64,000 bases of DNA. It comes from Spirosoma profusum (GTDB taxonomy: Bacteria; Bacteroidota; Bacteroidia; Cytophagales; Spirosomataceae). The notes beneath the pieces are model-generated. The model was not told the DNA's origin and did no database searches. It saw nothing but the letters and a program-made list of their open reading frames with translations. Below, piece after piece: positions 1-64,000 of this stretch (within the stretch, counting starts at the first letter, position 1; each line of letters opens with the position of its first letter). The stretch lies in the NCBI RefSeq assembly GCF_014699005.1, contig NZ_JACWZY010000003.1, positions 124,001 to 188,000 of the forward strand. Direction: 5' to 3'. The translations under genes and the position numbers were made by a program.

Positions 1-3000
1 AATTTATCGGCGTTGTTGCCCGGATACCAGTTTTTGCGGACGATACCCTGCATCAGTACCGATACGTCGAAACCATTCCAGGAAGCGCCAAGATTCATGC
101 CGTAGCGGTAGCGTGCCCGGTCGTTACCAACGATGATCATATCGCCGTGATTCGCCAACGTATTGGCTCCCTGATCGATTTTGCCGTTACCGTCTAAATC
201 TCTGAATTTAAGATCACCTGCCTGAAGTTTACTCCAGTCGCCAGGGGCGCTCAGCCGTTGACGGTTCACGATTGTTTGGTCAACAGTATAGGCCTGTGCT
301 TCTTCATTGGTTTTAAAGTAGCCGTCTATTGAATATCCCCAGATGTCGCCAATAACCTGTCCTTCGTAGCGACTCGACAGAATTTTGTTCGGATTATCAA
401 ATTTGGTGATAACCGATTTTGAGTCAGAAAGGATAAACGATACATTGTACGACAGGGCTTTACCGGCCAGCTTCGTCTGATCGCGCCAGGAAAGCGCTAA
501 TTCAAAGCCTTTGGTCTGTAAATCACCGGCATTTTCGGTCGGTACACTGGCTCCATAAACAGAAGGGAGTACTTTGCCCGGTACCAACATGTCGGTGGTG
601 TTACGTACATAAGCGTCGAAAGACAGATTCAGGCGGTTTTTCAGCAACGTAGCGTCGACGCCTAAATTGGTTGTCGTGGCTTTTTCCCAGGTCAGGCTTT
701 CTGAAATCGGGTTTGGGCTGTTTACGTAGAACAACTTCTGGCCACTGGTTATCCAGCTCGACTGGGCAGTCGGCATAATCGGTACGTATGGGTAGTAATT
801 GGACGAGGTCGTGTTGTATGGAACCGCGTTGGAACCTGGAGGAAGCTGGTTGCCCAACGTACCGTATGACGCCCGGATTTTCAGGTTATTTACTACATTA
901 CGTGCCGACTCGAAGAATTTCTCTTCGCTAATCCGCCAGCCCGCCGATACCGATGGGAAGAAACCATACCGGCGGCCAACACCAAACCGGGACGTACCAT
1001 CGTAGCGACCATTGACTTCGAAGAGGTATTTTCCGACGTAGTCATAGTTCGCCCGGAAAAAGGCGCCAAACAGCGCGTATTGGAACGCATCGCCCGCCGA
1101 TAATTGCTCGCCCGTTCCCAGGTTCAGGTCGTTCAGGCTTTCCGAAAGCAGGTTTTTCCGGGCACCAAACAGGCGCTGATGCTGACGGGTTTCGTGGTTC
1201 AGACCAGCCGTAGCTGCGAAATAATGTTTACCAAACGTCTGATTGTACGACGAATATAGGTTAGCCGCCGTAGCTGGGTCGAACCACAGGGTTTTCTTAT
1301 ACTGGTCGACGTTATAGTTCGGAACCGTTGTCAGGATACCCGGCTGAATCGAATACTGTGCCACTGCCGAGCGGTACCAGTCGTCGGCGATGTAGAACGA
1401 ATACGAATAGTTACCAACCAGATTCCAGTTTTTCGTGAAGTCGATAGTCACCGAGTTGATGGTGGTCAGCTCATGAACTTTCTTCTCGCCACCCGCTACG
1501 CCTTTCAGTAGGTTCGCAAACAAACCATCGCCGATTGAATAATTGTTTTTCAACGTGTTATACGTAGCAGTGCCATCGGGATTCAGTGGCGCGTAGGCCG
1601 GCATGGCGTGAACCGTAATGGCCACAAAGTTTGCGTTGGCGCCCCCTTCCAGACCTGGATACGTATATCTCGAATCGAAGTACTGCGTGTTGTTACTTAC
1701 TTTAAGCCAGGGCGTCAGTTGCGCGTTGATTTTGCTACGTAGCGTGTACGACGTAAACTTATCGGTGTTGATGCGCATGATACCGTCTTTTTCGAAAACA
1801 GAACCCGACAAAAAGTAATTGATTTTATCGGTACCGCCCGACAGGTTCAGATTGTGCTGTTTCGATGGCTCAGTCATCACAAACAATGTATTCCACCAGT
1901 CGTAGTTGCCGTAATAGTTGTAGATGTCCTTGCCCGCTACGTTCTTAACTACTGTCCACGGACGGGCCGGATTCTCTACTTTATCGTACCGACGCGCTTC
2001 GAGTTCTTTGTAATCTTCCTGCGAATAGCGCGTATAGCTGTTACCCGTAGCCCGGATAAACGCTTCGTCGTTGAGCATCGTGTGATCATACCCGTTCGTC
2101 ATGAATTTAGTACTCACCGTAGGTGTCGACCAGCCGAAATTGTTGCTGTAATCGATGGTCGTTTTGCCGTTTTTCGCCGTTTTTGTCGTGACCAGAATAA
2201 CGCCGAATGCGCCCCGCGCGCCGTAAATAGCCGAAGCTGCTGCATCTTTCAGGACCGAGACCGACTCTACGTCGTTCGGGTTAATGCGGTTAATGTCGCC
2301 GGGAATCCCATCGATAAGCACCAGTGGACCACCGCCGTTGATGGACGTTTCGCCCCGAACGTTCAGGCTACCGCCCTGCCCCGGCTGACCCGTGCTGAAC
2401 GTAATGTTCAGGTTGGGAACCATACCCTGCAAAATCTGCGACATGTTGTTCAGGGGCCGGTTTTCCAATTCCTTCGCCTGAACCTGCGACACCGCGCCCG
2501 TCAGATTCACCTTTTTCTGCGTACCGTAACCCACTACGACCAGTTCTTCCAGCATTTTGTTGTCGGCTGCCAACGTAACGTCGAGCGTCGAGCGATTGCC
2601 GACCGAAATTTCCTGCGATACGTAACCAACGAAGCTGAAAACCAACATCGACGAAGGATTCGGCACCGTAATTTCATAGGCACCGTTTCCATCAGTGGAC
2701 GTACCGCGCGTCGTTCCTTTGATCACCACGCTTACACCCGCCAGCGCACCTTGTCCATCAGCTGATTTCACAGTGCCTTTAATGCGAATGTCGGCCGGAA
2801 CATACGTAGTGACGGGTCGATTCGAAAGCTCATTCAGAAAAAACGATTGCTTTTCCCGTTTCTCGCGGGCCAATACAATCTGTTCATTGATAAGCTTATA
2901 CGTAATGCCACGCGGTGCAAGCAACTGATCGAGCACTTTCGACAGTTTCTGATTGCGTTCGTCAATCGTTACCGACTCTTTCAGCGGAAGTCGACTGCTG

Positions 3001-3221
3001 TACACAAACCGAGTAGCTACTTTTTCCTGAATCCGATCCAGTGCTTCCTGGAGCGTTACGTTATTGAGCTGAAGTGTAATGTCCTTATTCAGAATCGATT
3101 GTGCCGCCATTTCCCGGGCATTGGCCATGCTGACCAGCAGGATCGCCAGGAGGCACTGAAGTAATCCGTATCGCATAATCGTTCGCCAATCAACGGACTT
3201 GTTAAGGAGTGATTTTTGCAT
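1..3221 (-). CDS. SusC/RagA-family TonB-linked outer membrane receptor (C-terminus beyond the left edge)
   Basis: About 1,070 residues of a SusC/RagA-type receptor, which imports glycans or other ligands across the outer membrane with TonB energy. From the ATG at 3221 there is a basic N-terminus and signal peptide (LLQCLLAILLVSMANA, about 20-35). An STN domain follows at about 45-118, then a carboxypeptidase-regulatory-like domain at about 145-220 (IKGTVKSADGQGALAGVSV). The signature VVVGYGTQKKVNLTGAV lies near 228-244, before the plug domain (VLIDGIPGDI, SVLKDAAASAIYG). STN-bearing receptors usually signal to a FecR anti-sigma factor, and one is encoded 214 bp upstream on the same strand. 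A second in-frame ATG at 3176 is an alternative start. The SusD partner normally found downstream would be outside the window. The substrate cannot be inferred. Confidence 0.95.
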   Translation of the reverse strand, partial: MQKSLLNKSVDWRTIMRYGLLQCLLAILLVSMANAREMAAQSILNKDITLQLNNVTLQEALDRIQEKVATRFVYSSRLPLKESVTIDERNQKLSKVLDQLLAPRGITYKLINEQIVLAREKREKQSFFLNELSNRPVTTYVPADIRIKGTVKSADGQGALAGVSVVIKGTTRGTSTDGNGAYEITVPNPSSMLVFSFVGYVSQEISVGNRSTLDVTLAADNKMLEELVVVGYGTQKKVNLTGAVSQVQAKELENRPLNNMSQILQGMVPNLNITFSTGQPGQGGSLNVRGETSINGGGPLVLIDGIPGDINRINPNDVESVSVLKDAAASAIYGARGAFGVILVTTKTAKNGKTTIDYSNNFGWSTPTVSTKFMTNGYDHTMLNDEAFIRATGNSYTRYSQEDYKELEARRYDKVENPARPWTVVKNVAGKDIYNYYGNYDWWNTLFVMTEPSKQHNLNLSGGTDKINYFLSGSVFEKDGIMRINTDKFTSYTLRSKINAQLTPWLKVSNNTQYFDSRYTYPGLEGGANANFVAITVHAMPAYAPLNPDGTATYNTLKNNYSIGDGLFANLLKGVAGGEKKVHELTTINSVTIDFTKNWNLVGNYSYSFYIADDWYRSAVAQYSIQPGILTTVPNYNVDQYKKTLWFDPATAANLYSSYNQTFGKHYFAATAGLNHETRQHQRLFGARKNLLSESLNDLNLGTGEQLSAGDAFQYALFGAFFRANYDYVGKYLFEVNGRYDGTSRFGVGRRYGFFPSVSAGWRISEEKFFESARNVVNNLKIRASYGTLGNQLPPGSNAVPYNTTSSNYYPYVPIMPTAQSSWITSGQKLFYVNSPNPISESLTWEKATTTNLGVDATLLKNRLNLSFDAYVRNTTDMLVPGKVLPSVYGASVPTENAGDLQTKGFELALSWRDQTKLAGKALSYNVSFILSDSKSVITKFDNPNKILSSRYEGQVIGDIWGYSIDGYFKTNEEAQAYTVDQTIVNRQRLSAPGDWSKLQAGDLKFRDLDGNGKIDQGANTLANHGDMIIVGNDRARYRYGMNLGASWNGFDVSVLMQGIVRKNWYPGNNADK

Positions 3222-3307
3222 AATTTTGATTGTCAGATGGTTCGTCACTGTTTGATTCATCATCCTTTGGTTCGGTGGTACGAATTGTAAAAGGATGGTA
3301 CGTTTGG

Positions 3308-3338
3308 GCCGGGGTGGTGGTACACTCCCGGCTTTTTT
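3308..3338 (+). other. Hairpin followed by a T run, in the FecR-SusC intergenic gap
   Basis: The 214-bp gap between the FecR and SusC genes contains GCCGGG and CCCGGC arms followed on the plus strand by six T. It has the form of a Rho-independent terminator, but it points against both flanking minus-strand genes, with no plus-strand gene upstream. It may end an antisense transcript or be a 5' leader hairpin of the SusC mRNA. The rest of the gap shows nothing clear. Confidence 0.35.
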
Positions 3339-3435
3339 GATTATGGAATGTGTCAGGTAGATTTTTGCATACAGTTGGATTGAGAGTTATAGGTTAGTAT
3401 TTGGTTTATATGAGCTACTACGTTGATTCACAGTT

Positions 3436-4458
3436 TTATTCGCAGGGTGTACCGTCGAGTACGATTGTATTGCCCGACATCGTGTACGTTACGTCCAGAG
3501 CCGCACAGAGCATTTCCATAATGTCGGGTAAAGCCTGATGCTCAAAATCGGCGTTTAACAGACAGGAACTAAGTTTGGGATTGATTAACCGAAATGTTAC
3601 GTCGAATCGCTTTTGGAGTTTGGCCAGAACCTGATTCAACGGCGTATTGTCGAATACAATCGTAATCGGTTCGTAAATAGCTTTCCGGGTCAGCACGGGA
3701 ACGGACGTAGCAACCAGTCGTTTGGAGTTGATTTCGAAGATGGCCTGTTGCTGGGGCTTCAGAATAACCTGCTGTTTTTTCTGCGTATGGTCTGGCGCAC
3801 TCACCTGCACCCGCCCCGTTACGACCGCAACCTGAAAAACTTTACTGCTGTTGAGGGCTTTTACGTTGAAGCTGGTTCCCAGTACTTTAATATCGATTTC
3901 GCCACTCTGAATGAAGAAAGGCCGCGTTTTATCTTTTGTTACGTCGAAAAATCCCTCGCCTGAAAAAGCGACCCGACGGTTGTCACGCTCAAATTGTTTT
4001 GGATACGTAATAGAAGCCCCTACGTGCATCCAGACCGAACTGCCATCGGGTAATTTGTGGACAATGGGACGGGCCTGTTTATTGATGAAATGAACGGCAT
4101 CGGCCACCGTTGGTTGGTTGGCCTGCTGGGTTTTCGATTGTTGAAATGCGGTAATTTGTCCGGCAGAATCCCGATACGTTACGTAGACGCCAATCGCCAA
4201 CAAAATGGAAGCTGCCAACCAGGCAGTCCATCCCCACGAGAGACGCCTGATAACCGGTTCAGTGCCAGTAGATATTCGACCCTGAATTGCCAGAAAAGTA
4301 TTTTCCTGTAATTGGCGTTGTTCGGCTTGTGGAAGCGAAGTCAGATAGTCAGGATTGTTTTGCAGGGAGGCATACCAGGCTTCTACCTGTTGCTTTTCCT
4401 GCTCCGTACAGTCGTTTCGCAGGTATTTATCCAGTAGTGAGGGAGAGATTTTCGGCAT
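3436..4458 (-). CDS. FecR-family anti-sigma factor with DUF4974 C-terminus
   Basis: 340 residues. The first ~75 residues are the cytoplasmic anti-sigma-like part, with acidic and glutamine-rich helices. One transmembrane helix follows at about 78-97 (WTAWLAASILLAIGVYVTY). The periplasmic FecR domain is at about 115-215 (HKLPDGSSVWMHVGASITYP, VLGTSFNVKA), and a DUF4974 domain ends the protein (about 265-335, FDNTPLNQVLAKLQKRFDVT). Such proteins hold an ECF sigma factor and release it when a ligand-loaded STN-type receptor contacts DUF4974. The SusC receptor just downstream is the obvious partner. Oddly, no ECF sigma gene precedes it; the gene 81 bp upstream is a beta-lactamase-like hydrolase. 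The sigma factor is therefore elsewhere or lost. Family assignment is firm, partner is inferred. Confidence 0.93.
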   Translation of the reverse strand: MPKISPSLLDKYLRNDCTEQEKQQVEAWYASLQNNPDYLTSLPQAEQRQLQENTFLAIQGRISTGTEPVIRRLSWGWTAWLAASILLAIGVYVTYRDSAGQITAFQQSKTQQANQPTVADAVHFINKQARPIVHKLPDGSSVWMHVGASITYPKQFERDNRRVAFSGEGFFDVTKDKTRPFFIQSGEIDIKVLGTSFNVKALNSSKVFQVAVVTGRVQVSAPDHTQKKQQVILKPQQQAIFEINSKRLVATSVPVLTRKAIYEPITIVFDNTPLNQVLAKLQKRFDVTFRLINPKLSSCLLNADFEHQALPDIMEMLCAALDVTYTMSGNTIVLDGTPCE

Positions 4459-4539
4459 GGCTTAGGGATGTTACAAGTCCTAAGTCGCATGCCGAAACGG
4501 TAACCCTTACTCGGTTCTGAAAAAAAGTTAAAACGGCTA

Positions 4540-5928
4540 TTACGGGTCTATTCGTTTAGCCACAAAGTCTCCGTTTTGGTGAACAACTACCTGCGATACG
4601 TTGCCTGTTGCCTGCTTATGAAAGGTGAGTTGGGCATCGACCGCTTTGAGGAAAAAGTCGGTTTCTGTTTCCGGAAAGATTTCGAATTTGCCTTGGCCGG
4701 TTACCTGCAAAAAAAGCTTCCCCTTATCGAACGTAATGGACAGAATCCGCTTTGGCTCAAGCTGATAGTTGCCAACGTATTGACGTAACACGCTTTCGTC
4801 AAGGGTAATACTTTTGTGGTTTTTTGGAAGTTGATAAGGTTCGCCAAACATGATGAAGACTAGATCGCGGAGAATTGGTTCAAGGGTTGTAAGGTCTGAC
4901 GTATCGTCTACATTAGCTAGTACGACAAAGACGATATCCTCTTCGGGCATTAGCGTAAAGAACGTAGAATAACCGGGCAGATTGCCATTCTGAAACGCCA
5001 GCACCTTATTGCCTTTAAATTTATTAATGCCCCAACCATAACTCCACATTGTTTTGCCAATGGGGGTAACGCTACGTTGCCAGTCAGCTGCGCTTAGGAA
5101 CTGGCTGGACTGAATAGCCCGCGCCCAACGGTATAAATCGCCCACCGTGCTATACATCCCTCCAGCCGCATAACCAGTCGTTGAGTCGATGGGCGTTTCT
5201 GCCACTAAAACGGAGTCTTTGTGATACGTATATCCGACGGTTTTGCCGGGTCGTTTCAGATTAATAAAATCGAAGCCGGTATTTGTGAGCCGAAGTGGTG
5301 TCAGAAAACGCTCCCGAATCACGGTTTCAAACTGTTTTCCGGTTAGTTTTTCGATGAGTAGCCCCAGCAGATAATAGCCCGAATTAGTGTATTGTACCTC
5401 GTCCCCCGGTTTTCCGGTTGTGGGCTTGCTGCTGAAACGTGCCACCAGACGATTTTTGTCGATCGGGCGGGTGAAATCCATCTTATCTGGCCCTTCTTTT
5501 TGGTAAAGAAAACCTTTATAATCATAAATCCCTGACGTGTGCGCGAACAAATCGTCCAGCGTAATTTGGTCAGCGTTGGGGAAGTCAGGGAAATATTTGC
5601 TCAGTTTATCCTTAACCGAAAGTTTGCCTTCCGCCTGTAATTGCAGAATGGCCGCGCCGGTAAACGTTTTGGTGATGGAACCCAACTGATAAATACTCGA
5701 CGTATCGTTGGCGATTTTTGCGGCTTCATTTCGCCAGCCGTAGCCCTTCTGAATCAGAACTTCCCCTTTTTTGGCAATGAGCACTGTGCCGTTTAAACGA
5801 TGCAAATTTGCGACGGCCTGTAAGTATTCATCAAGTTTTTCTACGGTAGATGGGTTCGTCTGAGCCTGTGCAGATAGCGCTAAAGACGAGAAAATGAACG
5901 TAGCGAGGACCCACGAAAACGTTTTCAT
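4540..5928 (-). CDS. Class C beta-lactamase-like serine hydrolase, exported
   Basis: 462 residues with a clear signal peptide (ALSAQAQ, cleavage near residue 23). It is a PF00144-type serine hydrolase: nucleophile SxxK motif SITK in YQLGSITKTFTGAAI (about residue 87), the YxN-type motif YTNSGYYLLG, and a C-terminal beta-rich extension (about 370-460). Members act as D-Ala-D-Ala peptidases, esterases or beta-lactamases in the periplasm; the substrate here cannot be told. It starts 51 bp after the end of the AraC-type regulator on the same strand, so the two are probably cotranscribed, possibly with the FecR gene 81 bp downstream. Resistance to beta-lactams should not be assumed from the fold alone. 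Confidence 0.9.
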   Translation of the reverse strand: MKTFSWVLATFIFSSLALSAQAQTNPSTVEKLDEYLQAVANLHRLNGTVLIAKKGEVLIQKGYGWRNEAAKIANDTSSIYQLGSITKTFTGAAILQLQAEGKLSVKDKLSKYFPDFPNADQITLDDLFAHTSGIYDYKGFLYQKEGPDKMDFTRPIDKNRLVARFSSKPTTGKPGDEVQYTNSGYYLLGLLIEKLTGKQFETVIRERFLTPLRLTNTGFDFINLKRPGKTVGYTYHKDSVLVAETPIDSTTGYAAGGMYSTVGDLYRWARAIQSSQFLSAADWQRSVTPIGKTMWSYGWGINKFKGNKVLAFQNGNLPGYSTFFTLMPEEDIVFVVLANVDDTSDLTTLEPILRDLVFIMFGEPYQLPKNHKSITLDESVLRQYVGNYQLEPKRILSITFDKGKLFLQVTGQGKFEIFPETETDFFLKAVDAQLTFHKQATGNVSQVVVHQNGDFVAKRIDP

Positions 5929-5979
5929 GATACGTTGTTTTTTAGGGCAAACCAGGCCAAAAACAACGTATCAATCTGC

Positions 5980-7128
5980 TCAAATCTGGATTTGAGTAGT
6001 ATTTTTTACGTGTCGATTCACGTATTCCTTCGGCGATACGCCCGTCAGTTGCTTAAACGTGCGCTGAAACGTAGCCTGTGAATTAAAACCGCATTCGAAG
6101 GCAATTCCCGTGAGCGTCAGACGCTCATAAGCAGGGTCGACAAGACGTAGCGTTACCTCCTTAATGCGGTATTCGTTGATGAAACTATTGAAACCCTTAT
6201 TCAAATGCTGATTCAGCACCGCCGAAATAAGTTTAGCTGTCAATTGCGTGTGTTGTCCTACTTTTTCAACGGTCAGCTCAGGGTCCAGAAAGAGCCGGTC
6301 TGTAACCATTGCCTTCCGCAACGTATCGGCAACCTGATTCACTGTTTCCTCCGGTAGTTCTGTTCCGGCTGGTTTTGACGCGGCCGGTACTACGTTCGCA
6401 GAGCGCGTATGCAGGTAGCCTTTAAAACCAAGCCAGTAAATGAGTATAGTAAGCGGAATGTAGATGGGATACCACCCGAAAAGGTCGAGCAACGGATATC
6501 GTGAGGTCGGATTAATGTAGGGAATCAAATGAATTAGCCAGATCGTCTGAAAGATAAGAAATGCCGTAACGAACTGCCGCAGCCAGCGTACTTGCGGATA
6601 GTGAGTGTTCGAAACAGAAGCTTCATATTGATTCAAAAATCGTCTTGTCAGGAATAGATAAACGGTGACTGAAATCCATCGGGGAATATCGACATAGGCG
6701 TTGTATTCGTCCATTACATCGCCCCAGGAAGGATTGGTTCTATGCTCAAAAACGCCTAGTAGTAAGCCTATGATGAATACCCAGCCAATAATTTTTGCAC
6801 CCATGTCCAGCATGATCGGGTAAAAATGCCGGCGCTCACGTTTGCCGAGCTGGAATGAAGGGTCCAGCATCGATTTGCTATAAAAATAAATGAGCGGCCC
6901 GATTGGCATAGCCATAATAAATGGCAATAATTCAAACGTAAGGCTAACGTAGCGGTTCGATTGCGGAAAACCGACCGCCAGACTCATCAGCGCCAGCAGG
7001 CCAATCAACGTAGCAAGAAGCCGGTTCGAGAGTTGACGTCCCTTTTTATTCGTCCAGAGCAACGTAACGAGGATAAATCCCTGCACCGTGCCCAGCAGCA
7101 AGATGATGTCAAAGGGAGAAATAGTCAT
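5980..7128 (-). CDS. AraC-family regulator with a multi-pass membrane N-terminus
   Basis: 382 residues. The N-terminal ~240 residues form about seven hydrophobic segments (FDIILLLGTVQGFILVTLLW, LATLIGLLALMSLAVGF, IIGWVFIIGLLLGVF, and others). The C-terminal ~110 residues are an AraC/XylS double helix-turn-helix (LTVEKVGQHTQLTAKLISAV; then LTGIAFECGFNSQATFQRTF and the GVSPKEY ending). This membrane-tethered architecture is common in Bacteroidota and is thought to sense a small molecule or the membrane state. Being first in the minus-strand run, it probably regulates the serine hydrolase that follows. Ligand and target site are unknown. Confidence 0.92.
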   Translation of the reverse strand: MTISPFDIILLLGTVQGFILVTLLWTNKKGRQLSNRLLATLIGLLALMSLAVGFPQSNRYVSLTFELLPFIMAMPIGPLIYFYSKSMLDPSFQLGKRERRHFYPIMLDMGAKIIGWVFIIGLLLGVFEHRTNPSWGDVMDEYNAYVDIPRWISVTVYLFLTRRFLNQYEASVSNTHYPQVRWLRQFVTAFLIFQTIWLIHLIPYINPTSRYPLLDLFGWYPIYIPLTILIYWLGFKGYLHTRSANVVPAASKPAGTELPEETVNQVADTLRKAMVTDRLFLDPELTVEKVGQHTQLTAKLISAVLNQHLNKGFNSFINEYRIKEVTLRLVDPAYERLTLTGIAFECGFNSQATFQRTFKQLTGVSPKEYVNRHVKNTTQIQI

Positions 7129-7274
7129 GGTTGAAATAGAAAAGACGCAAAAAAAAGAGTTGATTACCGAAGTATTACTCTTTATTCCTGCGTCTGACTA
7201 AAAAATTGGCCCTGCTACGTAGCAAATAGATGAACAAACCCGCTTCAAATGGTTAAACCAGTATCTAGATCTGC

Positions 7275-7370
7275 AATTTTTTCATTCTGAGGCACGAAGA
7301 ATCTTAATGATTCTCTACTCTCAGGTAAGGTAACATTAAGATTCATCCTTCGTCAGAATGACAAAAAAAA
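7275..7370. repeat. Intergenic nested palindrome, family A copy 1
   Basis: Two ~33-nt inverted arms (about 7277-7309 and 7334-7368) around a short spacer. The left arm contains ATTCT and, 13 nt on, AGAAT, which can pair within the arm. It lies downstream of the lipoprotein gene (stop at 7390) and upstream of the AraC gene start. The same arm sequence recurs at 12217, 17272, 27512, 33672, 39582 and 63041. It may double as a terminator for the lipoprotein gene. Confidence 0.85.
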
Positions 7371-7389
7371 CGCACCAATTGAAGCCAAA

Positions 7390-8013
7390 TCAATCAACAA
7401 TCTTCACCCGAATCTTGTGCGGAGCTGGCTGATTACCCCCGAAATACAGCCCTGTGTTGTAGCCAAATGTCTTATTGTGGGTAAACGGAATCGTTTTGCC
7501 ACCCAGAACCTGATAAACTTTTCGGTCGTAATCGATTTTGATGGTCAGTTTGGTGGGTGTATTGATGGCCGCTTCGGCCACTTTAAAATCAGTACGTACG
7601 CCACCTACATATACATACGCGCCCAAATCGATACGTTTGCGCGTTGGATTCCAGCGCCAGCCAACCCGCGCCCCATCAACCTGATGCGGAGGGACGCCAG
7701 TCGTAATATCCTGATCTTTCGAGCCGACAAACCCTATCCCGATTACTTTGTTCCAATCGTCGGCATCGGCCTGACCAATGTCGTAAATACAACTGCTATC
7801 GAACGTAACGGTGGCTGTGATTTCGGTAGGAGCAATCGTTATTCCTACTTTGCGTTTCGGATTGGGTTCATGTTCTCCTGCTTCAATTTCTACCCAATCG
7901 GGGTCAGAAAGCAGAAAATCAGGTACACATCCACTCATGAAAAGACTTATCCCGAACAGCAACAGGCTGAGCTTGAGTGAAGAAACCTGAAAAAACGTTT
8001 TGGAACGTAGCAT
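7390..8013 (-). CDS. Hypothetical lipoprotein
   Basis: 207 residues, not recognised. The N-terminus is a type II signal peptide with lipobox FMSGC at about residues 25-29. The mature part is beta-rich with alternating charged strands (VGITIAPTEITATVTFDSSC, TPTKLTIKIDYDRKVYQV), suggesting a small beta-sandwich exposed on a membrane surface. There is a second cysteine in DSSCIYDIG. No catalytic motif is visible. It stands alone: family A repeat copy 1 follows it, and 209 bp separate its start from the divergent membrane-protein gene at 8223. Confidence 0.75.
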   Translation of the reverse strand: MLRSKTFFQVSSLKLSLLLFGISLFMSGCVPDFLLSDPDWVEIEAGEHEPNPKRKVGITIAPTEITATVTFDSSCIYDIGQADADDWNKVIGIGFVGSKDQDITTGVPPHQVDGARVGWRWNPTRKRIDLGAYVYVGGVRTDFKVAEAAINTPTKLTIKIDYDRKVYQVLGGKTIPFTHNKTFGYNTGLYFGGNQPAPHKIRVKIVD

Positions 8014-8192
8014 GTTGATAACGCTGTATTATGGGGATGACTATGCAAATAACGCTAGAAATCAGTTGATTCGTGTTCCGTTGGCTCAGAGAACGCTAAA
8101 CGTAGCATTCGATTGGGTATGCTTTTTTATCAATTCAGTACGTCATTTTACCGATTAATAGAACGCAACCTTTTAGTCTGAGTCAGCATCAT

Positions 8193-8200
8193 TATTTTTG
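8193..8200 (+). promoter_or_regulatory. Bacteroidota-type -7 box for the 8223 gene
   Basis: TATTTTTG matches the Bacteroidota primary-sigma -7 consensus TAnnTTTG, 22 bp before the ATG at 8223. A weak T-rich -33-like stretch (TTTTAG, 8171-8176) lies upstream. Confidence 0.5.
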
Positions 8201-8222
8201 AATAGCCAAATTCGTTCCAAAA

Positions 8223-9428
8223 ATGCGCCCAGCCGTTTCTTCTTCTTTTCCTGCCATTCAGAGTTACATCTACGCCGTCGTTTTTTCTTCGTTTTGTGTG
8301 GTCATGGGCCTGCTCTGGGATATCATGTGGCACATGAGCATTGGTCGCGATGGCCTGCTGGCTCCTCCGCACGTAGTAATTTACGTAGGGGCCATCGTAG
8401 CTGGTCTTTTTTCGGCCTACCAGATTCTAAACCTGACCTTTTCCCGAAATCACCCCGGCCGATCCCAGGCTGTGCCGTTCTGGGGCATTTTTTATGGGCC
8501 GCTGGGCGCCATGTTCTGCGTCTGGGGAGCCCTGATGATGCTAACGTCGGCCCCTTTCGATGATTGGTGGCATAATACCTATGGTCTTGACGTTCAGATA
8601 TTAACGCCACCGCATACCATTCTGGCCATCGGTATCATGACCGTACAGTTTGGCGCGATGGTAGGTGTGTTGGCCCTTCAGAATCAATACCGCACCCTGC
8701 CCGAAGCTGAATTAGTACTCGATGGCCCACGCGCTACGCGACTGAAGTGGCTGTTTGCAGTTGCCGCTGCCCTGTTGCTGGCCATGCTTTTTTCGATGGC
8801 GTCGGAGTCGATGGGAAAATTTGAATCGCATAACTCGGTATACTACGCTACGGCATCTATTGTACTGCCATTTTATTTACTGGCGGTTGGTCGGGCGTCG
8901 TTGCTACGCTGGCCAATTACGATTATTGCCGGATTGTACATGCTGGCGCTCCTTCTACCAAGCTGGATTCTTCAATTTTTTTCGGCCACACCTCGCCTTG
9001 GTCCGGTTCTGAATCCAATTACGAACTACCAGCCTTTCCATTTTCCGATGCTGCTCATTGTACCCGCTTTTGCACTAGACTGGCTGATGCACCGTTTTGA
9101 AAAACCTGCTAATGGCCAGAAGAAGTTGAACGACTGGCTACTGGCTTTGATTTATGGCGTAGTATTTATGTTGATTTTACTGGCCGTTCAGTGGCCTTTT
9201 GGCGAGTTTCTGTTAACATCACCTTACGCACGTAACGGCATCTTTCTATCTAACTCCTGGTCATACGACAGCCCACCTGATTGGGAATTTCGCTTCGCGT
9301 TTGCACCCTGGTATCAGCAATCGCCTGCCGATTTCTGGATTGGTTTTGCCAAATCTCTCATCTACGCTACGTTATCTGCCCGCGTCGGTCTCTATTGGGG
9401 TAATTGGATGAAGAACATAGCGCGGTAA
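8223..9428 (+). CDS. Multi-pass membrane protein with duplicated D-x3-H...PPH motif (candidate metal site)
   Basis: 401 residues with about ten hydrophobic segments. No function can be named from homology I can recall. Two related motifs sit at the ends of early helices: WDIMWHMSIGRDGLLAPPH (Asp33, His37, His50) and DDWWHNTYGLDVQILTPPH (Asp113/114, His117, His131). Each gives Asp-x3-His followed 13 or 14 residues later by a His after Pro-Pro, so it looks like an internal duplication. The first spacing is the same as that of the copper ligands in the PmoC subunit of particulate methane monooxygenase (Asp156, His160, His173). That match is motif-level only. The gene ends 35 bp before the next gene, whose product has an exported His-rich architecture, so the two probably form an operon. 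Start ATG follows a TATTTTTG box. Confidence 0.8.
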   Translation: MRPAVSSSFPAIQSYIYAVVFSSFCVVMGLLWDIMWHMSIGRDGLLAPPHVVIYVGAIVAGLFSAYQILNLTFSRNHPGRSQAVPFWGIFYGPLGAMFCVWGALMMLTSAPFDDWWHNTYGLDVQILTPPHTILAIGIMTVQFGAMVGVLALQNQYRTLPEAELVLDGPRATRLKWLFAVAAALLLAMLFSMASESMGKFESHNSVYYATASIVLPFYLLAVGRASLLRWPITIIAGLYMLALLLPSWILQFFSATPRLGPVLNPITNYQPFHFPMLLIVPAFALDWLMHRFEKPANGQKKLNDWLLALIYGVVFMLILLAVQWPFGEFLLTSPYARNGIFLSNSWSYDSPPDWEFRFAFAPWYQQSPADFWIGFAKSLIYATLSARVGLYWGNWMKNIAR

Positions 9429-9463
9429 ACAGCAAACGAAAAGTACAGAAACGAAAAATTAGT

Positions 9464-11155
9464 ATGTCCTCTCAGATTAGGAATTTCAGTCGGATAAAGT
9501 GGTACGTCCTGTTTTATTCATTCATTCTCATATTCACTCATTCACACATTGCCACTGCCCACATTGGCAGTTCGGGCATTATTGTTCAGAAACAGGTCGG
9601 TAAATACCAGCTTTTAATCAGCGTTAGCCCACCCGACGTAGTGCCCGGAACCGCGAGGGTGACTGTATTTGTCGAACAGGGACGGGTTCGTGAAATTGGT
9701 GCGCGGCCCATCTATTTCCGCTCGGGCGATGAAGGTGCCCCAACGCACGATATTCTCACCACTGTTAGTCAGAACCGCTACGAAGCCGATTTATGGCTGA
9801 TGGATTCCGGTGCATCGAGCATAGAAATAAGCATCGACGGCCCCGATGGAAAACAACAGGTGGTCGTGCCCGTTATGGCCATTGCTACCGCCATGCGCGA
9901 CATGCCTGCCGGAACCGGTTGGGGCTTAGCGGCAATGGGGCTGTTACTGATCGTGATGCTGATTACGATTATCGGAGCCAGTAATGCGGATGGTATTACA
10001 GCACCTGATCAACCTGTAACGCCTGTGCTACGTCGCAAACGATTGATCGGTATGGGTATTGGTCTGGTAAGCGTTACGTTGATTCTGGTCGGATGGCGCT
10101 CGTGGTGGAACAGTACGGCTGAGGAATACAAGAGCGAGCAACTTTACCAGCCTACACGGATCAATACGTCGGTACGTATCACCGATGCGCAACGGCAACT
10201 CACCATTCAGTTCGATACGGCAGGAGCGAAAAACCAGCGAAAACGGCTTTTCAGCTACCTTCTGCCCGATCATGGTAAATTGATGCATACCTTCATCGTT
10301 CGGATACCGGGGCTGGATGCATTTGCGCATTTACACCCAAACCGGCGCGATACGTTGAACTACAATGCTACGTTGCCAACCATGTTTCCGGGTGGGAAAT
10401 ATCTGGTTTATTCGGATGTCGTTTACCGAAGCGGCTTTACCGAAACGCTGACAGACACTATCGACGTACCATTTCTGAAAATCAGTGCCGAAGCAGCCGC
10501 CAACGCCAAACCCTCCGACCCGGACGATAGCTGGCTCGTCACCGAACCGATGGGTGTGAAAGCCAGCGCCGTGAACGTACCGCACCTCGACAATGACATG
10601 GTAGTTTGTGGTAAACCGGGGGCCAGTGTTACGTTGGAAGATGGGTCAACCATGCTCTGGATGGATAAGCCGAGCCAGATACTGGAATCGGGTAAACTCT
10701 ATACGCTGAAATTCGCCGTTGCCGATTCGAAGGGCAAAGCAGCCGCACTTGAACCGTATCTGGGAATGCCCGGTCATGCGGCCATACTACGTTCCGATGG
10801 GTCAGTTTATATTCATCTTCATCCCGTCGGTACGTATTCGATGGCGGCCGAAGGGTCTATGGTGGGACGTATTGCTGATACGTCGCGGACGTTTCATTAC
10901 CCGAATGCCGTTCAGTTCCGCGACAGCATCGATGCGTACGTGCAGAAATTGAAAACCGTGCCCGAAGCCGAAAAGAATACGTTACTGGCGGCCGCTATGC
11001 CTGGTATGAATCATGTCATGAAAGTGGCTAACATGGTTGAGTTTCCGTATGCGTTTCCGCGCGCAGGTCATTACCGAATTTGGGTGCAGGTGAAACGGAA
11101 TGGGCGCGTGCTGACGGGCGTGTTCGATACACAGGTGAATGACCCCTTGCTTTGA
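9464..11155 (+). CDS. Exported two-domain protein with two central membrane helices and HxH motifs (candidate copper protein)
   Basis: 563 residues. The chosen start (ATG 9464) puts a signal peptide at 11-32 ending ATA; cleavage there would expose an N-terminal histidine (His33, then IGSSG). A beta-rich domain runs to about 150 and includes PTHD (His95, Asp96). Two hydrophobic helices follow (WGLAAMGLLLIVMLITIIGA; LIGMGIGLVSVTLILVGW). A large extracytoplasmic part has AFAHLHP and later GMPGHAAIL and YIHLHPVG, both with HxH, and ends PYAFPRAGHYRIWVQVKRNG, as in YtkA/FixH-like domains. The order domain, two helices, domain, with a mature N-terminal His, resembles PmoB of copper monooxygenases; an N-terminal His is also typical of CopC. 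A longer start at 9404 would overlap the upstream gene and disrupt the signal peptide. Confidence 0.8.
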   Translation: MSSQIRNFSRIKWYVLFYSFILIFTHSHIATAHIGSSGIIVQKQVGKYQLLISVSPPDVVPGTARVTVFVEQGRVREIGARPIYFRSGDEGAPTHDILTTVSQNRYEADLWLMDSGASSIEISIDGPDGKQQVVVPVMAIATAMRDMPAGTGWGLAAMGLLLIVMLITIIGASNADGITAPDQPVTPVLRRKRLIGMGIGLVSVTLILVGWRSWWNSTAEEYKSEQLYQPTRINTSVRITDAQRQLTIQFDTAGAKNQRKRLFSYLLPDHGKLMHTFIVRIPGLDAFAHLHPNRRDTLNYNATLPTMFPGGKYLVYSDVVYRSGFTETLTDTIDVPFLKISAEAAANAKPSDPDDSWLVTEPMGVKASAVNVPHLDNDMVVCGKPGASVTLEDGSTMLWMDKPSQILESGKLYTLKFAVADSKGKAAALEPYLGMPGHAAILRSDGSVYIHLHPVGTYSMAAEGSMVGRIADTSRTFHYPNAVQFRDSIDAYVQKLKTVPEAEKNTLLAAAMPGMNHVMKVANMVEFPYAFPRAGHYRIWVQVKRNGRVLTGVFDTQVNDPLL

Positions 11156-11251
11156 AGCAGTAGTTTAGCCGGTTTTTTGGTTTTTGTCTGGGTAAATCAA
11201 CAACCCAGCGCTATGTTGGGAAAACGCTTTCGCTACAATTTGTCCTGCTTT

Positions 11252-12196
11252 ATGGCTCAATCTGTAACCCGTCGTCAGGCATTAACCGCACTGACGGCCA
11301 CCACTGGCGCATCGCTTATGTCAACGTCGGCATTGCCCGCAGCTAACCCAACGGCTGCCGCTCCTTTTACCTTGTGCCTGAATATGAGCACGATTCGGGG
11401 CCACAAACTTGGTTTTGTGAAGGAACTGGAAGTGGCTTCCAAAGCAGGGTTTCGTTCGGTGGAGATATGGATTGAAACGTTGCAAACGTATCTGAAATCG
11501 GGTGCTACGTCTGCTGACGCGCGTAAAGTGCTGGCCGATACGGGTATCAAAGTGGAAAATGCCATTGGTTTTGCGCCCTGGATTGTGGACGACGAAGCTA
11601 CCCGCACAAAAGGTCTCGACCAGATGAAGCGCGAAATGGAGATGCTGGCGGAAGTTGGATGCAAACGTGTAGCCACGCCCCCCATTGGGGCGCAAACGCC
11701 AGGAAGCCCAAAAGTTGATTTATACAAAGCCGCCGAACGTTATCGGGCCATTCTGGAAATTGGCGACAAAACGGGCGTAGTGCCTCAACTGGAACTATGG
11801 GGCTTTTCGCCGAATCTGAGTAAGCTAAGTGAAGTCATGTTCGTAGCTATCGAAACCGGCCATCCATCGGCGCGGGTACTGCTTGATATTTACCACCTCT
11901 ACAAAGGCGGGACTCCTGTTGAGGTTCTAAAACTGGTTGGCAAACCGGCGATGGAAATTTTCCACGTAAACGACTACACAAAGGATTTTCCCCGCGAAAA
12001 AATCACCGACGCCGACCGTGTTTTCCCGGGCGATGGTATAGCGCCAATCAAGGAAACGCTCAAGATCATCAAGCGCACCGACCAACCTATCATCCTATCG
12101 CTGGAGGTATTCAACAAAACCTACTACGCGCAGGATGCCGCAACCGTCACACAAACGGCTATGACCAAAATGAAGGCGATGGTAGCAGGAGTGTAA
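11252..12196 (+). CDS. Sugar phosphate isomerase/epimerase-like TIM barrel, Tat-exported
   Basis: 314 residues from the ATG at 11252. The N-terminus SVTRRQALTALTATTGASLM has twin arginines followed by a hydrophobic stretch, a Tat signal. The mature protein is a xylose-isomerase-like (AP endonuclease 2 superfamily) barrel: GFRSVEIWIETL, GCKRVATPPIG, VPQLELWGFSPNL, ARVLLDIYHLYKGG, IFHVNDYTKDFP, FPGDGIAPIKETL. The Glu, Asp-His, His-x-Asn-Asp and late Glu (ILSLEVFN) are the expected divalent metal ligands. The substrate is probably a sugar or cyclitol but cannot be named. An upstream in-frame ATG at 11177 would add 25 residues before the Tat motif, so the later start is preferred. The gene starts 97 bp after the upstream plus-strand gene; a family A repeat follows its stop. 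Confidence 0.88.
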   Translation: MAQSVTRRQALTALTATTGASLMSTSALPAANPTAAAPFTLCLNMSTIRGHKLGFVKELEVASKAGFRSVEIWIETLQTYLKSGATSADARKVLADTGIKVENAIGFAPWIVDDEATRTKGLDQMKREMEMLAEVGCKRVATPPIGAQTPGSPKVDLYKAAERYRAILEIGDKTGVVPQLELWGFSPNLSKLSEVMFVAIETGHPSARVLLDIYHLYKGGTPVEVLKLVGKPAMEIFHVNDYTKDFPREKITDADRVFPGDGIAPIKETLKIIKRTDQPIILSLEVFNKTYYAQDAATVTQTAMTKMKAMVAGV

Positions 12197-12216
12197 TCGC
12201 TGGTAGGCAGTCGTCG

Positions 12217-12309
12217 TTTTTTGTCATTCTGACGAAGGAAGAATCTTAATGTACCTCAACTCACAAATAAGGATGCTTTAAGATTCTTCCTTCGTCAGAA
12301 TGACAAAAA
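12217..12309. repeat. Intergenic nested palindrome, family A copy 2
   Basis: Two near-perfect arms of about 34 nt between convergent genes (sugar isomerase-like gene and SDR). Within the arm, ATTCT (of GTCATTCTGACG) pairs with AGAAT (of GGAAGAATC). A run of T on one side and A on the other would also let it act as a bidirectional terminator. Confidence 0.9.
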
Positions 12310-12353
12310 TGCTAATTGCCAGCGTCTTTAAGTTTGAATAGCTGCGCTACCAA

Positions 12354-13127
12354 TCAATACGCCCAGGCCATCAATCCACCATCAACGGCAATCGTTTGGC
12401 CGGTGACGTAACCCGAAGCAGGCATACTCAGAAAGGAAACCACCGACGCGACTTCTTCCGGTTCACCAACGCGATTCATGGGTGTTCGCTTAAGAATTGC
12501 CGCTAGTTTTTCGGGATTGTTCAGCACGGGCGAAGCCAAAGGCGTTTTGATGTACCAGGGCGCTACCGAATTGACCCGGATGCCATCGCCAGCCCATTCT
12601 ACTGCCAAATTTCGGGTCAGTTGCACCAAAGCGGCTTTGGTCATGCCATAAAGCGACCCGCTGCTGGTAGACGCTAACCCAGATACCGACGACACAAAAA
12701 TAACCCGTCCGCCAGTCTCCGAGGATTTTAGTAATGAATAAGCTGCCTGAGTCATTTCGTAAGCCGAGCGCAGGTTCGTATTCAGTACTACGTCGTAATC
12801 GGCGGAACTATAGTCGGCGGTGGATTTGCGAATGTTCGTACCAGCGTTGTTCACCAAAATATCCAGGCTACCCCACGTTTTGGTAACCGCTTCGATAACC
12901 TGAGATGCTACGTTCGGCTGACTCACGTCGGCCGCTATGCCTTCGACGGAGTGGCCCTGTTGCCGATATTCCGTTAATTTTTGCTGAAGTAACGTATTGT
13001 CGCGGGCTACGATGAACACGGATGCGCCAAGATCGAGAAACTGCTGAACGATGGCTTCACCGATGCCTTTAGTGCCGCCCGTTACGAGTGCGCGTTGGCC
13101 ACGTAGCGACCAGAGCGATGGATTCAT
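12354..13127 (-). CDS. SDR-family oxidoreductase (tropinone-reductase-like)
   Basis: 257 residues from ATG 13127 (MNPSLWSL). Classical short-chain dehydrogenase: cofactor loop [10 protein letters not shown] near residue 15, NNAGTN motif, catalytic Ser in IFVSSVSG and YxxxK as YGMTK. It ends with [13 protein letters not shown], typical of FabG-like and tropinone-reductase-like members. It should reduce a ketone or oxidise an alcohol with NAD(P)H in the cytoplasm; the substrate is unknown. A longer start at 13154 exists, but it would place the coding region over the promoter of the B12 riboswitch transcript, which diverges from here; the conserved MNPS-type start is preferred. Confidence 0.9.
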
Positions 13128-13134
13128 AAATCGA

Positions 13135-13169
13135 TTTGTTAAGATATTCTGCAAATAACGCTACCTTTG
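13135..13169 (+). promoter_or_regulatory. Promoter of the cobalamin riboswitch transcript
   Basis: TTTG (13135-13138) and TACCTTTG (13162-13169) match the Bacteroidota -33 and -7 boxes, 23 nt apart. They lie immediately before the first conserved riboswitch bases, so transcription probably starts near 13176. Confidence 0.65.
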
Positions 13170-13175
13170 CGCTTA

Positions 13176-13490
13176 GTTTTCGGTGCCTGATGCCATTTCA
13201 AGATGGCTTTCAAGGCTTAAAAGGGAAGTTGGTGTAACTCCAGCGCTGTCCCCGCAACTGTAAATCATAGTTAATGAATAATGATTAATTTTTAATGAAT
13301 AATGATGAATAGATAATGAATAATCAAGGCTAGCGTAAGCAACCATTATTCATCATTCATTAACCAATATTCATTAACCATCACCCATTATCCATTAAAG
13401 ATTCGGTTCTCTCTACATGGTCACTGCGCTGATTATCAGTGCGGGAAGGCTTGAGCCGATGTGATGAGTCAGGAGACCTGCCGACGATCA
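13176..13490 (+). ncRNA. Cobalamin riboswitch with a large internal insertion
   Basis: Conserved B12-riboswitch blocks are present in order: the 5' GGTGCC, AAAAGGGAA followed by a stem (GTTGGTG/ACTCCAGC), the B12 core CGCTGTCCCCGCAACTGTAA, the CACTGC...GTGCGGGAAGGC hairpin, and the 3' AGTCAGGAGACCTGCC. Such elements bind adenosylcobalamin or another cobalamin and reduce expression of the genes downstream. About 130 nt of AT-rich palindromic sequence (13270-13400) interrupts the region between the core and the CACTGC hairpin, where usually only a short stem occurs. The TonB receptor gene starts about 90 bp downstream. Confidence 0.95.
13270..13400. repeat. AT-rich palindromic repeat inserted in the riboswitch
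   Basis: Left arm built of repeated TTAATGAATAATG units (13270-13325), right arm of CATTATTCATCATTCATTAAC and related units (13342-13400). Together they can fold into one long A/T hairpin. A related AATGAATAATGGGTAATG sequence lies at 44886-44958. Confidence 0.8.
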
Positions 13491-13580
13491 TCCGCTGTTC
13501 TGGTGTTCGGAGGAAACGCCCCAACCGCGTGTCGATAGAAATCGATTGGTTTCGACACATTTTTTAACATCAATTGTGAA

Positions 13581-15518
13581 ATGCAAGCCCTTCGGTGGTG
13601 GGTTTTGGGCCTGTTTGCCGGTGTTTTGACCGGACAACGTAGCGTCGCGCAAACGGATTCGTTGCGGACGACTTCGGTTGTGTCGCTGTCGGTGGTGACG
13701 GTGCGAGCCATTGCGCCCGAACGGTTCATTGCGGGTCAGAAGCTCCAGCGCATTGATTCCACTACGTTGCTTCAGTTTCAGTTTGGCTCGCTGACCGATT
13801 TACTGACCTTTAATACGCCACTGGCATTCAAAAACTACGGTTCGGGTCAGTTGGCTACGGTTTCGTTTCGCGGTACGTCGGCGAATCATACGGCTGTGCT
13901 CTGGAATGGTATCAACATCAATCAGCCGAATCTGGGACAAACCGATTTTTCGACGCTTCCTGTGGCTGGTTTCGACCTATTATCGGTGCAGTACGGGGCT
14001 GGTGGTTGTGTGGTTGGGTCCGATGCTGTGGGCGGGAGTGTTCTTCTGAGTAGCGCGCCTGACTGGAAGCAAAAGTTCAGTGTTACGTTGGGCCAGCAAC
14101 TGGCTTCGTTTCAAAATTACCAGACACAACTCGGTATTCGATATGGAACTAAGTTGGGCGAAAACTGGCAGTTTTCCGGTCGATCATTCGGGTATAGGCA
14201 CCAGTTAAACAATACGTACCCCTATCAGGAACGACGCGGCTATTTCCTCGAACCATCGACAACGGCCCAGCGTGGACTGGTGCAGGATTTGTTTTTTCGC
14301 CATAAAAGCGGGAAACAGATTTCAGTGAATGCGTGGCTGACTGATAATGACCTGATTATTGCTCCACAAGACCCTATTGCACGCGAACGTACTCGGACCC
14401 AATCGGCTCGTTTTCTTACTACCTATGAAGCCAATCAACTTAGTATTCGAATGGGCTGGATTCGCGACCTGATTGATTATGCAAAAGAAGATTTCTCGGG
14501 CCCGAGCCATACTGAAACTGACCGTCTTATAAGTCGTGTCGAACGGGAGTTTAATCTCTGGCCGGGGCACCAATCGGTCAATCTGAATCTGCGTGTTGGT
14601 GGCGAGTGGTCGCATTACCGCACGAGAACCGACGGGTACGGTGGTAGATTGATTACCGAAAATCGACAGGATTTGTATGCTTTGCTACGTCTCCAGACGA
14701 ATCGCTGGTTAGTCTCGGCCAATGTTCGGCAGGCGTTTGTCACGCGCTTCAATCCGCCCCTGACCCCTTCGCTGGGCGTTGAATACAAACTGGTTCAACG
14801 TAGCATCTGGAATGTAATCGCCAAAAGTTCAATTGGTTATAGCTACCGCGTTCCTACGTTGAATGAGCGTTACTGGCTTGTGCTAGGCAATCCTGACCAG
14901 CGACCGGAGCGAGGTATGAACATAGAAGGCGGGCTGGCTGCAACTGCTGCGTTCTCCGATCAGTTAAAGCTAACTGCTGAAGCTACTGCCTATCACAACC
15001 GCGTCGATGATTGGGCGTACTGGAATCCGACCAAAAATTACCATGTTGAAAACCTGCAATTGGTCGTAGCGCGTGGGCTGGAGCTGACCACTACGTTGAC
15101 TTACACACGTAATGGCTGGCAGGCAGGTTTACGGGCGGGATACGCTTACACACGGGCCTCTCAGGAGCGCGTGTATGATACGTATGCACAGGACGTAGTA
15201 GGCAAACAACTGGTTTACGTTCCGATGCATACCGGTACGTTCAACGTATACGTTCAACGTACCAAAACTCGCCTGACTGTTCAGACGCAAACGTCATCAC
15301 GACGCTACGTTACGTTCGATAATACTCAGTTTTTCAAAGGTGTTACGTTGGCGAACGTATTGCTGGAGCATTTAATGAAACTCGGTCCGGTACCTGTTCG
15401 CGTGCAGGGGCAGGCCAACAACGTATTCGATGCATTGGCCATCAGCGCCAAACGGAATGCCCTTCCGGGACGTAACTGGGCAATAAATCTGATTATTAAT
15501 TTTCCATCTAATACCTAA
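13581..15518 (+). CDS. btuB: TonB-dependent outer membrane receptor, probably for cobalamin
   Basis: 645 residues with signal peptide WWVLGLFAGVLTGQRSVAQ. The plug domain lies at about 45-165 (GSLTDLLTFNTPLAFKNYGS, TVSFRGTSANHTAVLWNGIN, GGCVVGSDAVGGSVLL). A 22-strand-type barrel follows, full of alternating aromatic strands, ending in ALPGRNWAINLIINF near the C-terminus. The length fits BtuB-like transporters (about 600-650) and it lacks the SusC N-terminal extension. The cobalamin role is inferred from the riboswitch directly upstream. Its stop codon shares a base with the start of the next gene (TAATG), indicating translational coupling. Confidence 0.9.
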   Translation: MQALRWWVLGLFAGVLTGQRSVAQTDSLRTTSVVSLSVVTVRAIAPERFIAGQKLQRIDSTTLLQFQFGSLTDLLTFNTPLAFKNYGSGQLATVSFRGTSANHTAVLWNGININQPNLGQTDFSTLPVAGFDLLSVQYGAGGCVVGSDAVGGSVLLSSAPDWKQKFSVTLGQQLASFQNYQTQLGIRYGTKLGENWQFSGRSFGYRHQLNNTYPYQERRGYFLEPSTTAQRGLVQDLFFRHKSGKQISVNAWLTDNDLIIAPQDPIARERTRTQSARFLTTYEANQLSIRMGWIRDLIDYAKEDFSGPSHTETDRLISRVEREFNLWPGHQSVNLNLRVGGEWSHYRTRTDGYGGRLITENRQDLYALLRLQTNRWLVSANVRQAFVTRFNPPLTPSLGVEYKLVQRSIWNVIAKSSIGYSYRVPTLNERYWLVLGNPDQRPERGMNIEGGLAATAAFSDQLKLTAEATAYHNRVDDWAYWNPTKNYHVENLQLVVARGLELTTTLTYTRNGWQAGLRAGYAYTRASQERVYDTYAQDVVGKQLVYVPMHTGTFNVYVQRTKTRLTVQTQTSSRRYVTFDNTQFFKGVTLANVLLEHLMKLGPVPVRVQGQANNVFDALAISAKRNALPGRNWAINLIINFPSNT

Positions 15519-16573
15519 TGAAAAAACAATCGACGAAAGGACTGGCCCTGATTGTACTGGCACTGAGCGTGTGGAATTGTAAAACCTCTGATCCAGAGCC
15601 AACCCCTTATGAATCAGGAGTTTTTATTCTGAACTCAGGAAATTTTTCCGATAACAATGGCACTGTCTCATTTCTGCCACGTGGGAGTCAGACGGCTTTG
15701 ACGGATATTTTTCGGTCGGCTAATCCTGATCTGACATTGAGCGGGGGTATGCAGGGGTATGCCGATATAAGTGGTAAAGGATTGATTCTGGTTGATAACA
15801 GCACAGCGGGGCAGGATAAGGTTGAAGTGGTGGAAGCCGGTACGTTTAAAACCCGGTTTACGCTGAAATCGCCTGATATCGAAAATCCGCGTCAGGCGAT
15901 TCAGGTTGGGCCTAATCGGGCCTACGTTAGCTGCTGGGACGTATCGGGTGACTTCTCGAAAGGTACATTCTACAAAGATCCTGGCTATATCGCTGTTGTT
16001 GATTTGAATAGCAGTAAAGTCACAAAGAAAATCCTGGCGGTGAAAGGTGTAGAGCGGATGGTGCTGGTCGGAACTGAAGTGTTTGTGGGCAGTACGACCT
16101 ACAGTGGTGATAAAAATCTGCTGATTGTTGACGCGAATACGGATGAAGTAAAGCAACGTATCGAATTCAGTGCAACACCGGAACTAATTGGGCTTGATTT
16201 CGATGGAAAACTCTGGATACTGGCCGGAAAGGATCTGGTGCAGATTGAGCCTGCCACCCGCGCCACGATCAAGCGGTTAACGTTTGCCACGGCGCCGAGT
16301 AATGTTACGTTCAGTGCCGATAGAAAGCGATTCTATTACAACCTAAGCGGCAAAACCTATCGGCTCGATAACACGTCAACTACGGCCTCGGGAAGTCAGA
16401 TCATTGCCCGTACATTTAATACGTTGGGCGTCGATCCCCAAACGAAGACAATTTATGGGGCAGTCGTTCCGTCATACAAGCAGGCGGGGTACGTAGTGCG
16501 ATATGACGAAGGTGGTACGTTAATCGATTCGGTAAAAGTCGAAATCGGACCATCTGGTTTCTACTTCCGATGA
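15518..16573 (+). CDS. YncE/DUF5074-like beta-propeller lipoprotein of the B12 operon
   Basis: 351 residues. Lipoprotein signal with LSVWNC as lipobox (Cys about 21). The mature part repeats propeller-blade strands (GVFILNSGNFSDNNGTVSFL, YIAVVDLNSSKVTKKILAV, NLLIVDANTDEVKQRIEF, LDFDGKLWILAGKDLVQIE), as in YncE/DUF5074 surface proteins of Bacteroidota. Such lipoproteins often sit beside B12 TonB receptors and are thought to help capture ligand at the surface. Its start overlaps the receptor stop and its own stop overlaps the next start (ATGA), so the three genes form one coupled operon under the riboswitch. The binding role is inference. Confidence 0.85.
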   Translation: MKKQSTKGLALIVLALSVWNCKTSDPEPTPYESGVFILNSGNFSDNNGTVSFLPRGSQTALTDIFRSANPDLTLSGGMQGYADISGKGLILVDNSTAGQDKVEVVEAGTFKTRFTLKSPDIENPRQAIQVGPNRAYVSCWDVSGDFSKGTFYKDPGYIAVVDLNSSKVTKKILAVKGVERMVLVGTEVFVGSTTYSGDKNLLIVDANTDEVKQRIEFSATPELIGLDFDGKLWILAGKDLVQIEPATRATIKRLTFATAPSNVTFSADRKRFYYNLSGKTYRLDNTSTTASGSQIIARTFNTLGVDPQTKTIYGAVVPSYKQAGYVVRYDEGGTLIDSVKVEIGPSGFYFR

Positions 16574-17262
16574 ACCGGGAGCGGGCGATTATGAACTGGA
16601 GCGGGGGCAAAGATTCTGCCCTCGCTTTGTTTTCGGCTCTCCAGTCTGGGAGATGGAACGTTACGTCGCTACTGACGTCGGTGAATGAGCTGCACCAGCG
16701 AGTAAGTATGCATGGTGTACGTATCGAACTGCTTCAGGAACAGGCCGATCGATTACAACTTCCGCTGGAAATGCTACGTCTCCCCGGCGACGTATCGATG
16801 GAACTTTACGACGCTCGTATGGCCGAAATGCTTCGAAAGTTTCAGGAACAGGACGTAACGACGGCTCTTTTCGGCGATATTTTTCTGGAAGATTTACGCC
16901 AGTATCGCGAAACACAACTGGCCAGCGTGAATATGAAAGCCAGCTTTCTACTCTGGCAACGTAACACCACCGAACTGATTCACGAATTTGTCGATCTGGG
17001 CTTTCGGGCGGTGCTGGTATGCGTGAATGAAAAGCACCTGCCTGCTGATTTTGTAGGCCGTGAACTTGATCTTGATTTACTCAAAGACCTTCCCAAAACC
17101 GTTGACCCTTGCGGTGAAAATGGAGAATATCACTCGTTTGTGTACGACGGGCCGATTTTTTCATCACCAATTCCGTTTGTGAAAGGTGAAGTTGTTCGTA
17201 AGGCATATTCTTCGTCTGCTGGGCAGTGGGATAATGGGTTTTGGTATCAGGATTTGTTGTGA
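16570..17262 (+). CDS. Diphthine-ammonia-ligase-like ATP-pyrophosphatase (COG2102/Dph6 family)
   Basis: 230 residues. The PP-loop SGGKDS is at residues 11-16, in the N-type ATP-pyrophosphatase fold, followed by SVNELHQRVSMHGVR, LPLEMLRLPGD, ALFGDIFLEDLRQYRE and the family-typical GENGEYHSFVYDGPIF. In eukaryotes and archaea this family amidates diphthine on elongation factor 2. Bacteria lack diphthamide, so the substrate here must differ. It is the last gene of the riboswitch operon, with an ATGA overlap, so a role in corrinoid metabolism (for instance amide handling or salvage) is a reasonable inference but unproven. A later start, MNWSGG at 16591, is possible. Confidence 0.88.
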   Translation: MNRERAIMNWSGGKDSALALFSALQSGRWNVTSLLTSVNELHQRVSMHGVRIELLQEQADRLQLPLEMLRLPGDVSMELYDARMAEMLRKFQEQDVTTALFGDIFLEDLRQYRETQLASVNMKASFLLWQRNTTELIHEFVDLGFRAVLVCVNEKHLPADFVGRELDLDLLKDLPKTVDPCGENGEYHSFVYDGPIFSSPIPFVKGEVVRKAYSSSAGQWDNGFWYQDLL

Positions 17263-17271
17263 AATGGTAGA

Positions 17272-17365
17272 TTTTTTGTCATGCTGACGAAGGAAGCATC
17301 TTAAAGATTCATTACGCTCAAGTTGGGACGCTTTAAGATGCTTCCCTCGTCAGCATGACAAAAAA
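17272..17365. repeat. Intergenic nested palindrome, family A copy 3
   Basis: Two arms of about 33 nt between convergent genes (B12 operon and SDR). Here the arm carries ATGCT (GTCATGCTGACG) paired with AGCAT (GGAAGCATC): a double change relative to copy 2 that keeps the pairing. Confidence 0.9.
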
Positions 17366-17396
17366 CTCGCTGACAAAAACTGCTCACCAACAAAAA

Positions 17397-18434
17397 TCAT
17401 TCGTTATTTCTCTTGGCAGCCTCATTAGTCAATTTGGTCAGGAAAGATGATGAAAGGGCTGTTTCGCTGGCGATGCCCGTTGTTGGTTGTTCGCCGATGC
17501 CGCCCGGATTGGGCAACAAGGTGTTTACAAAACCCATGATTTCAGCCAGTAAACCCGGCGCTACACCCTGAATGGCACTGGCAAGTTTGGCGGGCCCGCC
17601 CAAAATGCGTTCAGCTTCCCCGTAGCGACAGGCTTCTACAATTTCGCGGGCTGCCTGTGCAGAATTCATCGTGAATAAAGGTATAGAGTCGGCGATTTTA
17701 AAGGCTGCGTACTCTTTGCGATGTTGCCCTTTGAACGTAGCGTTACGTGGGCTACCAGTACGCATCAGGCCGGGACAAATCGTCGTTACGTAGATGCCGT
17801 ATTCTTGCAGGGCCGCTCGCAAGCCCTCCGAATAACCAACCATCGTGAATTTACTAGCCGAATAGGGGAGTAGGTGCGGTACTGAAATCTTACCCCCGAC
17901 CGATGCAATGTTGACGATACGTCCTGAGGATTCACCCCGTTTCGCACGTTCCAGCATTTGCGGTAAGGCTGCGTTGATCAGGTGAAAGGCGCCCCAGAAA
18001 TGCGTGTCCATCGCTTCCCGGAAATCAGTTTCTGTTACGTGCTCAAAGGGTGATACGCTGATGACTCCCGCGTTATTCACCAGTACGTCGATTGGCCCGA
18101 CTTCCTGCCGAACAGACTGAATAAACCGCTCAGCCTGTGTCTTATCGGTAATATCACAAACCTGTGTAAATACCAATCCACCCGAATTTTCTAATTCCTG
18201 TTGTGCATAGGTAAGCTCATCGGCCTGCCGCGCACAGAGCGCCAACGTAGCGCCCTCGCGTGCAAATAGCCGGGCCAGTTCGAGGCCAAGCCCACGCGAA
18301 CCGCCCGTAATGACTACCGTTTTCCCCCGAAAATCGAACTTGCGTTTCTGAGCCAGGGCGGCTCTGATGGAAGCCAGTGAGGCAAGTCCGGCTACGGCCC
18401 AAAGGATGGTTTTGGTTGAGGTCGACAGGCGCAT
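17397..18434 (-). CDS. SDR-family oxidoreductase with N-terminal membrane segment
   Basis: 345 residues. A hydrophobic segment (TILWAVAGLASLASIRAALA, about 9-28) precedes a classical SDR domain: TGGSRGLGLELA, NNAGVIS, Ser in IVNIASVGG and YSASKFTM as the YxxxK motif. The C-terminal ~90 residues are specific, with a proline/glycine-rich stretch (NTLLPNPGGIGEQPTTG). It is probably a membrane-anchored dehydrogenase acting on a lipid or other hydrophobic substrate, by analogy with other anchored SDRs; the substrate is unknown. It ends facing the B12 operon and starts 235 bp from the divergent LytTR gene. Confidence 0.88.
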   Translation of the reverse strand: MRLSTSTKTILWAVAGLASLASIRAALAQKRKFDFRGKTVVITGGSRGLGLELARLFAREGATLALCARQADELTYAQQELENSGGLVFTQVCDITDKTQAERFIQSVRQEVGPIDVLVNNAGVISVSPFEHVTETDFREAMDTHFWGAFHLINAALPQMLERAKRGESSGRIVNIASVGGKISVPHLLPYSASKFTMVGYSEGLRAALQEYGIYVTTICPGLMRTGSPRNATFKGQHRKEYAAFKIADSIPLFTMNSAQAAREIVEACRYGEAERILGGPAKLASAIQGVAPGLLAEIMGFVNTLLPNPGGIGEQPTTGIASETALSSSFLTKLTNEAAKRNNE

Positions 18435-18669
18435 AAGATTTCGCTACGTTGATACTACATAACCGACCGTGCGCCACAAGGTTTAGGGCTGGTCTGATAG
18501 AATGAAAACTGTTTAGGCAATGGGCGGACCGTTTCCTCATCATTTGCCTCATCTGTTAGTTGACCAAAACTTAGTCAGGAGAGGGGTGTTACGTTTATGT
18601 ATTCGTACAGAAATAGTCAAAATGCACGTAGCTCCTGACTTCTAGTGTGTTACGTAGTCCGCAAGTTCC

Positions 18670-19482
18670 ATGAGTATTATTAAACCTGCCCTGCTTCATC
18701 CCGAACGAATCAATCATCTGTCGGGAGCCAATAATTATAGCTGGATACATTTTCGGGATGGCGAAAAAAAGCTGCTGGCAAAGCCGATCAGCTACCTCGA
18801 ATTGCTGTTACCTGATTTCATACGGGTACATAAAACCGCTCTGCTCAATCCGGCCTTCATTACAAAGCTTTATCAGCCTCCGCGCCGAAAAATGTCGGGA
18901 AAGGTGTATATGGATACGGGCGACGTGTTTCCAGTGAGTCGACGTCGCTTACAAACGGTTATTGATTTATTGCAGAGACGGGACGAAGCAGTTACTCAAA
19001 TCGGCGTAATTCGCGAAACCTCGGTTGGGTCTGAACCAGAGGCATCCACTACGGCATCGGTATTTCTGGTGACCGAGGATGAGAATATCACGCCGTTACT
19101 AAGCCAGATTGTCACCAGTAGAAAATTCGAGCATCAACTTCACGTATCCAGAACCAGTACGTCGATTCCTGACCTGCTGAAGCCATTGCCGTTACGTGAC
19201 TATCCATCATTACTTTTCTTAGACGCCCGAACTGCCATGCTCGAACGGCTGAATACGCTTCAACGGCTGAGAATAGATAAGGACCTTTGTCGGATTCCGG
19301 TTATTCTGATCGTGTCGCCGACCGACCAGCAAATCATTAATGGCTATCAGCACCAGGCAAACTCGGTTGTTACGTTTCCAGCGGTTTATCCTCAGATGGA
19401 AAGTACGCTGGAACGTATCTGTCAGTTCTGGCTACGTATCGTGGCGCTGCCAAACGCAACCACAACCGGAATGGTGGCGTAA
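18670..19482 (+). CDS. LytTR DNA-binding protein with a C-terminal degenerate receiver domain
   Basis: 270 residues with the usual response-regulator order reversed. Residues ~10-105 form a LytTR domain (LSGANNYSWIHFRDGEK, FIRVHKTALLNPAFI, DTGDVFPVSRRRLQTVIDLL). Residues ~138-265 are receiver-like: the acidic pair is in FLVTEDEN, the phospho-acceptor Asp in LLFLDARTAM and Ser in LIVSPT, but the invariant Lys is Phe (VVTFPAVYP). The tail resembles that of the convergent stand-alone receiver (19495-19974), which keeps the Lys. It is probably a phosphorylation-independent or atypical transcription factor. It stands on the plus strand, convergent with the receiver gene, with only 12 bp between their ends. 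Confidence 0.85.
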   Translation: MSIIKPALLHPERINHLSGANNYSWIHFRDGEKKLLAKPISYLELLLPDFIRVHKTALLNPAFITKLYQPPRRKMSGKVYMDTGDVFPVSRRRLQTVIDLLQRRDEAVTQIGVIRETSVGSEPEASTTASVFLVTEDENITPLLSQIVTSRKFEHQLHVSRTSTSIPDLLKPLPLRDYPSLLFLDARTAMLERLNTLQRLRIDKDLCRIPVILIVSPTDQQIINGYQHQANSVVTFPAVYPQMESTLERICQFWLRIVALPNATTTGMVA

Positions 19483-19494
19483 AAGGGAGGATTT

Positions 19495-19974
19495 CTATAG
19501 TGAAAAATGGACGGGGGGTAGCGAAACGGTTTCCCACCAGTAGGTGCGTAATTCCCCAAAAAAATTGATCCAGCCCGGAAAATCGACTGGTTTGACCAGA
19601 TAAGAGGCACTCCCAAACTGATAAGCTTCTTCAATGTCGGCGCGGGAGCTGGATGAGCTTAAGATAACCACCGGAATGCGGCTACAGGCTGATGGCAATT
19701 GCTTGATTTTTTTCAATAACTGCCAGCCATCCTCGCGAGTGGGTAAATATAAATCCTGTAAAATCAGTTTAGGTAGTTCCCATTCCTGCAGGCTCCACTC
19801 GTTCAGTAAATCAAGAGCCTGCTCGGGCGTTTGAGCGAGTACAGGTTTAACTTCGGGAAGAACCTGCTCCAGCGATTTTTTAATAAGCAGCCAATAATCG
19901 GCATTGTCTTCAACAACCAGCATTTTCGCATGGCTGAGGTTTCTGTTGGTTTTGTCAAACGTATTCATGGGCAT
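19495..19974 (-). CDS. Stand-alone receiver-domain response regulator
   Basis: 159 residues, a single CheY/Rcp1-like domain. Acidic residues are in LVVEDNAD, the phospho-acceptor Asp in LILQDLYLP, the Thr/Ser position in VVILSSSSS, and the Lys in YLVKPVDFP. There is no output domain, so it should act through protein-protein contact, most simply as a target of the large hybrid kinase (20171-24682) on the same strand 196 bp upstream. The ATG at 19968 is an equally good start. Family firm, partner inferred. Confidence 0.9.
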   Translation of the reverse strand: MPMNTFDKTNRNLSHAKMLVVEDNADYWLLIKKSLEQVLPEVKPVLAQTPEQALDLLNEWSLQEWELPKLILQDLYLPTREDGWQLLKKIKQLPSACSRIPVVILSSSSSRADIEEAYQFGSASYLVKPVDFPGWINFFGELRTYWWETVSLPPVHFSL

Positions 19975-20170
19975 AATAAGTTGAGGAAGGTTGATGAATT
20001 GCTTACTACTAATCAGTTAACTAGTATTAATCCTGAACCTAGTGTATAAAAATAATATTGGTTGGTAGCTACATAATAGAACAATGAACAGTTTTGTTTT
20101 TGAATTATTTAACAAAATATATCAAGTTAGTAGAGAAGAGAAGCAGTAGTTGACCGCTGACGTGGGGTAG

Positions 20171-23100
20171 CTAATACGTTTTGGGAAACGATAATTGAAA
20201 ACGGGCACCAACGCCTGGGCGGCTGTCAATTTCCTGCTGACAATCCAGCAACTCGCACAACTGGCGTACGATCACCAGCCCAATTCCCTCGCCAGATTTT
20301 GTATGTACGCTCTCCGGCAAACCCGGCCCCGTGTCCTGAACGATTAGTTGCCAGGTATCGGCAAAGCTTTCCCAACGTACTGTAACACCCCCAGTCTGCG
20401 TATACGTTAAGCCGTTTAGAATCAGGTTCTGCGCAATTCGGTTAAGTTTAACGGCGTCTGTTTCGATGATGAGGCTTTTATCGCCTTCGGTACGTAGCCA
20501 AAGTCCGCGTTCATTGGCCAGCGGACGGGCGCTCTCGACGATTTCATTCAGTAGTTCGGCTACGTCGACGGAAGCCAGATGGCGTTCTTCCTGCCCCGCT
20601 TCCAGACGTGCTACGTCCAGTAATTCAGTGAGCATCTGCGTGGCCTGCCGTAGATTCCGTTGAAGCATCGACAGCATCTGACCCCGTTCTTCCTCGCTGT
20701 TGGCTATGTCGAGCAGACCGGCGGCTCCCTGAATGATACCGAAATTACCACGCAGGTCGTGTGACGTACTACGTAAAAACTCGCCCCGCTCTCGAATTTG
20801 CTGGCGCAACTGCGTCAGTACGTGAATATTTTCGTTCGATTTCTCCAGTTCGTTCAGTAGTTGCCCCTGCTGTTCTTCCGCTTTTTTCAGCGCCGTAATA
20901 TTCTGGCTGGTTAGCACGACGCCGTCGTCATATTTAACCAGTGTACGAAGCATCCACTGATCAGTATCGGAGAAATAGCGCTCTTCCTGAAAAGGTTTGC
21001 CGGTTTTCAGTACGTTTCGGATGTTGTTTATTGTGTTCTCCATCCACAACTTATCCATTATCCGCAACACCGAATGCCCAGCCAGTTCCTGAAGGGAGAG
21101 CTTTACATCCTGGGCAAATACCTTGTTGCAAACGGCCATGGTGAAGTCAGTTACCTGTTCGGCCTGGTGAACAGGCTTCAGAAAGCAAATGGCGGTAATG
21201 GAGCTGTCGAGCACTGCCTGCAGGTGATGCGCTGTCTGCTGAATCTGAACCTCAGCCTTTTTTCGGCGGGTAATGTCTTCGGTAATGACAACCAGAATAT
21301 CGTCGAGCCGGCTGGCCATGAAGTGAAACCAGTGGTGCATGCCTTCACCTTCATAAAGCTGCTCGAAATCGGCGGGCTCTCCTGTGGTTGCTACGTGTTT
21401 AAACCGGTCCAGCACACCACTGGTGATAACGTTGGGGAAGGATTCTGTATAGCGGGTTCCGATATAGTTGCCACCACCTACCGTTTTCAGGGTGAAATCA
21501 TTGAAGAATAGTACTTCAAAGTCGTCGATACGTCCGTTGGCATCGAAGGCGTTTTTCATCACGGCAATTGAGAGCGGTGCCGTATTGACGACCGCCTGGA
21601 ACAAATCGTGGCTCTGATCCAGTTCATGCGTCCGTTCCTGCACGCGCCGGTCCAGCTCCTGGTTCATCTCTTTTTGCAGGTGTACATCCGTCGAACTGCC
21701 AATGTAGCCGTTAAATTGCCCATCGATGCTAAACAGCGGCTGCGCGTTTTCCATCATCCAGCGATAGTCACCGTCGTGCCGCCGTAATCGATATTCGGTA
21801 CTGAACCCCTGCCGGGCTTTGTAGCTCAACGTGAACATCGCCTGATAAACGGGCTGGTTCTCGGCGTGTAACGAACCAACGATACCCTGCTGCTGCATAT
21901 CCTGGATGGTTCGACCGGTGTACTGAAGCCAGGCTTTGTTCAGAAACGTAAATTTTCCGTTTGCATCGGTTACCCAGATGAGGGTTGGCAGGTTGTCGGC
22001 AATCTGATGGAACCAGGCTTCGCGTTCGGCCAGAAGCAGTTGCGCCCGACGGCGTTCGGTGATGTCTTCGATGGCCAGCAGAATGGAATCCTGCTGACGT
22101 ACTACGCGCCGGGCATTGAGCGACAGCGTTTTATTGCCAACTTCCGACGATACGTAGGTCATTTCGTAGCCCTGAAACGGCACATCCGACGTAATGATGT
22201 CGGTGAGTTTGAGCCGAAGTTCGGGAATGTCCCACTGGCGGTTGCCCAGTTCGTAAATAAGTCGGCGTTCGGGTTCGCCCTCGCTGATTTTAAAGAGCCG
22301 GTAAAACGCCTGATTCGCGCTTTTGATACGTAGGTCGGCGTCGAGTACCAGTGTGGCCTCGCGAATGGTTCCGAAAATATCTTCAGCAAACTGATGCGCT
22401 TCCGACAACTGATCATTACGTACCTGCAACTCCTGATTGATGGTCAGCAATTCTTCATTCGTCGACTCAATTTCTTCCTTGCTGGTTTCCAGTTCTTCGT
22501 TAATACTCTGTAATTCTTCGTTGCTGCTGATAATTTCCTCGTTGGCCGACTGGAGCTCTTCGTTGCTGGCTTCCTGACCTTCAATAATCGAGCGCATATC
22601 TTCGCGCAGATTGGTTATTTCGGCTTCCAGCTCTTTAATCCGACGGTTTCGGGCAACAGTGGTACGTATGGTAGGCGCCACCGTCGATTCTACTTCCTCG
22701 AAGATAATCAGAAATAGCCGCTCTTCGCCGATGGTGTCGATGGGTACGGCTTCGATGGCAACGTAGTGAATTTTACTTTTTATTTTTATTTCCAGTCCGC
22801 TTTTCCTGACTGCTTCGCCTGATTTCTGCGCTTTGTGGACGGCGTTACGTAGTTCGAAAACCAGCGATGGACGGGCCATTTTAAGCAGATTCAGACTGGC
22901 TTTGCCGGGGGACGGTTCGAGGAAAAGCCCCGTAGAACCCCGAAACTGAAGAATCTCGAGATCCTGATTGACCACCACGCTGGCCGGTACGTACTGGCTC
23001 AACAGGAGGTTATCGATCATTTTGTCGAGATCAGAAACCTTGCCTCCCCAACGCTCCTGTCCTAACCCGGCACTACGTTCGGAGGGAGTTTCTGGCGGTA

Positions 23101-24682
23101 GGTCCGTTTCGCCTGATTTAGTGGGTCGGTTCGTTACCCGATCAGTGTCTGGCTGGCGGGGCGTCATGGTGAACGTAGTACGGCTGTCTACGTCGTTTTT
23201 TCGGGCAAAAACCTTATAATTTTTTTCAAGCTGCGAAAACAACTTGGCCGACGTACCAACGGTTTCGGATTTACCAAGAATCAGATATCCGTTCGGATTG
23301 AGGGCGTAGTGGAACGTAATGATGGCCTTCCGCTGGAGGGTGATATCCAGATAAATGAGCAGGTTTCGGCAGCTGATCAGGTCGACGCGTGAGAAAGGCG
23401 GATCTTTCAGCATGTTGTGTGGGGCAAACACGCACAGATCCCGCACCGTTTTGTTGATGCGATAATGGTCGTCTACTTTGGTGAAGAACCGTTGCAGCCG
23501 CCGGGCCGATACGTCCATTACCTCACCGCGCGTGTAGCTGCCCAGCCGGGCTTTGGCAACCGCCGACTCGCTCAAATCGGTTGCAAAAATCTGAATGGTA
23601 CGGCTGATTGACCGGTCGCCGATCACCTCCATCAGCAGCATAGCCAGCGAGTAGGCTTCCTGCCCGGTTGAGCAGGCGGGCACCCAGATACGTATCGGGT
23701 CCTGCGCGTGTTTTTCCCGAACCAGTTGCGGTAACAGCACTTTCTGGAGATAATCCATGGTTTCGGCATCCCGGAAGAACGTTGTTACGTTGATGAGCAA
23801 GTCATCGTAGAGCAGGCTGGCTTCTTCGGGCTGCTGACGCAGGTAGTCGGCATACTCGCGCAGCGAATCCATTTTGTAGAGCAGCGTCCGCCGAATGATA
23901 CGTCGGTGGATGGTCGTCATTTTATAATGGGTGAAATCGACGCCGGTAGCCCTACGCAGTATCTGGATGATGCTACGTAGGTCTTCACTAGTTTCCACCG
24001 TGGAATCATTCAGCAACGACTCCATACTTTCGGCTTCCTGCTGTTCAGTATGGATAGTTTGCTGAAACACCGCCGATTGTTTACCGAGTCGTTCGAGTTC
24101 CTGAGCGATTTCGGCCGGAGGAAGTACCCGGTCGACTACCCCTTCGGCAATGGCCGACCGGGGCATACTCTGAAACTGGGCCGTTTCGTCCTGCGCAAAC
24201 GTAATGCCGCCAGCCGCTTTGATGGCCCGGAGACCGAGTGTTCCGTCGGAAGCCGTTCCCGACAGCACTACGGCAATGGAACCTTCTTTCTGCCGCTCGG
24301 CCAGCGACAGAAAAAACTGGTCGATGGGCATGTGAATGTCACCACGGAACTTACGCGGCATCAGCGTCAACACGCCATCGAATACTTCCAGATCGCGATC
24401 GGGCGGAATAATATACAGGTGATTGGACTCCACGCGCATCAGGTGTTCGGCCTTACGGACGATCATGGGCGTGACCCGACCCAGAATATCGACCAGATGG
24501 CTGTCCTGAGTTGGGTCGAGATGCTGAATGTAGACAAAGGCCAGCCCGGTAGTTGGCGATAATTGCTCAAGAATCTCAGTGATTGCCACCAGCCCGCCTG
24601 CTGATGCGCCAATGGCAACAATCGGGACACTAGATGATGAACTTAGCTCTGTGGAATCGGATGGAGTTTGCTTTTTTGCCAT
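20171..24682 (-). CDS. CheB-CheR-PAS-histidine kinase fusion protein
   Basis: 1,503 residues, cytoplasmic. Order: CheB methylesterase-like domain (about 20-205; Ser27 in GASAGG, His54 in YIQHLDP, Asp in LSGTASDGTLG); CheR methyltransferase domain (about 230-490; HYKMTTIHRRIIRR, VPACSTGQEAYSLAML); a long coiled coil (about 690-770, repeated SNEELQS/NEELxx heptads); PAS-type sensor domains up to about 1270 (GKFTFLNKAWLQYTGRT is one); HisKA with SHDLRGNF; and HATPase (DTGPGLPE, GEGIGLVIVRQL). Such fusions occur in bacteria without classical chemotaxis receptors, and no MCP, CheA or CheW gene is in this window. It is divergent from a second CheB gene (98 bp gap), and a receiver gene lies downstream. 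Signal and partners are unknown. Confidence 0.95.
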   Translation of the reverse strand: MAKKQTPSDSTELSSSSSVPIVAIGASAGGLVAITEILEQLSPTTGLAFVYIQHLDPTQDSHLVDILGRVTPMIVRKAEHLMRVESNHLYIIPPDRDLEVFDGVLTLMPRKFRGDIHMPIDQFFLSLAERQKEGSIAVVLSGTASDGTLGLRAIKAAGGITFAQDETAQFQSMPRSAIAEGVVDRVLPPAEIAQELERLGKQSAVFQQTIHTEQQEAESMESLLNDSTVETSEDLRSIIQILRRATGVDFTHYKMTTIHRRIIRRTLLYKMDSLREYADYLRQQPEEASLLYDDLLINVTTFFRDAETMDYLQKVLLPQLVREKHAQDPIRIWVPACSTGQEAYSLAMLLMEVIGDRSISRTIQIFATDLSESAVAKARLGSYTRGEVMDVSARRLQRFFTKVDDHYRINKTVRDLCVFAPHNMLKDPPFSRVDLISCRNLLIYLDITLQRKAIITFHYALNPNGYLILGKSETVGTSAKLFSQLEKNYKVFARKNDVDSRTTFTMTPRQPDTDRVTNRPTKSGETDLPPETPSERSAGLGQERWGGKVSDLDKMIDNLLLSQYVPASVVVNQDLEILQFRGSTGLFLEPSPGKASLNLLKMARPSLVFELRNAVHKAQKSGEAVRKSGLEIKIKSKIHYVAIEAVPIDTIGEERLFLIIFEEVESTVAPTIRTTVARNRRIKELEAEITNLREDMRSIIEGQEASNEELQSANEEIISSNEELQSINEELETSKEEIESTNEELLTINQELQVRNDQLSEAHQFAEDIFGTIREATLVLDADLRIKSANQAFYRLFKISEGEPERRLIYELGNRQWDIPELRLKLTDIITSDVPFQGYEMTYVSSEVGNKTLSLNARRVVRQQDSILLAIEDITERRRAQLLLAEREAWFHQIADNLPTLIWVTDANGKFTFLNKAWLQYTGRTIQDMQQQGIVGSLHAENQPVYQAMFTLSYKARQGFSTEYRLRRHDGDYRWMMENAQPLFSIDGQFNGYIGSSTDVHLQKEMNQELDRRVQERTHELDQSHDLFQAVVNTAPLSIAVMKNAFDANGRIDDFEVLFFNDFTLKTVGGGNYIGTRYTESFPNVITSGVLDRFKHVATTGEPADFEQLYEGEGMHHWFHFMASRLDDILVVITEDITRRKKAEVQIQQTAHHLQAVLDSSITAICFLKPVHQAEQVTDFTMAVCNKVFAQDVKLSLQELAGHSVLRIMDKLWMENTINNIRNVLKTGKPFQEERYFSDTDQWMLRTLVKYDDGVVLTSQNITALKKAEEQQGQLLNELEKSNENIHVLTQLRQQIRERGEFLRSTSHDLRGNFGIIQGAAGLLDIANSEEERGQMLSMLQRNLRQATQMLTELLDVARLEAGQEERHLASVDVAELLNEIVESARPLANERGLWLRTEGDKSLIIETDAVKLNRIAQNLILNGLTYTQTGGVTVRWESFADTWQLIVQDTGPGLPESVHTKSGEGIGLVIVRQLCELLDCQQEIDSRPGVGARFQLSFPKTY

Positions 24683-24780
24683 ATGGGAGGGCTGTTGCTA
24701 AACTAAGCAGCCATATGGCGGTTTAGATAGTACGATTGGATTGACCAATTACCTACATAAAGTTAAACGATATATACTTA

Positions 24781-25809
24781 ATGGCAAAACGAAATATTAT
24801 CGTTATAGGCGCGTCGGCTGGCGGGGTGTACGTGCTGAAAGACCTGGTTGCGGCCTTACCGGCCGACTTCGGGGCGGCCATTTTTGTGGTATTGCACGTT
24901 TCTCCGCACTCGCCCAGCTACCTGCCCGAAATTCTTGCCCACGCCGGAAAACTTACGGTTTCTCATCCAATAGATGGCGAACTGGTTCGTCCGGGGCATA
25001 TCTACGTAGCACCACCCGACCACCATATGCTGGTTGAATACGACCAGGTTGTGGTGAAGAAAGGCCCAAAAGAGAACCGGTTTCGCCCGTCGATTGATGC
25101 CTTGTTTCGGTCGGCGGCTTATACGTACGGGCCACGGGTTATTGGCATAGTGTTGACCGGTTTACTCGACGATGGTACGTCGGGCATGTGGTCGGTGAAG
25201 CGGCTCGGTGGACTGACCATCGTGCAGGAGCCCGACGAAGCCATGTATTCCAGCATGCCCGATAGCGTATTGAATAACGTAGAGGTCGATTACCGGGTAT
25301 CCGTTGCCCAAATGGCTACGTTGCTCACCGAGCTAATCCAGGAGACGGTAGCTGATAAGTCGGATTTGCTGCCTGAGGAACAGGAGCTGATGGAAGCCGA
25401 AGTAAATATCGCGGCTCAGGATAGTGCCTTCGAGCAGGGTATCATCGATTTGGGTGAGCTAACGCCACTCACCTGTCCCGAATGCAGCGGTGCCCTGGTT
25501 AGCATTAAAGAAGGCAAACTGATACGTTATCGCTGCCATACGGGCCATGCGTTCACGGCGAACACGTTACTGGCCGAAACGACAAAAGTTGTTGAAGAGT
25601 CGTTCTGGAAGGCGATACGTAGTCTGGAAGAAACCGTGATTCTGCTCGAACAGTCGGGAAAACAATTTGCCGAAGGCGGCAATATGGAAGCGGCCGAACA
25701 ATTTTTGTCGAAGGCCCAGGAAACCCGGAAACGAGCCCAGCTGGCACACGATTTTGCGTTTCGGCAGGAGCAACTTAGTAAAGAGTCTGTTTTGTTGCCG
25801 GATAAGTGA
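24781..25809 (+). CDS. CheB methylesterase-like protein with C-terminal zinc-ribbon-like motif
   Basis: 342 residues. The CheB catalytic domain occupies about 1-195 without a receiver: Ser12 in GASAGG, His in VVLHVSPHSPSYLP and Asp in LTGLLDDGTSG. A C-terminal part contains CPECSGAL and RYRCHTGHAF (about 228-258), a Cys/His set that looks like a small zinc site, followed by a helical tail. Known CheB proteins demethylate or deamidate chemoreceptors; without visible receptors the substrate is open. It diverges from the CheB-CheR-kinase fusion and may act on the same target. Confidence 0.9.
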   Translation: MAKRNIIVIGASAGGVYVLKDLVAALPADFGAAIFVVLHVSPHSPSYLPEILAHAGKLTVSHPIDGELVRPGHIYVAPPDHHMLVEYDQVVVKKGPKENRFRPSIDALFRSAAYTYGPRVIGIVLTGLLDDGTSGMWSVKRLGGLTIVQEPDEAMYSSMPDSVLNNVEVDYRVSVAQMATLLTELIQETVADKSDLLPEEQELMEAEVNIAAQDSAFEQGIIDLGELTPLTCPECSGALVSIKEGKLIRYRCHTGHAFTANTLLAETTKVVEESFWKAIRSLEETVILLEQSGKQFAEGGNMEAAEQFLSKAQETRKRAQLAHDFAFRQEQLSKESVLLPDK

Positions 25810-25821
25810 TGAGACAGTTAA

Positions 25822-26346
25822 TTACTTTAATTTCGTCTCCAAAGCGTATCGATCAGTCAATGCTCTTGCTATCAGATGCTGATAATTGACGATGCTTTGT
25901 TCGTAATGGCGAATGAGTTTGTCTTTTCGAAAAGGCGAAAGTTGAAGATCCTCTGTTTGTTGACGTAGTATTTCAAAATGGTGAATTGATGTCTCAAATA
26001 TGGTGATCTTTGTATCGCAAAGTTTGATGCGTTGACGAGTAAGCTCCTGACGTAGCAACGCCGAGTCATTCGCCGGACGTCGTGGTTTTTTTAAAGGTGG
26101 GCTTTTTAAGGCTTGTTTCCACTGTTTTTCCAATTTTCGGATGGAGGCTGAGATAGGTTTGCCGTCGAAAGCTTCACCCGGCAATTCCGTACAAGTACTG
26201 TCTTCATGAATAAAAGCCTGCACAATCGTGTGGCCTTCATTCGCAATAAGGTTCAGGAAATCGAAGGCCTCTTCCAGACCAATCAGTTCACAGCAAAATT
26301 CTCTCCACCGGGCTTTTTCATCAAGTGCTGTAAACGATAGAAGCAT
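25822..26346 (-). CDS. Hypothetical helical protein
   Basis: 174 residues from ATG 26346 (MLLSFTALDEK); an ATG at 26379 would add 11 residues. I do not recognise it. It is predicted mostly helical and charged, with a Lys/Arg/Pro-rich middle (LKKPRRPAND) and a C-terminal helix pair (DKLIRHYEQSIVNYQHLIAR). No signal peptide or membrane segment. It ends 12 bp from the stop of the CheB gene (convergent). Function unknown. Confidence 0.65.
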   Translation of the reverse strand: MLLSFTALDEKARWREFCCELIGLEEAFDFLNLIANEGHTIVQAFIHEDSTCTELPGEAFDGKPISASIRKLEKQWKQALKSPPLKKPRRPANDSALLRQELTRQRIKLCDTKITIFETSIHHFEILRQQTEDLQLSPFRKDKLIRHYEQSIVNYQHLIARALTDRYALETKLK

Positions 26347-26438
26347 AAAATTGAGTCTATAAAAAGAGGATGGAATCAAAAGTAAAAAAAACTTCCCGAA
26401 AGCCGTAGTTAAGACTCTCGGGAAGTGAAACGGTTACT

Positions 26439-27476
26439 TTAAGCAAATTGTTCTTCGGCCACTTCCTGTGCTTTCTGATAAACTCCTTTTACGGAATCGG
26501 CTGCATTACCCAGCGCCTTTTTGGCCGCTTTACCAGCCTGATTAGCCTTGTATCGATAGCGCATCCGGTCGTAGGAACTTGTCTGGCGATACGTCAGGAA
26601 TAACCCCGCTACCACACCGGCCACCAGCCCAAGACCAACTGCAAATTGCTTGCCACGTTCTTTTTGTTGGTCTCCCGACTCGTCTTTAGGAGCCATATCT
26701 CTTCGCGCATTAGCGGCCAATAGTGGGTCGGGAAGTATGTGTGCAACCGCTACGCGAGCTTTGTTCATCCAGCCTGCCACTACGTGGTCTTTTCCCTGCA
26801 TCAGCGCTTCGTAACCTTCTTTCGCTACGTCGGCCGGATTCGCGGTTTTGGCCGGATCGGCTCCTTTAATGTCGGATGCGCCCGCAACGTTGAAGAAGTT
26901 GGTGTTCGTAGCCCCCGGCATCAATACCGTAACCGTTACGTTCGTACCCTGCAATTCGTTACGTATCGCTTCCGAAAACGATTTGATAAAAGCTTTGGTG
27001 GCGCCGTATACGGCCATCATCGGGTTCGGCACAACTGAAACTTCGGAACCCAGCATCAGAATTTTACCATCCTGACGGGCTACCATGTCTTTCACATATA
27101 ATTTGGTCAGGTGCATCAGCGCTACGGCGTTCACCTGTACTACGTTCAGTTCTTTCTGTAAATCGGTTTCGGTAGCAAACTGACCGTATTCGCCAAAGCC
27201 CGCGTCGTTCACCAATACGTCGACCTGAATGCCTTTCGACTGGGTTTCGGCGTAAATTTCTTCGGGGGCGTTGGGATCAGCCAGGTCTTTCTGAATAATC
27301 ACGGTTTCGGTGCCGTACTGATTTGTATGCGTATTGGCGAGTTGTTCAAGCAACTCGGTGTTACGTCCCACTACGACTAGTTTGTAGCCGTCTTTAGCGA
27401 ATAAGCGGGCGAGTTCGCGGCCAATACCACTGCTGGCACCGGTAATCAGTGCCGTTTTTTTTGTTTGATTTTCCAT
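26439..27476 (-). CDS. SDR-family oxidoreductase with C-terminal hydrophobic anchor
   Basis: 345 residues from ATG 27476 (MENQTKK). SDR signatures: TGASSGIGREL, NDAGFGEYG (Asp instead of the second Asn of NNAG), LMLGSEVSV with the catalytic Ser, and YGATKAFIKSF as YxxxK. After the enzyme domain come a Gly/Val-rich hydrophobic stretch (GLGLVAGVVAGLFLTYRQ) and a Lys/Ala-rich amphipathic tail (about 310-345). It resembles YqjQ/DltE-type SDRs acting near the membrane; the substrate is unknown. The zinc alcohol dehydrogenase gene 199 bp upstream is on the same strand, but a 140-nt palindrome lies between them. Confidence 0.88.
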   Translation of the reverse strand: MENQTKKTALITGASSGIGRELARLFAKDGYKLVVVGRNTELLEQLANTHTNQYGTETVIIQKDLADPNAPEEIYAETQSKGIQVDVLVNDAGFGEYGQFATETDLQKELNVVQVNAVALMHLTKLYVKDMVARQDGKILMLGSEVSVVPNPMMAVYGATKAFIKSFSEAIRNELQGTNVTVTVLMPGATNTNFFNVAGASDIKGADPAKTANPADVAKEGYEALMQGKDHVVAGWMNKARVAVAHILPDPLLAANARRDMAPKDESGDQQKERGKQFAVGLGLVAGVVAGLFLTYRQTSSYDRMRYRYKANQAGKAAKKALGNAADSVKGVYQKAQEVAEEQFA

Positions 27477-27511
27477 TGTTGAGTTATGTGAGTTCATTGT
27501 TGTAATGCTTC

Positions 27512-27651
27512 AAGCTGCTTCGTCTTTCAGGAGCGTTTTTGTCATGCTGAGGAACGAAGCATCTTAAAGCATCCAAACTAGCCAGTAGGAAGATTATAAG
27601 ATGCTTCGTACCTCAGCATGACAAAAACTTCTCTGAAAGACGAAGCAGCTT
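27512..27651. repeat. Intergenic nested palindrome, family A copy 4 (extended)
   Basis: The core (27534-27626) has ATGCT paired with AGCAT inside each arm, with CTGAGGAACG instead of CTGACGAAGG. It is extended outward by AAGCTGCTTCGTCTTTCAG (27512-27530) and its complement (27633-27651), giving one ~140-nt palindrome between two minus-strand genes. Confidence 0.88.
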
Positions 27652-27675
27652 CTAAATACAACCACAGGATTGTTC

Positions 27676-28833
27676 TCAGGGTTTTAGAACCACCTTCGTG
27701 CAATCGTCCTGTTTGTTTTTGAACATATCGTAAGCCCGCGACACTTCCGACAGGGGTAGAATGTGCGAAATGATGTCATCGAGCACTACTTTTCCCTGAA
27801 CCACAAGGTCTAAGAGATAGTCGATGTTTTTGTGGACAAACGACTGGCCGCTACGTATTGTAATGCCTTTATCGAAGACGCGGCCGATGGGGAAATTATC
27901 GGTAGGGCTGCCATACACGCCAACAACGGAAACAATGCCGCCCCGACGTACTGCCTGAAAACATAGTTCCAGTACTTTGGTCGTACCTTTTTCGAAATTG
28001 ATAACGGCTTTTGCTTTCTCCAATATGGTTCGGTTGGCTTCCATACCGACTGCATCGACGCAGAGATCGGCCCCCCGACCGTTGGTCATCTGGCGGATCG
28101 CTTCTACTACGTCGACCTGATCAGGATTCAGCGTTTCGACCTTATTAACTCGCCGGGCGCGTTCGAGTCGGTATTCAAGCGGATCGATGGCAATGACCCG
28201 ACCAGCTCCCTGAATCCAGGCTGCTTTCTGAGCCATTAGACCTACGGGGCCTGACCCAAATATGGCTACGGTTTCGCCCCCTTTCAATTCGCCCCACTCG
28301 ATTGAGCTCCAACCGGTCGGGAAAATATCGGTCAGAAACAGGACTTGTTCATCTTTTAGCGTTTCTGGTACGTGGCGCAGGCCATAATCGGCATAGGGTA
28401 CCCGGACGTACTCGGCCTGACCACCATTGTAGCCGCCATAAAGGTCCGTATAGCCGAAAAGAGCCCCGCCTTTTTCGGAAAGAAGCCCGCCATCGGGACC
28501 ATAATGTTTGGTATTCGATTCTTCGCACTGCATCTGCAAATTGTGCTGGCAGAAGAAACACTTCCCGCAAGCAATCGTAAACGGCACCACTACCCGGTCG
28601 CCTTTTTTCAGATTTGTTACGCCCGAACCGACCTCTTCTACGATACCCATAAATTCGTGCCCAAGCACTTCGTTCTGAAGCTGCGGTATGAATCCGTCGT
28701 AAATATGTAAATCAGAGCCACAAATGGCTGTCGACGTAACGCGGATAAGGGCATCACGCGACTCTTCGATACGTGGGTCATCCGTGTTTTCGATGCGGAT
28801 GTCGCCAATTTTGTGAAACACAGCTGCTTTCAT
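27676..28833 (-). CDS. Zinc-dependent alcohol dehydrogenase (formaldehyde-dehydrogenase-like)
   Basis: 385 residues, medium-chain dehydrogenase. The catalytic zinc site is seen in ICGSDLHIYDG and LGHEFMGIVEEVG. The structural zinc cysteines are in CGKCFFCQHNLQMQC. The Rossmann loop is GSGPVGLMAQ, with the NAD-type acidic residue in IAIDPLEYRL. The ~385 length and insert pattern match the threonine-dehydrogenase/glutathione-independent formaldehyde dehydrogenase branch. It oxidises an alcohol or aldehyde adduct with NAD+. It diverges from the glycan cluster at 29126 (292-bp gap). Substrate uncertain. Confidence 0.9.
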   Translation of the reverse strand: MKAAVFHKIGDIRIENTDDPRIEESRDALIRVTSTAICGSDLHIYDGFIPQLQNEVLGHEFMGIVEEVGSGVTNLKKGDRVVVPFTIACGKCFFCQHNLQMQCEESNTKHYGPDGGLLSEKGGALFGYTDLYGGYNGGQAEYVRVPYADYGLRHVPETLKDEQVLFLTDIFPTGWSSIEWGELKGGETVAIFGSGPVGLMAQKAAWIQGAGRVIAIDPLEYRLERARRVNKVETLNPDQVDVVEAIRQMTNGRGADLCVDAVGMEANRTILEKAKAVINFEKGTTKVLELCFQAVRRGGIVSVVGVYGSPTDNFPIGRVFDKGITIRSGQSFVHKNIDYLLDLVVQGKVVLDDIISHILPLSEVSRAYDMFKNKQDDCTKVVLKP

Positions 28834-29125
28834 ACAGGAGATAAAAACGTTGAGAATACAATCAGATAGCTAACTTACTGTTACGTGGAAGGTTCTGAAA
28901 AAACGATTTAACAGATCAATTAGAGAGGCTATGGGTTAACGTAACGCAGCCGGAACTGATGCCAAAAAAATGTTCAGCCGTTCACTAAAAAGCTAGGCAA
29001 TGTTCGGTAAACCGATTGATCAAACGCACTATGCGTCGGTTTTTTGTGTTACTTTGCTCAATAAAACCACTCTTGCAAAAGAGTATTATTTAAATAGACA
29101 AGCGGCTCTATACGCGAAAAACACG

Positions 29126-30199
29126 ATGAAAATTGCATTAGTTACGGGCTCGGCCGGTCTGATAGGCAGTGAAGCCGTTGCCTTCTTTGCGGATAAATTC
29201 GACCTTGTGGTCGGTATTGATAACAACATGCGGCAGTACTTTTTCGGGGCCGATGGTTCGACCGAATGGAACCGGAACCGGCTAGCCGAAACCTACTCGA
29301 ACTACCAGCACCGCACTGCCGATATCCGGGAAGTGCCTCAACTGGAAACCATTTTCCAGGAATTTGGCACCGACATTAAACTGGTGCTGCATACAGCCGC
29401 TCAACCCAGCCACGATTGGGCAGCCCGCGAACCATTCACCGATTTTGGTGTAAACGCTGTTGGTACGTTGAATATGCTGGAAATGACCCGCCAGCATTGC
29501 CCCGAAGCCGTGTTTATTTTCACGTCGACGAACAAGGTATACGGCGATAATCCCAACTTCCTGCCGCTGATTGAAACGGAGACGCGCTGGGAAATCGATC
29601 AGAACCACCCGTATTTTGCCAACGGTATCGACGAGCACATGAGCCTCGATCATACCAAGCACTCGGTTTTTGGTGCGTCGAAAGTGGCTGCTGATATTAT
29701 GGTGCAGGAATACGGTCGTTATTTCGGCATGAATACGGGCGTTTTCCGTGGGGGCTGCCTGACGGGGCCCAATCACTCGGGAGCGCAGTTACATGGGTTC
29801 TTGTCGTATCTGATGAAATGCGCCATTACGGGCAATCAGTACACGATTTTCGGCTACAAAGGCAAGCAGGTTCGCGACAACATTCATAGCTGGGATTTAG
29901 TGAATATGTTCTGGCATTTCTACCAGAATCCGCGTCCGGGCGAAGTTTATAATGCAGGTGGTGGTCGTTACGCTAACTGTTCGATGCTCGAAGCCATTGC
30001 GCTTTGCGAAGAAATTTCGGGTAATAAGTTCAATTACCAGTACTCCGAAACCAACCGGAGCGGTGACCACATCTGGTATATTTCGGATCTGACCAAATTT
30101 AAACAACATTATCCGGGCTGGGACTGGACTTTCGATTTGAAAGAAACCATGACCCAGATTCATGATAGTATGGCAGCCCGTCTTCTACCAACTACCTAA
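29126..30199 (+). CDS. NAD-dependent sugar epimerase, CDP-tyvelose 2-epimerase-like
   Basis: 357 residues from ATG 29126 (MKIALV). Extended SDR: glycine-rich [20 protein letters not shown] at the end of beta 2, [10 protein letters not shown] with the catalytic Ser/Thr region, and [15 protein letters not shown] plus [15 protein letters not shown] as in the RfbE/tyvelose epimerase group. The usual catalytic YxxxK is FGASK here, with Phe in place of Tyr; I recall the same substitution in close relatives, so it may be a subfamily trait. It opens the plus-strand glycan cluster, 43 bp before a second epimerase. It probably epimerises or modifies a nucleotide sugar; which one is unknown. A start at 29000 is open but would add 42 unrelated residues. 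Confidence 0.88.
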
Positions 30200-30242
30200 G
30201 CGTCACTAGTTTAGTCTGGTACGTCACTGATTTAAGCTGAAG

Positions 30243-31214
30243 ATGGCAACTACTCCCCATTTTTTGATTACGGGCTGTGCGGGTTTCATTGGTAGTCACC
30301 TTACGGAGCGATTATTAAATACAGGTTATCGCGTTACCGGCGTCGATAACTTCGATACGTTTTACGCGCGCCACTATAAAGAGCGAAATCTCTCACTGGC
30401 GCGCCAAAACCCGAATTTTGCGTTTGTCGAAGCCGATATTCGGCAAACCGACTGGCTTACCGGCCTCAGCACCGATATCGATACGGTAATCCATCTGGCG
30501 GGTAAAGCCGGCGTTCGGCCCTCCATCGACCAGCCTGCTGAGTACATTTCGACCAATATCGTCGGGACGCACAACTTGCTGGAGTGGATGCGCGCGCAGA
30601 AGGTGGGCAAGATGGTATTTGCCTCGTCGTCATCGGTGTATGGCAACAACGAGAAAATTCCATTTAGCGAATCCGATAGCGTTGATAACCCGATTTCGCC
30701 CTACGCCTTTACCAAAAAAGCCTGTGAGTTGATGAACCACAGCTACCATCATTTGTATGGTATGGGGATTATCAACCTGCGATTCTTTACGGTTTACGGC
30801 GAACGGCAACGGCCTGATCTGGCGATTCACAAGTTCGTCAGAATGATGGCCAATAACGAGCCTATTACTATGTACGGCTTGGGTGATACGTCGCGCGATT
30901 ATACGTACGTGAACGACATTGTCGATGGCATTGTGGCCGCCGTTACGTACCTGAACGAGCATCCGAAGGCATTCGAGACCGTTAATCTTGGTAATCAAAG
31001 TCCCGTTACGTTGCAGCAATTAGTCGATACGTTGTATCGGCTGATGGAAAAAGAGCCAAACATCATCAACCTGCCCAAACAGGCTGGCGACGTAGAACGG
31101 ACCTTCGCCGACGTAGCAAAAGCAAGTAGTTTGCTTGGTTATCAACCCCGCGTGCCGCTGGAAGAAGGGTTACGTCGGTTTGTGACCTGGTACAAAACCG
31201 AGCAGCCATGCTGA
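30243..31214 (+). CDS. NAD-dependent nucleotide-sugar epimerase (UDP-glucuronate 4-epimerase-like)
   Basis: 323 residues, extended SDR. GCAGFIGSHL (Rossmann loop), VTGVDNFDTFYARHYKERNL, SSSSVYGNNEKIPF, YAFTKKACELM with the intact YxxxK, RFFTVYGERQRPDLA and YGLGDTSRDYTYVNDIV are the hallmarks of UDP-glucuronate/UDP-glucose 4-epimerases. It should supply an epimerised UDP-sugar for the glycan built by the enzymes downstream. Its last 7 bp overlap the next start (ATGCTGA), so it is translationally coupled to the membrane glycosyltransferase gene. Confidence 0.92.
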   Translation: MATTPHFLITGCAGFIGSHLTERLLNTGYRVTGVDNFDTFYARHYKERNLSLARQNPNFAFVEADIRQTDWLTGLSTDIDTVIHLAGKAGVRPSIDQPAEYISTNIVGTHNLLEWMRAQKVGKMVFASSSSVYGNNEKIPFSESDSVDNPISPYAFTKKACELMNHSYHHLYGMGIINLRFFTVYGERQRPDLAIHKFVRMMANNEPITMYGLGDTSRDYTYVNDIVDGIVAAVTYLNEHPKAFETVNLGNQSPVTLQQLVDTLYRLMEKEPNIINLPKQAGDVERTFADVAKASSLLGYQPRVPLEEGLRRFVTWYKTEQPC

Positions 31215-32683
31215 AAAAAATTCTGGCTCATCGCTGGTTGGCTCCTCTTTTCTGGATAACAATTGCTTTGGTCGTGAAAGGGACCTTCTTCGGATGGTAC
31301 CTGACCAAGACGTATTACCACGATGTTCCGGGATTTTTAGGGCAGAGTAACGGTGACATGGTCACTTACGTAACGCCCGTCGAACACTTGCTCATTACAG
31401 GTAGCTTCGATACGGGCGAGCGTATGCCGGGTTACCCGCTGGTTTACTACGTACTACGTCGGCTGATGGATCAGGCCGATGCCTGTAATACCCTCATTTT
31501 TCTTCAGTTAATTGTCTCAGCAATTTCCGTATACGTACTGGGCCTGTGTGCGCAACGACTTTTTAAGAGCGAGCGGGCTTTTTATTGGGCGTATTTCATT
31601 TACCTGTTCAGTACGTTCGTCAGTATTTTCGATGCGTATTTCCTGACCGAAAGTTTCGCGGCTTCGGCCTCTATTTTTTTTGTACACGCCTGGCTACGGT
31701 CTGAGGATAAACAGGCGTTACGTTGGCTAGCCTTGCTGGCGGCTGGTGGCTGGGTAACCTGGTCTATTTTCCTAAAGCCCGCTCATGCGCCGATGCTGGC
31801 GATACTTCCCGGAATTTGGGGGTTGCAGTGGCTGAAAGGGCAGTTGAAATTTGGTCGGGTAGTTCAGTATACTACGTTGTTTCTGCTTCCGTTTGTCGTT
31901 GCCGATGGCGTGTGGACGCTACGTAACTACCGTCATTATCATCAGGTTATTCCCCTGCTGAAAAATCCGTGGTACCCCGCGAGCGTATGGCCGACGAATT
32001 ATTTCGACATGATGGATTTTTACAAGACCTATGGCGAAGATTATTCGTTCTGGTTTCCGAATACGGGCGTTCGCTGGATGTTGGGTTGGAAAAATGATGC
32101 GTTTGTGCCGCCCCTTCGCTGGTACGTTAAGGAGAATTTAGGTCCACCACCGGATTACATCTACACCTCCCGGTTCAATAAGGATTCGATTACGCACCTA
32201 CGCAATCTATATTACGAAACCGCCAACAATCCGAATCTCGATTCGACCAGACGGAAAGCTTATCACGCCGAAATTCATCAGAAACTGGGTGAGTATACGA
32301 AGTCCGTTCAGGAAGAAAAGCCGTTCGTTTACTACGTTCGGGCACTTAGTCGATATACGTTTACGTTCTTCAACGGGACCTGGGGGTATAATTTTCTGGA
32401 CGATATTATTCCTGCTCAGTGGCCGCGCTGGCTGCTACGTCTCTACCACTACGTATTTATTCTGTTGCCGGGTGTAGTAGGTTTGGTGCTGATGCTGATT
32501 CGTGGATTTCGTAAGGAACCAAGAATGCTGGCGGCTCCGTTGGCCATATTGATGTGTACAGTTGTTTTCGTGGTTGTGCTGCGGCATCCTGAAACGCGTT
32601 ATCTGGTTCCATTTTACCCGTTTCTGGTTTTAAGTGCCGTTTGTACTTTTTTAAGCGTTCCGATGCTTAAATTTGCACGTTAA
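31208..32683 (+). CDS. Multi-pass membrane glycosyltransferase-like protein (GT-C fold type)
   Basis: 491 residues with about ten transmembrane segments (TLIFLQLIVSAISVYVLGLC, FVVADGVWTLRNYRHY at a loop, PLAILMCTVVFVVVL near the end). The first extracytoplasmic loop after helix 1 carries acidic residues (GQSNGDMVTYVTPVEHLL), as expected for ArnT/PMT-like GT-C enzymes that use lipid-linked sugars. No close family is recognised. Starting 7 bp inside the epimerase gene and followed 10 bp later by a GT2 gene, it probably transfers the sugar carried by the polyprenyl phosphate which the next enzyme makes. Confidence 0.75.
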   Translation: MLKKILAHRWLAPLFWITIALVVKGTFFGWYLTKTYYHDVPGFLGQSNGDMVTYVTPVEHLLITGSFDTGERMPGYPLVYYVLRRLMDQADACNTLIFLQLIVSAISVYVLGLCAQRLFKSERAFYWAYFIYLFSTFVSIFDAYFLTESFAASASIFFVHAWLRSEDKQALRWLALLAAGGWVTWSIFLKPAHAPMLAILPGIWGLQWLKGQLKFGRVVQYTTLFLLPFVVADGVWTLRNYRHYHQVIPLLKNPWYPASVWPTNYFDMMDFYKTYGEDYSFWFPNTGVRWMLGWKNDAFVPPLRWYVKENLGPPPDYIYTSRFNKDSITHLRNLYYETANNPNLDSTRRKAYHAEIHQKLGEYTKSVQEEKPFVYYVRALSRYTFTFFNGTWGYNFLDDIIPAQWPRWLLRLYHYVFILLPGVVGLVLMLIRGFRKEPRMLAAPLAILMCTVVFVVVLRHPETRYLVPFYPFLVLSAVCTFLSVPMLKFAR

Positions 32684-32693
32684 TTATAAAACT

Positions 32694-33656
32694 ATGACGT
32701 ATCTATCCGTAATACTGCCTATTTACAACGAATCGAAGAGTATTCCCATTCTATTCGACGCGCTGGACGATGCCATCGGGCAGTATGACTACGAGATTAT
32801 TGCGATTAACGACGGTTCCAAAGACGATTCGTTTGCTCAGCTACGTAAAATCTGTGCACAAAACGACCGGGTAAAAGCCATCAATTTCAAACGTAATTTC
32901 GGACAGACAGCCGCTATCAATGCTGGTATTCAAAATGCGTCCGGTGAAATTATTGTGCTGATCGACAGCGATTTAGAAAATGATCCGCACGATATTCCCA
33001 AACTGATTGAAAAACTGAATTCGGGCTACGACGTAGTGAGCGGCTGGCGGCAAGACCGTTGGGCAAACGAATTCCTGACCCGTAAGTTGCCCTCGCGCAT
33101 GGCTAACAAGCTTATCAGCGCTATTTCGGGGGTTGAGTTGCACGATTACGGCTGCACGCTCAAAGTCTATCGCCGGGATGTCATCAAGGATGTTATTCTG
33201 TACGGACAGATGCACCGGTTTATTCCGGTTTATTGTACGTGGCAGGGTGGCAAAGTGACGGAAATGCCTGTTAACTATCGACCCCGACAGTTTGGTAAAA
33301 GCAACTACGGTATTTTCCGAACTTATAAGGTGTTGCTTGATCTGGTTCTGATTAAGTTTCTGGATAAATACATGCAGCGGCCGATTCACTTTTTTGGCGG
33401 AGCAGGCGTTCTGGCATTTCTGGTGTCGCTGGCGGCTGTTTTATTGGCGGCTTATTTCAAAATTACCGGTCAGAAAGATTTGGTTGAAACCCCATTGCCA
33501 ACAATTGGGTCTATGTTTTTTATCGTAGGTATTCAATTAGTGCTGATGGGCGTGCTGGCAGAGATTTTGATGCGAACGTATTACGAGTCGCAGCACAAAA
33601 TGCCGTATAGCGTGAAAGAAACCATCAACTTCGGGCAGGAAACCGAAGTGGTATAA
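32694..33656 (+). CDS. GT2 polyprenyl-phosphate glycosyltransferase (GtrB/DPM-like) with two C-terminal helices
   Basis: 320 residues from ATG 32694 (MTYLSVILPIYNES). GT2 catalytic domain: IIAINDGSKDDS, VLIDSDLENDP as the DxD-type motif and YRPRQFGKSNYGIF before the membrane part. Two C-terminal helices follow (GGAGVLAFLVSLAAVLLAAY; MFFIVGIQLVLMGVLAEIL). This architecture is that of GtrB/ArnC/CsbB enzymes, which load a sugar on undecaprenyl phosphate at the cytoplasmic face. It is 10 bp from the GT-C-like gene and they most likely work as a pair. A family A repeat follows its stop. Confidence 0.93.
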   Translation: MTYLSVILPIYNESKSIPILFDALDDAIGQYDYEIIAINDGSKDDSFAQLRKICAQNDRVKAINFKRNFGQTAAINAGIQNASGEIIVLIDSDLENDPHDIPKLIEKLNSGYDVVSGWRQDRWANEFLTRKLPSRMANKLISAISGVELHDYGCTLKVYRRDVIKDVILYGQMHRFIPVYCTWQGGKVTEMPVNYRPRQFGKSNYGIFRTYKVLLDLVLIKFLDKYMQRPIHFFGGAGVLAFLVSLAAVLLAAYFKITGQKDLVETPLPTIGSMFFIVGIQLVLMGVLAEILMRTYYESQHKMPYSVKETINFGQETEVV

Positions 33657-33671
33657 AATGATATTCAGCAG

Positions 33672-33766
33672 TTTTTTGTCATCCTGACGCAGGAAGGATC
33701 TTAAAGTCTCCTTATTTGTACGTCAGGCAACTTTAAGATCCTTCCTGCGTCAGGATGACGAAAAAA
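33672..33766. repeat. Intergenic nested palindrome, family A copy 5
   Basis: Two ~34-nt arms between codirectional glycan genes. The arm has ATCCT (GTCATCCTGACG) paired with AGGAT (GGAAGGATC): a third base-pair variant at the same stem position. It ends only 15 bp before the asnB-like start. Confidence 0.9.
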
Positions 33767-33781
33767 TAAAACTATAGGTCT

Positions 33782-35659
33782 ATGTGTGGAATAGCGGGAT
33801 TTATAGGGCGTGGCAACGAAGACGATCTGCTACGTATGATTCGTCAGTTACGCCATCGTGGCCCTGATTTTCAAGGCGGATGGTGGCAGCCTGGCGTTGG
33901 GCTGGGCCATGCCCGGCTTAGCATCATCGACCTGAGTGATGCCGCCAATCAGCCGTTTTTTACGGCCGACCAAACCATTGGCATGGTCTTCAACGGCGAG
34001 ATTTATAATTTTCAGGAGCTACGTAACGACCTGCTGAAGCTGAATAAATACACGCTACGTACTACGTCGGATACCGAAGTGCTGGTGTATATGTACGAAG
34101 AGTACGGCGAAGCCATGTTCGACCGGATCAACGGCATGTTTGCGTTCGTGATTCACGATTTTAAGCGGAAACGTACTCTGATTGCCCGTGATCGCATGGG
34201 TAAAAAACCGCTTTATTACAGCGTGGCGGGTGATACGTTGGTTTACGGGTCTGAGCCTAAAGCCCTGTTGCAGCACCCGCTCGTTTCGAACGAAATTAGC
34301 CCGGACGCTATTAATGCGTATTTGACGTTTGAATACGTACCGACGCCCTACAGTATTTTCCGCGACATCCACAAGCTGGAGCCGGGGCAATACATGATTT
34401 TTGAGGAAGGACGTATCACCAAACACCAACCATATTGGAACGTTACGTTCAATCACCAGCCAATCTCGTTTGAATCGGCTATTGACCGTTTCGACGCGCT
34501 GCTCAACGACGCAACCGCCATTCGGATGATAGCCGACGTACCACTGGGCATTTTCTTAAGCGGTGGACTCGATAGCTCGGCGGTGGCCTATTATGCGCAG
34601 AAAAACAGTGCGGTTCCAATAAAAACGTTCTCCATTGGTTTTCAGGAAAAATCGTACGACGAAGCCGGTTACGCCCGAACAGTTGCCAAACACTTGGGCA
34701 CTGATCACCACGAGAAAACCTTAACGGCGCAGGACTCTCTTGACCTGCTGCCCAATATCACTGATAAACTCGACGAGCCATTTGCCGATGCGTCGATCAT
34801 TCCAACGTATCTGTTATCGCAGTTTACGCGTGAACAGGTAACGGTTTCGCTCGGGGGCGACGGCAGCGATGAGTTACTGGCTGGCTATCCAACCTTTACG
34901 TCCGATTATGCGCGGGGTGTTTATAGCAAGATGCCACGTTTTGTACACGCGCTGGCGGGTCACGCGGCCGATTTACTGCCCGTTAAGGACGATAACATCA
35001 GTCTGGATTTTAAGGTGAAGCAGTTCCTGAAGGGTTTTCAGGAAAAACCAGCTTATACGCATACGCTCTGGCTGGGGAGTTTTTCGCCGTCGCAGAAGCG
35101 GCAATTGCTGTCATCGTCGGTGTTGAGTCAGGTGACGGATAAAACCGGACTGGGGCTCATTGATAAGCATTTAGCGCAACTTCCCGCAAATACGGATTCC
35201 TTCGATCAAACGTCGTATATCTATTACCAGACGTATCTGCTGGATGATATTCTGACAAAAGTTGACCGGGCCAGCATGTACAATTCGCTGGAAGTTCGGG
35301 CGCCGTTTCTGGATTATCGGATTGTAGATTTCGCCAATAGTTTGCCTGAGTCATACAAACGAAAAGGACTTTCGGGTAAATACATCCTGAAATCGCTGAT
35401 GCGGGGCAAAATTCCCGATGACATCATTGATCGGCCCAAAAAAGGGTTCGGGATTCCGTTGTCGCAGTGGCTGCGTAACGAATTACGTCCGTTGTGCGAC
35501 GATCTGCTATCGGAAGCGTCGTTGAAACAGCACGGTCTGTTCAATTACGACTACGTAGCAAAAATCAAAAACGAACATTACGCCGGTAAACAAAACAACC
35601 GCAAACTTCTCTGGACATTGATGGTTTTCCAGCAGTGGTACAGACATTACGTAGCATAA
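33782..35659 (+). CDS. asnB: Asparagine synthetase B-like glutamine amidotransferase
   Basis: 625 residues. MCGIAGFIG places the catalytic Cys2 of the Ntn glutaminase domain (about 1-200; FNGEIYNFQELR, YGSEPKALLQ). The synthetase domain has the PP-loop LSGGLDSS (about 261-268) and SLGGDGSDELLAGYP. The length fits AsnB. In a glycan cluster such paralogues usually amidate a sugar carboxylate or an attached amino acid rather than make free asparagine. That reading would fit the UDP-glucuronate-type epimerase upstream, but a housekeeping role cannot be excluded. It is flanked by palindromic repeats on both sides. Confidence 0.92.
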   Translation: MCGIAGFIGRGNEDDLLRMIRQLRHRGPDFQGGWWQPGVGLGHARLSIIDLSDAANQPFFTADQTIGMVFNGEIYNFQELRNDLLKLNKYTLRTTSDTEVLVYMYEEYGEAMFDRINGMFAFVIHDFKRKRTLIARDRMGKKPLYYSVAGDTLVYGSEPKALLQHPLVSNEISPDAINAYLTFEYVPTPYSIFRDIHKLEPGQYMIFEEGRITKHQPYWNVTFNHQPISFESAIDRFDALLNDATAIRMIADVPLGIFLSGGLDSSAVAYYAQKNSAVPIKTFSIGFQEKSYDEAGYARTVAKHLGTDHHEKTLTAQDSLDLLPNITDKLDEPFADASIIPTYLLSQFTREQVTVSLGGDGSDELLAGYPTFTSDYARGVYSKMPRFVHALAGHAADLLPVKDDNISLDFKVKQFLKGFQEKPAYTHTLWLGSFSPSQKRQLLSSSVLSQVTDKTGLGLIDKHLAQLPANTDSFDQTSYIYYQTYLLDDILTKVDRASMYNSLEVRAPFLDYRIVDFANSLPESYKRKGLSGKYILKSLMRGKIPDDIIDRPKKGFGIPLSQWLRNELRPLCDDLLSEASLKQHGLFNYDYVAKIKNEHYAGKQNNRKLLWTLMVFQQWYRHYVA

Positions 35660-35660
35660 A

Positions 35661-35736
35661 GTAACGCGGGTGGAAACGGCAGCGGCCGACCGTCCGCAGT
35701 TACTGACGCAAAATCGCGGGTTTCCACCCGCGCTAC
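35661..35736. repeat. Palindromic repeat GCGGGTGGAAAC (family B)
   Basis: Arms GTAACGCGGGTGGAAAC (35661-35677) and GTTTCCACCCGCGCTAC (35720-35736) fill the whole gap between asnB and the next gene, ending 4 bp before the latter's ATG. The repeat could therefore affect its translation start. Confidence 0.8.
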
Positions 35737-35739
35737 ACT

Positions 35740-36687
35740 ATGACCTGGCAGAAAAAAGGACTGATTTATAAACCCGACGGCTCAAAAGCGTTTAGCCGGA
35801 CGCACGCGCAAGTTCCATTTGGCTTTCCGATGGCCGATAAACTCCGCGTTTATTTCTCAACCCGCGACGAGAACGTATCATCTGCTACGTCGTTTGTTGA
35901 GCTTGACCCCAATGACCTGACCAACGTTACGTATATCCACGACAAACCTTGTCTTACGAAAGGTGAAGTTGGTATGTTCGATGATTCGGGAGCGATGCCT
36001 TCGTGGTTTCTGCCGGTCGGGAACGAAATCTGGCTGTACTATACCGGCTGGAACAAAAGTGAAACGGCTAGTTATCGACTAGGAATTGGTCTGGCTGTCA
36101 GTAAAGATGGCGGATTGACGTTCGAGCGTAAGTACACGGGCCCACTTCTCGATCGTTCCATTTACGATCAGGTTTGGGTAGCGCAACCCTGTGTTATCCG
36201 TGAAGAACAACCCGACGGAAGTATCCGTTGGCGGATGTGGTATTTGTCGTGCACGAAAATTGAGGTAATTAACAACCACCCGGAGCCATTTTATAACGTC
36301 AAATACGCTGAATCTACTGACGGTATCAACTGGGAACGTACCGGGCACGTTTGTGTTGGTTACGATGAATTTACCGATGCCATTGGTCGACCGACGGTCT
36401 ATAAGGATGGGAATTTGTACAAAATGTATTTTTCCTATCGTAATGCTACCAACTACCGTACCGATGTTCGGCAGAGTTACCGGATTGGTTACGCCGAATC
36501 GACGGATGGTCTTACGTGGACTCGGAAAGACGAACTGGCAGGCATTGAACGCTCGGAGGATGGCTGGGACTCACTGATGATGGACTACTGCCATATTTTC
36601 CCGTATCAGCAGCAATGGGTTATGTTTTATAACGGAAATGGCTTTGGCGCATCTGGTTTCGGGTACGCAACTCAGCCAGCCTTATGA
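35740..36687 (+). CDS. Five-bladed beta-propeller glycosidase-like protein (GH43/GH32/GH130 type), cytoplasmic
   Basis: 315 residues without signal peptide. Repeated blade motifs are seen: RVYFSTRDE, WLYYTGWN, LGIGLAVSKDGGLTFERK, RMWYLSCTK, VKYAESTDGINWER, YKMYFSYRN, RIGYAESTDGLTWTR, WVMFYNGNGFGASGFGYA. The paired ...YAxSxDGxxW strands are typical of GH43/GH32/GH130-like propellers. Acidic candidates include the Asp of VELDPNDL and MFDDSGAMPSW. Because it lacks an export signal and sits inside a biosynthetic cluster, it may act on an intracellular sugar nucleotide, phosphate or lipid-linked glycan. Specificity cannot be assigned. Confidence 0.8.
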   Translation: MTWQKKGLIYKPDGSKAFSRTHAQVPFGFPMADKLRVYFSTRDENVSSATSFVELDPNDLTNVTYIHDKPCLTKGEVGMFDDSGAMPSWFLPVGNEIWLYYTGWNKSETASYRLGIGLAVSKDGGLTFERKYTGPLLDRSIYDQVWVAQPCVIREEQPDGSIRWRMWYLSCTKIEVINNHPEPFYNVKYAESTDGINWERTGHVCVGYDEFTDAIGRPTVYKDGNLYKMYFSYRNATNYRTDVRQSYRIGYAESTDGLTWTRKDELAGIERSEDGWDSLMMDYCHIFPYQQQWVMFYNGNGFGASGFGYATQPAL

Positions 36688-36763
36688 TAAGAATCAGTTG
36701 TACGGAATTTGCATTTTGCAAAGATAGACGCCTATTTTGTATCAAATCAGTACGTTCACAACC

Positions 36764-37588
36764 ATGAAAGAAGTAGCAAAATACATTATAAAAGTTGATG
36801 CCGAATTCAAGGATGGTCAGATTGTGCCGGAGATTCCGTTTGAAGAGGTAATGCGGCTGGTTAATGAACCAAACATCGTAATCGTTAAAACAGGGATTCC
36901 AGAGGCTACGCTACGTAGCGTTATCGCAGCAACCCGCGAATGGGCCGATAAAACGCCACTTGCGGAAGGTCCTGATACGTTCGACAATAATCAGCATAAG
37001 CAGCGATTGCACATTGCCAAGATTCAGCAGGCTCCGCAACTGTTTCATGACCACACGTTCGACGCCATTCTGGATCTGGAAGAACCTACCAAAGAAACTT
37101 TACTGAATGTTTTCACGCCGTTACGTCAATTCTGGAATAATCTGACCGGTAATAACGAAGAATACGGTATCCACAAAGGAGGGCCGTTTTTCCATCCGCA
37201 GGTTACGCACTATCCGCTTGGAGGCAGCTTCTTCGGTCGGCACTGGCACCCACTGAATCCGCAGAAGGTTGGCACAATTCTGGCACTAAATCAGTACGGA
37301 AAAGATTATACCTCGGGCGGTACGGGTTACGTCATCAACGACCACATTGTGGAGACGGAAGGTTATCAGGACATGGGCGATATCATCCTGTTCCGGTACG
37401 ATTTGCCCCACTGGGTTAGTCCATCAAGTTTTGCAGACCGTTTCAGTTGGGAGGATCCCGCCGGGCGTTGGGTGGCCATTCTGCCGTTCTACGATCCCTG
37501 GGCCAAACCGGCTGATAAAGATGAGCCGCAAGGCTGGAAAGCACAGATTCAAACTGCCAAAAACGCTACGTCGGAGGCTGTTGTTTAG
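36764..37588 (+). CDS. Double-stranded beta-helix protein, possible Fe(II)/2-oxoglutarate oxygenase
   Basis: 274 residues from ATG 36764 (MKEVAKYIIK); a TTG at 36737 would add nine residues. A jelly-roll core is suggested by FFGRHWHPLNPQK, GTILALNQYGKDYTSGGTGY, GDIILFRYDLPHWVSP and GRWVAILPF. Possible metal ligands are the His residues of HWHP and the His of LPHW, with the Arg of GRW as a possible 2-oxoglutarate contact. The first pair is H-x-H rather than the usual H-x-D. Assignment is therefore tentative; a cupin-type enzyme is an alternative. It lies in the glycan cluster between the propeller protein and a GT2 gene. Confidence 0.6.
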   Translation: MKEVAKYIIKVDAEFKDGQIVPEIPFEEVMRLVNEPNIVIVKTGIPEATLRSVIAATREWADKTPLAEGPDTFDNNQHKQRLHIAKIQQAPQLFHDHTFDAILDLEEPTKETLLNVFTPLRQFWNNLTGNNEEYGIHKGGPFFHPQVTHYPLGGSFFGRHWHPLNPQKVGTILALNQYGKDYTSGGTGYVINDHIVETEGYQDMGDIILFRYDLPHWVSPSSFADRFSWEDPAGRWVAILPFYDPWAKPADKDEPQGWKAQIQTAKNATSEAVV

Positions 37589-37659
37589 TCCATTTTCGAT
37601 TCTGGAATCATCCACGCTACGTGGTTGTTCATGAACTGAAAATCGAATCAATACTAGTT

Positions 37660-38628
37660 ATGCCAAAAGTTAGTGTTCTGATTATCACCTATAATCAAGC
37701 GAAATTCATTCGTCAGGCCATCGACAGTGTACTGATGCAGCAGACAAATTTTCCTATTGAAATTTTAGTCGGCGATGATTTTTCGAAGGATGGTACGCGG
37801 GAGATTATTCAGGAATATGAACGCGAACATCCTGGCTTGGTGAAAGGCGTGCTGCACCCACGTAACATGGGTAAGAATGGTGGAATCAACTTTCTGGAAA
37901 CGCTGAAACGGGCTGAAGGTGAGTATTACGCACTCATCGATGGTGACGATTATCTCACGGATCCGCTCAAGCTCCAGAAACAGGTCGACATGCTGGATGC
38001 GCACCCAGACTATTCAATGGTGTTTCATAACGCACTGATTACGTATGAAGATGGTAGCCCGTCGGAGATACTTAATGGGTCGGATATGAAATCCTATTAC
38101 ACCATCGAGGATTTGATTGGTGATAAAGAAATCTGGTTTATGGCTACGTCGAGTACCATGTATCGGAACACCATCAAAGAATATCCGGCCTGGTTCCGCG
38201 AGTCGGTTAGTGGCGATATCCCCCGCCTGATTCTGAAGGCGAAAATGGGTAAAATTGGCTATATACCCGATGTTATGTCGGTATATCGGAAGAATAAAAA
38301 CGGTACCAGCTTTACGGATAATGAGGCCGATGCAGTTTATCTGAAAAACCGGATCGATATGTATGACAACATCAATCGCGAGCTGGAATATCGGTACGAC
38401 CGGGTGATGAAGAAAAATATAGCCCGGTACTACCGAATGATGATGAACAGCAAGCAGTACCGCGATTCGTATCTGGCCAAACTTCGGTTAACGGCCAAAT
38501 ATTATTCACTGGCGCGGCCAAGCTGGGAAGATTTGAAAACGGTTATTTATGACCATCTGACGCCACCAGCCATACAACGTGCTTACGGCGTAATAGCGAT
38601 CGGTCTACACCGAATTCTAAATAATTAG
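37660..38628 (+). CDS. GT2 family glycosyltransferase
   Basis: 322 residues from ATG 37660 (MPKVSVLIITYNQ). GT-A fold: VSVLIITYNQAKFIRQAIDS, EILVGDDFSKDGT (first Asp cluster) and YYALIDGDDYL (DxD region). The C-terminal ~100 residues are basic and helical with no membrane segment (RYYRMMMNSKQYRDSYLAKL), so it is a soluble or peripheral transferase adding a sugar to the growing glycan. Donor unknown. The earlier in-frame ATG at 37621 would place coding upstream of the conserved MPKVSV start, so it was not used. Confidence 0.92.
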   Translation: MPKVSVLIITYNQAKFIRQAIDSVLMQQTNFPIEILVGDDFSKDGTREIIQEYEREHPGLVKGVLHPRNMGKNGGINFLETLKRAEGEYYALIDGDDYLTDPLKLQKQVDMLDAHPDYSMVFHNALITYEDGSPSEILNGSDMKSYYTIEDLIGDKEIWFMATSSTMYRNTIKEYPAWFRESVSGDIPRLILKAKMGKIGYIPDVMSVYRKNKNGTSFTDNEADAVYLKNRIDMYDNINRELEYRYDRVMKKNIARYYRMMMNSKQYRDSYLAKLRLTAKYYSLARPSWEDLKTVIYDHLTPPAIQRAYGVIAIGLHRILNN

Positions 38629-38706
38629 TACGAACAATAAGTCAATTTTGGCTAACTGTTTGAGTTTCCTTATTTTGTGTGTCAAACAATGAAACGAATA
38701 TAGGCT

Positions 38707-39498
38707 ATGAATTTTTTCAAGGAAGTCGTCTATACTACGCCGGAAGAAACGTTCCAGAACGTAAAAGAGGCTGTTCAGAATAATAAATTGGTTTACCTGT
38801 CGGGCTTCAAAGAAGATCTACCCGTACACGATTTTTATAGTAAGCTATCGGAAACCATTGGTCGCATTCATGCCGCCGATGAAGACCTGGCAACTGGTAA
38901 GCAAACCGGAAATCGCTGGATCGACATTACGTATGATCCGCAAATTCCTGACCGCTACCGCTCCAGCAACACGCGCCAGCCCATGCACACGGACGATTCG
39001 TACGTAGAGCTGAATGGTGAAGAAGCCGTTAACTTCTTCTACTGCGCTTCTCGTGCAAAAATCGGTGGCGCTACTACGTTCTTCGACCTGCCTGATCTGG
39101 TTGAATGCATGAAACTTGACGAAGAAGAAGCACTTCTTGAAGAGTTAATGGCAACAGACGTAGTCCACTCGAAAGGCGGTAGCCGGAAAGTGCGGAAAAT
39201 TATCGATCAGGATGGCGAAGGTTATCTGGCCAACTGGAACTACTTCTGCCTGTCGCGGGAAGAAAACTCACCTGAAGTACTGGATTTGTGCGAACGTTTC
39301 CATCAATTCCTGGAAAGCCGCATCATGAACGCCGGTGTTATTCTGCCTGTGCAGCTACAAAAAGGTGAAGCCGTTTTCTTCCACGATGACCGCGTGATGC
39401 ACGGACGTAACGCGTTCTTCGCCGAATACCCCGGCCAGCGCAGCCTTATTAAAGGTAAAATCATCATGAATCCGGCTCCTGCTGAGTCTGTTTTCTAA
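38707..39498 (+). CDS. TauD/TfdA-family Fe(II)/2-oxoglutarate dioxygenase
   Basis: 263 residues. The facial triad is visible: His94-x-Asp96 in QPMHTDDSYVEL and the distal His about 232 in RVMHGRNAF; Arg about 245 in GQRSLIKGK should bind 2-oxoglutarate. The fold is the clavaminate-synthase-like jelly roll (KIGGATTFFDLPDL, GYLANWNYFCL). It hydroxylates or desaturates a small molecule; inside a glycan cluster a sugar- or amino-acid-linked substrate is plausible but unproven. A strong hairpin terminator follows its stop. Confidence 0.88.
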   Translation: MNFFKEVVYTTPEETFQNVKEAVQNNKLVYLSGFKEDLPVHDFYSKLSETIGRIHAADEDLATGKQTGNRWIDITYDPQIPDRYRSSNTRQPMHTDDSYVELNGEEAVNFFYCASRAKIGGATTFFDLPDLVECMKLDEEEALLEELMATDVVHSKGGSRKVRKIIDQDGEGYLANWNYFCLSREENSPEVLDLCERFHQFLESRIMNAGVILPVQLQKGEAVFFHDDRVMHGRNAFFAEYPGQRSLIKGKIIMNPAPAESVF

Positions 39499-39517
39499 AA
39501 TTGAATAGTATTGATTT

Positions 39518-39576
39518 TCTGGTCGTTCAGCGAGCTAATTAGCAGATAGCTAGGCCGTTGAACGACCAGAATTTTT
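39518..39576 (+). terminator. Rho-independent terminator after the dioxygenase gene
   Basis: TCTGGTCGTTCA (39518-39529) pairs with TGAACGACCAGA (39559-39570), followed by a T-rich tail (ATTTTTAT). It lies 20 bp after the stop codon. Confidence 0.75.
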
Positions 39577-39581
39577 ATAAA

Positions 39582-39742
39582 GAGCCTGTTTCAACTTTTG
39601 AAAATAGACCTAAGACGAGCGTTTTTGTCATCCTGACGCAGGAAGAATCTTAACGTTTCCTTATTTGTATTTCAGGCAACCTTAAGATCCTTCCTGCGTC
39701 AGGGTGACAAAAACGCTCTCGAATAAAAGTTTGAACAGGCTC
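39582..39742. repeat. Intergenic nested palindrome, family A copy 6 (extended)
   Basis: The core (39620-39712) has the family A arms. An outer pair, GAGCCTGTTTCAACTTTTGA and its near complement AAAGTTTGAACAGGCTC, extends it to ~160 nt. This is the one copy in which the internal arm pairing has mismatches (ATCCT with AGAAT on the left arm). Confidence 0.85.
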
Positions 39743-39754
39743 ATAAATAATCGA

Positions 39755-40726
39755 ATGGTAAATTCTCTAAACGAACAATTAACATCGCGTCTGGGCTTCG
39801 GTACGTGGCAGTTTGGCGGACCTAACGTAGTAAACGGTAACGTAACAGGTTGGGGCGAGGTCGATAAGTCGGAAGCGATTCGGGCCGTACACGTAGCACT
39901 GGAACAGGGAATCAATTTCTTCGATACGGCCGATAGTTACGGTCGTGGTCAATCCGAAGAAATTCTGCGGGAAGCTTTTCAGCAAAAAACGGCTACGTCG
40001 ATTATTTGCACAAAATTCGGTAATCGGCAGACGCCCGATGGCCAACCAATTCAGGATTATAGTGCCGACTACGTAACAGAAGCCGTTGAGGCAAGTTTGC
40101 GTCGGCTTGGTCGCGAGACAATTGACGTATTACTGCTCCACAGCCCACCTGATGCTTTCGATTGGGCAACGTATGATCCAACGCCTTTTGATACGTTGAA
40201 ACAAGCAGGTAAAATTCGTTACGTTGGTGTAAGCTCACGTAGCGTGTATGGTGCTAAAAAAGTAGTAGAAGCTGGTTTTGGGGACGTAGTGGAAGTTATT
40301 TACAACGCGCTCGACCGGCGGGCTGAAGAACTACTTTTTCCAATTTCTGGTGCTGACGATTATTTTTTCATCGGACGGGTACCGCTGGCTTCGGGTTTCT
40401 TAAATCCAACGTATCTGCAATCTGAACCAGCTTTCGCTCCCGATCAATACCGTCACTATTTACCCGATCGCGACCGAAACTGGCTACTTGATTCGTCACG
40501 AAAACTAGCTTTCCTGAACGATTTGCCGGGCGGTCTGGCTGTTTCGGCGCTACGTTTCAGCTTGTCCAGCGAAAATATTGGCGTTGTTATTCCGGGGATG
40601 CGTAACGAAAAGCAGGTGCTGGCGAACTGTGAAGCCGTTAAATTAGGACCTTTGCCTGCTGATGTGCTGGCGCAGATTCGTCAGGCGGTTCCGGACGTAG
40701 CAGAACACTGGAAACCGAAAAACTGA
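39755..40726 (+). CDS. Aldo/keto reductase
   Basis: 323 residues from ATG 39755 (MVNSLNEQL). TIM-barrel AKR: LGFGTWQFGGP, INFFDTADSYGRGQSEEIL with the catalytic Asp and Tyr, ICTKFGNR with the Lys, and DVLLLHSP with the His. The NADPH-binding end is SSENIGVVIPGMRNEKQV. It resembles the sugar-oxidoreductase (IolS-like) branch. It follows the terminator and repeat at 39518-39742, so it may have its own promoter, yet it stays within the plus-strand glycan run and could make a deoxy or reduced sugar. Confidence 0.92.
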   Translation: MVNSLNEQLTSRLGFGTWQFGGPNVVNGNVTGWGEVDKSEAIRAVHVALEQGINFFDTADSYGRGQSEEILREAFQQKTATSIICTKFGNRQTPDGQPIQDYSADYVTEAVEASLRRLGRETIDVLLLHSPPDAFDWATYDPTPFDTLKQAGKIRYVGVSSRSVYGAKKVVEAGFGDVVEVIYNALDRRAEELLFPISGADDYFFIGRVPLASGFLNPTYLQSEPAFAPDQYRHYLPDRDRNWLLDSSRKLAFLNDLPGGLAVSALRFSLSSENIGVVIPGMRNEKQVLANCEAVKLGPLPADVLAQIRQAVPDVAEHWKPKN

Positions 40727-40767
40727 TTTCTGGATTTTATCAACGAGATTTATTCGCTTATTGTATC

Positions 40768-41538
40768 ATGATGAAATTAAGCGTTGTCATACCCGCCTAT
40801 AACGAGGAGGAATCGTTGCCGCCAACGTTGCGAGCGCTCTATCAGACATTGGCGAAACATGGTATTCCGCACGAGATATGCGTCACCAACGATAATTCGA
40901 AGGATGGTACGTTGCAAATGCTCGAAAAACTGGCGGCTACCGAAATTCCGACTTTGGTTTATTACACCAATCCGGGCCCGAACGGGTTTGGATATGCTGT
41001 ACGCTACGGCCTAGAGCGATTCTCCGGCGATTGCGTAGCGGTTTTTATGGCCGATATGTCTGACGATCCCGAGGATTTAGTACGTTTCTACAACAAGATG
41101 CAGGAAACCGGTGTCGACGCCGTGTTTGGTTCGCGTTGGGGGAAAGATGGCAAAGTAATCGACTATCCGGCGCTGAAAAAATTCATCAATCGCATTGCTA
41201 ATTTCATTGTGAAGATGGTAATGGGTATCAAGTACAACGATACAACCAATGCCTTCAAACTGTACAAACGCGAAACAATGGAGGGCCTGAAGCCATTTCT
41301 GTCGCCCCACTTTAATCTTACTATCGAGTTGCCCCTAAAGACGATTGTACGAGGCTATAGCTACGCCATTGTCCCGAATAGCTGGACGAATCGAAAATAC
41401 GGCGAATCGAAGCTCAAGATCAAGGAGATGGGCACCCGGTATTTCTTCATTCTGATGTATTGCCTCATTGAAAAATACTTCTCAAGAGGGGATTTCAACA
41501 AGAAACCGGTTGCTCCTGTGAGCAAGGTTGCTAGTTGA
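40768..41538 (+). CDS. GT2 family glycosyltransferase (dolichol-phosphate-mannose-synthase-like)
   Basis: 256 residues. LSVVIPAYNEEESLPPTLRA, ICVTNDNSKDGT, VAVFMADMSDDPEDLV (DxD-like) and NAFKLYKRETMEG, with RKYGESKLKIKEMG at the end, match soluble DPM1-type enzymes which place a sugar on a polyprenyl phosphate. No transmembrane helix is visible in the C-terminal part. The Met at 40771 is an alternative start. It closes the plus-strand glycan cluster and converges on the small membrane protein at 41562. Confidence 0.92.
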   Translation: MMKLSVVIPAYNEEESLPPTLRALYQTLAKHGIPHEICVTNDNSKDGTLQMLEKLAATEIPTLVYYTNPGPNGFGYAVRYGLERFSGDCVAVFMADMSDDPEDLVRFYNKMQETGVDAVFGSRWGKDGKVIDYPALKKFINRIANFIVKMVMGIKYNDTTNAFKLYKRETMEGLKPFLSPHFNLTIELPLKTIVRGYSYAIVPNSWTNRKYGESKLKIKEMGTRYFFILMYCLIEKYFSRGDFNKKPVAPVSKVAS

Positions 41539-41561
41539 GTAAGGTGGACGGTCAGCCTTAC

Positions 41562-42005
41562 TCAGCCAAATACACCCTTCAGACCAGGAATCTGATAGAA
41601 GACTATTGACTGAACAACTGCCCAAAATACAGCGCTGACTAACATATACAGCATTATCTGCCCTGGTTTCACCCGGAATGAGATGGCGAGAATTGTGCCG
41701 CCGATGGGTGTCAGTAATAAAGGAGTCAGGAAAGCGATACCGGCCAACCCTGCTCGTTTCCAAATTTTTATAGCTAATCGGGTTCGTTTCGTAAATCGTT
41801 TGGGAGGAGTAGAGCGATACCGCTGAATGAGCAGTTGCAGTGCAGCGCCAGCGTAGATAACAACCACCACGCTGACCATCATGCCTATCGTCGTGAAAAT
41901 GGCCGTTTCGAGCCAAGATAATCCCAGCGCGACACCTGACAGTGGCCCACCCACAAATTTGAGAGTACTTGCAATGATTACGGAGAGGTATTTGGCGATT
42001 GGCAT
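41562..42005 (-). CDS. Small membrane protein of unknown function
   Basis: 147 residues from ATG 42005 (MPIAKYLS). Three or four hydrophobic segments (GGPLSGVALGLSWLETAIF, MMVSVVVVIYAGAALQLLI, GIAFLTPLLLTPIGGTILA, YMLVSAVFWAVVQSIVFY) with a basic loop of ~25 residues (STPPKRFTKRTRLAIKIWKR). I do not assign a family. It is divergent from the alpha/beta hydrolase gene, whose ATG is 54 bp away, so they share a promoter region. Confidence 0.75.
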   Translation of the reverse strand: MPIAKYLSVIIASTLKFVGGPLSGVALGLSWLETAIFTTIGMMVSVVVVIYAGAALQLLIQRYRSTPPKRFTKRTRLAIKIWKRAGLAGIAFLTPLLLTPIGGTILAISFRVKPGQIMLYMLVSAVFWAVVQSIVFYQIPGLKGVFG

Positions 42006-42059
42006 GGTTCTGAACGTATGCTGGAACAACGATACAAAACTATCCGTTGTTCACGGTAT

Positions 42060-43025
42060 ATGCCGCTAATTCAATCTTCGTATGCCGGGCCACCGGCTTA
42101 TCAGTACAATGGTCATCTTCAAACCATTGTCCCTAGTCTCACGCGCCGAGTACAAGGTGTTACGTATGAGCGTGAACGTTTGACGCTCAGCGACGGTGAT
42201 TTCGTCGATGCAGACTGGATTGATAAAGGCCAGCGTCGGCTTGTTGTGTTAACGCATGGTCTGGAAGGGGATAGCCATCGTCAATACATTCAGGGAACTG
42301 CCAAGCTCTTTGCCCAACATAATTACGACGTACTAGCCTGGAATTGCCGCTCGTGCAGTGGCGAAATGAATCGCGCCTTCCGGCTGTATAATCACGGCGA
42401 AATTGGCGATTTAGGCGAGGTCATTGGCCATGCGCTGAAAACAAAACCCTATCAGGAAATCGTGCTGGTCGGCTACAGCATGGGTGGTAATATTACCCTG
42501 AAATACCTGGGTGTTCACGGAAAAGAGCTTCCCGACGTAGTGAAAAGGGGCGTAGCGATTTCGTCACCTACTGATTTGGGTTCCAGTGCGGGTTTGCTTG
42601 ATCGGGCGTCTAATCGCTTTTATCGGCAGCGATTTATGAAAAAGCTAATTGGCAAACTACGTCAGAAAGACAGTCGTTTTCCGGGGCGTCTGGATCTCGA
42701 CAAAATGCGATACGTAAAAAAGTGGCGTGATTTCGATGAGTTTTTCTCCGCGCCCATTAATAACTACCGGGATGCCGATGATTTTTACGCACAGGCGTCT
42801 GCCGTCAATTACATGTCGGGTATTGCTGTGCCTGCCTTGTTGCTGAACGCCCAGAATGATCCGTTACTATCGACCGAATGTTCACCCGCATGGCTGGCGG
42901 AGACGCATAAATCTATTTTTCTGGAAACACCCCGAACAGGCGGACACGTAGGATTTCAGGTTTCCCGCGACGAACATACGTACTCCGAACGACGTGCGCT
43001 GTCCTTTGTACGGGAGCACATATAA
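42060..43025 (+). CDS. YheT-family alpha/beta hydrolase
   Basis: 321 residues from ATG 42060 (MPLIQSSY). The nucleophile elbow is GYSMGGN, the oxyanion-region motif LTHGLEGDSHRQYIQG, and a typical WNCRSCSGEMNR loop precedes it. Asp in LNAQNDPLLS and His in TGGHVGFQ complete the triad. These match COG0429 (YheT-like) hydrolases of about 320-340 residues, probably esterases with no settled substrate. Cytoplasmic. The GNAT gene follows 15 bp later on the same strand. Confidence 0.92.
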   Translation: MPLIQSSYAGPPAYQYNGHLQTIVPSLTRRVQGVTYERERLTLSDGDFVDADWIDKGQRRLVVLTHGLEGDSHRQYIQGTAKLFAQHNYDVLAWNCRSCSGEMNRAFRLYNHGEIGDLGEVIGHALKTKPYQEIVLVGYSMGGNITLKYLGVHGKELPDVVKRGVAISSPTDLGSSAGLLDRASNRFYRQRFMKKLIGKLRQKDSRFPGRLDLDKMRYVKKWRDFDEFFSAPINNYRDADDFYAQASAVNYMSGIAVPALLLNAQNDPLLSTECSPAWLAETHKSIFLETPRTGGHVGFQVSRDEHTYSERRALSFVREHI

Positions 43026-43040
43026 CTGCCTCAACTACCA

Positions 43041-43577
43041 ATGAACGCTGCTTTCCTTTATTCCAATCGATTACTTTTTGTTGCCGGTACGCCTACATTA
43101 TTAAATCTTGAATTAACGGATCGAGCGCGATTTGCACAACTTCTGAACGTAGCAATTACGTCTGACTGGCCACCGGGTGAGTACGATGAAGGCGCTATGA
43201 GATTCTTTATAGATCAACTGATCAGCGGCCAGGAAGAAGTTATTGGCTGGTATAACTGGTACGTCATTACGTATCCGACTGCTACGTCTCCAGCAACTTT
43301 GGTAGCTGGCGCTGGTTATTTTGGCCCACCCAGTTCTGATGGTACCGTCGAAATCGGTTATTCGGTTTCCAAAGAATGGCGTCGGCAGGGGATTGCTACC
43401 GAAATTGTCAGTACGTTAACTGCTCATGCCTGGAAACAGCCAGAGATACGACGGATTATTGCGCACACGCTGCCTTCCAATGAAGCATCAATTAAGGCGC
43501 TGACTAAAAATGGATTTTATTCCTTTGAAAGCGACGACCCAGAAAAATTGTGTTTTGAATTGTTACCTATTGCATGA
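43041..43577 (+). CDS. GNAT-family N-acetyltransferase
   Basis: 178 residues. The acetyl-CoA-binding motif is SVSKEWRRQGIATEIVSTL (Q/RxxGxG/A type), preceded by strand GTVEIGYSV and followed by RRIIAHTLPSNEASIKAL and NGFYSFE, as in RimJ/RimL-like enzymes. It acetylates an amine on a protein or small molecule. Probably cotranscribed with the YheT-like hydrolase. A 26-bp perfect palindrome just after its stop is shared with the convergent MerR gene. Confidence 0.88.
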   Translation: MNAAFLYSNRLLFVAGTPTLLNLELTDRARFAQLLNVAITSDWPPGEYDEGAMRFFIDQLISGQEEVIGWYNWYVITYPTATSPATLVAGAGYFGPPSSDGTVEIGYSVSKEWRRQGIATEIVSTLTAHAWKQPEIRRIIAHTLPSNEASIKALTKNGFYSFESDDPEKLCFELLPIA

Positions 43578-43579
43578 AG

Positions 43580-43651
43580 CTAATACGTATTGCTGGAACG
43601 TAGTAAGCCGCTACGTTGTAGAACCTACTACGTTCCAGCAATACGTATTAG
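43580..43651. terminator. Bidirectional palindrome shared by convergent genes
   Basis: Perfect 26-bp arms (43580-43605 and 43626-43651, starting CTAATACGTATTGCTGGAAC) with a 20-nt loop. The right arm contains the last codons and stop of the minus-strand MerR gene (stop at 43628). It likely ends both transcripts, though the T tails are weak. Confidence 0.7.
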
Positions 43652-44506
43652 TTCGTCAATCTGATTGATAATCCGGGTGTTTTCGGGTGTATTAATGTCC
43701 TGGCCAACAACTTGAAAACCAGTCATTAAAATCGTTGCATCAGAGAATGCGTCGGCAAGCTGATTCACAAACGGCTGAACTTCATGATTGGCAGGCGTTG
43801 ACGTAACAACCGTAAAAATATAGTCTGGCTTATGTCGTTTACCGGCAAATAGTAATTCATTAAATGGAAGATTCTGCCCCAGATAGACAACTTTGTTCCC
43901 ACGAGTGGCAATAACGTAGTGGGCGAACAACAGGTTGATTTCGTGAAATTCGCCTTCTGGTAAAAACAAGAGATATGTTTTGCCCGACTGTTCTTCATTT
44001 TCAGCCAGCATATCGATGGCAACGATAATTTTTTGGCGAATCAGATTGGTAATAAAATGCTCCTGCGCTGGTCCGATAGAACCCGTTACCCAAAGTGTAC
44101 CAAGGCGGCTTAGGAACGGATAAATAATACGAATCATCGTATTCTCAAAACCTGACCGCTGAATATTGGTACTAATGATTTTATTGAATCTGGCTTCGTC
44201 CAGATCAACCATGGCCAGTGTAAGCGCTTGAATCTGATCAGGATAATTCAATTGTTTCTCAGAAATTCTGGACACTTCCCGATTCATGTCCTCGATCGAC
44301 AGTTTGGCTATCTCCGAAATTTTGTAACCATGATCTTTCAGCATCGATATATTCAATACTAGTTTTAAATCCTGGTCATCGTAAGTGCGAATATTAGTAT
44401 CAGTCCGTTGAGGAGAAATAATTGTGTAGCGTTGCTCCCAGATGCGTAGTGTATGGGCTTTAATACCTGAAAGCTGCTCCAAATCTTTTATAGAATACTT
44501 ACTCAT
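43628..44506 (-). CDS. MerR-family regulator with B12-binding-like C-terminal domains (CarH/LitR type)
   Basis: 292 residues. N-terminal MerR helix-turn-helix (YSIKDLEQLSGIKAHTLRIW, about 3-70). A helical cap domain follows, carrying LWVTGSIGPAQEH, the W...EH motif of the B12 cap. The C-terminal Rossmann-like domain has LLFLPEGEFHEINL, where GEFHE fits the E-x-H cobalamin-ligand motif, although the usual following Gly is Asn. CarH-type regulators use adenosylcobalamin as a light sensor or bind another B12 form. Targets unknown. It starts 286 bp from the tRNA-His gene. DNA-binding role firm; B12 or light response inferred. Confidence 0.85.
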   Translation of the reverse strand: MSKYSIKDLEQLSGIKAHTLRIWEQRYTIISPQRTDTNIRTYDDQDLKLVLNISMLKDHGYKISEIAKLSIEDMNREVSRISEKQLNYPDQIQALTLAMVDLDEARFNKIISTNIQRSGFENTMIRIIYPFLSRLGTLWVTGSIGPAQEHFITNLIRQKIIVAIDMLAENEEQSGKTYLLFLPEGEFHEINLLFAHYVIATRGNKVVYLGQNLPFNELLFAGKRHKPDYIFTVVTSTPANHEVQPFVNQLADAFSDATILMTGFQVVGQDINTPENTRIINQIDELIRIAGT

Positions 44507-44760
44507 AGCACGTATTGGCTTCGTTCACAACCGATTCAGTAATAATAAAACAATTTGCTTATGCTCCAACAGAGAAAAGCAGGTCATTTTTTAACAAAAA
44601 CAGCGATACGGTCAGGTAGAATGTCTAGGAATAATTTACTCAAAAAACTGAATTTATCCTGTTTTGTTTAATTTTTATTGTTAAAAAAATAAACAAAAGG
44701 CTGTTTTTTATGAATTGATTGGCTCGACAATAGGCAGACGATAGAACTACGTAGTAAACA

Positions 44761-44787
44761 AAAAAAGCCCTGACAATGTCAGGGCTT
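44761..44787 (-). terminator. Terminator of the tRNA-His gene
   Basis: Read on the minus strand: AAGCCCTGAC, loop ATT, GTCAGGGCTT followed by a run of T. It is a classical Rho-independent hairpin starting a few bases after the tRNA 3' end. Confidence 0.9.
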
Positions 44788-44792
44788 CACAG

Positions 44793-44867
44793 GGTGAAAG
44801 ACGGGGCTCGAACCCGCGACCTTCGGAACCACAATCCGACGCTCTAACCGACTGAGCTACAATCACC
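44793..44867 (-). tRNA. tRNA-His (anticodon GTG)
   Basis: A full cloverleaf can be drawn: D stem GCTC/GAGC, anticodon stem TCGGA/TCCGA with loop TTGTGGT (anticodon GTG, plus-strand 44830-44832) and T arm GCGGG/CCCGT with loop TTCGAGC. The extra G at -1 (44867), typical of tRNA-His, is encoded and faces C73. CCA is not encoded. The acceptor stem GTGATTG/CTTTCAC has two U-U oppositions (5-68, 6-67), which is unusual. Confidence 0.95.
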
Positions 44868-44885
44868 GTTTTGAGTTTGCAAAAA

Positions 44886-44958
44886 TAATGAATAATGGGT
44901 AATGTACAATGAATAATTGCCATAAGCACCGACATTCTTCATCATATATTACCCATTG
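44886..44958. repeat. AT-rich inverted repeat related to the riboswitch insertion
   Basis: AATGAATAATGGGTAATG (left) and TATTACCCATTGTTAATTG (right) form an imperfect palindrome between the tRNA-His gene and the stop of the superoxide dismutase gene. It shares the AATGAATAAT unit with 13270-13400. Confidence 0.6.
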
Positions 44959-44967
44959 TTAATTGAA

Positions 44968-45582
44968 TCAAGCTTGTTTGCCCTGCTGATAGCGTTGTTC
45001 AGCTGCGTTCCAGTCTACTACATTAAAGTAGGCTGCAATATAATCGGGCCGGCGGTTCTGATATTTGAGGTAATAGGCGTGTTCCCAAACGTCAAGGCCG
45101 ATTACAGGAAAACCTTTCACTTCGGCAATATCCATCAACGGATTGTCCTGATTCGGCGACGACGTAACAGCCAGTTCGCCTTCGGGAGTTACAATTAACC
45201 AGGCCCAACCTGAGCCAAATCGGGTAGTAGCCGCTTTCGTAAACTCTTCTTTGAAAGCATCGAACGACCCAAATTTTTTATTAATAGCTTCCGCCAGTTC
45301 GCCAGTCGGCTGACCTCCACCCGATCCCGAAATCGTATTCCAGAATAGTGTGTGGTTATAATGCCCTCCTCCGTTATTACGAACGGCAATGGGCGCGCTA
45401 CTTACGCCTGCCAGCAAGTCTTCGATGGTTTTATTTTCCAAATCGGTACCAGCGATGGCATTGTTCAGGTTCGTCACGTAAGCATTGTGGTGCTTGCCGT
45501 GGTGAATTTCCATCGTCTGTTTGTCGATATTCGGTTCGAGCGAATCACTAGGGTAGGGAAGCGGGTCTAATACAAAAGCCAT
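44968..45582 (-). CDS. sodA: Superoxide dismutase, Fe/Mn family
   Basis: 204 residues, cytoplasmic. Metal ligands as expected: His27 in [11 protein letters not shown], His about 80 in [10 protein letters not shown], and Asp and His in [16 protein letters not shown] (about 165-172). Length and C-terminal [11 protein letters not shown] fit the family. It dismutates superoxide. Whether it uses Fe or Mn cannot be decided safely from the sequence, so the sodA symbol is provisional. The TadA-like gene lies 57 bp upstream on the same strand. Confidence 0.95.
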
Positions 45583-45639
45583 TTTACTTGTTTAGTTAGA
45601 ATGGAAGATATTCGGTTGTGTTAACAAGCCTATCTTAAA

Positions 45640-46074
45640 TTATGTTCTTAAGCGGGAAAAAAACTTCGTCAGCAACGCCTGACTTTCGGTAGCTAGTACG
45701 CCCGTCTCGACCCTGGTTTTTGGATGCAGCAACGTAGCGCTAATCCGGCTGTAGCCACGTTTCGGGTCTTCGGCACCAATCACTAATCGACTCAGTTGCG
45801 CCCAGAACAAGGCTCCGGCACACATTACACAGGGCTCCAGTGTTACGTAGAGCGTACAATCGCTCAGGTATTTACCACCCAGATATTGCGTAGCGGCAGT
45901 AATCGCCAGCATTTCAGCGTGGGCCGTTACGTCGTTAAGTTGCTCTGTCTGATTACTGGCTTTGGCAATAATCCGATTCCGACATACGACGACCGCGCCT
46001 ACGGGAATTTCGCCTTTCTCCGCTGCTTCTTCGGCCAAGCTGAGCGCAATATCCATAAAATACTCGTCGGGCAT
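45640..46074 (-). CDS. tadA: tRNA-specific adenosine deaminase-like (TadA)
   Basis: 144 residues. The zinc deaminase motifs are HAEMLAI (His and catalytic Glu) and PCVMCAGAL (two Cys). The N-terminus DIALSLAEEAAEKGEIPVGA and SNQTEQLNDVTAHAE match TadA, which converts A34 to inosine in tRNA-Arg(ACG). Guanine or other nucleoside deaminases share the fold, but the length and GEIPVGAVVV pattern favour TadA. Probably cotranscribed with the downstream superoxide dismutase gene. Confidence 0.9.
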   Translation of the reverse strand: MPDEYFMDIALSLAEEAAEKGEIPVGAVVVCRNRIIAKASNQTEQLNDVTAHAEMLAITAATQYLGGKYLSDCTLYVTLEPCVMCAGALFWAQLSRLVIGAEDPKRGYSRISATLLHPKTRVETGVLATESQALLTKFFSRLRT

Positions 46075-46100
46075 GTGGAATAAATTTTGTCAAAGATATG

Positions 46101-46197
46101 GCTGAGACACAGAGATACACAAAGACGACACGGAGATGCACAAAGAATAATCCTCTGTACATCTCCGTGTCGTCTTTGTGTATCTCTGTGTCTCAGC
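46101..46197. repeat. Palindromic repeat GAGACACAGAGATACAC (family C)
   Basis: The arms, GCTGAGACACAGAGATACAC and its complement, are about 43 nt each with purine-rich tandem texture, filling the gap between the tadA-like gene and the stop of the Ig-repeat gene. The palindrome ends 2 bp before that stop codon and may act as its terminator. Confidence 0.85.
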
Positions 46198-46198
46198 T

Positions 46199-49100
46199 TT
46201 ACTGCTTCAGTATTTTTCGAATCACCTGCCGATCACCCACCTGAACGCGGACCAGATAAATGCCATTGGGCTGGCCGGTTAGGTCAAAATCGTTATAGTG
46301 GAGCCGGGTTACTCGTTCCTGCAACGGCCTACCCCTTGAATCTGACAACGTAATAACGGCAGGGTTGAATATCAACTGCAAATTTAGTTCTACTGTGAAA
46401 GTCGTCGTAACAGGCATGGGGTATATTTTTACCTGTTGGTCAAGCGAGCTGTCGCCCGTTCCTAACACCGAAAAAACGGCGACAGTAGCTGTACCCGAAG
46501 CAACGCCGGTGCCACAATTATTTGATACGCTAGTCAGCCGATATACTGTATTTTTATTCGGTCGGACTTCTGCTAGATAAGGGCTCGTTGTCGCCGTTCC
46601 TGAATAGCTCTGAAGACTGTCAGCAAACGTAAATGTCCAGGGACCATCACCGCCGAATGTAAAGGTCAGATTCACAGGCATGCCTTCCTGCGCTACCAAC
46701 GTACCTGATAAACTGGCGGTTGGTTTTGACCGGATAGTCAATGGCGTTGGGCTATCGGTTCCCGGAACACTGACTCCTGAATTCAACGCTATCACCCGAA
46801 CGTAGTACTGACCACTTGGTATCGTATCGGGCAATGCTCCTGAAACAGGTGAACGTAGTGCGGTGGCCGCCACGCTGTATTTTTTCGACGTATCGGCCGT
46901 ACTGGCCAGTTCAATTTTAAATCGGTTGTCCTGCGTGAATTGACCCGTAGTTGTAAACGGAACATCAATCGACGTACCAGCGCATAACGTAGTAGTTGCC
47001 AGCGTATTGGTCGAAACGGTGGGTACGCGAACCGTAACCGATGCTGTAGCCGGATTGCCGGGTAATCCCAGTCCGCAACCGTTGGAAACGCCCGCTACCT
47101 GATACGTAGTATTACCACGCGGCACAACTGCAATGGTTGTATCAGCCCGGCGGCAGGTGCCTGTGTAGCCTTCGGAAATGCTGTAGCTGTATGGTCCTGA
47201 ACCCGTAAACTTCAGCTCTAACGTGGCCTTTTCACCCAAATTCACCGTCGCATTCTGGGAACGTAGTGCTAATGTTGGCGGAGCGTTTACAATGACCCGG
47301 ATGGCAGCTCGCGGGCTATAACAGCCTCCCGAACTAATCTGGTAGACGTAGAAAATGTCGCCGTCTGGGTTAACATTGGTATTTTGAGTCGACGGAATGG
47401 GCGTGTCCGATCGAAAACGTCCGTAGGGGTCAATCCATTGTAATGTACTCCCCGGCTCGCCCGCTGCTTCAAGCGGTCCTACTTTTTCGTCGATGCAATA
47501 AACCAGCAGCGTCTTGGCTACTGTAGGAGCCGCAATAGCGCCCACATTTACCTGCAACGTAGCTCTGGGGCTTTCGCAGTTATTGACCGTCTGGCTAACC
47601 AGATAAACCTGTGCACCTGACTTGTCGATAGAAGGCGTCGGCGCGCCAGGAAGCTGATTACCGGCCTGATTATACCATTTCAGGTTCTGTCCAGTAGCCT
47701 GAAGCACTTCTATGTTCTGGGCGGGCTGATCGGTTTGCGCCTGGCAGTAGCTAACATTTTTTACGGTAGGCATACCGGGCAGCGCGTTAACAACAACCGA
47801 AAGATTTGCTTTGGGCCCTTCGCAGCCATCGTCAGATACCTGCGAAACTTTATAGGTCAACGTACCAACATTACTGGTGTTTGGGGTTGGCGTTCCTCCT
47901 AAAAGTTTATCGAACGAATCGTACCATTTCAAATTTTTGCCATTGGCCGTCAAGGGCGTAGCCGTCGCATTGTTGCATAAGCTGATCGGGCTAACACCTG
48001 GAGCCGTAGGCGTTGCTTTCACCTGTACGCGCAGGCTTGCCCGAGGACTTTCGCAGCCGTTTAAGGTCTGGCTAACGTAGTAAAGCGCATTACTCGGCGT
48101 AGTGCTGGACGGCTTTGGTGCAACTGTAGTTGGTGTGCCACCCGTAGCCGACGTACCATACCAGTTCGCAGTGGCATTGGCGACCAGGGAAATCGAAAGG
48201 GCTGGAACCGTTACACCCTGACAGATATCAAGCGCCGACGTAACAGGCGCATTGGGCGTATCTTTCACCTGTACAGGAATAGTCGCTCGTGCACTTTCGC
48301 AGCCATTTACGGTTTGCGTAACGTAGTAAGACGTAGTACCGATAGCCGTTGAGGCCGTGCTGGGAATAGTTGCAGTTGGTGAACCAGTGCCTCCCGTTTT
48401 ATTCACTCCATACCACAACAAATTCTGGCCGCCCGCCGATAAAGCTTGTGCTGTAGCTCCTTCGCAGTAGGCACTGGGTATGGCGATGTTGGGCATGAAT
48501 GGAATAGAACTCACCGTAACAGTGAGCGCAGCCCGTGGGCTTTCGCAGCCACTTACCGACTGGCTAACGTAATACGTGGTTGATCCTAAGCTGTTTGTCG
48601 TTGGTTTAGGCGCAACGCTTGACGCAATGCCACCGGTTGCGGCTGTATACCAGTTTAACGTACCACCCAACGATGCTGTCGCCGTTAAGCTCGGCGGAGT
48701 CTGGTTCAAACATGCCTGGGTCGGATTCTTCACGACAGGTGCGCTGGGCCCGGATGATACAGTTACCGCAATGGCTACCCGTGCGCTTTCGCACCCGTTT
48801 AGCGTTTGGCTAACGTAGTAGTTGGTGGTTCCAGCTTGCGTGGTCGATGGTTTAGGCGCAACACTAGACGCTGTTCCGCCGGTAGCGGCTGTCCCGTACC
48901 AGTTTAACGTACCACCCGCAGAGGGCGTAGCGGATAATGCTGTAGCCGTCTGGCTTAAACAATACGTTGGAACGGGCGTCACGGTCGGCCCGACGGGTGC
49001 TGTCTTAACGGTTACGGTAATGCTTCTTCGCGTACTTTCGCAACTGTTTACTATCTGACTAACGTAGTAATTTGCGGTTCCGGCCTGGGTGGTTACAGGC

Positions 49101-49627
49101 ACGGTTGGCGTACTCGAGCCAGTACCTCCCGTTGCATTCTGGCCATACCATTGCAACGTAGCACCGGCCAAAGCCGTTGCCGTTAATGGTGCTGCCGATG
49201 CGCCCTGGCAATAGGGCGCGGGCGTAGCCGCAGTTGGAGGAACTGGCGTTGTTAGCGCAAGAGTAATAGCGCTGGTAATAGAGGCTTTAGCTACGGTGCT
49301 CGATACAATTCGAATACGATAGCCCGTTCCAGCCACAGCCGTTTTCGGGATGATGGCATTGATGGTTCCACTGGTGGTCCGGGTAACGCTACCGATAACA
49401 GTAGGGTTGACAGGCATAAAACCCGTTGCATCAGATAATTGAGCTGTGAAAACGTTACCCGTTCCAAACGTACCGGTTGCCGTAAAGTTCACAGTAAGAG
49501 CGCCACCAGGGCAAAGAGACGTTGGCGAAAACGTGACACCGGTAAGCGCTTGAGCACCACTACGTTCTGCCAGACAACAAAGCCAGAGCAGAATTACTAC
49601 AGAGAGGTAAAAGCTACGTCCTTTCAT
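46199..49627 (-). CDS. Large exported protein with eight Ig-like modules and a T9SS sorting domain
   Basis: 1,142 residues. Signal peptide FYLSVVILLWLCCLAERSGAQA. From about 130 to 800 there are eight repeated ~75-90-residue modules. Each has Cys near its start (YCQGAS, YCLSQT, ACLNQT, YCEGAT, ICQGVT, LCNNAT, YCQAQT, YCIDEK), a central NWYG-type motif, YYVSQ and a closing GCESPRA, so each could hold one disulfide. Two further beta domains follow. The end, VKIYPMPVTTTFTVEL through GIYLVRVQVGDRQVIRKILK, is a type A T9SS C-terminal domain, so the protein is secreted or surface-bound. It is probably adhesive or structural; no catalytic motif is visible. Confidence 0.9.
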   Translation of the reverse strand: MKGRSFYLSVVILLWLCCLAERSGAQALTGVTFSPTSLCPGGALTVNFTATGTFGTGNVFTAQLSDATGFMPVNPTVIGSVTRTTSGTINAIIPKTAVAGTGYRIRIVSSTVAKASITSAITLALTTPVPPTAATPAPYCQGASAAPLTATALAGATLQWYGQNATGGTGSSTPTVPVTTQAGTANYYVSQIVNSCESTRRSITVTVKTAPVGPTVTPVPTYCLSQTATALSATPSAGGTLNWYGTAATGGTASSVAPKPSTTQAGTTNYYVSQTLNGCESARVAIAVTVSSGPSAPVVKNPTQACLNQTPPSLTATASLGGTLNWYTAATGGIASSVAPKPTTNSLGSTTYYVSQSVSGCESPRAALTVTVSSIPFMPNIAIPSAYCEGATAQALSAGGQNLLWYGVNKTGGTGSPTATIPSTASTAIGTTSYYVTQTVNGCESARATIPVQVKDTPNAPVTSALDICQGVTVPALSISLVANATANWYGTSATGGTPTTVAPKPSSTTPSNALYYVSQTLNGCESPRASLRVQVKATPTAPGVSPISLCNNATATPLTANGKNLKWYDSFDKLLGGTPTPNTSNVGTLTYKVSQVSDDGCEGPKANLSVVVNALPGMPTVKNVSYCQAQTDQPAQNIEVLQATGQNLKWYNQAGNQLPGAPTPSIDKSGAQVYLVSQTVNNCESPRATLQVNVGAIAAPTVAKTLLVYCIDEKVGPLEAAGEPGSTLQWIDPYGRFRSDTPIPSTQNTNVNPDGDIFYVYQISSGGCYSPRAAIRVIVNAPPTLALRSQNATVNLGEKATLELKFTGSGPYSYSISEGYTGTCRRADTTIAVVPRGNTTYQVAGVSNGCGLGLPGNPATASVTVRVPTVSTNTLATTTLCAGTSIDVPFTTTGQFTQDNRFKIELASTADTSKKYSVAATALRSPVSGALPDTIPSGQYYVRVIALNSGVSVPGTDSPTPLTIRSKPTASLSGTLVAQEGMPVNLTFTFGGDGPWTFTFADSLQSYSGTATTSPYLAEVRPNKNTVYRLTSVSNNCGTGVASGTATVAVFSVLGTGDSSLDQQVKIYPMPVTTTFTVELNLQLIFNPAVITLSDSRGRPLQERVTRLHYNDFDLTGQPNGIYLVRVQVGDRQVIRKILKQ

Positions 49628-49905
49628 AAAAGTAGAAGCGATAAAGCAATTGTGTTAATTAAAGTTAAGTCATTTATACTTACGTAGCAGATATGATTGA
49701 TACCGATGCTTCGTAAACAAAATCATGTGGTTTACTAATTGCCATTTAAGGCAACATCGCTAGTGATATTGCTGATTTTCTTATCAAAACCACTTGTCGT
49801 TTATTTAAAACAGAAATGTCATAGATTTCTGATTTAAAGGCATTTACACAGTTGCTCATTATAGATTTTCATTAGGGATGATAGTCAATAGCTTGTCTTA
49901 GCAAT
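49628..49905. other. Intergenic region between two long minus-strand genes
   Basis: AT-rich 5' region of the Ig-repeat gene. It should contain that gene's promoter, but no box stands out. No coding potential, RNA or repeat was recognised apart from the terminator at its left-gene end (49906-49933). Confidence 0.5.
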
Positions 49906-49933
49906 AAAAATGCCACTTCAATATGAAGTGGCA
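49906..49933 (-). terminator. Terminator of the GH3-beta-lactamase gene
   Basis: Minus strand: TGCCACTTCA, loop TAT, TGAAGTGGCA then TTTTTAT. A 10-bp perfect stem with a T tail, 36 bp after the stop codon. Confidence 0.88.
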
Positions 49934-49968
49934 TTAATGTGATAAAAATTTTAAAGTTCGGATACGTA

Positions 49969-52900
49969 TCAATGCTGCACCGCGTTATAAATCACCTCAT
50001 GTATCCGTCGGCGAAGTTTGGTAGTGTTAATTGTAGTATTCCCTGCCGTGGGATATATACGGTTCGACAAAAACACGAAAATCAACTCTTCATCTGGATC
50101 AACCCATACTACGTTACCAGTAAAACCTGTGTGGCCAAACGAACGGGCCGAGGCTTTAGGAGACATATAAACGCTGCTGGCACTTTCCGGATTGGGTTTG
50201 TCCCAGCCTAATGCCCGATGGCTCCGATTGCTGAGCGTTTGAGTGAAGAAAGGAACTGTCATCGGATTCAGGATACGTTGATCTCCGTAACTGCCTTTCT
50301 GTAAATTCATTTGTAACAATGTAGCAATATCACGCGCATTCCCGAATAGCCCCGCATGGCCCGAAATTCCGCCCTGCACGGCCGCCATCTGATCATGAAC
50401 CGTACCGATCAACAGTTGATTACGGTAATACGTATCCTGTTCGGTGGGCGCACAAATGGGCTTTTGCAGACGTTGCAGGGGTGTAAAACCTAGCTGGTGT
50501 AAGCCTAATGGTTTATAAACGTTCTCGGTTACGAACTTATCGAGCGGTTGTTTGCTGATACGTTCTACAATTTTCTGTAACGTCAGGAAATTCAAATCGC
50601 TGTATACATAGGCGGGTTTGCCGGTTTCATCTACTTTACGCGACATCGGCGATTGAACCACCCATTTCCAGACCGAATCTCTGAGGGCTGGTACGCCCCA
50701 AAGCGTCGGTGCGATCTGAAGCGTATGCAACGTATCGTGTGTGGCTGAATAATATTCGGCCTTCAATCCGCCACCTGGTAAACGAGTGCGATCCCAGGAC
50801 GTCGGGTAGTACGATACCATGCCCGACTGATGCCACAATAAATCCTGAAGCGTAATGTTTTGCTTATTGGTGTTACGTAATTCGGGCAAATATAAAGAGG
50901 CTTTCTGGCTGAGGTCTATCAGCTTACGGTCGTGCAGAACCATCACGGCCTGTAACGTAGCAAGCACTTTTGTGAGCGAAGCCAGGTCGTACAACGTTTC
51001 GTCGGATACCTTTTCAGCACCGGCTGCGTAGGTAAGGGCACCAAAATTTTTGTTGTAAACGACTTTTCCTTTACGTGCCACTAAAATTTCGCAACCGGGC
51101 ACTACGTGGTTTTTGACGGCCCCTTGCGCCATCGCGTCAATCTGCGTCAGTACTTCTGATTTCATCCCGACGCTTTCCGGTGACCCCAGCGAGAGCCTCC
51201 CTTCTGGATTTAACGCCAGACCAGTACCCAGTTCCAGTCCACCTATCGAAACGGGCAGTTTTCCACGGGCTCCCAGACCACCAAACAGAATTTGCGGTAC
51301 TACGCGCTGCATGGCGTCGAGTTCCTGATAGGCACAAACCAGGGCATCGGCTCCAACAAACTGAGGTAGACTATAAGGTGAACCGAAAGCGGTAACAATG
51401 ACTTTGGTGCCACGCATCTTTAGCCGGTTAATCAGATCCAGCGACGGTTTGGTGATGCCATATTTCCGGTTTGCGGACTCAACCATTTTGTGAAAGCTGA
51501 GCACTACGGTATTTGCATCGCCAACCTGTGCCAGAATAGTCGTTAAATCTGCTTCCGAAACGGGTTTATCAATCGCCAGCGTCTGGAAGGGAGCGTACTG
51601 ATTCAGTGCTTTCTGGAATAAATTACCTGGCTCGGCTCCAATCGCTATCGATGCCATCCGCAACGTATCGAGACGGTTCAGCGGCAGAAGGTTATTTTTA
51701 TTTTCTGTAACGGTAACGGCCTGCTCGCAAAGTTCCTGTTTCAGAAGCTGTGCTTCCGGCGAGTTTAGCTCCGTCGATAAGCCGGCGAGGTTGATGGGTT
51801 TGTACTGGTTAAGACCTGCCCAGTATTTCGCCCGGAGAATTTTCCGAACTTTCTCGTCAATCAGTTCCTGCGAAATGATACCCTGCTGGACGGCATTTAG
51901 AATATTCAGCGTGGCTTCGCGAACGTTTTCCGGGTAAAGCAAAATGTCGTTCCCAGCAATCAGCGCCCGTAGGTTTACGTCCATGGCTTTCGGCGACCGG
52001 CTGATGCCTCCCATATTCAGCGCGTCTGTAAAGACTAAACCTCTGAATCCCAGCTCTTTTTTTAATAATTCGGTAACAATTTTCTCTGACAACGTAGCAG
52101 CCAGCGCGGGCGTATTATCCATAACCGGTACGTGCAGATGGCCCGTAACAATGCCCATCAGACTATCGGCAATGAGTTTGCGAAACGGATACAGGTCGAT
52201 TTCGCGCATATCTTCGGGAGAACGACTAACCGTTGGCAGCGTATGATGCGAATCGGCGCTGGTGTCGCCGTGGCCGGGAAAATGCTTCGCGGTAGCAATT
52301 ACGTGCGTCTGTTGCAAACCGCGCATGTAGGCGGAAGCTTTCAACGCTACGTTCTCTCTCGATTGGCCAAATGAACGAACACCAATCACCGGATTTGCTG
52401 GATTGCTGTTTACATCCGACACGGGCGCAAAGTTGATGTGAATACCCAGCCGCTGGCACTGCCGTCCAATCTCAGCGCCCATGCGGTAAATCAGTTCATT
52501 GTCCTGAATGGCGCCGAGGGACATTTGCTTCGGGAAATCCATGGCACTATCCAGTCGCATACCAAGACCCCATTCGCCATCGATACCGATTAGCAAAGGT
52601 ACTTTCGACTGAGCCTGATACCGATTGGTCAGCACTGCCTGCCGATACGGGCCTCCCTGGAAGAAAATCAAACCCCCGATATGATTGGATTGAATCAGAT
52701 GATCGATGTATTGATTATGGTTTTCGCTGCGGTTCGAGAAAGCAGCTACCATAAAGAACTGCCCAATTTTCTGCTCCGGCGTCAGTGTCTGGAAAACACT
52801 ATCTACCCAATGCGTACCACTGTCAGGTAGCGTGAATACTTCGACAGGACGAGCATCGGGACCAAACTTATAGGAAGCAATTTTAGCACGTGTCGGAAGG

Positions 52901-53052
52901 GAAACCGAGGTTTTAGGTGCCGCTTTCGTGATCGCTGAATGGGCAAGGCGAACCCAGAATTTGCGGTCTGGTTTCATTAAGCCGAAAGCCGTCAGCAAAC
53001 TCACGAACAGGAGTGCGACAAGTAAAAAGGGTCGTACAACGGTGTTCTGCAT
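49969..53052 (-). CDS. GH3 beta-N-acetylglucosaminidase fused to a serine beta-lactamase-like domain
   Basis: 1,027 residues with N-terminal signal or anchor (PFLLVALLFVSLLTAFGLM). Residues ~75-430 are a GH3 NagZ-like domain: IGIDGEWGLGMRLD, and the family motif KHFPGHGDTSADSHHTLP with the catalytic Asp-His pair. A GH3 second domain runs to about 600. Residues ~640-1020 are a PF00144 serine hydrolase with SLTKVLAT (SxxK), YSDLNF (YxN) and FGHTGFTGN. Both activities act on peptidoglycan or muropeptides (GlcNAc removal; D-Ala or esterase chemistry), so a two-step murein recycling enzyme in the periplasm is the likely role. This fusion is known in Bacteroidota. Confidence 0.92.
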   Translation of the reverse strand: MQNTVVRPFLLVALLFVSLLTAFGLMKPDRKFWVRLAHSAITKAAPKTSVSLPTRAKIASYKFGPDARPVEVFTLPDSGTHWVDSVFQTLTPEQKIGQFFMVAAFSNRSENHNQYIDHLIQSNHIGGLIFFQGGPYRQAVLTNRYQAQSKVPLLIGIDGEWGLGMRLDSAMDFPKQMSLGAIQDNELIYRMGAEIGRQCQRLGIHINFAPVSDVNSNPANPVIGVRSFGQSRENVALKASAYMRGLQQTHVIATAKHFPGHGDTSADSHHTLPTVSRSPEDMREIDLYPFRKLIADSLMGIVTGHLHVPVMDNTPALAATLSEKIVTELLKKELGFRGLVFTDALNMGGISRSPKAMDVNLRALIAGNDILLYPENVREATLNILNAVQQGIISQELIDEKVRKILRAKYWAGLNQYKPINLAGLSTELNSPEAQLLKQELCEQAVTVTENKNNLLPLNRLDTLRMASIAIGAEPGNLFQKALNQYAPFQTLAIDKPVSEADLTTILAQVGDANTVVLSFHKMVESANRKYGITKPSLDLINRLKMRGTKVIVTAFGSPYSLPQFVGADALVCAYQELDAMQRVVPQILFGGLGARGKLPVSIGGLELGTGLALNPEGRLSLGSPESVGMKSEVLTQIDAMAQGAVKNHVVPGCEILVARKGKVVYNKNFGALTYAAGAEKVSDETLYDLASLTKVLATLQAVMVLHDRKLIDLSQKASLYLPELRNTNKQNITLQDLLWHQSGMVSYYPTSWDRTRLPGGGLKAEYYSATHDTLHTLQIAPTLWGVPALRDSVWKWVVQSPMSRKVDETGKPAYVYSDLNFLTLQKIVERISKQPLDKFVTENVYKPLGLHQLGFTPLQRLQKPICAPTEQDTYYRNQLLIGTVHDQMAAVQGGISGHAGLFGNARDIATLLQMNLQKGSYGDQRILNPMTVPFFTQTLSNRSHRALGWDKPNPESASSVYMSPKASARSFGHTGFTGNVVWVDPDEELIFVFLSNRIYPTAGNTTINTTKLRRRIHEVIYNAVQH

Positions 53053-53498
53053 GGGTACTCAGTACGTAAAATTGTACAATCTGTTATCGGTGGTATTTTG
53101 GCTAAACCATAAAAATAGGTAAAGCCTGCCAAAAACAATAGCTAATCATCGAATTGTCTAAATTTTTAACGAAAAATTATTGATTAATCGTGTTTGACAC
53201 CGGATTAATGCAAAATTAAAAATTGAATAGTCACAAATAGGTAAAGCCTAACATACTCGACAATACGTTATTAATCAGACTTGTGCTTGAATATCAAGTC
53301 GTTTTTTACAGCGACGATACGTACTAAATAGGAAAAAAATTACCCGAAAAAGAGCAAAAATAATGCCGTGGTGCAGCCACAGCAGACAGGTAATTTAGAG
53401 AAGAGAAAGAAAACCTTGTCGACGAGTTGTGGAAAGGCCAATCAATAATCAGCTACCACGTCTAATTAAATGAGCAGAATCAGTAAGCTTTTGCTCAA
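53053..53498. other. Intergenic region with a 15-nt direct repeat
   Basis: AT-rich, without convincing ORF. AAATAGGTAAAGCCT occurs twice (53113-53127 and 53235-53249), 122 bp apart. A TTAAATGAGCA...TGCTCAATTAA hairpin (about 53466-53500) stands at the 3' end of the small gene to the right. Confidence 0.5.
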
Positions 53499-53750
53499 TT
53501 AATAAGAACGTAACGGACGGAGATGAGTGAACACAGTCAGCAATCGCTCACTAATAGCAGCTTTGGCAGTCTTCACAGCAGGTTTCCATTCGGCCGATGC
53601 CCGTATCTTAGATTTAGTATTCGATACACATGGTTTAGACCGTAACTGTTTCCGAGCGGCAAACACATTATGTGGGTGCCCCATACTCATAGCCTGTCCG
53701 CTTAATCCTACTAACAAAATCCCGATGATAACAATAGTCTTCATGTCCAT
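53499..53750 (-). CDS. Small hypothetical exported protein
   Basis: 83 residues. Signal peptide MKTIVIIGILLVGLSGQAMS; the mature part is short and basic (RKQLRSKPCVSNTKSKIR) with one Cys. No family recognised. The overlapping plus-strand frame (53527-53841) lacks such a clean start and is less likely. Existence of the gene rests on the signal peptide alone. Confidence 0.45.
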   Translation of the reverse strand: MDMKTIVIIGILLVGLSGQAMSMGHPHNVFAARKQLRSKPCVSNTKSKIRASAEWKPAVKTAKAAISERLLTVFTHLRPLRSY

Positions 53751-53854
53751 TAGTATTTATGACAGCACAAAGTTATATGTTTTATTTGGTATCTTGCAAT
53801 ACATAGTACTAAAATTTCTTAATTTTTTTTGCTACGTATGAAGATCATTACGTG

Positions 53855-53909
53855 TAGGTTCCAGATTCTGGCTCACAAATGTAAACAAATGCTCAGAATC
53901 TGGAACCTA
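53855..53909. terminator. Inverted repeat at the 3' end of the 53918 gene
   Basis: TAGGTTCCAGATTCTG and CAGAATCTGGAACCTA (16 bp) around a 23-nt loop, 9 bp after the minus-strand stop codon. A stable hairpin, but without a strong T tail. Confidence 0.6.
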
Positions 53910-53917
53910 AATCAAAA

Positions 53918-54748
53918 TTAATCGACAACAATTCGTTTTACGGCGCCGTCTTCATTCTGAGTCACCGTAATAAAAAACGTTCCCTGCGATTTACTGCCCA
54001 AATCTATTTGTCCTACGAATTCGCCCGAAAAATCTTTTATTTCCCGGCGCGCAATTTCTTTACCTTTTGGGTTTGTGACAATAATAGTTACGTCACCCTT
54101 TCCCGGCGCTGTAAACCGTACGTTCAGTTGATCGCGGTCTGGGTTGTTTGGGTAAGCGTCCAGACTACGAATGGTTGAGGGTTTTCCATTAAAATTCCGG
54201 GACCATTCTTCAAATGGACGAACCAGTTTCTGGTCAAAATCTTTTGGAAATTCATATCGGAACCGATTCATCCGGTCGGTCAACGAGTCGAAACCCTGCC
54301 GAAATTCATAACGCCAGTTGTTATTATCCCAAAGTTCCCGGTTGTTTTTGGGCGATCTTCCGCGATATACATAGACATCTCCTGGCGCGCGTTTTTTACC
54401 TATTTTGAATCCATCGCGCGTTACAATTTGATTGTCAGCATCTTCATCGACAATAATGGTCATTTGTCGACGACCGCTTCCTTTTCGGGTTGCCTTCAAC
54501 GAATCGACCAGTTTCATAACTACTTTATCACGATCCGAGTCGTTTTTTCCCTCTAACTGGTACGTCCGATCAATTTCACGGACATCGTCGCCGTTACGTT
54601 CGATGATTCTGACATGAACTTCAGAATTGTCGTCCTTCGATTTAGTGGAAGGTGCTGCTTTCTTCTGAGCAATGGCCACTCCGCTCAACGTAACGGCCAG
54701 AAGTAGGGCTGGTACGAACCGCAGCCCGCTAAAAACTGTTTTTTTCAT
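53918..54748 (-). CDS. Exported protein with a T9SS-type or Ig-like C-terminal domain
   Basis: 276 residues from ATG 54748 (MKKTVFSGL), with signal peptide PALLLAVTLSGVAIAQ. The middle is highly charged (Asp/Arg/Lys: KDDNSEVHVRIIERNGDDVR) and lacks known motifs. The last ~75 residues (LDAYPNNPDRDQLNVRF, GTFFITVTQNEDGAVKRIVV) look like a type A T9SS sorting domain or a related beta-sandwich. It is divergent from the sensor kinase gene; the 177-bp region between them holds a 12-bp inverted repeat, so it may be a target of that two-component system. Confidence 0.8.
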   Translation of the reverse strand: MKKTVFSGLRFVPALLLAVTLSGVAIAQKKAAPSTKSKDDNSEVHVRIIERNGDDVREIDRTYQLEGKNDSDRDKVVMKLVDSLKATRKGSGRRQMTIIVDEDADNQIVTRDGFKIGKKRAPGDVYVYRGRSPKNNRELWDNNNWRYEFRQGFDSLTDRMNRFRYEFPKDFDQKLVRPFEEWSRNFNGKPSTIRSLDAYPNNPDRDQLNVRFTAPGKGDVTIIVTNPKGKEIARREIKDFSGEFVGQIDLGSKSQGTFFITVTQNEDGAVKRIVVD

Positions 54749-54869
54749 AGTACAGACGAATTGCAAACGAAGGAACATTAAGTTGCTGAACCGACCGGTA
54801 GCGGGGCTGTTAAAGTTTGTTAATGAGTCAATGAGTCGCCAACACGATTCGTACTTTTACTAACCACTA

Positions 54870-54906
54870 CGTTCGGTTTGTTATAGATGTAAAAACAAAC
54901 CGAACG
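54870..54906. promoter_or_regulatory. 12-bp inverted repeat between divergent genes, candidate operator
   Basis: CGTTCGGTTTGT (54870-54881) and ACAAACCGAACG (54895-54906), perfect, 13-bp spacer, 20 bp before the kinase ATG. It could be a binding site for the response regulator encoded downstream, or a 5' UTR hairpin of the kinase mRNA. Confidence 0.55.
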
Positions 54907-54925
54907 TTGCATGAGCGAGTAAAAA

Positions 54926-56830
54926 ATGTCGAAACAACGCATACTCTGGATTGTGGCACTTATGGCGATAGGGCTGCTGGGGCTGATTGGCTTGCAGGTC
55001 TATTGGATTAGTAGTGCCATCCGGCTACAGAAAGAACAGTTTGCCTATAAAGTCACGGATGCGCTTCAGGAGGTTGTCCGTACGCTGGAACGTCAGGAAA
55101 TCGTTTTTCTGACCAAACAACGTATTCAGGCCCGCGAACACAAAAGCCAGCTGATGGCCATTGCCAAAAAAGAAGATAAGATTGGAATCAAACCAGTCAG
55201 GAAACAACGTAGCACAACTTCTCCATCAATAGCGCAATCAAAAACAGACAATCCATCGGCAGGTGATGGGCTGGTTTACCGGCAGACGATTCCGTTGAAT
55301 GGTGGTGCGCTGGTAGTTCAATCGGATGCCTTACATCCAACCGGACGGCCCCTATCTCTGTCGCCGGAACAGGCGGCTATAGTCGCTGAGTTTTTGCGGC
55401 AACAGGGCGAGTTGATGGCCATTGGCGACTGGCAAACGCAACTTATTCATCAACAACAGTTTGACAACTGGTTTGAGAACGTAATGAGTACCGAACTGCC
55501 ACGTATCAACAATGAGGCAGCTCAGTTAGCTCACCGTCAGGATTCGCTACGAAAAGTCCGGAAGAAACAGCTACGTCTGGCTGCTCAACAACAGCGAGCC
55601 AGGCAGGCCAACGCGCTGACTGCCGGTAAGCTGGATTCGTCCAGCAAACTGACGAGCTCTGCCCGGTCGAAGAGTGAGGAACAGGCAGATCGGGTTAAGG
55701 ACGTATTGAAAGGGCTGCTCCTGTCCGATCGCCCGATTGAAGATCGGATTAATCGATTGGCACTCGATACGTTGCTCCGGCAAACGCTGGACGAACGTGG
55801 CATCAGCATTCCGTTCGCATATGCCGTGCGTACGCACAAGAAACCTGAATTCTTATTTGCGTCGATGGGTATCGACGCCCAGCAGGTCAATTCCAGTGGC
55901 TATAAAGCTGCCTTATTTCCGAACAATCTCATGGAAACGGGTAATTACGTCTATGTTTATTTCCCCACGCAGCAGCAATTTATTCTGGGTCGATTGGGCT
56001 TCACATTTGCCGCATCGGCGATACTTATTCTGGTTATTCTGGCTTGTTTTTACATCGCCATTAATACGATTCTGCGACAGAAAAAACTGGCCGACATCAA
56101 GAATGATTTTATCAATAACATGACTCACGAGTTCAAAACGCCGATTTCTACCATCTCACTGGCGGTCGAAATGGCGCAGGAGCAACTTCGCTCCGACGTA
56201 CCGATGGATCGTGCCATAGTCGATAACCAGCCCAAAGATCGGCTGGGTCGGTACATGGGCATCATTCGTGATGAAACCCGGCGGCTGGGCTCACACGTAG
56301 AGAAAGTATTGCAGATGGCTTTGCTCGACCGGGGTGAAATTAAGCTTAATCTCACGTCGGTAAATGTTCATGATGTTATTGAAAAAGTGCTCAATAACCT
56401 GAGTCTCCAGATAGAGCAGCGCGATGGCGAACTTGACCTGCATTTCGATGCCGATCAGGAAGTGGTCGAAGCCGACGAAGTACACCTGACAAACATCGTG
56501 TACAACTTATTGGATAACGCGCTGAAATACTCACCCGACAGTCCACATATTACGTTGAGTACCCGGAACGTACCAGAAGGTGTCAGTATAACCGTCGCTG
56601 ACCAAGGATTGGGAATGACGAAAGAACAGACCAGCCGTATTTTCGAGAAGTTTTACCGGGTTCCGACCGGCAATCGTCATGATGTAAAAGGATTTGGCCT
56701 GGGACTTAGCTACGTTAAAAAGATGATTGACGAGCATCATGGCCAGATTCTAGTTGAAAGTCAACCCGGCAAAGGCAGTTCGTTCGAAGTAATTTTACCA
56801 TATAAAATGAGCGAAAGAGTGAAAGAATGA
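54926..56830 (+). CDS. Membrane sensor histidine kinase
   Basis: 634 residues. Two transmembrane helices (ILWIVALMAIGLLGLIGLQV near the N-terminus; ASAILILVILACFYIAINTI, about 350-372) enclose a ~320-residue periplasmic sensor rich in Gln/Arg coiled-coil sequence. No HAMP domain is obvious; the helix runs straight into HisKA (NNMTHEFKTPISTISLAVEM, phospho-accepting His). HATPase: NIVYNLLDNALKYS, VADQGLGM, GFGLGLSYVKKM. It phosphorylates the OmpR-type regulator encoded next. Its last codons lie inside a palindrome that continues into the leader of the regulator gene. Confidence 0.95.
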   Translation: MSKQRILWIVALMAIGLLGLIGLQVYWISSAIRLQKEQFAYKVTDALQEVVRTLERQEIVFLTKQRIQAREHKSQLMAIAKKEDKIGIKPVRKQRSTTSPSIAQSKTDNPSAGDGLVYRQTIPLNGGALVVQSDALHPTGRPLSLSPEQAAIVAEFLRQQGELMAIGDWQTQLIHQQQFDNWFENVMSTELPRINNEAAQLAHRQDSLRKVRKKQLRLAAQQQRARQANALTAGKLDSSSKLTSSARSKSEEQADRVKDVLKGLLLSDRPIEDRINRLALDTLLRQTLDERGISIPFAYAVRTHKKPEFLFASMGIDAQQVNSSGYKAALFPNNLMETGNYVYVYFPTQQQFILGRLGFTFAASAILILVILACFYIAINTILRQKKLADIKNDFINNMTHEFKTPISTISLAVEMAQEQLRSDVPMDRAIVDNQPKDRLGRYMGIIRDETRRLGSHVEKVLQMALLDRGEIKLNLTSVNVHDVIEKVLNNLSLQIEQRDGELDLHFDADQEVVEADEVHLTNIVYNLLDNALKYSPDSPHITLSTRNVPEGVSITVADQGLGMTKEQTSRIFEKFYRVPTGNRHDVKGFGLGLSYVKKMIDEHHGQILVESQPGKGSSFEVILPYKMSERVKE

Positions 56831-56901
56831 AAGAGCGAATGCCATCCGGCAGGTTTCGCTCTTTCACCGCTCCGGCGGCCCGGTCTTTCACTCTTTTGCT
56901 C
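56809..56901. repeat. Palindromic repeat GAAAGAGTGAAAGA at the kinase-regulator junction (family D)
   Basis: GAGCGAAAGAGTGAAAGA (56809-56826) pairs with TCTTTCACTCTTTTGCTC (56884-56901), 17 of 18; a smaller inner hairpin uses GAAAGAGCGAA and TTTCGCTCTTTC. It spans the last seven codons and stop of the kinase gene and the region before the regulator ATG. Confidence 0.8.
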
Positions 56902-56910
56902 TTTACACTT

Positions 56911-57591
56911 ATGCCTACTATTCTCTTAGTTGAAGACGACCCGAATTTGGGGCAGTTGGTGCAGGAATACCTGACCATGAAGGGATATGCCACCGACCGC
57001 GCCACCGACGGGAATCAGGGCTTGCAGCATTTTATGAATAAAGCCTATGATTTGTGCATCTTCGACGTAATGATGCCCAAAAAAGACGGGTTCACCCTGG
57101 CGAAAGAGGTCCGTATGGGCGACCGCGACGTACCGATCATTTTCCTGACCGCCAAATCGATGCAGGAAGACACCATTCAAGGATTTAAGGTGGGTGCCGA
57201 TGATTACATTACGAAGCCCTTCAGTATGGAAGAATTGCTACTACGTATCCAGGCCATTCTCCGCCGATCCCAGCGGTCGGCCGATGCTACGGAACCTACT
57301 ACGTATCAAATTGGCAACCTGGCTTTCGATTATCAGCATCAGCTTTTGATCCATAATGGCTCGTCGCAGAGACTGACAAGCAAAGAGTCGGAATTATTAA
57401 AATTGCTCGCGCAGAACCTCAATCAGCCCGTCAGTCGTAGCTTTGCACTGAAAATGGTTTGGGGTGATGATTCGTACTTCAACGCCCGAAGCATGGACGT
57501 ATACGTAACGAAACTCCGCAAATACCTGAAGGAAGACCCGGCGGTTCAACTCGTTAACGTACACGGCGAAGGATTTAAACTAATTGTATGA
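56911..57591 (+). CDS. OmpR-family response regulator
   Basis: 226 residues from ATG 56911 (MPTILLVEDDPN). The receiver has LVEDDPN, CIFDVMMPKKDG with the phospho-acceptor Asp, IFLTAKS and DYITKPFS with Lys. Winged helix: LTSKESELLKLLAQNLNQPV, SMDVYVTKLRKYLKEDP, VNVHGEGFKLIV. An in-frame ATG at 56827 would overlap the kinase stop (ATGA) but would add 28 residues encoded by repeat DNA; the ATG at 56911, at the conserved start, is preferred. It is the cognate regulator of the kinase just upstream. Target genes unknown; the inverted repeat at 54870 is one candidate site. Confidence 0.93.
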   Translation: MPTILLVEDDPNLGQLVQEYLTMKGYATDRATDGNQGLQHFMNKAYDLCIFDVMMPKKDGFTLAKEVRMGDRDVPIIFLTAKSMQEDTIQGFKVGADDYITKPFSMEELLLRIQAILRRSQRSADATEPTTYQIGNLAFDYQHQLLIHNGSSQRLTSKESELLKLLAQNLNQPVSRSFALKMVWGDDSYFNARSMDVYVTKLRKYLKEDPAVQLVNVHGEGFKLIV

Positions 57592-57619
57592 GTAGAGACA
57601 AAGCATGCTTTGTCTCTAC
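57592..57619. repeat. Perfect 28-bp palindrome at the hemB 5' end (family E)
   Basis: GTAGAGACAAAGCATGCTTTGTCTCTAC in full is 57592-57619 (centre GCATGC). It begins immediately after the regulator stop and contains the ATG at 57605 that would be the longest hemB start. Confidence 0.85.
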
Positions 57620-58609
57620 AACAACCCTACAACATTGGCAAATATACTACGTCGTCCGCGTCGAAATCGCCAGTCGGCGGTTATTCGCGACATGGTTCAG
57701 GAAACCCGCTTGTCGGTTACTGATTTTATTTTACCCCTCTTTATTATGGAGGGCAAGAACGTCCGCTCTGAAGTAAGTTCAATGCCCGGTATCCATCGTC
57801 TATCACTCGATTTGATGCTGGAAGAAATTCAGGAGTGCGTGGATTTAGGCGTTCAGACGTTCGATTTATTTCCTAATCTGCCCGAGTCGAAGAAAGATAA
57901 ATACGCTACTGAAAGTTATAACCCAGACGGATTGTATCCACAGGCGATACGTGCCATCAAAGACCGTTTTCCTGACGTAGTGGTCATGACCGACGTAGCG
58001 ATGGACCCGTACAGTTCTGACGGGCACGATGGGATTGTAGAAAACGGTAAAATCCTGAATGATGCTACGTTAGAAGTATTAGGAAAGATGGCACTAACGC
58101 AGGCACAAGCGGGAGCCAACATCATTGGCCCATCTGATATGATGGATGGTCGGGTTGGTTATCTCCGTCAGGTTCTTGATGAAGGCGGTTTTAACGAGGT
58201 CGCGATTATGTCGTACTCGGCCAAATACGCCAGCGCATTCTACGGTCCCTTCCGCGACGCGCTGGATTCCGCTCCGAAATTTGGCGATAAGAAAACGTAT
58301 CAGATGAACCCCGCCAATAGCCGGGAGGCTATTATCGAAGCCCAGCTTGACTTTGAAGAAGGCGCTGATTTTCTGATGGTAAAACCGGCACTGGCTTATC
58401 TGGATATTATAAAACTGCTGAACGATAATTTTCATCTGCCCATTGCAGCCTATAATGTCAGTGGCGAGTATGCCATGATTAAGGCGGCCGCACAGCGCGG
58501 CTGGCTCGATGGTGAACGCGCCATGATGGAAGCGCTGATGGCGATTAAACGAGCGGGCGCCACCGTTATTTTAACGTATTTCGCGAAAGAAGCAGCCCGG
58601 TTACTTTAA
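57605..58609 (+). CDS. hemB: Delta-aminolevulinic acid dehydratase (porphobilinogen synthase)
   Basis: 334 residues as drawn. It condenses two 5-aminolevulinate to porphobilinogen in heme and tetrapyrrole synthesis. The conserved N-terminus RRPRRNRQSAVIRDMVQET is followed by LSVTDFILPLFIMEG, VMTDVAMDPYSSDGHDGI, the lysine segment IMSYSAKYASAFYGPFRDAL and the Schiff-base lysine LMVKPALAYLD; the end VILTYFAKEAARLL is typical. The first ~14 residues (MLCLYNNPTTLANI) come from palindromic DNA and may not be translated: the true start could be the TTG or another codon near 57638. It lies 13 bp after the regulator stop, but a functional link is not implied. Confidence 0.93.
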   Translation: MLCLYNNPTTLANILRRPRRNRQSAVIRDMVQETRLSVTDFILPLFIMEGKNVRSEVSSMPGIHRLSLDLMLEEIQECVDLGVQTFDLFPNLPESKKDKYATESYNPDGLYPQAIRAIKDRFPDVVVMTDVAMDPYSSDGHDGIVENGKILNDATLEVLGKMALTQAQAGANIIGPSDMMDGRVGYLRQVLDEGGFNEVAIMSYSAKYASAFYGPFRDALDSAPKFGDKKTYQMNPANSREAIIEAQLDFEEGADFLMVKPALAYLDIIKLLNDNFHLPIAAYNVSGEYAMIKAAAQRGWLDGERAMMEALMAIKRAGATVILTYFAKEAARLL

Positions 58610-58634
58610 AAATATAACCTGTTTAAGGACTTTT

Positions 58635-58695
58635 AAAAATAGCCGTTTTTGTCACTCGGAACCAAGGGTTCCGAGTGACAAAAACGGCTATTTTT
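58635..58695. terminator. Near-perfect 61-nt palindrome after hemB
   Basis: 29-bp arms with a 3-nt loop (AAAAATAGCC...GGAACC / GGTTCC...GGCTATTTTT) ending in T5, 26 bp after the hemB stop. It should work as a terminator. Its GTTTTTGTCA ends recall family A, whose cores start the same way. Confidence 0.85.
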
Positions 58696-58789
58696 AATAT
58701 CTTTTCGAAACCCTAAACAGATTTTGTTCCTTACCCTGTCTACATCTGATAGTTCTATAATTAACCTGAGTTATGGATAAGCCGACATA

Positions 58790-58896
58790 TTGCTGACGCT
58801 TGTGGCTTCGACAGGCTTAGCCTGACAGCCAAGCCTGCGTTAACAAATTTAAGTGGCCTGTCAGGCTGAGCCTGTCGAAGCCACAAGCGTCAGCAA
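58790..58896. repeat. Palindromic repeat GGCTTCGACAGGC (family F)
   Basis: Left arm 58790-58828 (TTGCTGACGCTTGTGGCTTC at its start), right arm 58858-58896, 39 nt each with one mismatch, and a 29-nt spacer. Each arm also contains CTGTCAGGCTGAGCCTGTCG-like internal symmetry. Confidence 0.85.
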
Positions 58897-59252
58897 TACG
58901 CTGGGAATAAATCTATTACTTTTTCAATCAGCCATAATTCACGTTATAAGTAGCATTCATTGATCTGCAAAGCTGTTGGCTGTTTTTCGAAGAATTTGGC
59001 GTTTCTCCAACCATTTTTCACCTGTTGGCACCATAGTCCACCTTTTTGAAACTAGAGTCCACCTATTTCTGCCTTCTATTTACTAATCTTGCTATGCGCT
59101 TCAGTACTGTATACACAGTTCACTGATGAAGCTTCGCCAACTCATCGGCGAAAAGACAATTACCCGTCCAAACGCTTCAAGTTGAACGGGTAGATACGGG
59201 CGTAATAAACACCGGGAAAGTTAATTTGAAAACCCATTAATGTCAGGAATAT

Positions 59253-60989
59253 ATGTACAATCTCCTCTTTTTTCGCCTTGTTCGATGGTTCAGCTATACC
59301 AGTCTGCTAGTACCATTGTACGTAAATGCCCAGCAAATCCCTTTTGACAGGCTCAATGAAGCTCCCCGGTATTCCCCACCGATGGGTGATTCGCTTGTGA
59401 TCCGTTCAGCTGCACCCGCCAGATCGCTCGTTGATCCCTGGAATCGCAATGCTATTCTGGCCGATTATTACCAGAACTACCTCGGCTCTGCGGTCAGCGA
59501 TAATGAGTTGAACTGGACCGGTAACCTGGCGAGCTGCATACCAGGAACCATCTCTCAGGTAGCCCAGAACCGTACCATTCAGCGCATTAATTATTATCGC
59601 CGGTTAGTAGGCTTACCCGATAACATGACATTCGACCCAAGCCGCAATACTGAAACCCAGGCGGCTGCCCTGATAATGGGAGCCAATAATCAGCTAAACC
59701 ATACCCCTCCCTCAACTTCGCTCTGTTACTCGAGCGCGGGTTTGAGCGGGGCATCCAATTCAAACTTAGGCTTAGGATTTCATTCCAGTAGGGCTGTTAA
59801 ACAATACATTGACGATAGAACCCCTGGTAATGAGGAAGTTGGTCATCGACGTTGGATTCTATATTCGCGAGCGACCAGCTTTGGTCATGGTAGCGCCCGA
59901 ACCTCTAATCCTAACTTTGTTACCTTTGCCGATGCACTTTGGATTGCCAACCCGACCACAACCCCCGCTTCTCTACCACAATACATTGCCTTCCCCCCAG
60001 CAGGTTATGTTCCTCGTACACTGATTCCAGACCGTTGGTCATTTAGTATTCCTGGTGCTAATTTCTCATCTGCTAACGTAACGCTTCAGGATGGGTTAGG
60101 AGCTCCACTTAGCCTTACGACGCATACGCCTGGGGGGGCGTATGGCGACAACACACTTGTGTGGAATCTACCTGCTACAGATCTGGCCTGGACTGGTTCA
60201 GCCGACAAATCGTTTCGGGTGACGGTATCAAACGTTATCCAAAATGGAGTGACCCAGCCCCCATATTCCTATACGGTCGTAGCTATCGATCCAAGTACGG
60301 TGACTTCCTGCCCCGGCACTTCTCCGGTAGCCAGCTGTTCGGTGACGGTATCGGGTGGTCAGAGCGTTTTTTATGGAACGGCCGCCTTTCGGTTTAACAC
60401 AATAGACACACAATCGTCGTCAGCAAGTAATGACGGGCAAAACTACACCGATCTATCGTGCGTTACCCAGACAACGGTTACTGCCGGGAGTAGTTACACG
60501 CTGAATCTGCAAGGTGCTGCTTCCAACGTACACCGATTACGCGTCTGGATTGACTACAACGGGAACGGTCAATTCACCGATTCTGGAGAACAGGTGGTAG
60601 CAAGTTCGGCAGGCAGTGTGAGTGCGGTAGTAACCATTCCCACTACGGCCTCCGTCAATACGTTGCTGCGTATACGGGTGATGGCCGATGCCCCCAGTTC
60701 TGCGACTACAGCGTGCGCCCTCACAGACGGAGGCCAGGTCGATGATTATGGATTATGGATACAATCCTCCACCCCTCCCTGCACCGTGATGACAACCGTA
60801 CAGAATGGTAACTGGACTAGCCCCGCAACCTGGTCGTGCAACCGCGCTCCGCTGGCAACCGATCAGGTGCGGATTGGTCATTCGATTACAGTCGGAGCAG
60901 GAGCTACAGTTCAGGTAGCAAAGGTCACCTATCTGAATGGGGGGCGTCTCTCTTTACTATCCAGCGCCCGCCTAAAGTTAATACCATAA
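59253..60989 (+). CDS. Exported protein with CAP domain and GEVED-type domain
   Basis: 578 residues with an N-terminal signal (WFSYTSLLVPLYVNA). Residues ~100-250 resemble a CAP/SCP-PR1 domain (INYYRRLVGLPDNMTFDPSR, NNQLNHTPPSTSLCYS, NEEVGHRRWILYS). A beta domain to about 360 is followed by a GEVED-like domain (about 365-505; VWIDYNGNGQFTDSGE, IRVMADAPSS, GGQVDDYGLW). The end (NGNWTSPATWSCNRAP, GHSITVGAGATVQV) looks like a G8-type repeat start. Such mosaics are secreted or surface proteins of Bacteroidota. No T9SS domain is clear at the very end, so the C-terminus may be truncated. Function unknown. Confidence 0.85.
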   Translation: MYNLLFFRLVRWFSYTSLLVPLYVNAQQIPFDRLNEAPRYSPPMGDSLVIRSAAPARSLVDPWNRNAILADYYQNYLGSAVSDNELNWTGNLASCIPGTISQVAQNRTIQRINYYRRLVGLPDNMTFDPSRNTETQAAALIMGANNQLNHTPPSTSLCYSSAGLSGASNSNLGLGFHSSRAVKQYIDDRTPGNEEVGHRRWILYSRATSFGHGSARTSNPNFVTFADALWIANPTTTPASLPQYIAFPPAGYVPRTLIPDRWSFSIPGANFSSANVTLQDGLGAPLSLTTHTPGGAYGDNTLVWNLPATDLAWTGSADKSFRVTVSNVIQNGVTQPPYSYTVVAIDPSTVTSCPGTSPVASCSVTVSGGQSVFYGTAAFRFNTIDTQSSSASNDGQNYTDLSCVTQTTVTAGSSYTLNLQGAASNVHRLRVWIDYNGNGQFTDSGEQVVASSAGSVSAVVTIPTTASVNTLLRIRVMADAPSSATTACALTDGGQVDDYGLWIQSSTPPCTVMTTVQNGNWTSPATWSCNRAPLATDQVRIGHSITVGAGATVQVAKVTYLNGGRLSLLSSARLKLIP

Positions 60990-61078
60990 GGTACTAGTAG
61001 AATTGCCAGCAAACGGGCTATATATTTAGTCGTATAAAACTACGCTAACGATTCAGTAATCGCCTTGACCAAACCTGT

Positions 61079-62065
61079 ATGAATCGACCTATTGCTCTAT
61101 TGCTTATCAGCGCTTTACAGTCAACAGTTGTTCATGCCCAATTGAAGCCAACGGGTGTTCGTGATACATCATTTACAGTACAGGGTTCTTACCTGCGCGA
61201 GAAGAAATACTATCCTGACATCACGCTGGCTGATTCAACGTTGCCAACTGGAGTACGTATTGATAAAGCTATTACGTATAGCACACCCAGTACGGGAAGA
61301 AATCTTAAGCTGGATGTCTATGCTCAATCAGCCGTTTCCGGAAAAACTCGGCCGGCCGTCATCATGATTCATGGTGGCGGCTGGCGTTCCGGCGACCGCT
61401 CGCATAACAATACGTTAGCGGGGCAGCTAGCCGCCAGGGGATTTGTGGCTATTCCGGTCGAATACCGGTTGTCAACGGAAGCCTTATATCCAGCCGCCGT
61501 TCATGATGTCAAAGCGGCCATTCGCTGGGTTCGGGCCAATGCGAAGAAATATGCCGTTGACCCAAATCGAGTCACCGTACTGGGCTTTTCGGCAGGGGGG
61601 CAGTTAGCCGCGTTGGTGGGTACTACGAACAAAAATTCGCAATTTGAAGGTCGGGGAGGAAATGCTACGTATTCAAGCGCTGTCCAGGCTATTGTCGATA
61701 TTGACGGGGTACTTGCCTTTATTCACCCCGAATCAGGGGAGGGCGATGACTCCAAGTCGACATCGGCAGCTACGTACTGGTTTGGCTATTCCAAAACACA
61801 GCGGCCCGATTTATGGCAGGAAGCATCGGCGCTGAATCACATCGACAAACAAACGCCCCCCATTTTGTTCCTGAATAGTTCTGTTGATCGGATGCACGGC
61901 GGTCGTGATGACCTGATTGCCAAACTAAAACCGTTTGGTACGTATTCCGAAGTCCATACATTTCCGGATGCACCCCATACGTTCCTGTTTTTCAACCCGT
62001 GGTTTACGCCCACGCTCACGTATATCAACGATTTTCTAAACCGGGTTTTATCAATTCGGCACTAG
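61079..62065 (+). CDS. Exported alpha/beta hydrolase (BD-FAE-like esterase)
   Basis: 328 residues with signal peptide ALLLISALQSTVVHA. Oxyanion motif MIHGGGWRSGD, nucleophile elbow GFSAGGQLA, Asp in LFLNSSVDRMHGGRDD, His in FPDAPHTFLFF: a complete triad of the BD-FAE/lipase-like family that deacylates esters, often on plant polysaccharides. Its stop lies 15 bp inside the 3' end of the convergent propeller gene. Substrate unknown; the GH43-like gene nearby suggests xylan-type side chains as one option. Confidence 0.9.
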   Translation: MNRPIALLLISALQSTVVHAQLKPTGVRDTSFTVQGSYLREKKYYPDITLADSTLPTGVRIDKAITYSTPSTGRNLKLDVYAQSAVSGKTRPAVIMIHGGGWRSGDRSHNNTLAGQLAARGFVAIPVEYRLSTEALYPAAVHDVKAAIRWVRANAKKYAVDPNRVTVLGFSAGGQLAALVGTTNKNSQFEGRGGNATYSSAVQAIVDIDGVLAFIHPESGEGDDSKSTSAATYWFGYSKTQRPDLWQEASALNHIDKQTPPILFLNSSVDRMHGGRDDLIAKLKPFGTYSEVHTFPDAPHTFLFFNPWFTPTLTYINDFLNRVLSIRH

Positions 62066-63004
62066 CTGGCCCTGAGCATCCTCAATGTGCAGTCGGTTCA
62101 AATCAAGTCCATCCAATACCAGTACGCCCTGTATAGATGACTGTTGCTTTGGGTCCTGTTTCCACGACCAGAACAACTTTCCGGCGGGTGTATATTCCAG
62201 TATCTGCGTTCCACTATCCCCGTGACCAGGGCCGTGTCCCTGCCAATTGGCCACTACCCAGTTGCCATTCTTGAGAATTTGAAAACCGGCAAAAAAATCA
62301 GGGTGTACTACGGGAGGCCCACTGACGCTATCCACAAAAGCGCCTTTCTGATCAAATCGCTGAAAATTTGCCGAATAACCGCCACTCACCAGCGTATGGC
62401 CGTTGCCTAATCGTTGCGCCTGCCAGGCGTGTTGAGCCTTGGTCTGTTTGGTGAGCTGAGCCTGCCACACGATAGAGCCGTCGGGTTTCCCTTCAAAAAC
62501 CCGGTCGTTGGACGTAATTAGGAAGTTCCCAGTTGCGGTTTCCCGGATCAGGCGAACATAATTGAAGTCTGGATAATTGATGGTTCGCTGTACGTTCTGA
62601 TTCTGGTCTAACTCAAGTAATACGATGCCTTTTTTGCCCTGCCAGTTCAGGCCAGCCAATATCGTGTTGCCGTTACGTAAACGACGGGCGACAATGGTTC
62701 CATCGAACGTAGCAACTTCGGTAACTTTAGCTCCTGTTTTAATATCCCGCTCTTCATAACCCTTACCCGTACCGATCATTACTCGACCGTGCCCAACCAG
62801 TTGCAAATCGCGACCAGCCGGAACTGATACGTAATAGTTTCGTTCAGGGTGAGCCAGATCGATGTAATTCAATTTAGAAAGTCCCTCATCACGTAGCAGC
62901 ATCTGCCGGGATGGATAACTGCCCGAGGAGGGCTGCGAGATACCCGCTAGTGAAATCAGCAAAAACAGGACTGAAATCAAACTGACGCTACGTGTTTTTG
63001 TCAT
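62051..63004 (-). CDS. Exported beta-propeller protein (arylsulfotransferase/PQQ-like fold)
   Basis: 317 residues. Signal peptide SLISVLFLLISLAGIS. Repeated blade motifs: LRNGNTILAGLNWQGKKGIV, VRLIRETATGNFLITSND, GHTLVSGGYSANFQRFD, FQILKNGNWVVANWQGHGPG and the closing AGKLFWSWKQDP. The pattern NGNxLV...D/W resembles arylsulfotransferase- and PQQ-type propellers, but the catalytic His set of ASST is not evident. Function unknown. Convergent with, and overlapping by 15 bp, the esterase gene. Confidence 0.85.
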   Translation of the reverse strand: MTKTRSVSLISVLFLLISLAGISQPSSGSYPSRQMLLRDEGLSKLNYIDLAHPERNYYVSVPAGRDLQLVGHGRVMIGTGKGYEERDIKTGAKVTEVATFDGTIVARRLRNGNTILAGLNWQGKKGIVLLELDQNQNVQRTINYPDFNYVRLIRETATGNFLITSNDRVFEGKPDGSIVWQAQLTKQTKAQHAWQAQRLGNGHTLVSGGYSANFQRFDQKGAFVDSVSGPPVVHPDFFAGFQILKNGNWVVANWQGHGPGHGDSGTQILEYTPAGKLFWSWKQDPKQQSSIQGVLVLDGLDLNRLHIEDAQGQLVPN

Positions 63005-63040
63005 GGGTGAAAACTCATGTTTATCTCTGTGCCGTTTTTT

Positions 63041-63146
63041 CGAGAGATTTTTGTCATGCTGAGGAACGAAGCATCTTAAGGATTCAAAACCAGTGAGTGA
63101 TGGTACATCAAGATGCTTCGTTCCTCAGCATGACAGAAATCTCTCG
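63041..63146. repeat. Intergenic nested palindrome, family A copy 7
   Basis: Arms of about 43 nt (from CGAGAGATTTTTGTCATGCT), with ATGCT paired with AGCAT inside each arm and CTGAGGAACG, as in copy 4. Located between two minus-strand genes. Confidence 0.9.
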
Positions 63147-63260
63147 AAAGTTTAAACAGGCTTCTTGAAAAGACTACCTCGTGAAGATTTATACTACTTT
63201 CTTTTCAATAACCCTTCTACTTCCTCGATCAACCTAATAAACAGATCAAAGGACGTAGCA

Positions 63261-64000
63261 TTACGGATTTACACCCTGCACAGGCTCTATCCGGAACCAG
63301 TCGAAATCGGCATAACCAGAGTCGTTGATTTGCGTGGTACGTGTACAGAAAATGCCCAGTTTCGCGCCAATCCAACGGCCCACTTCGGCCTGAAACGGTT
63401 CACCAGTGTTGGTAAAGCGTTGACCATCCAGGCTGTAGCTAAACTGACATTTTGCTTCGTCAACCACTTCTACACGAAGGTAAACGGGGCTGCCTGCATT
63501 CACTTTAGTGATAACGGTTTCAACTTCCGGCTTTCCATCGGATGCTTTTTTGCAAACGCCGTAGAGTAGGCTGATACCATCTTTCCCGCTTTTTAGAACG
63601 AGATTGGCATAACTCTGCCCCATAATGATCAGTCCAGTACGTTCGTTTTCCAGTCTCTGATTTGGCTTAAACGTCAGCTTCGTAGTAGCCATAAACCGCT
63701 CGGCCGGGAATTTCTGAAGCAACAGATTCGGTACGTCCCAGTTGTTTTTGGCCTCGTCGGGGACTTTATAGGAATAGAGTCGCAGAAAGCCCTGTTTGCT
63801 CATGGTGTGCCAGATGCCTTTGGGGTTGGCCTGCCATTGCCATTGTAAACCCAACGTAGTGCCATTGAACTCATCCGATTCGGGTGGAGTATTGATCGGA
63901 TAGGTTTTCCCAACGGCTGGTTTTTTGTGCGTCAGTACGGGTTCTCCTTTTCCGTCACCGTCGGCATCGATGCCGATCACAGGCCAGTCATTTACCCATT
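63261..64000 (-). CDS. C-terminal part of a glycoside hydrolase (GH43 beta-xylosidase-like; start beyond the right edge)
   Basis: At least 245 residues; the frame stays open to the right edge (WVNDWPVIGIDADGDGKGEP) and the start is outside. The visible part is mainly a concanavalin-like domain: SDEFNGTTLGLQWQWQANP, AERFMATTKLTFKPNQ, ERTGLIIMGQSYANLVL and YADFDWFRIEP at the end. This is the typical C-terminal domain of GH43 xylosidases and arabinofuranosidases, where NDWPVIG..GDG.GEPV marks the end of the catalytic propeller. The catalytic acids cannot be seen. It should cleave xylan- or arabinan-type side chains. Confidence 0.88.
   Translation of the reverse strand, partial: WVNDWPVIGIDADGDGKGEPVLTHKKPAVGKTYPINTPPESDEFNGTTLGLQWQWQANPKGIWHTMSKQGFLRLYSYKVPDEAKNNWDVPNLLLQKFPAERFMATTKLTFKPNQRLENERTGLIIMGQSYANLVLKSGKDGISLLYGVCKKASDGKPEVETVITKVNAGSPVYLRVEVVDEAKCQFSYSLDGQRFTNTGEPFQAEVGRWIGAKLGIFCTRTTQINDSGYADFDWFRIEPVQGVNP

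Follow-up and report, generated by a model that had tools for sequence, protein, structure and literature searches.

A gene pair in Spirosoma profusum encodes a membrane protein possibly related, at a distance, to methane- and ammonia-oxidising enzymes

Copper membrane monooxygenases (CuMMOs) enable methane and ammonia oxidation, and the catalytic site of particulate methane monooxygenase (pMMO), whether CuB, CuC or CuD, was for long a matter of dispute. Two genes, A and B, in a 64,000-nucleotide stretch of the Spirosoma profusum genome (contig NZ_JACWZY010000003.1, positions 124,001 to 188,000; hereafter the window) raise the question of whether a relative of these enzymes is encoded there, and what it might do. 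The host is an ordinary heterotrophic bacterium. The original prediction, made from the DNA alone, was of a diverged copper membrane complex, either an oxygenase or a copper relay, and both open reading frames were recovered at the positions it gave (Table 1). In 77 of 80 Bacteroidota loci, gene B lies beside A and is read in the same direction. No description of the pair was found in the open-access literature, judged by titles and abstract openings among the matches listed.

Table 1. Features of the A-B locus, in window coordinates
Feature	Position	Strand	Description
Gene A	8223..9428	+	401-aa polytopic membrane protein; PmoC-like N-terminal part, possibly PmoA-like C-terminal part
A residues 10-165	8250..8717	+	Four-helix part with both metal motifs, PmoC-like (hhalign, 26-sequence profile)
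A motif 1, D33-x3-H37-x12-H50	8319..8372	+	Register of PmoC CuC D156/H160/H173
A motif 2, D113-x3-H117-x13-H131	8559..8615	+	Register of PmoC CuD N227/H231/H245
A residues 165-401	8715..9425	+	Helix order as in PmoA (by eye); Foldseek, residue range not given
Gene B	9464..11155	+	563-aa exported protein, read from ATG
B architecture			Signal peptide (by eye) followed by an N-terminal beta domain, a helix pair and two more beta domains
B His33 codon	9560..9562	+	Expected N-terminal residue of the mature protein
B first H..MH...HLH motif (H270, M274, H275, H289, H291)	10271..10336	+	All 77/77
B second MxxH...HLH motif (M435, H438, H451, H453)	10766..10822	+	All 77/77

The two metal motifs of A are present exactly as originally described, and the first has the spacing of the CuC ligands of PmoC, as had been claimed. 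The second, whose correspondence had been overlooked, is spaced identically to CuD; as read from sequence, the likeness to PmoC is thus more extensive than had been seen, taking in both copper motifs. A carries the Asp-x3-His-x12-His pattern by which CuC is recognised in CuMMO C subunits. Of the CuD pattern, Asn-x3-His-x13-His, both His are kept (26/26) and the Asn position is Asp (26/26), whereas PmoC itself has Asn in 23/23. All six ligand residues (D33, H37, H50, D113, H117, H131) are invariant in the 80 Bacteroidota loci kept, and in 26/26 sequences of a broader alignment (Bacteroidota, Actinomycetota, Deinococcota and Bacillota) comprising 14 Bacteroidota rows, hand-picked for spread out of 81, and 12 distant relatives. 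The latter derive from 17 plasmid records, of which 14 were fetched; the Rubrobacter (broken frame, motifs intact) and Chlorohelix (chimera) sequences were left out. Variation of the motif Asp and His residues, which the original prediction named as the result that would speak against it, was seen only in the Chlorohelix chimera, a counter-example to invariance in which the His ligands are lost and the A-like part forms the N-terminal end of an annotated histidine kinase. The remaining His of A are conserved in 78/80 (H203), 35/80 (H290), 28/80 (H77) and 16/80 (H273) loci. Across 45 sequences, 66 of 401 positions are invariant, giving a rough chance of ~2e-5, or (66/401)^6, that all six named residues would be so, assuming independence and equal odds for every residue type.

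In the predicted structure of A (mean pLDDT 88.1, pTM 0.89), helices 1 and 3 finish with D33/H37 and D113/H117, and helices 2 and 4 start with H50 and H131, as would be expected for sites at one membrane face. As far as these helix ends show, the other adverse result named by the original prediction, a model with the residues distant from each other or away from the membrane face, did not appear. The surroundings of the sites are partly shared. R42, inside motif 1, and Tyr54, just after it, are found in 20/26 and 25/26 sequences of the A family, and their PmoC counterparts, R165 and F177 (both 23/23), are placed around CuD in a passage of PMC12576850. A passage of PMC11194816 stresses a neutral Asn and three Phe residues (177, 240 and 248) around CuD in PmoC; this Phe pocket is not kept in A, where the residues read off the alignments are Tyr54, Ile126 and Leu134.

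The proposed link between A and PmoC is supported by ligand invariance and, at the level of sequence, by profile comparison in both directions. The 26-sequence A-family profile matches PmoC with both motifs in register (hhalign Prob 93, score 50.6, E 3.1e-7). The best of 45 decoy families scored 17.4 against the A-family profile and 25.1 against PmoC, a mild control since only 4 of the 45 have at least three predicted membrane segments, and within-segment column shuffles reached the real score in 0/150 cases (best 28.0). Run against a pool of 2,627 ORFs, the A-family HMM recovered 87/87 PmoC proteins at E 2.6e-7 to 0.0036, and the first unrelated ORF ranked below them all (E 0.029). Searching the same pool with the PmoC HMM, 70 of 81 A proteins outranked every unrelated ORF (best unrelated E 1.2); the best A protein had E 2e-5 and only 6 reached E<=0.01. 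The signal is mostly motif-sized: with the six ligand columns masked, the match falls to 25.3 (E 0.005), close to what the best decoy attains, and it still scores 46.6 over 22 columns when the two hairpins are swapped. Shared with PmoC/AmoC (PF04896) are the order, spacing and chemistry of the D/H/H and (N or D)/H/H ligands, counterparts of W159, R165, D166 and the P-x-H positions, and the four-helix core; in A, the chain continues with six further helices.

Domain databases place neither protein. A and B of the window have no Pfam or NCBIfam match above cut-off, the CuMMO families PF04896, PF02461 and PF04744 included, and PDB sequence searches with A, B or their alignments gave no convincing match. 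As a control, HMO operon subunits score 197-320 bits against the CuMMO Pfam families. Two of four distant A relatives scanned match PF04896 at 12.5 and 13.6 bits (cut-off 26.7, best E 0.044), and this family is absent among the best 25 of 32 families listed for 45 A proteins. A PF04896 search of the window's own genome gave no match and is uninformative, since control genomes were equally silent. Weak matches are scattered: DUF6338 in 9/45 A proteins (best E 2.1e-4) and DUF4131 in 6/46 B proteins (best 4.7e-4). CopC or CopD domains were absent from A and B at E<=10. CuMMOs have three genes (xmoC, xmoA, xmoB); here there are two, and the loci share none besides A and B. CuD ligands may not define all CuMMOs, since a passage of PMC9038741 reports archaeal CuMMOs without D-sites.

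The original prediction saw no PmoA-like third subunit. No third gene was indeed found, but a PmoA-like part may sit inside A. A Foldseek search of the A model against the PDB (350,542 chains) placed PmoA/AmoA chains at ranks 1-4 with probability 1.00, followed by 0.28; TM-scores by target are 0.54-0.56, E-values are only 0.02-0.07, and a PmoC chain was not found among the best 50 matches. The six-helix order and anchors are alike by eye. As its nearest solved structures are PmoA/AmoA, A may join PmoC-like and PmoA-like parts, although PmoA/AmoA (PF02461) shows no significant sequence match to it. Two hhalign runs of the C-terminal part against PmoA gave 23.6 (E 0.012) and 23.2 (E 0.015). Shuffles of the former exceeded 130 in 8/150 cases, which were set aside (the one opened was a four-column artefact), and none of the other 142 reached 23.6; shuffles of the latter reached its score in 0/150. 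One unrelated real decoy scored 26.4. Narrower sets scored 20.7 (six Deinococcus/Paenibacillus/Rhodococcus-type sequences) and 12.0 (six actinobacterial), HMM searches of the 2,627-ORF pool did not link the C-terminal part and PmoA, and a C-part profile of the distant relatives barely recognises Bacteroidota A (best E 0.31). Given these weak scores and the decoy, kinship to PmoA is unproven by sequence alone. A BFVD fold search gave nothing for A (best probability 0.21 among the best 50 matches), and no relative of A turned up when viral contigs were scanned.

The layout originally proposed for B is reproduced in its predicted structure (mean pLDDT 83.7, below 50 at residues 28-34), with a beta domain, helices at 149-176 and 187-226, and further beta domains. 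A signal peptide cut exposing His33, predicted by eye, fits the residue before it, which is Ala, Gly or Ser in 77/77 (A-T-A precedes His33 in the window), and the invariance of His33 itself (77/77). Both HLH motifs hold (H289-L-H291 and H451-L-H453, each 77/77), and H270, H275, H438 and C382 are also invariant in 77/77.

These features recall PmoB/AmoB (PF04744), which shares a signal peptide, mature N-terminal His, beta domain, two helices and further beta structure. The CuB site of PmoB is formed by the N-terminal His and a His-x-His in the first beta domain. In B the presumed N-terminal His is kept and the His-x-His pair is absent; among 77 B proteins the N domain has no other invariant His (H95 varies), and B has two HLH domains instead. 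A direct hhalign match to PmoB (25.2, E 0.039; best of 45 decoys 22.7) was dropped. Homology of B to PmoB is not supported by sequence: 1/79 shuffles reached the score and HMM searches were negative both ways. The His-x-His is missing as well. The N domain of B is perhaps akin to a domain fused to A-like proteins of Actinomycetota, but the comparison is suggestive only (27.4, E 0.0015; reverse 24.5, E 0.005; best decoys 19.2 and 28.2, respectively). A fold search of B is not interpretable; its best 50 matches are multi-domain beta proteins of a generic kind, none with a TM-score above 0.35.

Copper or heavy-metal genes (heavy-metal ATPase, multicopper oxidase, CopC, cupredoxin, HMA) are annotated near the relative in 7/14 fetched distant loci. 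Since metal resistance is common on plasmids in general, this context may be inflated. P1B-ATPase or multicopper oxidase motifs were found near the pair in 0/80 Bacteroidota loci by a motif search whose ATPase pattern picked up 2 of the 3 distant loci with an annotated heavy-metal ATPase. One small HMA-like ORF lies near the pair in one of these 80 loci (L029). No third ORF family is constantly beside the pair in the 80 loci; one family lies just downstream of B in 7/80, and the single sequence viewed has a CLTCH haem-c motif.

The reading we favour, with a probability of about 0.5, is that A and B together make up a membrane copper complex related to CuMMOs, in which copper handling is likelier than oxygenation. 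Of the diverged copper membrane complex first proposed, the kinship of A to PmoC is supported, and that of B to PmoB by sequence is not. The two proteins would assemble on a CuMMO scaffold, the first four helices of A being homologous to the PmoC core and holding, on one face of the membrane, two sites of three residues each as putative counterparts of CuC and CuD. For the remainder of A, PmoA is the probable counterpart. B would be anchored beside A through its two helices and present copper ligands outside the membrane, namely the mature N-terminal His and the two HLH domains. We infer that the metal is copper, and that copper captured by B would be passed to the paired sites of A, or held and redox-cycled there; the purpose is most likely copper handling, not substrate hydroxylation.

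A stand-alone pair in heterotrophs is as compatible with an enzyme as with a copper handler, and a diverged oxygenase is a contender, if a rather unlikely one. This would be a two-gene CuMMO, with PmoC and PmoA fused in A and B standing for PmoB, which would use the CuC/CuD sites to activate O2 and would oxidise some small substrate. The constancy of both sites (26/26), the second-sphere Arg, the PmoA-like fold of the A model, the PmoB-like layout of B with its presumed N-terminal His, the lack of nearby copper-ATPase or multicopper-oxidase motifs beside a pair conserved in heterotrophs, and the occasional haem-c ORF would all fit. The Asp at the N227 position, where the passage of PMC11194816 stresses a neutral Asn, the replacement of all three Phe, the missing CuB His-x-His and the copper or heavy-metal neighbours of half the fetched relatives argue against it. 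It is interesting to speculate, doubtful as we hold this to be, that the family is a deep sister branch of CuMMOs in at least four phyla, with PmoC and PmoA in one protein, which together with B forms a two-gene, O2-reacting membrane copper enzyme in ordinary heterotrophic Bacteroidota, while the copper-island relatives keep an ancestral copper-binding state.

It is distinctly improbable that A is an unrelated membrane protein binding zinc, iron or copper, with PmoC-like hairpins arisen by chance. The D-x3-H...H hairpin motifs are short, the match drops to decoy level once their ligands are masked, and the Foldseek E-values are weak, with PmoC missing from the best 50 matches; against convergence stand two motifs in the same order and spacings (x12 then x13) with surrounding W, R, D and P positions, the family HMM's ranking of every PmoC protein above all unrelated ORFs, and the independent PmoA/AmoA fold matches at the top of the PDB search. 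Least probable is a sensory or signalling role, in which the metal sites of A would inform the cell of copper (or O2/redox) instead of moving copper, as the histidine kinase headed by the Chlorohelix A-like part might suggest, since that copy lacks the His ligands and no constant third partner accompanies the pair.

A belongs to an unnamed family present in several bacterial phyla. The A-B family keeps both PmoC sites, with Asp for the CuD Asn, and lacks the CuB His pair, a pattern that makes it a natural comparison for the catalytic-site question in pMMO. For tracing how CuMMOs originated, it also supplies candidate outgroups among culturable heterotrophs that are open to gene deletion. Were the sister-branch reading true, the copper-island relatives would preserve the copper-binding state out of which the oxidation of methane and ammonia evolved.

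The H...HLH motif of B is common to YtkA-like, copper-associated domains (PF13115), from which B differs in having two such regions, an N-terminal domain and helices. B itself has no PF13115 match, and 1/46 B proteins matches at E 0.0043. A stand-alone HLH protein in Gloeocapsa matches PF13115 below the cut-off (E 1.1e-4). In Paenibacillus, a stand-alone HLH protein without a PF13115 match adjoins an A-like ORF.

Genes A and B (table below) are each present in single copy in their own genome, and neither has a Pfam or NCBIfam match above cut-off. The nearest named relatives of A, at 69–78% identity, are from Spirosoma. Of the 328 stretches obtained in a pattern-limited scan of species-representative genomes, 315 are relatives of A, and the best 80 of these were kept; wherever the record title names a group, all are Bacteroidota, the phylum to which we take the named groups to belong. 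B lies downstream of A in the same orientation in 77 of the 80 loci, and in the other three (L009, L017, and L033) the contig stops shortly past A. ORF clustering found no third constant family near the pair, the commonest (29/80 loci) being antisense to B. Asp33, His37, His50, Asp113, His117, and His131 of A are conserved in 80/80 loci, and His33, His270, His275, His289, His291, Cys382, His438, His451, and His453 of B in 77/77. A occurs in 38 of 241 genomes drawn evenly from the order, its own included; for the window's family the count is 21 of 29 genomes with A, among the genomes listed in that draw. Even draws across the phylum gave 3/296 genomes (alignment query) and 1/148 (single-protein query).

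Coordinates of the gene pair, neighboring genes, and selected relatives
Feature	Position	Strand	Remarks
Gene A	window 8223-9428	+	401 aa
Gene B	window, ATG 9464, end 11155	+	563 aa; tandem with A
His33 codon of B	window 9560-9562	+	Preceded by A-T-A
Small lipoprotein-like gene	window 7390-8013		Divergent, upstream of A; similar family at same place in 17/80 loci
Isomerase-like gene	window 11177-12196		Past B; PF01261
TonB-receptor-like gene	window 13581-16573		Then surface beta-propeller-looking lipoprotein (both by eye)
CLTCH haem-c motif protein	L028 10905-11387		Just past B; family in 7/80 loci; TIM-barrel isomerase-like gene follows (by eye)
Tandem A genes	L033 7923-9173 and 9205-10431		Second genome (G174) likewise has two
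Rubrobacter A-like gene	L103 7904-9022		Frame split in record, motifs intact
Candidatus Chlorohelix gene	L204 6001-10122		A-like N-terminal part starts protein annotated histidine kinase; His ligands lost

PMC12576850 gives the pMMO copper sites as Asp156, His160, and His173 (CuC) and Asn227, His231, and His245 (CuD), approximately 6 Å apart and never filled simultaneously. The original prediction compared A with CuC alone, and the x3/x12 spacing indeed matches; the x3/x13 spacing of CuD also recurs, with the CuC-type motif first, as in PmoC. Both motifs are kept in distant plasmid relatives from Actinomycetota, Deinococcota, and Bacillota. With hhalign, a Bacteroidota-only A profile already aligns to PmoC at the CuC motif, with score 32.6 and E 5e-4, exceeding 45/45 decoy families. 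A 26-sequence A-family profile (12 distant plasmid relatives, 14 Bacteroidota) matches 23 PmoC sequences with Prob 93 and E 3.1e-7; this alignment spans 90 columns and has the six ligands in register. The A-family HMM recovered 87/87 PmoC proteins from 2,627 ORFs (E 2.6e-7 to 0.0036), ahead of the best unrelated ORF (E 0.029). In the reverse search, the PmoC HMM found 75/81 A proteins at E≤5, but only 6/81 at E≤0.01; 70 outrank the best unrelated ORF (E 1.2). For two of the four distant relatives scanned, the best match is Pfam AmoC, below threshold at E 0.044 and 0.094. Homology of A to PmoC is judged likely rather than proven, because masking the ligand columns reduces the profile match to decoy level and a profile with swapped hairpins still reaches a score of 46.6 through one motif; the balance is tipped towards homology by the fold search.

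The predicted structure of A (mean pLDDT 88.1, pTM 0.89) was searched against 350,542 PDB chains. The top four matches, 9cl6_B, 7s4h_B, 3rfr_B, and 9cl2_Ca, have prob 1.00 each and E 0.02–0.07, the matched range within A not being given, and the remaining 46 listed have prob 0.28 or less. By sequence, these four are PmoA/AmoA chains (the chain letters of 7s4h_B and 3rfr_B being deduced from matching entry and length), and represent 4 of 12 distinct PmoA/AmoA sequences listed. Visual comparison shows the C-terminal helices in the same order in A and PmoA, with common anchors: FxFP...P...LD, WP ending the fifth helix, and a final G-x-W. Of these, hhalign itself aligns the first two, with weak statistics. 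HMM searches gave no support for the C-terminal part of A being PmoA; this part is also weakly conserved within its own superfamily. Although the original prediction saw no PmoA-like third subunit, the fold matches suggest that A itself may contain a PmoA-like part.

The model of B has a layout in common with PmoB, as originally proposed, but the CuB His-x-His is absent and profile/HMM comparison gave no significant sequence match. In five actinobacterial relatives, the A-like protein runs on, past a signal-like helix, into a domain starting AHDPGQG that weakly resembles the B N-terminal domain (E 0.0015), a fusion hinting that A and this domain may act together. The internal signal-like helix of the A-like proteins in L104, L108, L197, L198, and L199 ends in AxA before HDPGQG, a pattern suggestive of cleavage that would leave His at the new N terminus.

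CuD is taken as the pMMO active site, with a neutral Asn and Phe177, Phe240, and Phe248, in PMC11194816. In the A family the Asn is replaced by Asp (26/26) and Phe177 by Tyr (25/26), while Phe240 and Phe248 align to Ile126 and Leu134 of A, the latter just outside the aligned block. These replacements argue against pMMO-like hydroxylation and in favor of copper holding or transfer, which is our best guess between the two roles originally offered, oxygenase or copper relay; an oxygenase using chemistry other than that of pMMO is possible. By several of the features that define CuMMOs the pair falls outside them, but to the extent that sequence can tell it would rely on the same copper core. The words Bacteroidetes and fused are absent from the main text of the CuMMO papers PMC6215863 and PMC9038741, and among the papers listed in searches of an open-access library none describes such a pair, judged by titles and abstract openings.

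Homology and gene context point to copper as the probable metal of the pair. Heavy-metal ATPase, multicopper oxidase, CopC, cupredoxin, or HMA genes are annotated near 7 of 14 distant loci fetched (L104, L105, L197, L198, L199, L202, and L205). None of these gene types is annotated near the Rubrobacter, D. taeanensis, D. deserti, and Chlorohelix loci. Two further distant loci are ambiguous, that of Arthrobacter having only a multicopper-oxidase-like motif and that of M. aubagnense a YHS protein and a CopY-type regulator. Motif searches of the 80 Bacteroidota loci yielded a single small HMA-like ORF and neither a copper ATPase nor a multicopper oxidase. Among the distant loci, in the unannotated Paenibacillus record an HLH-type ORF overlaps the end of the A-like ORF.
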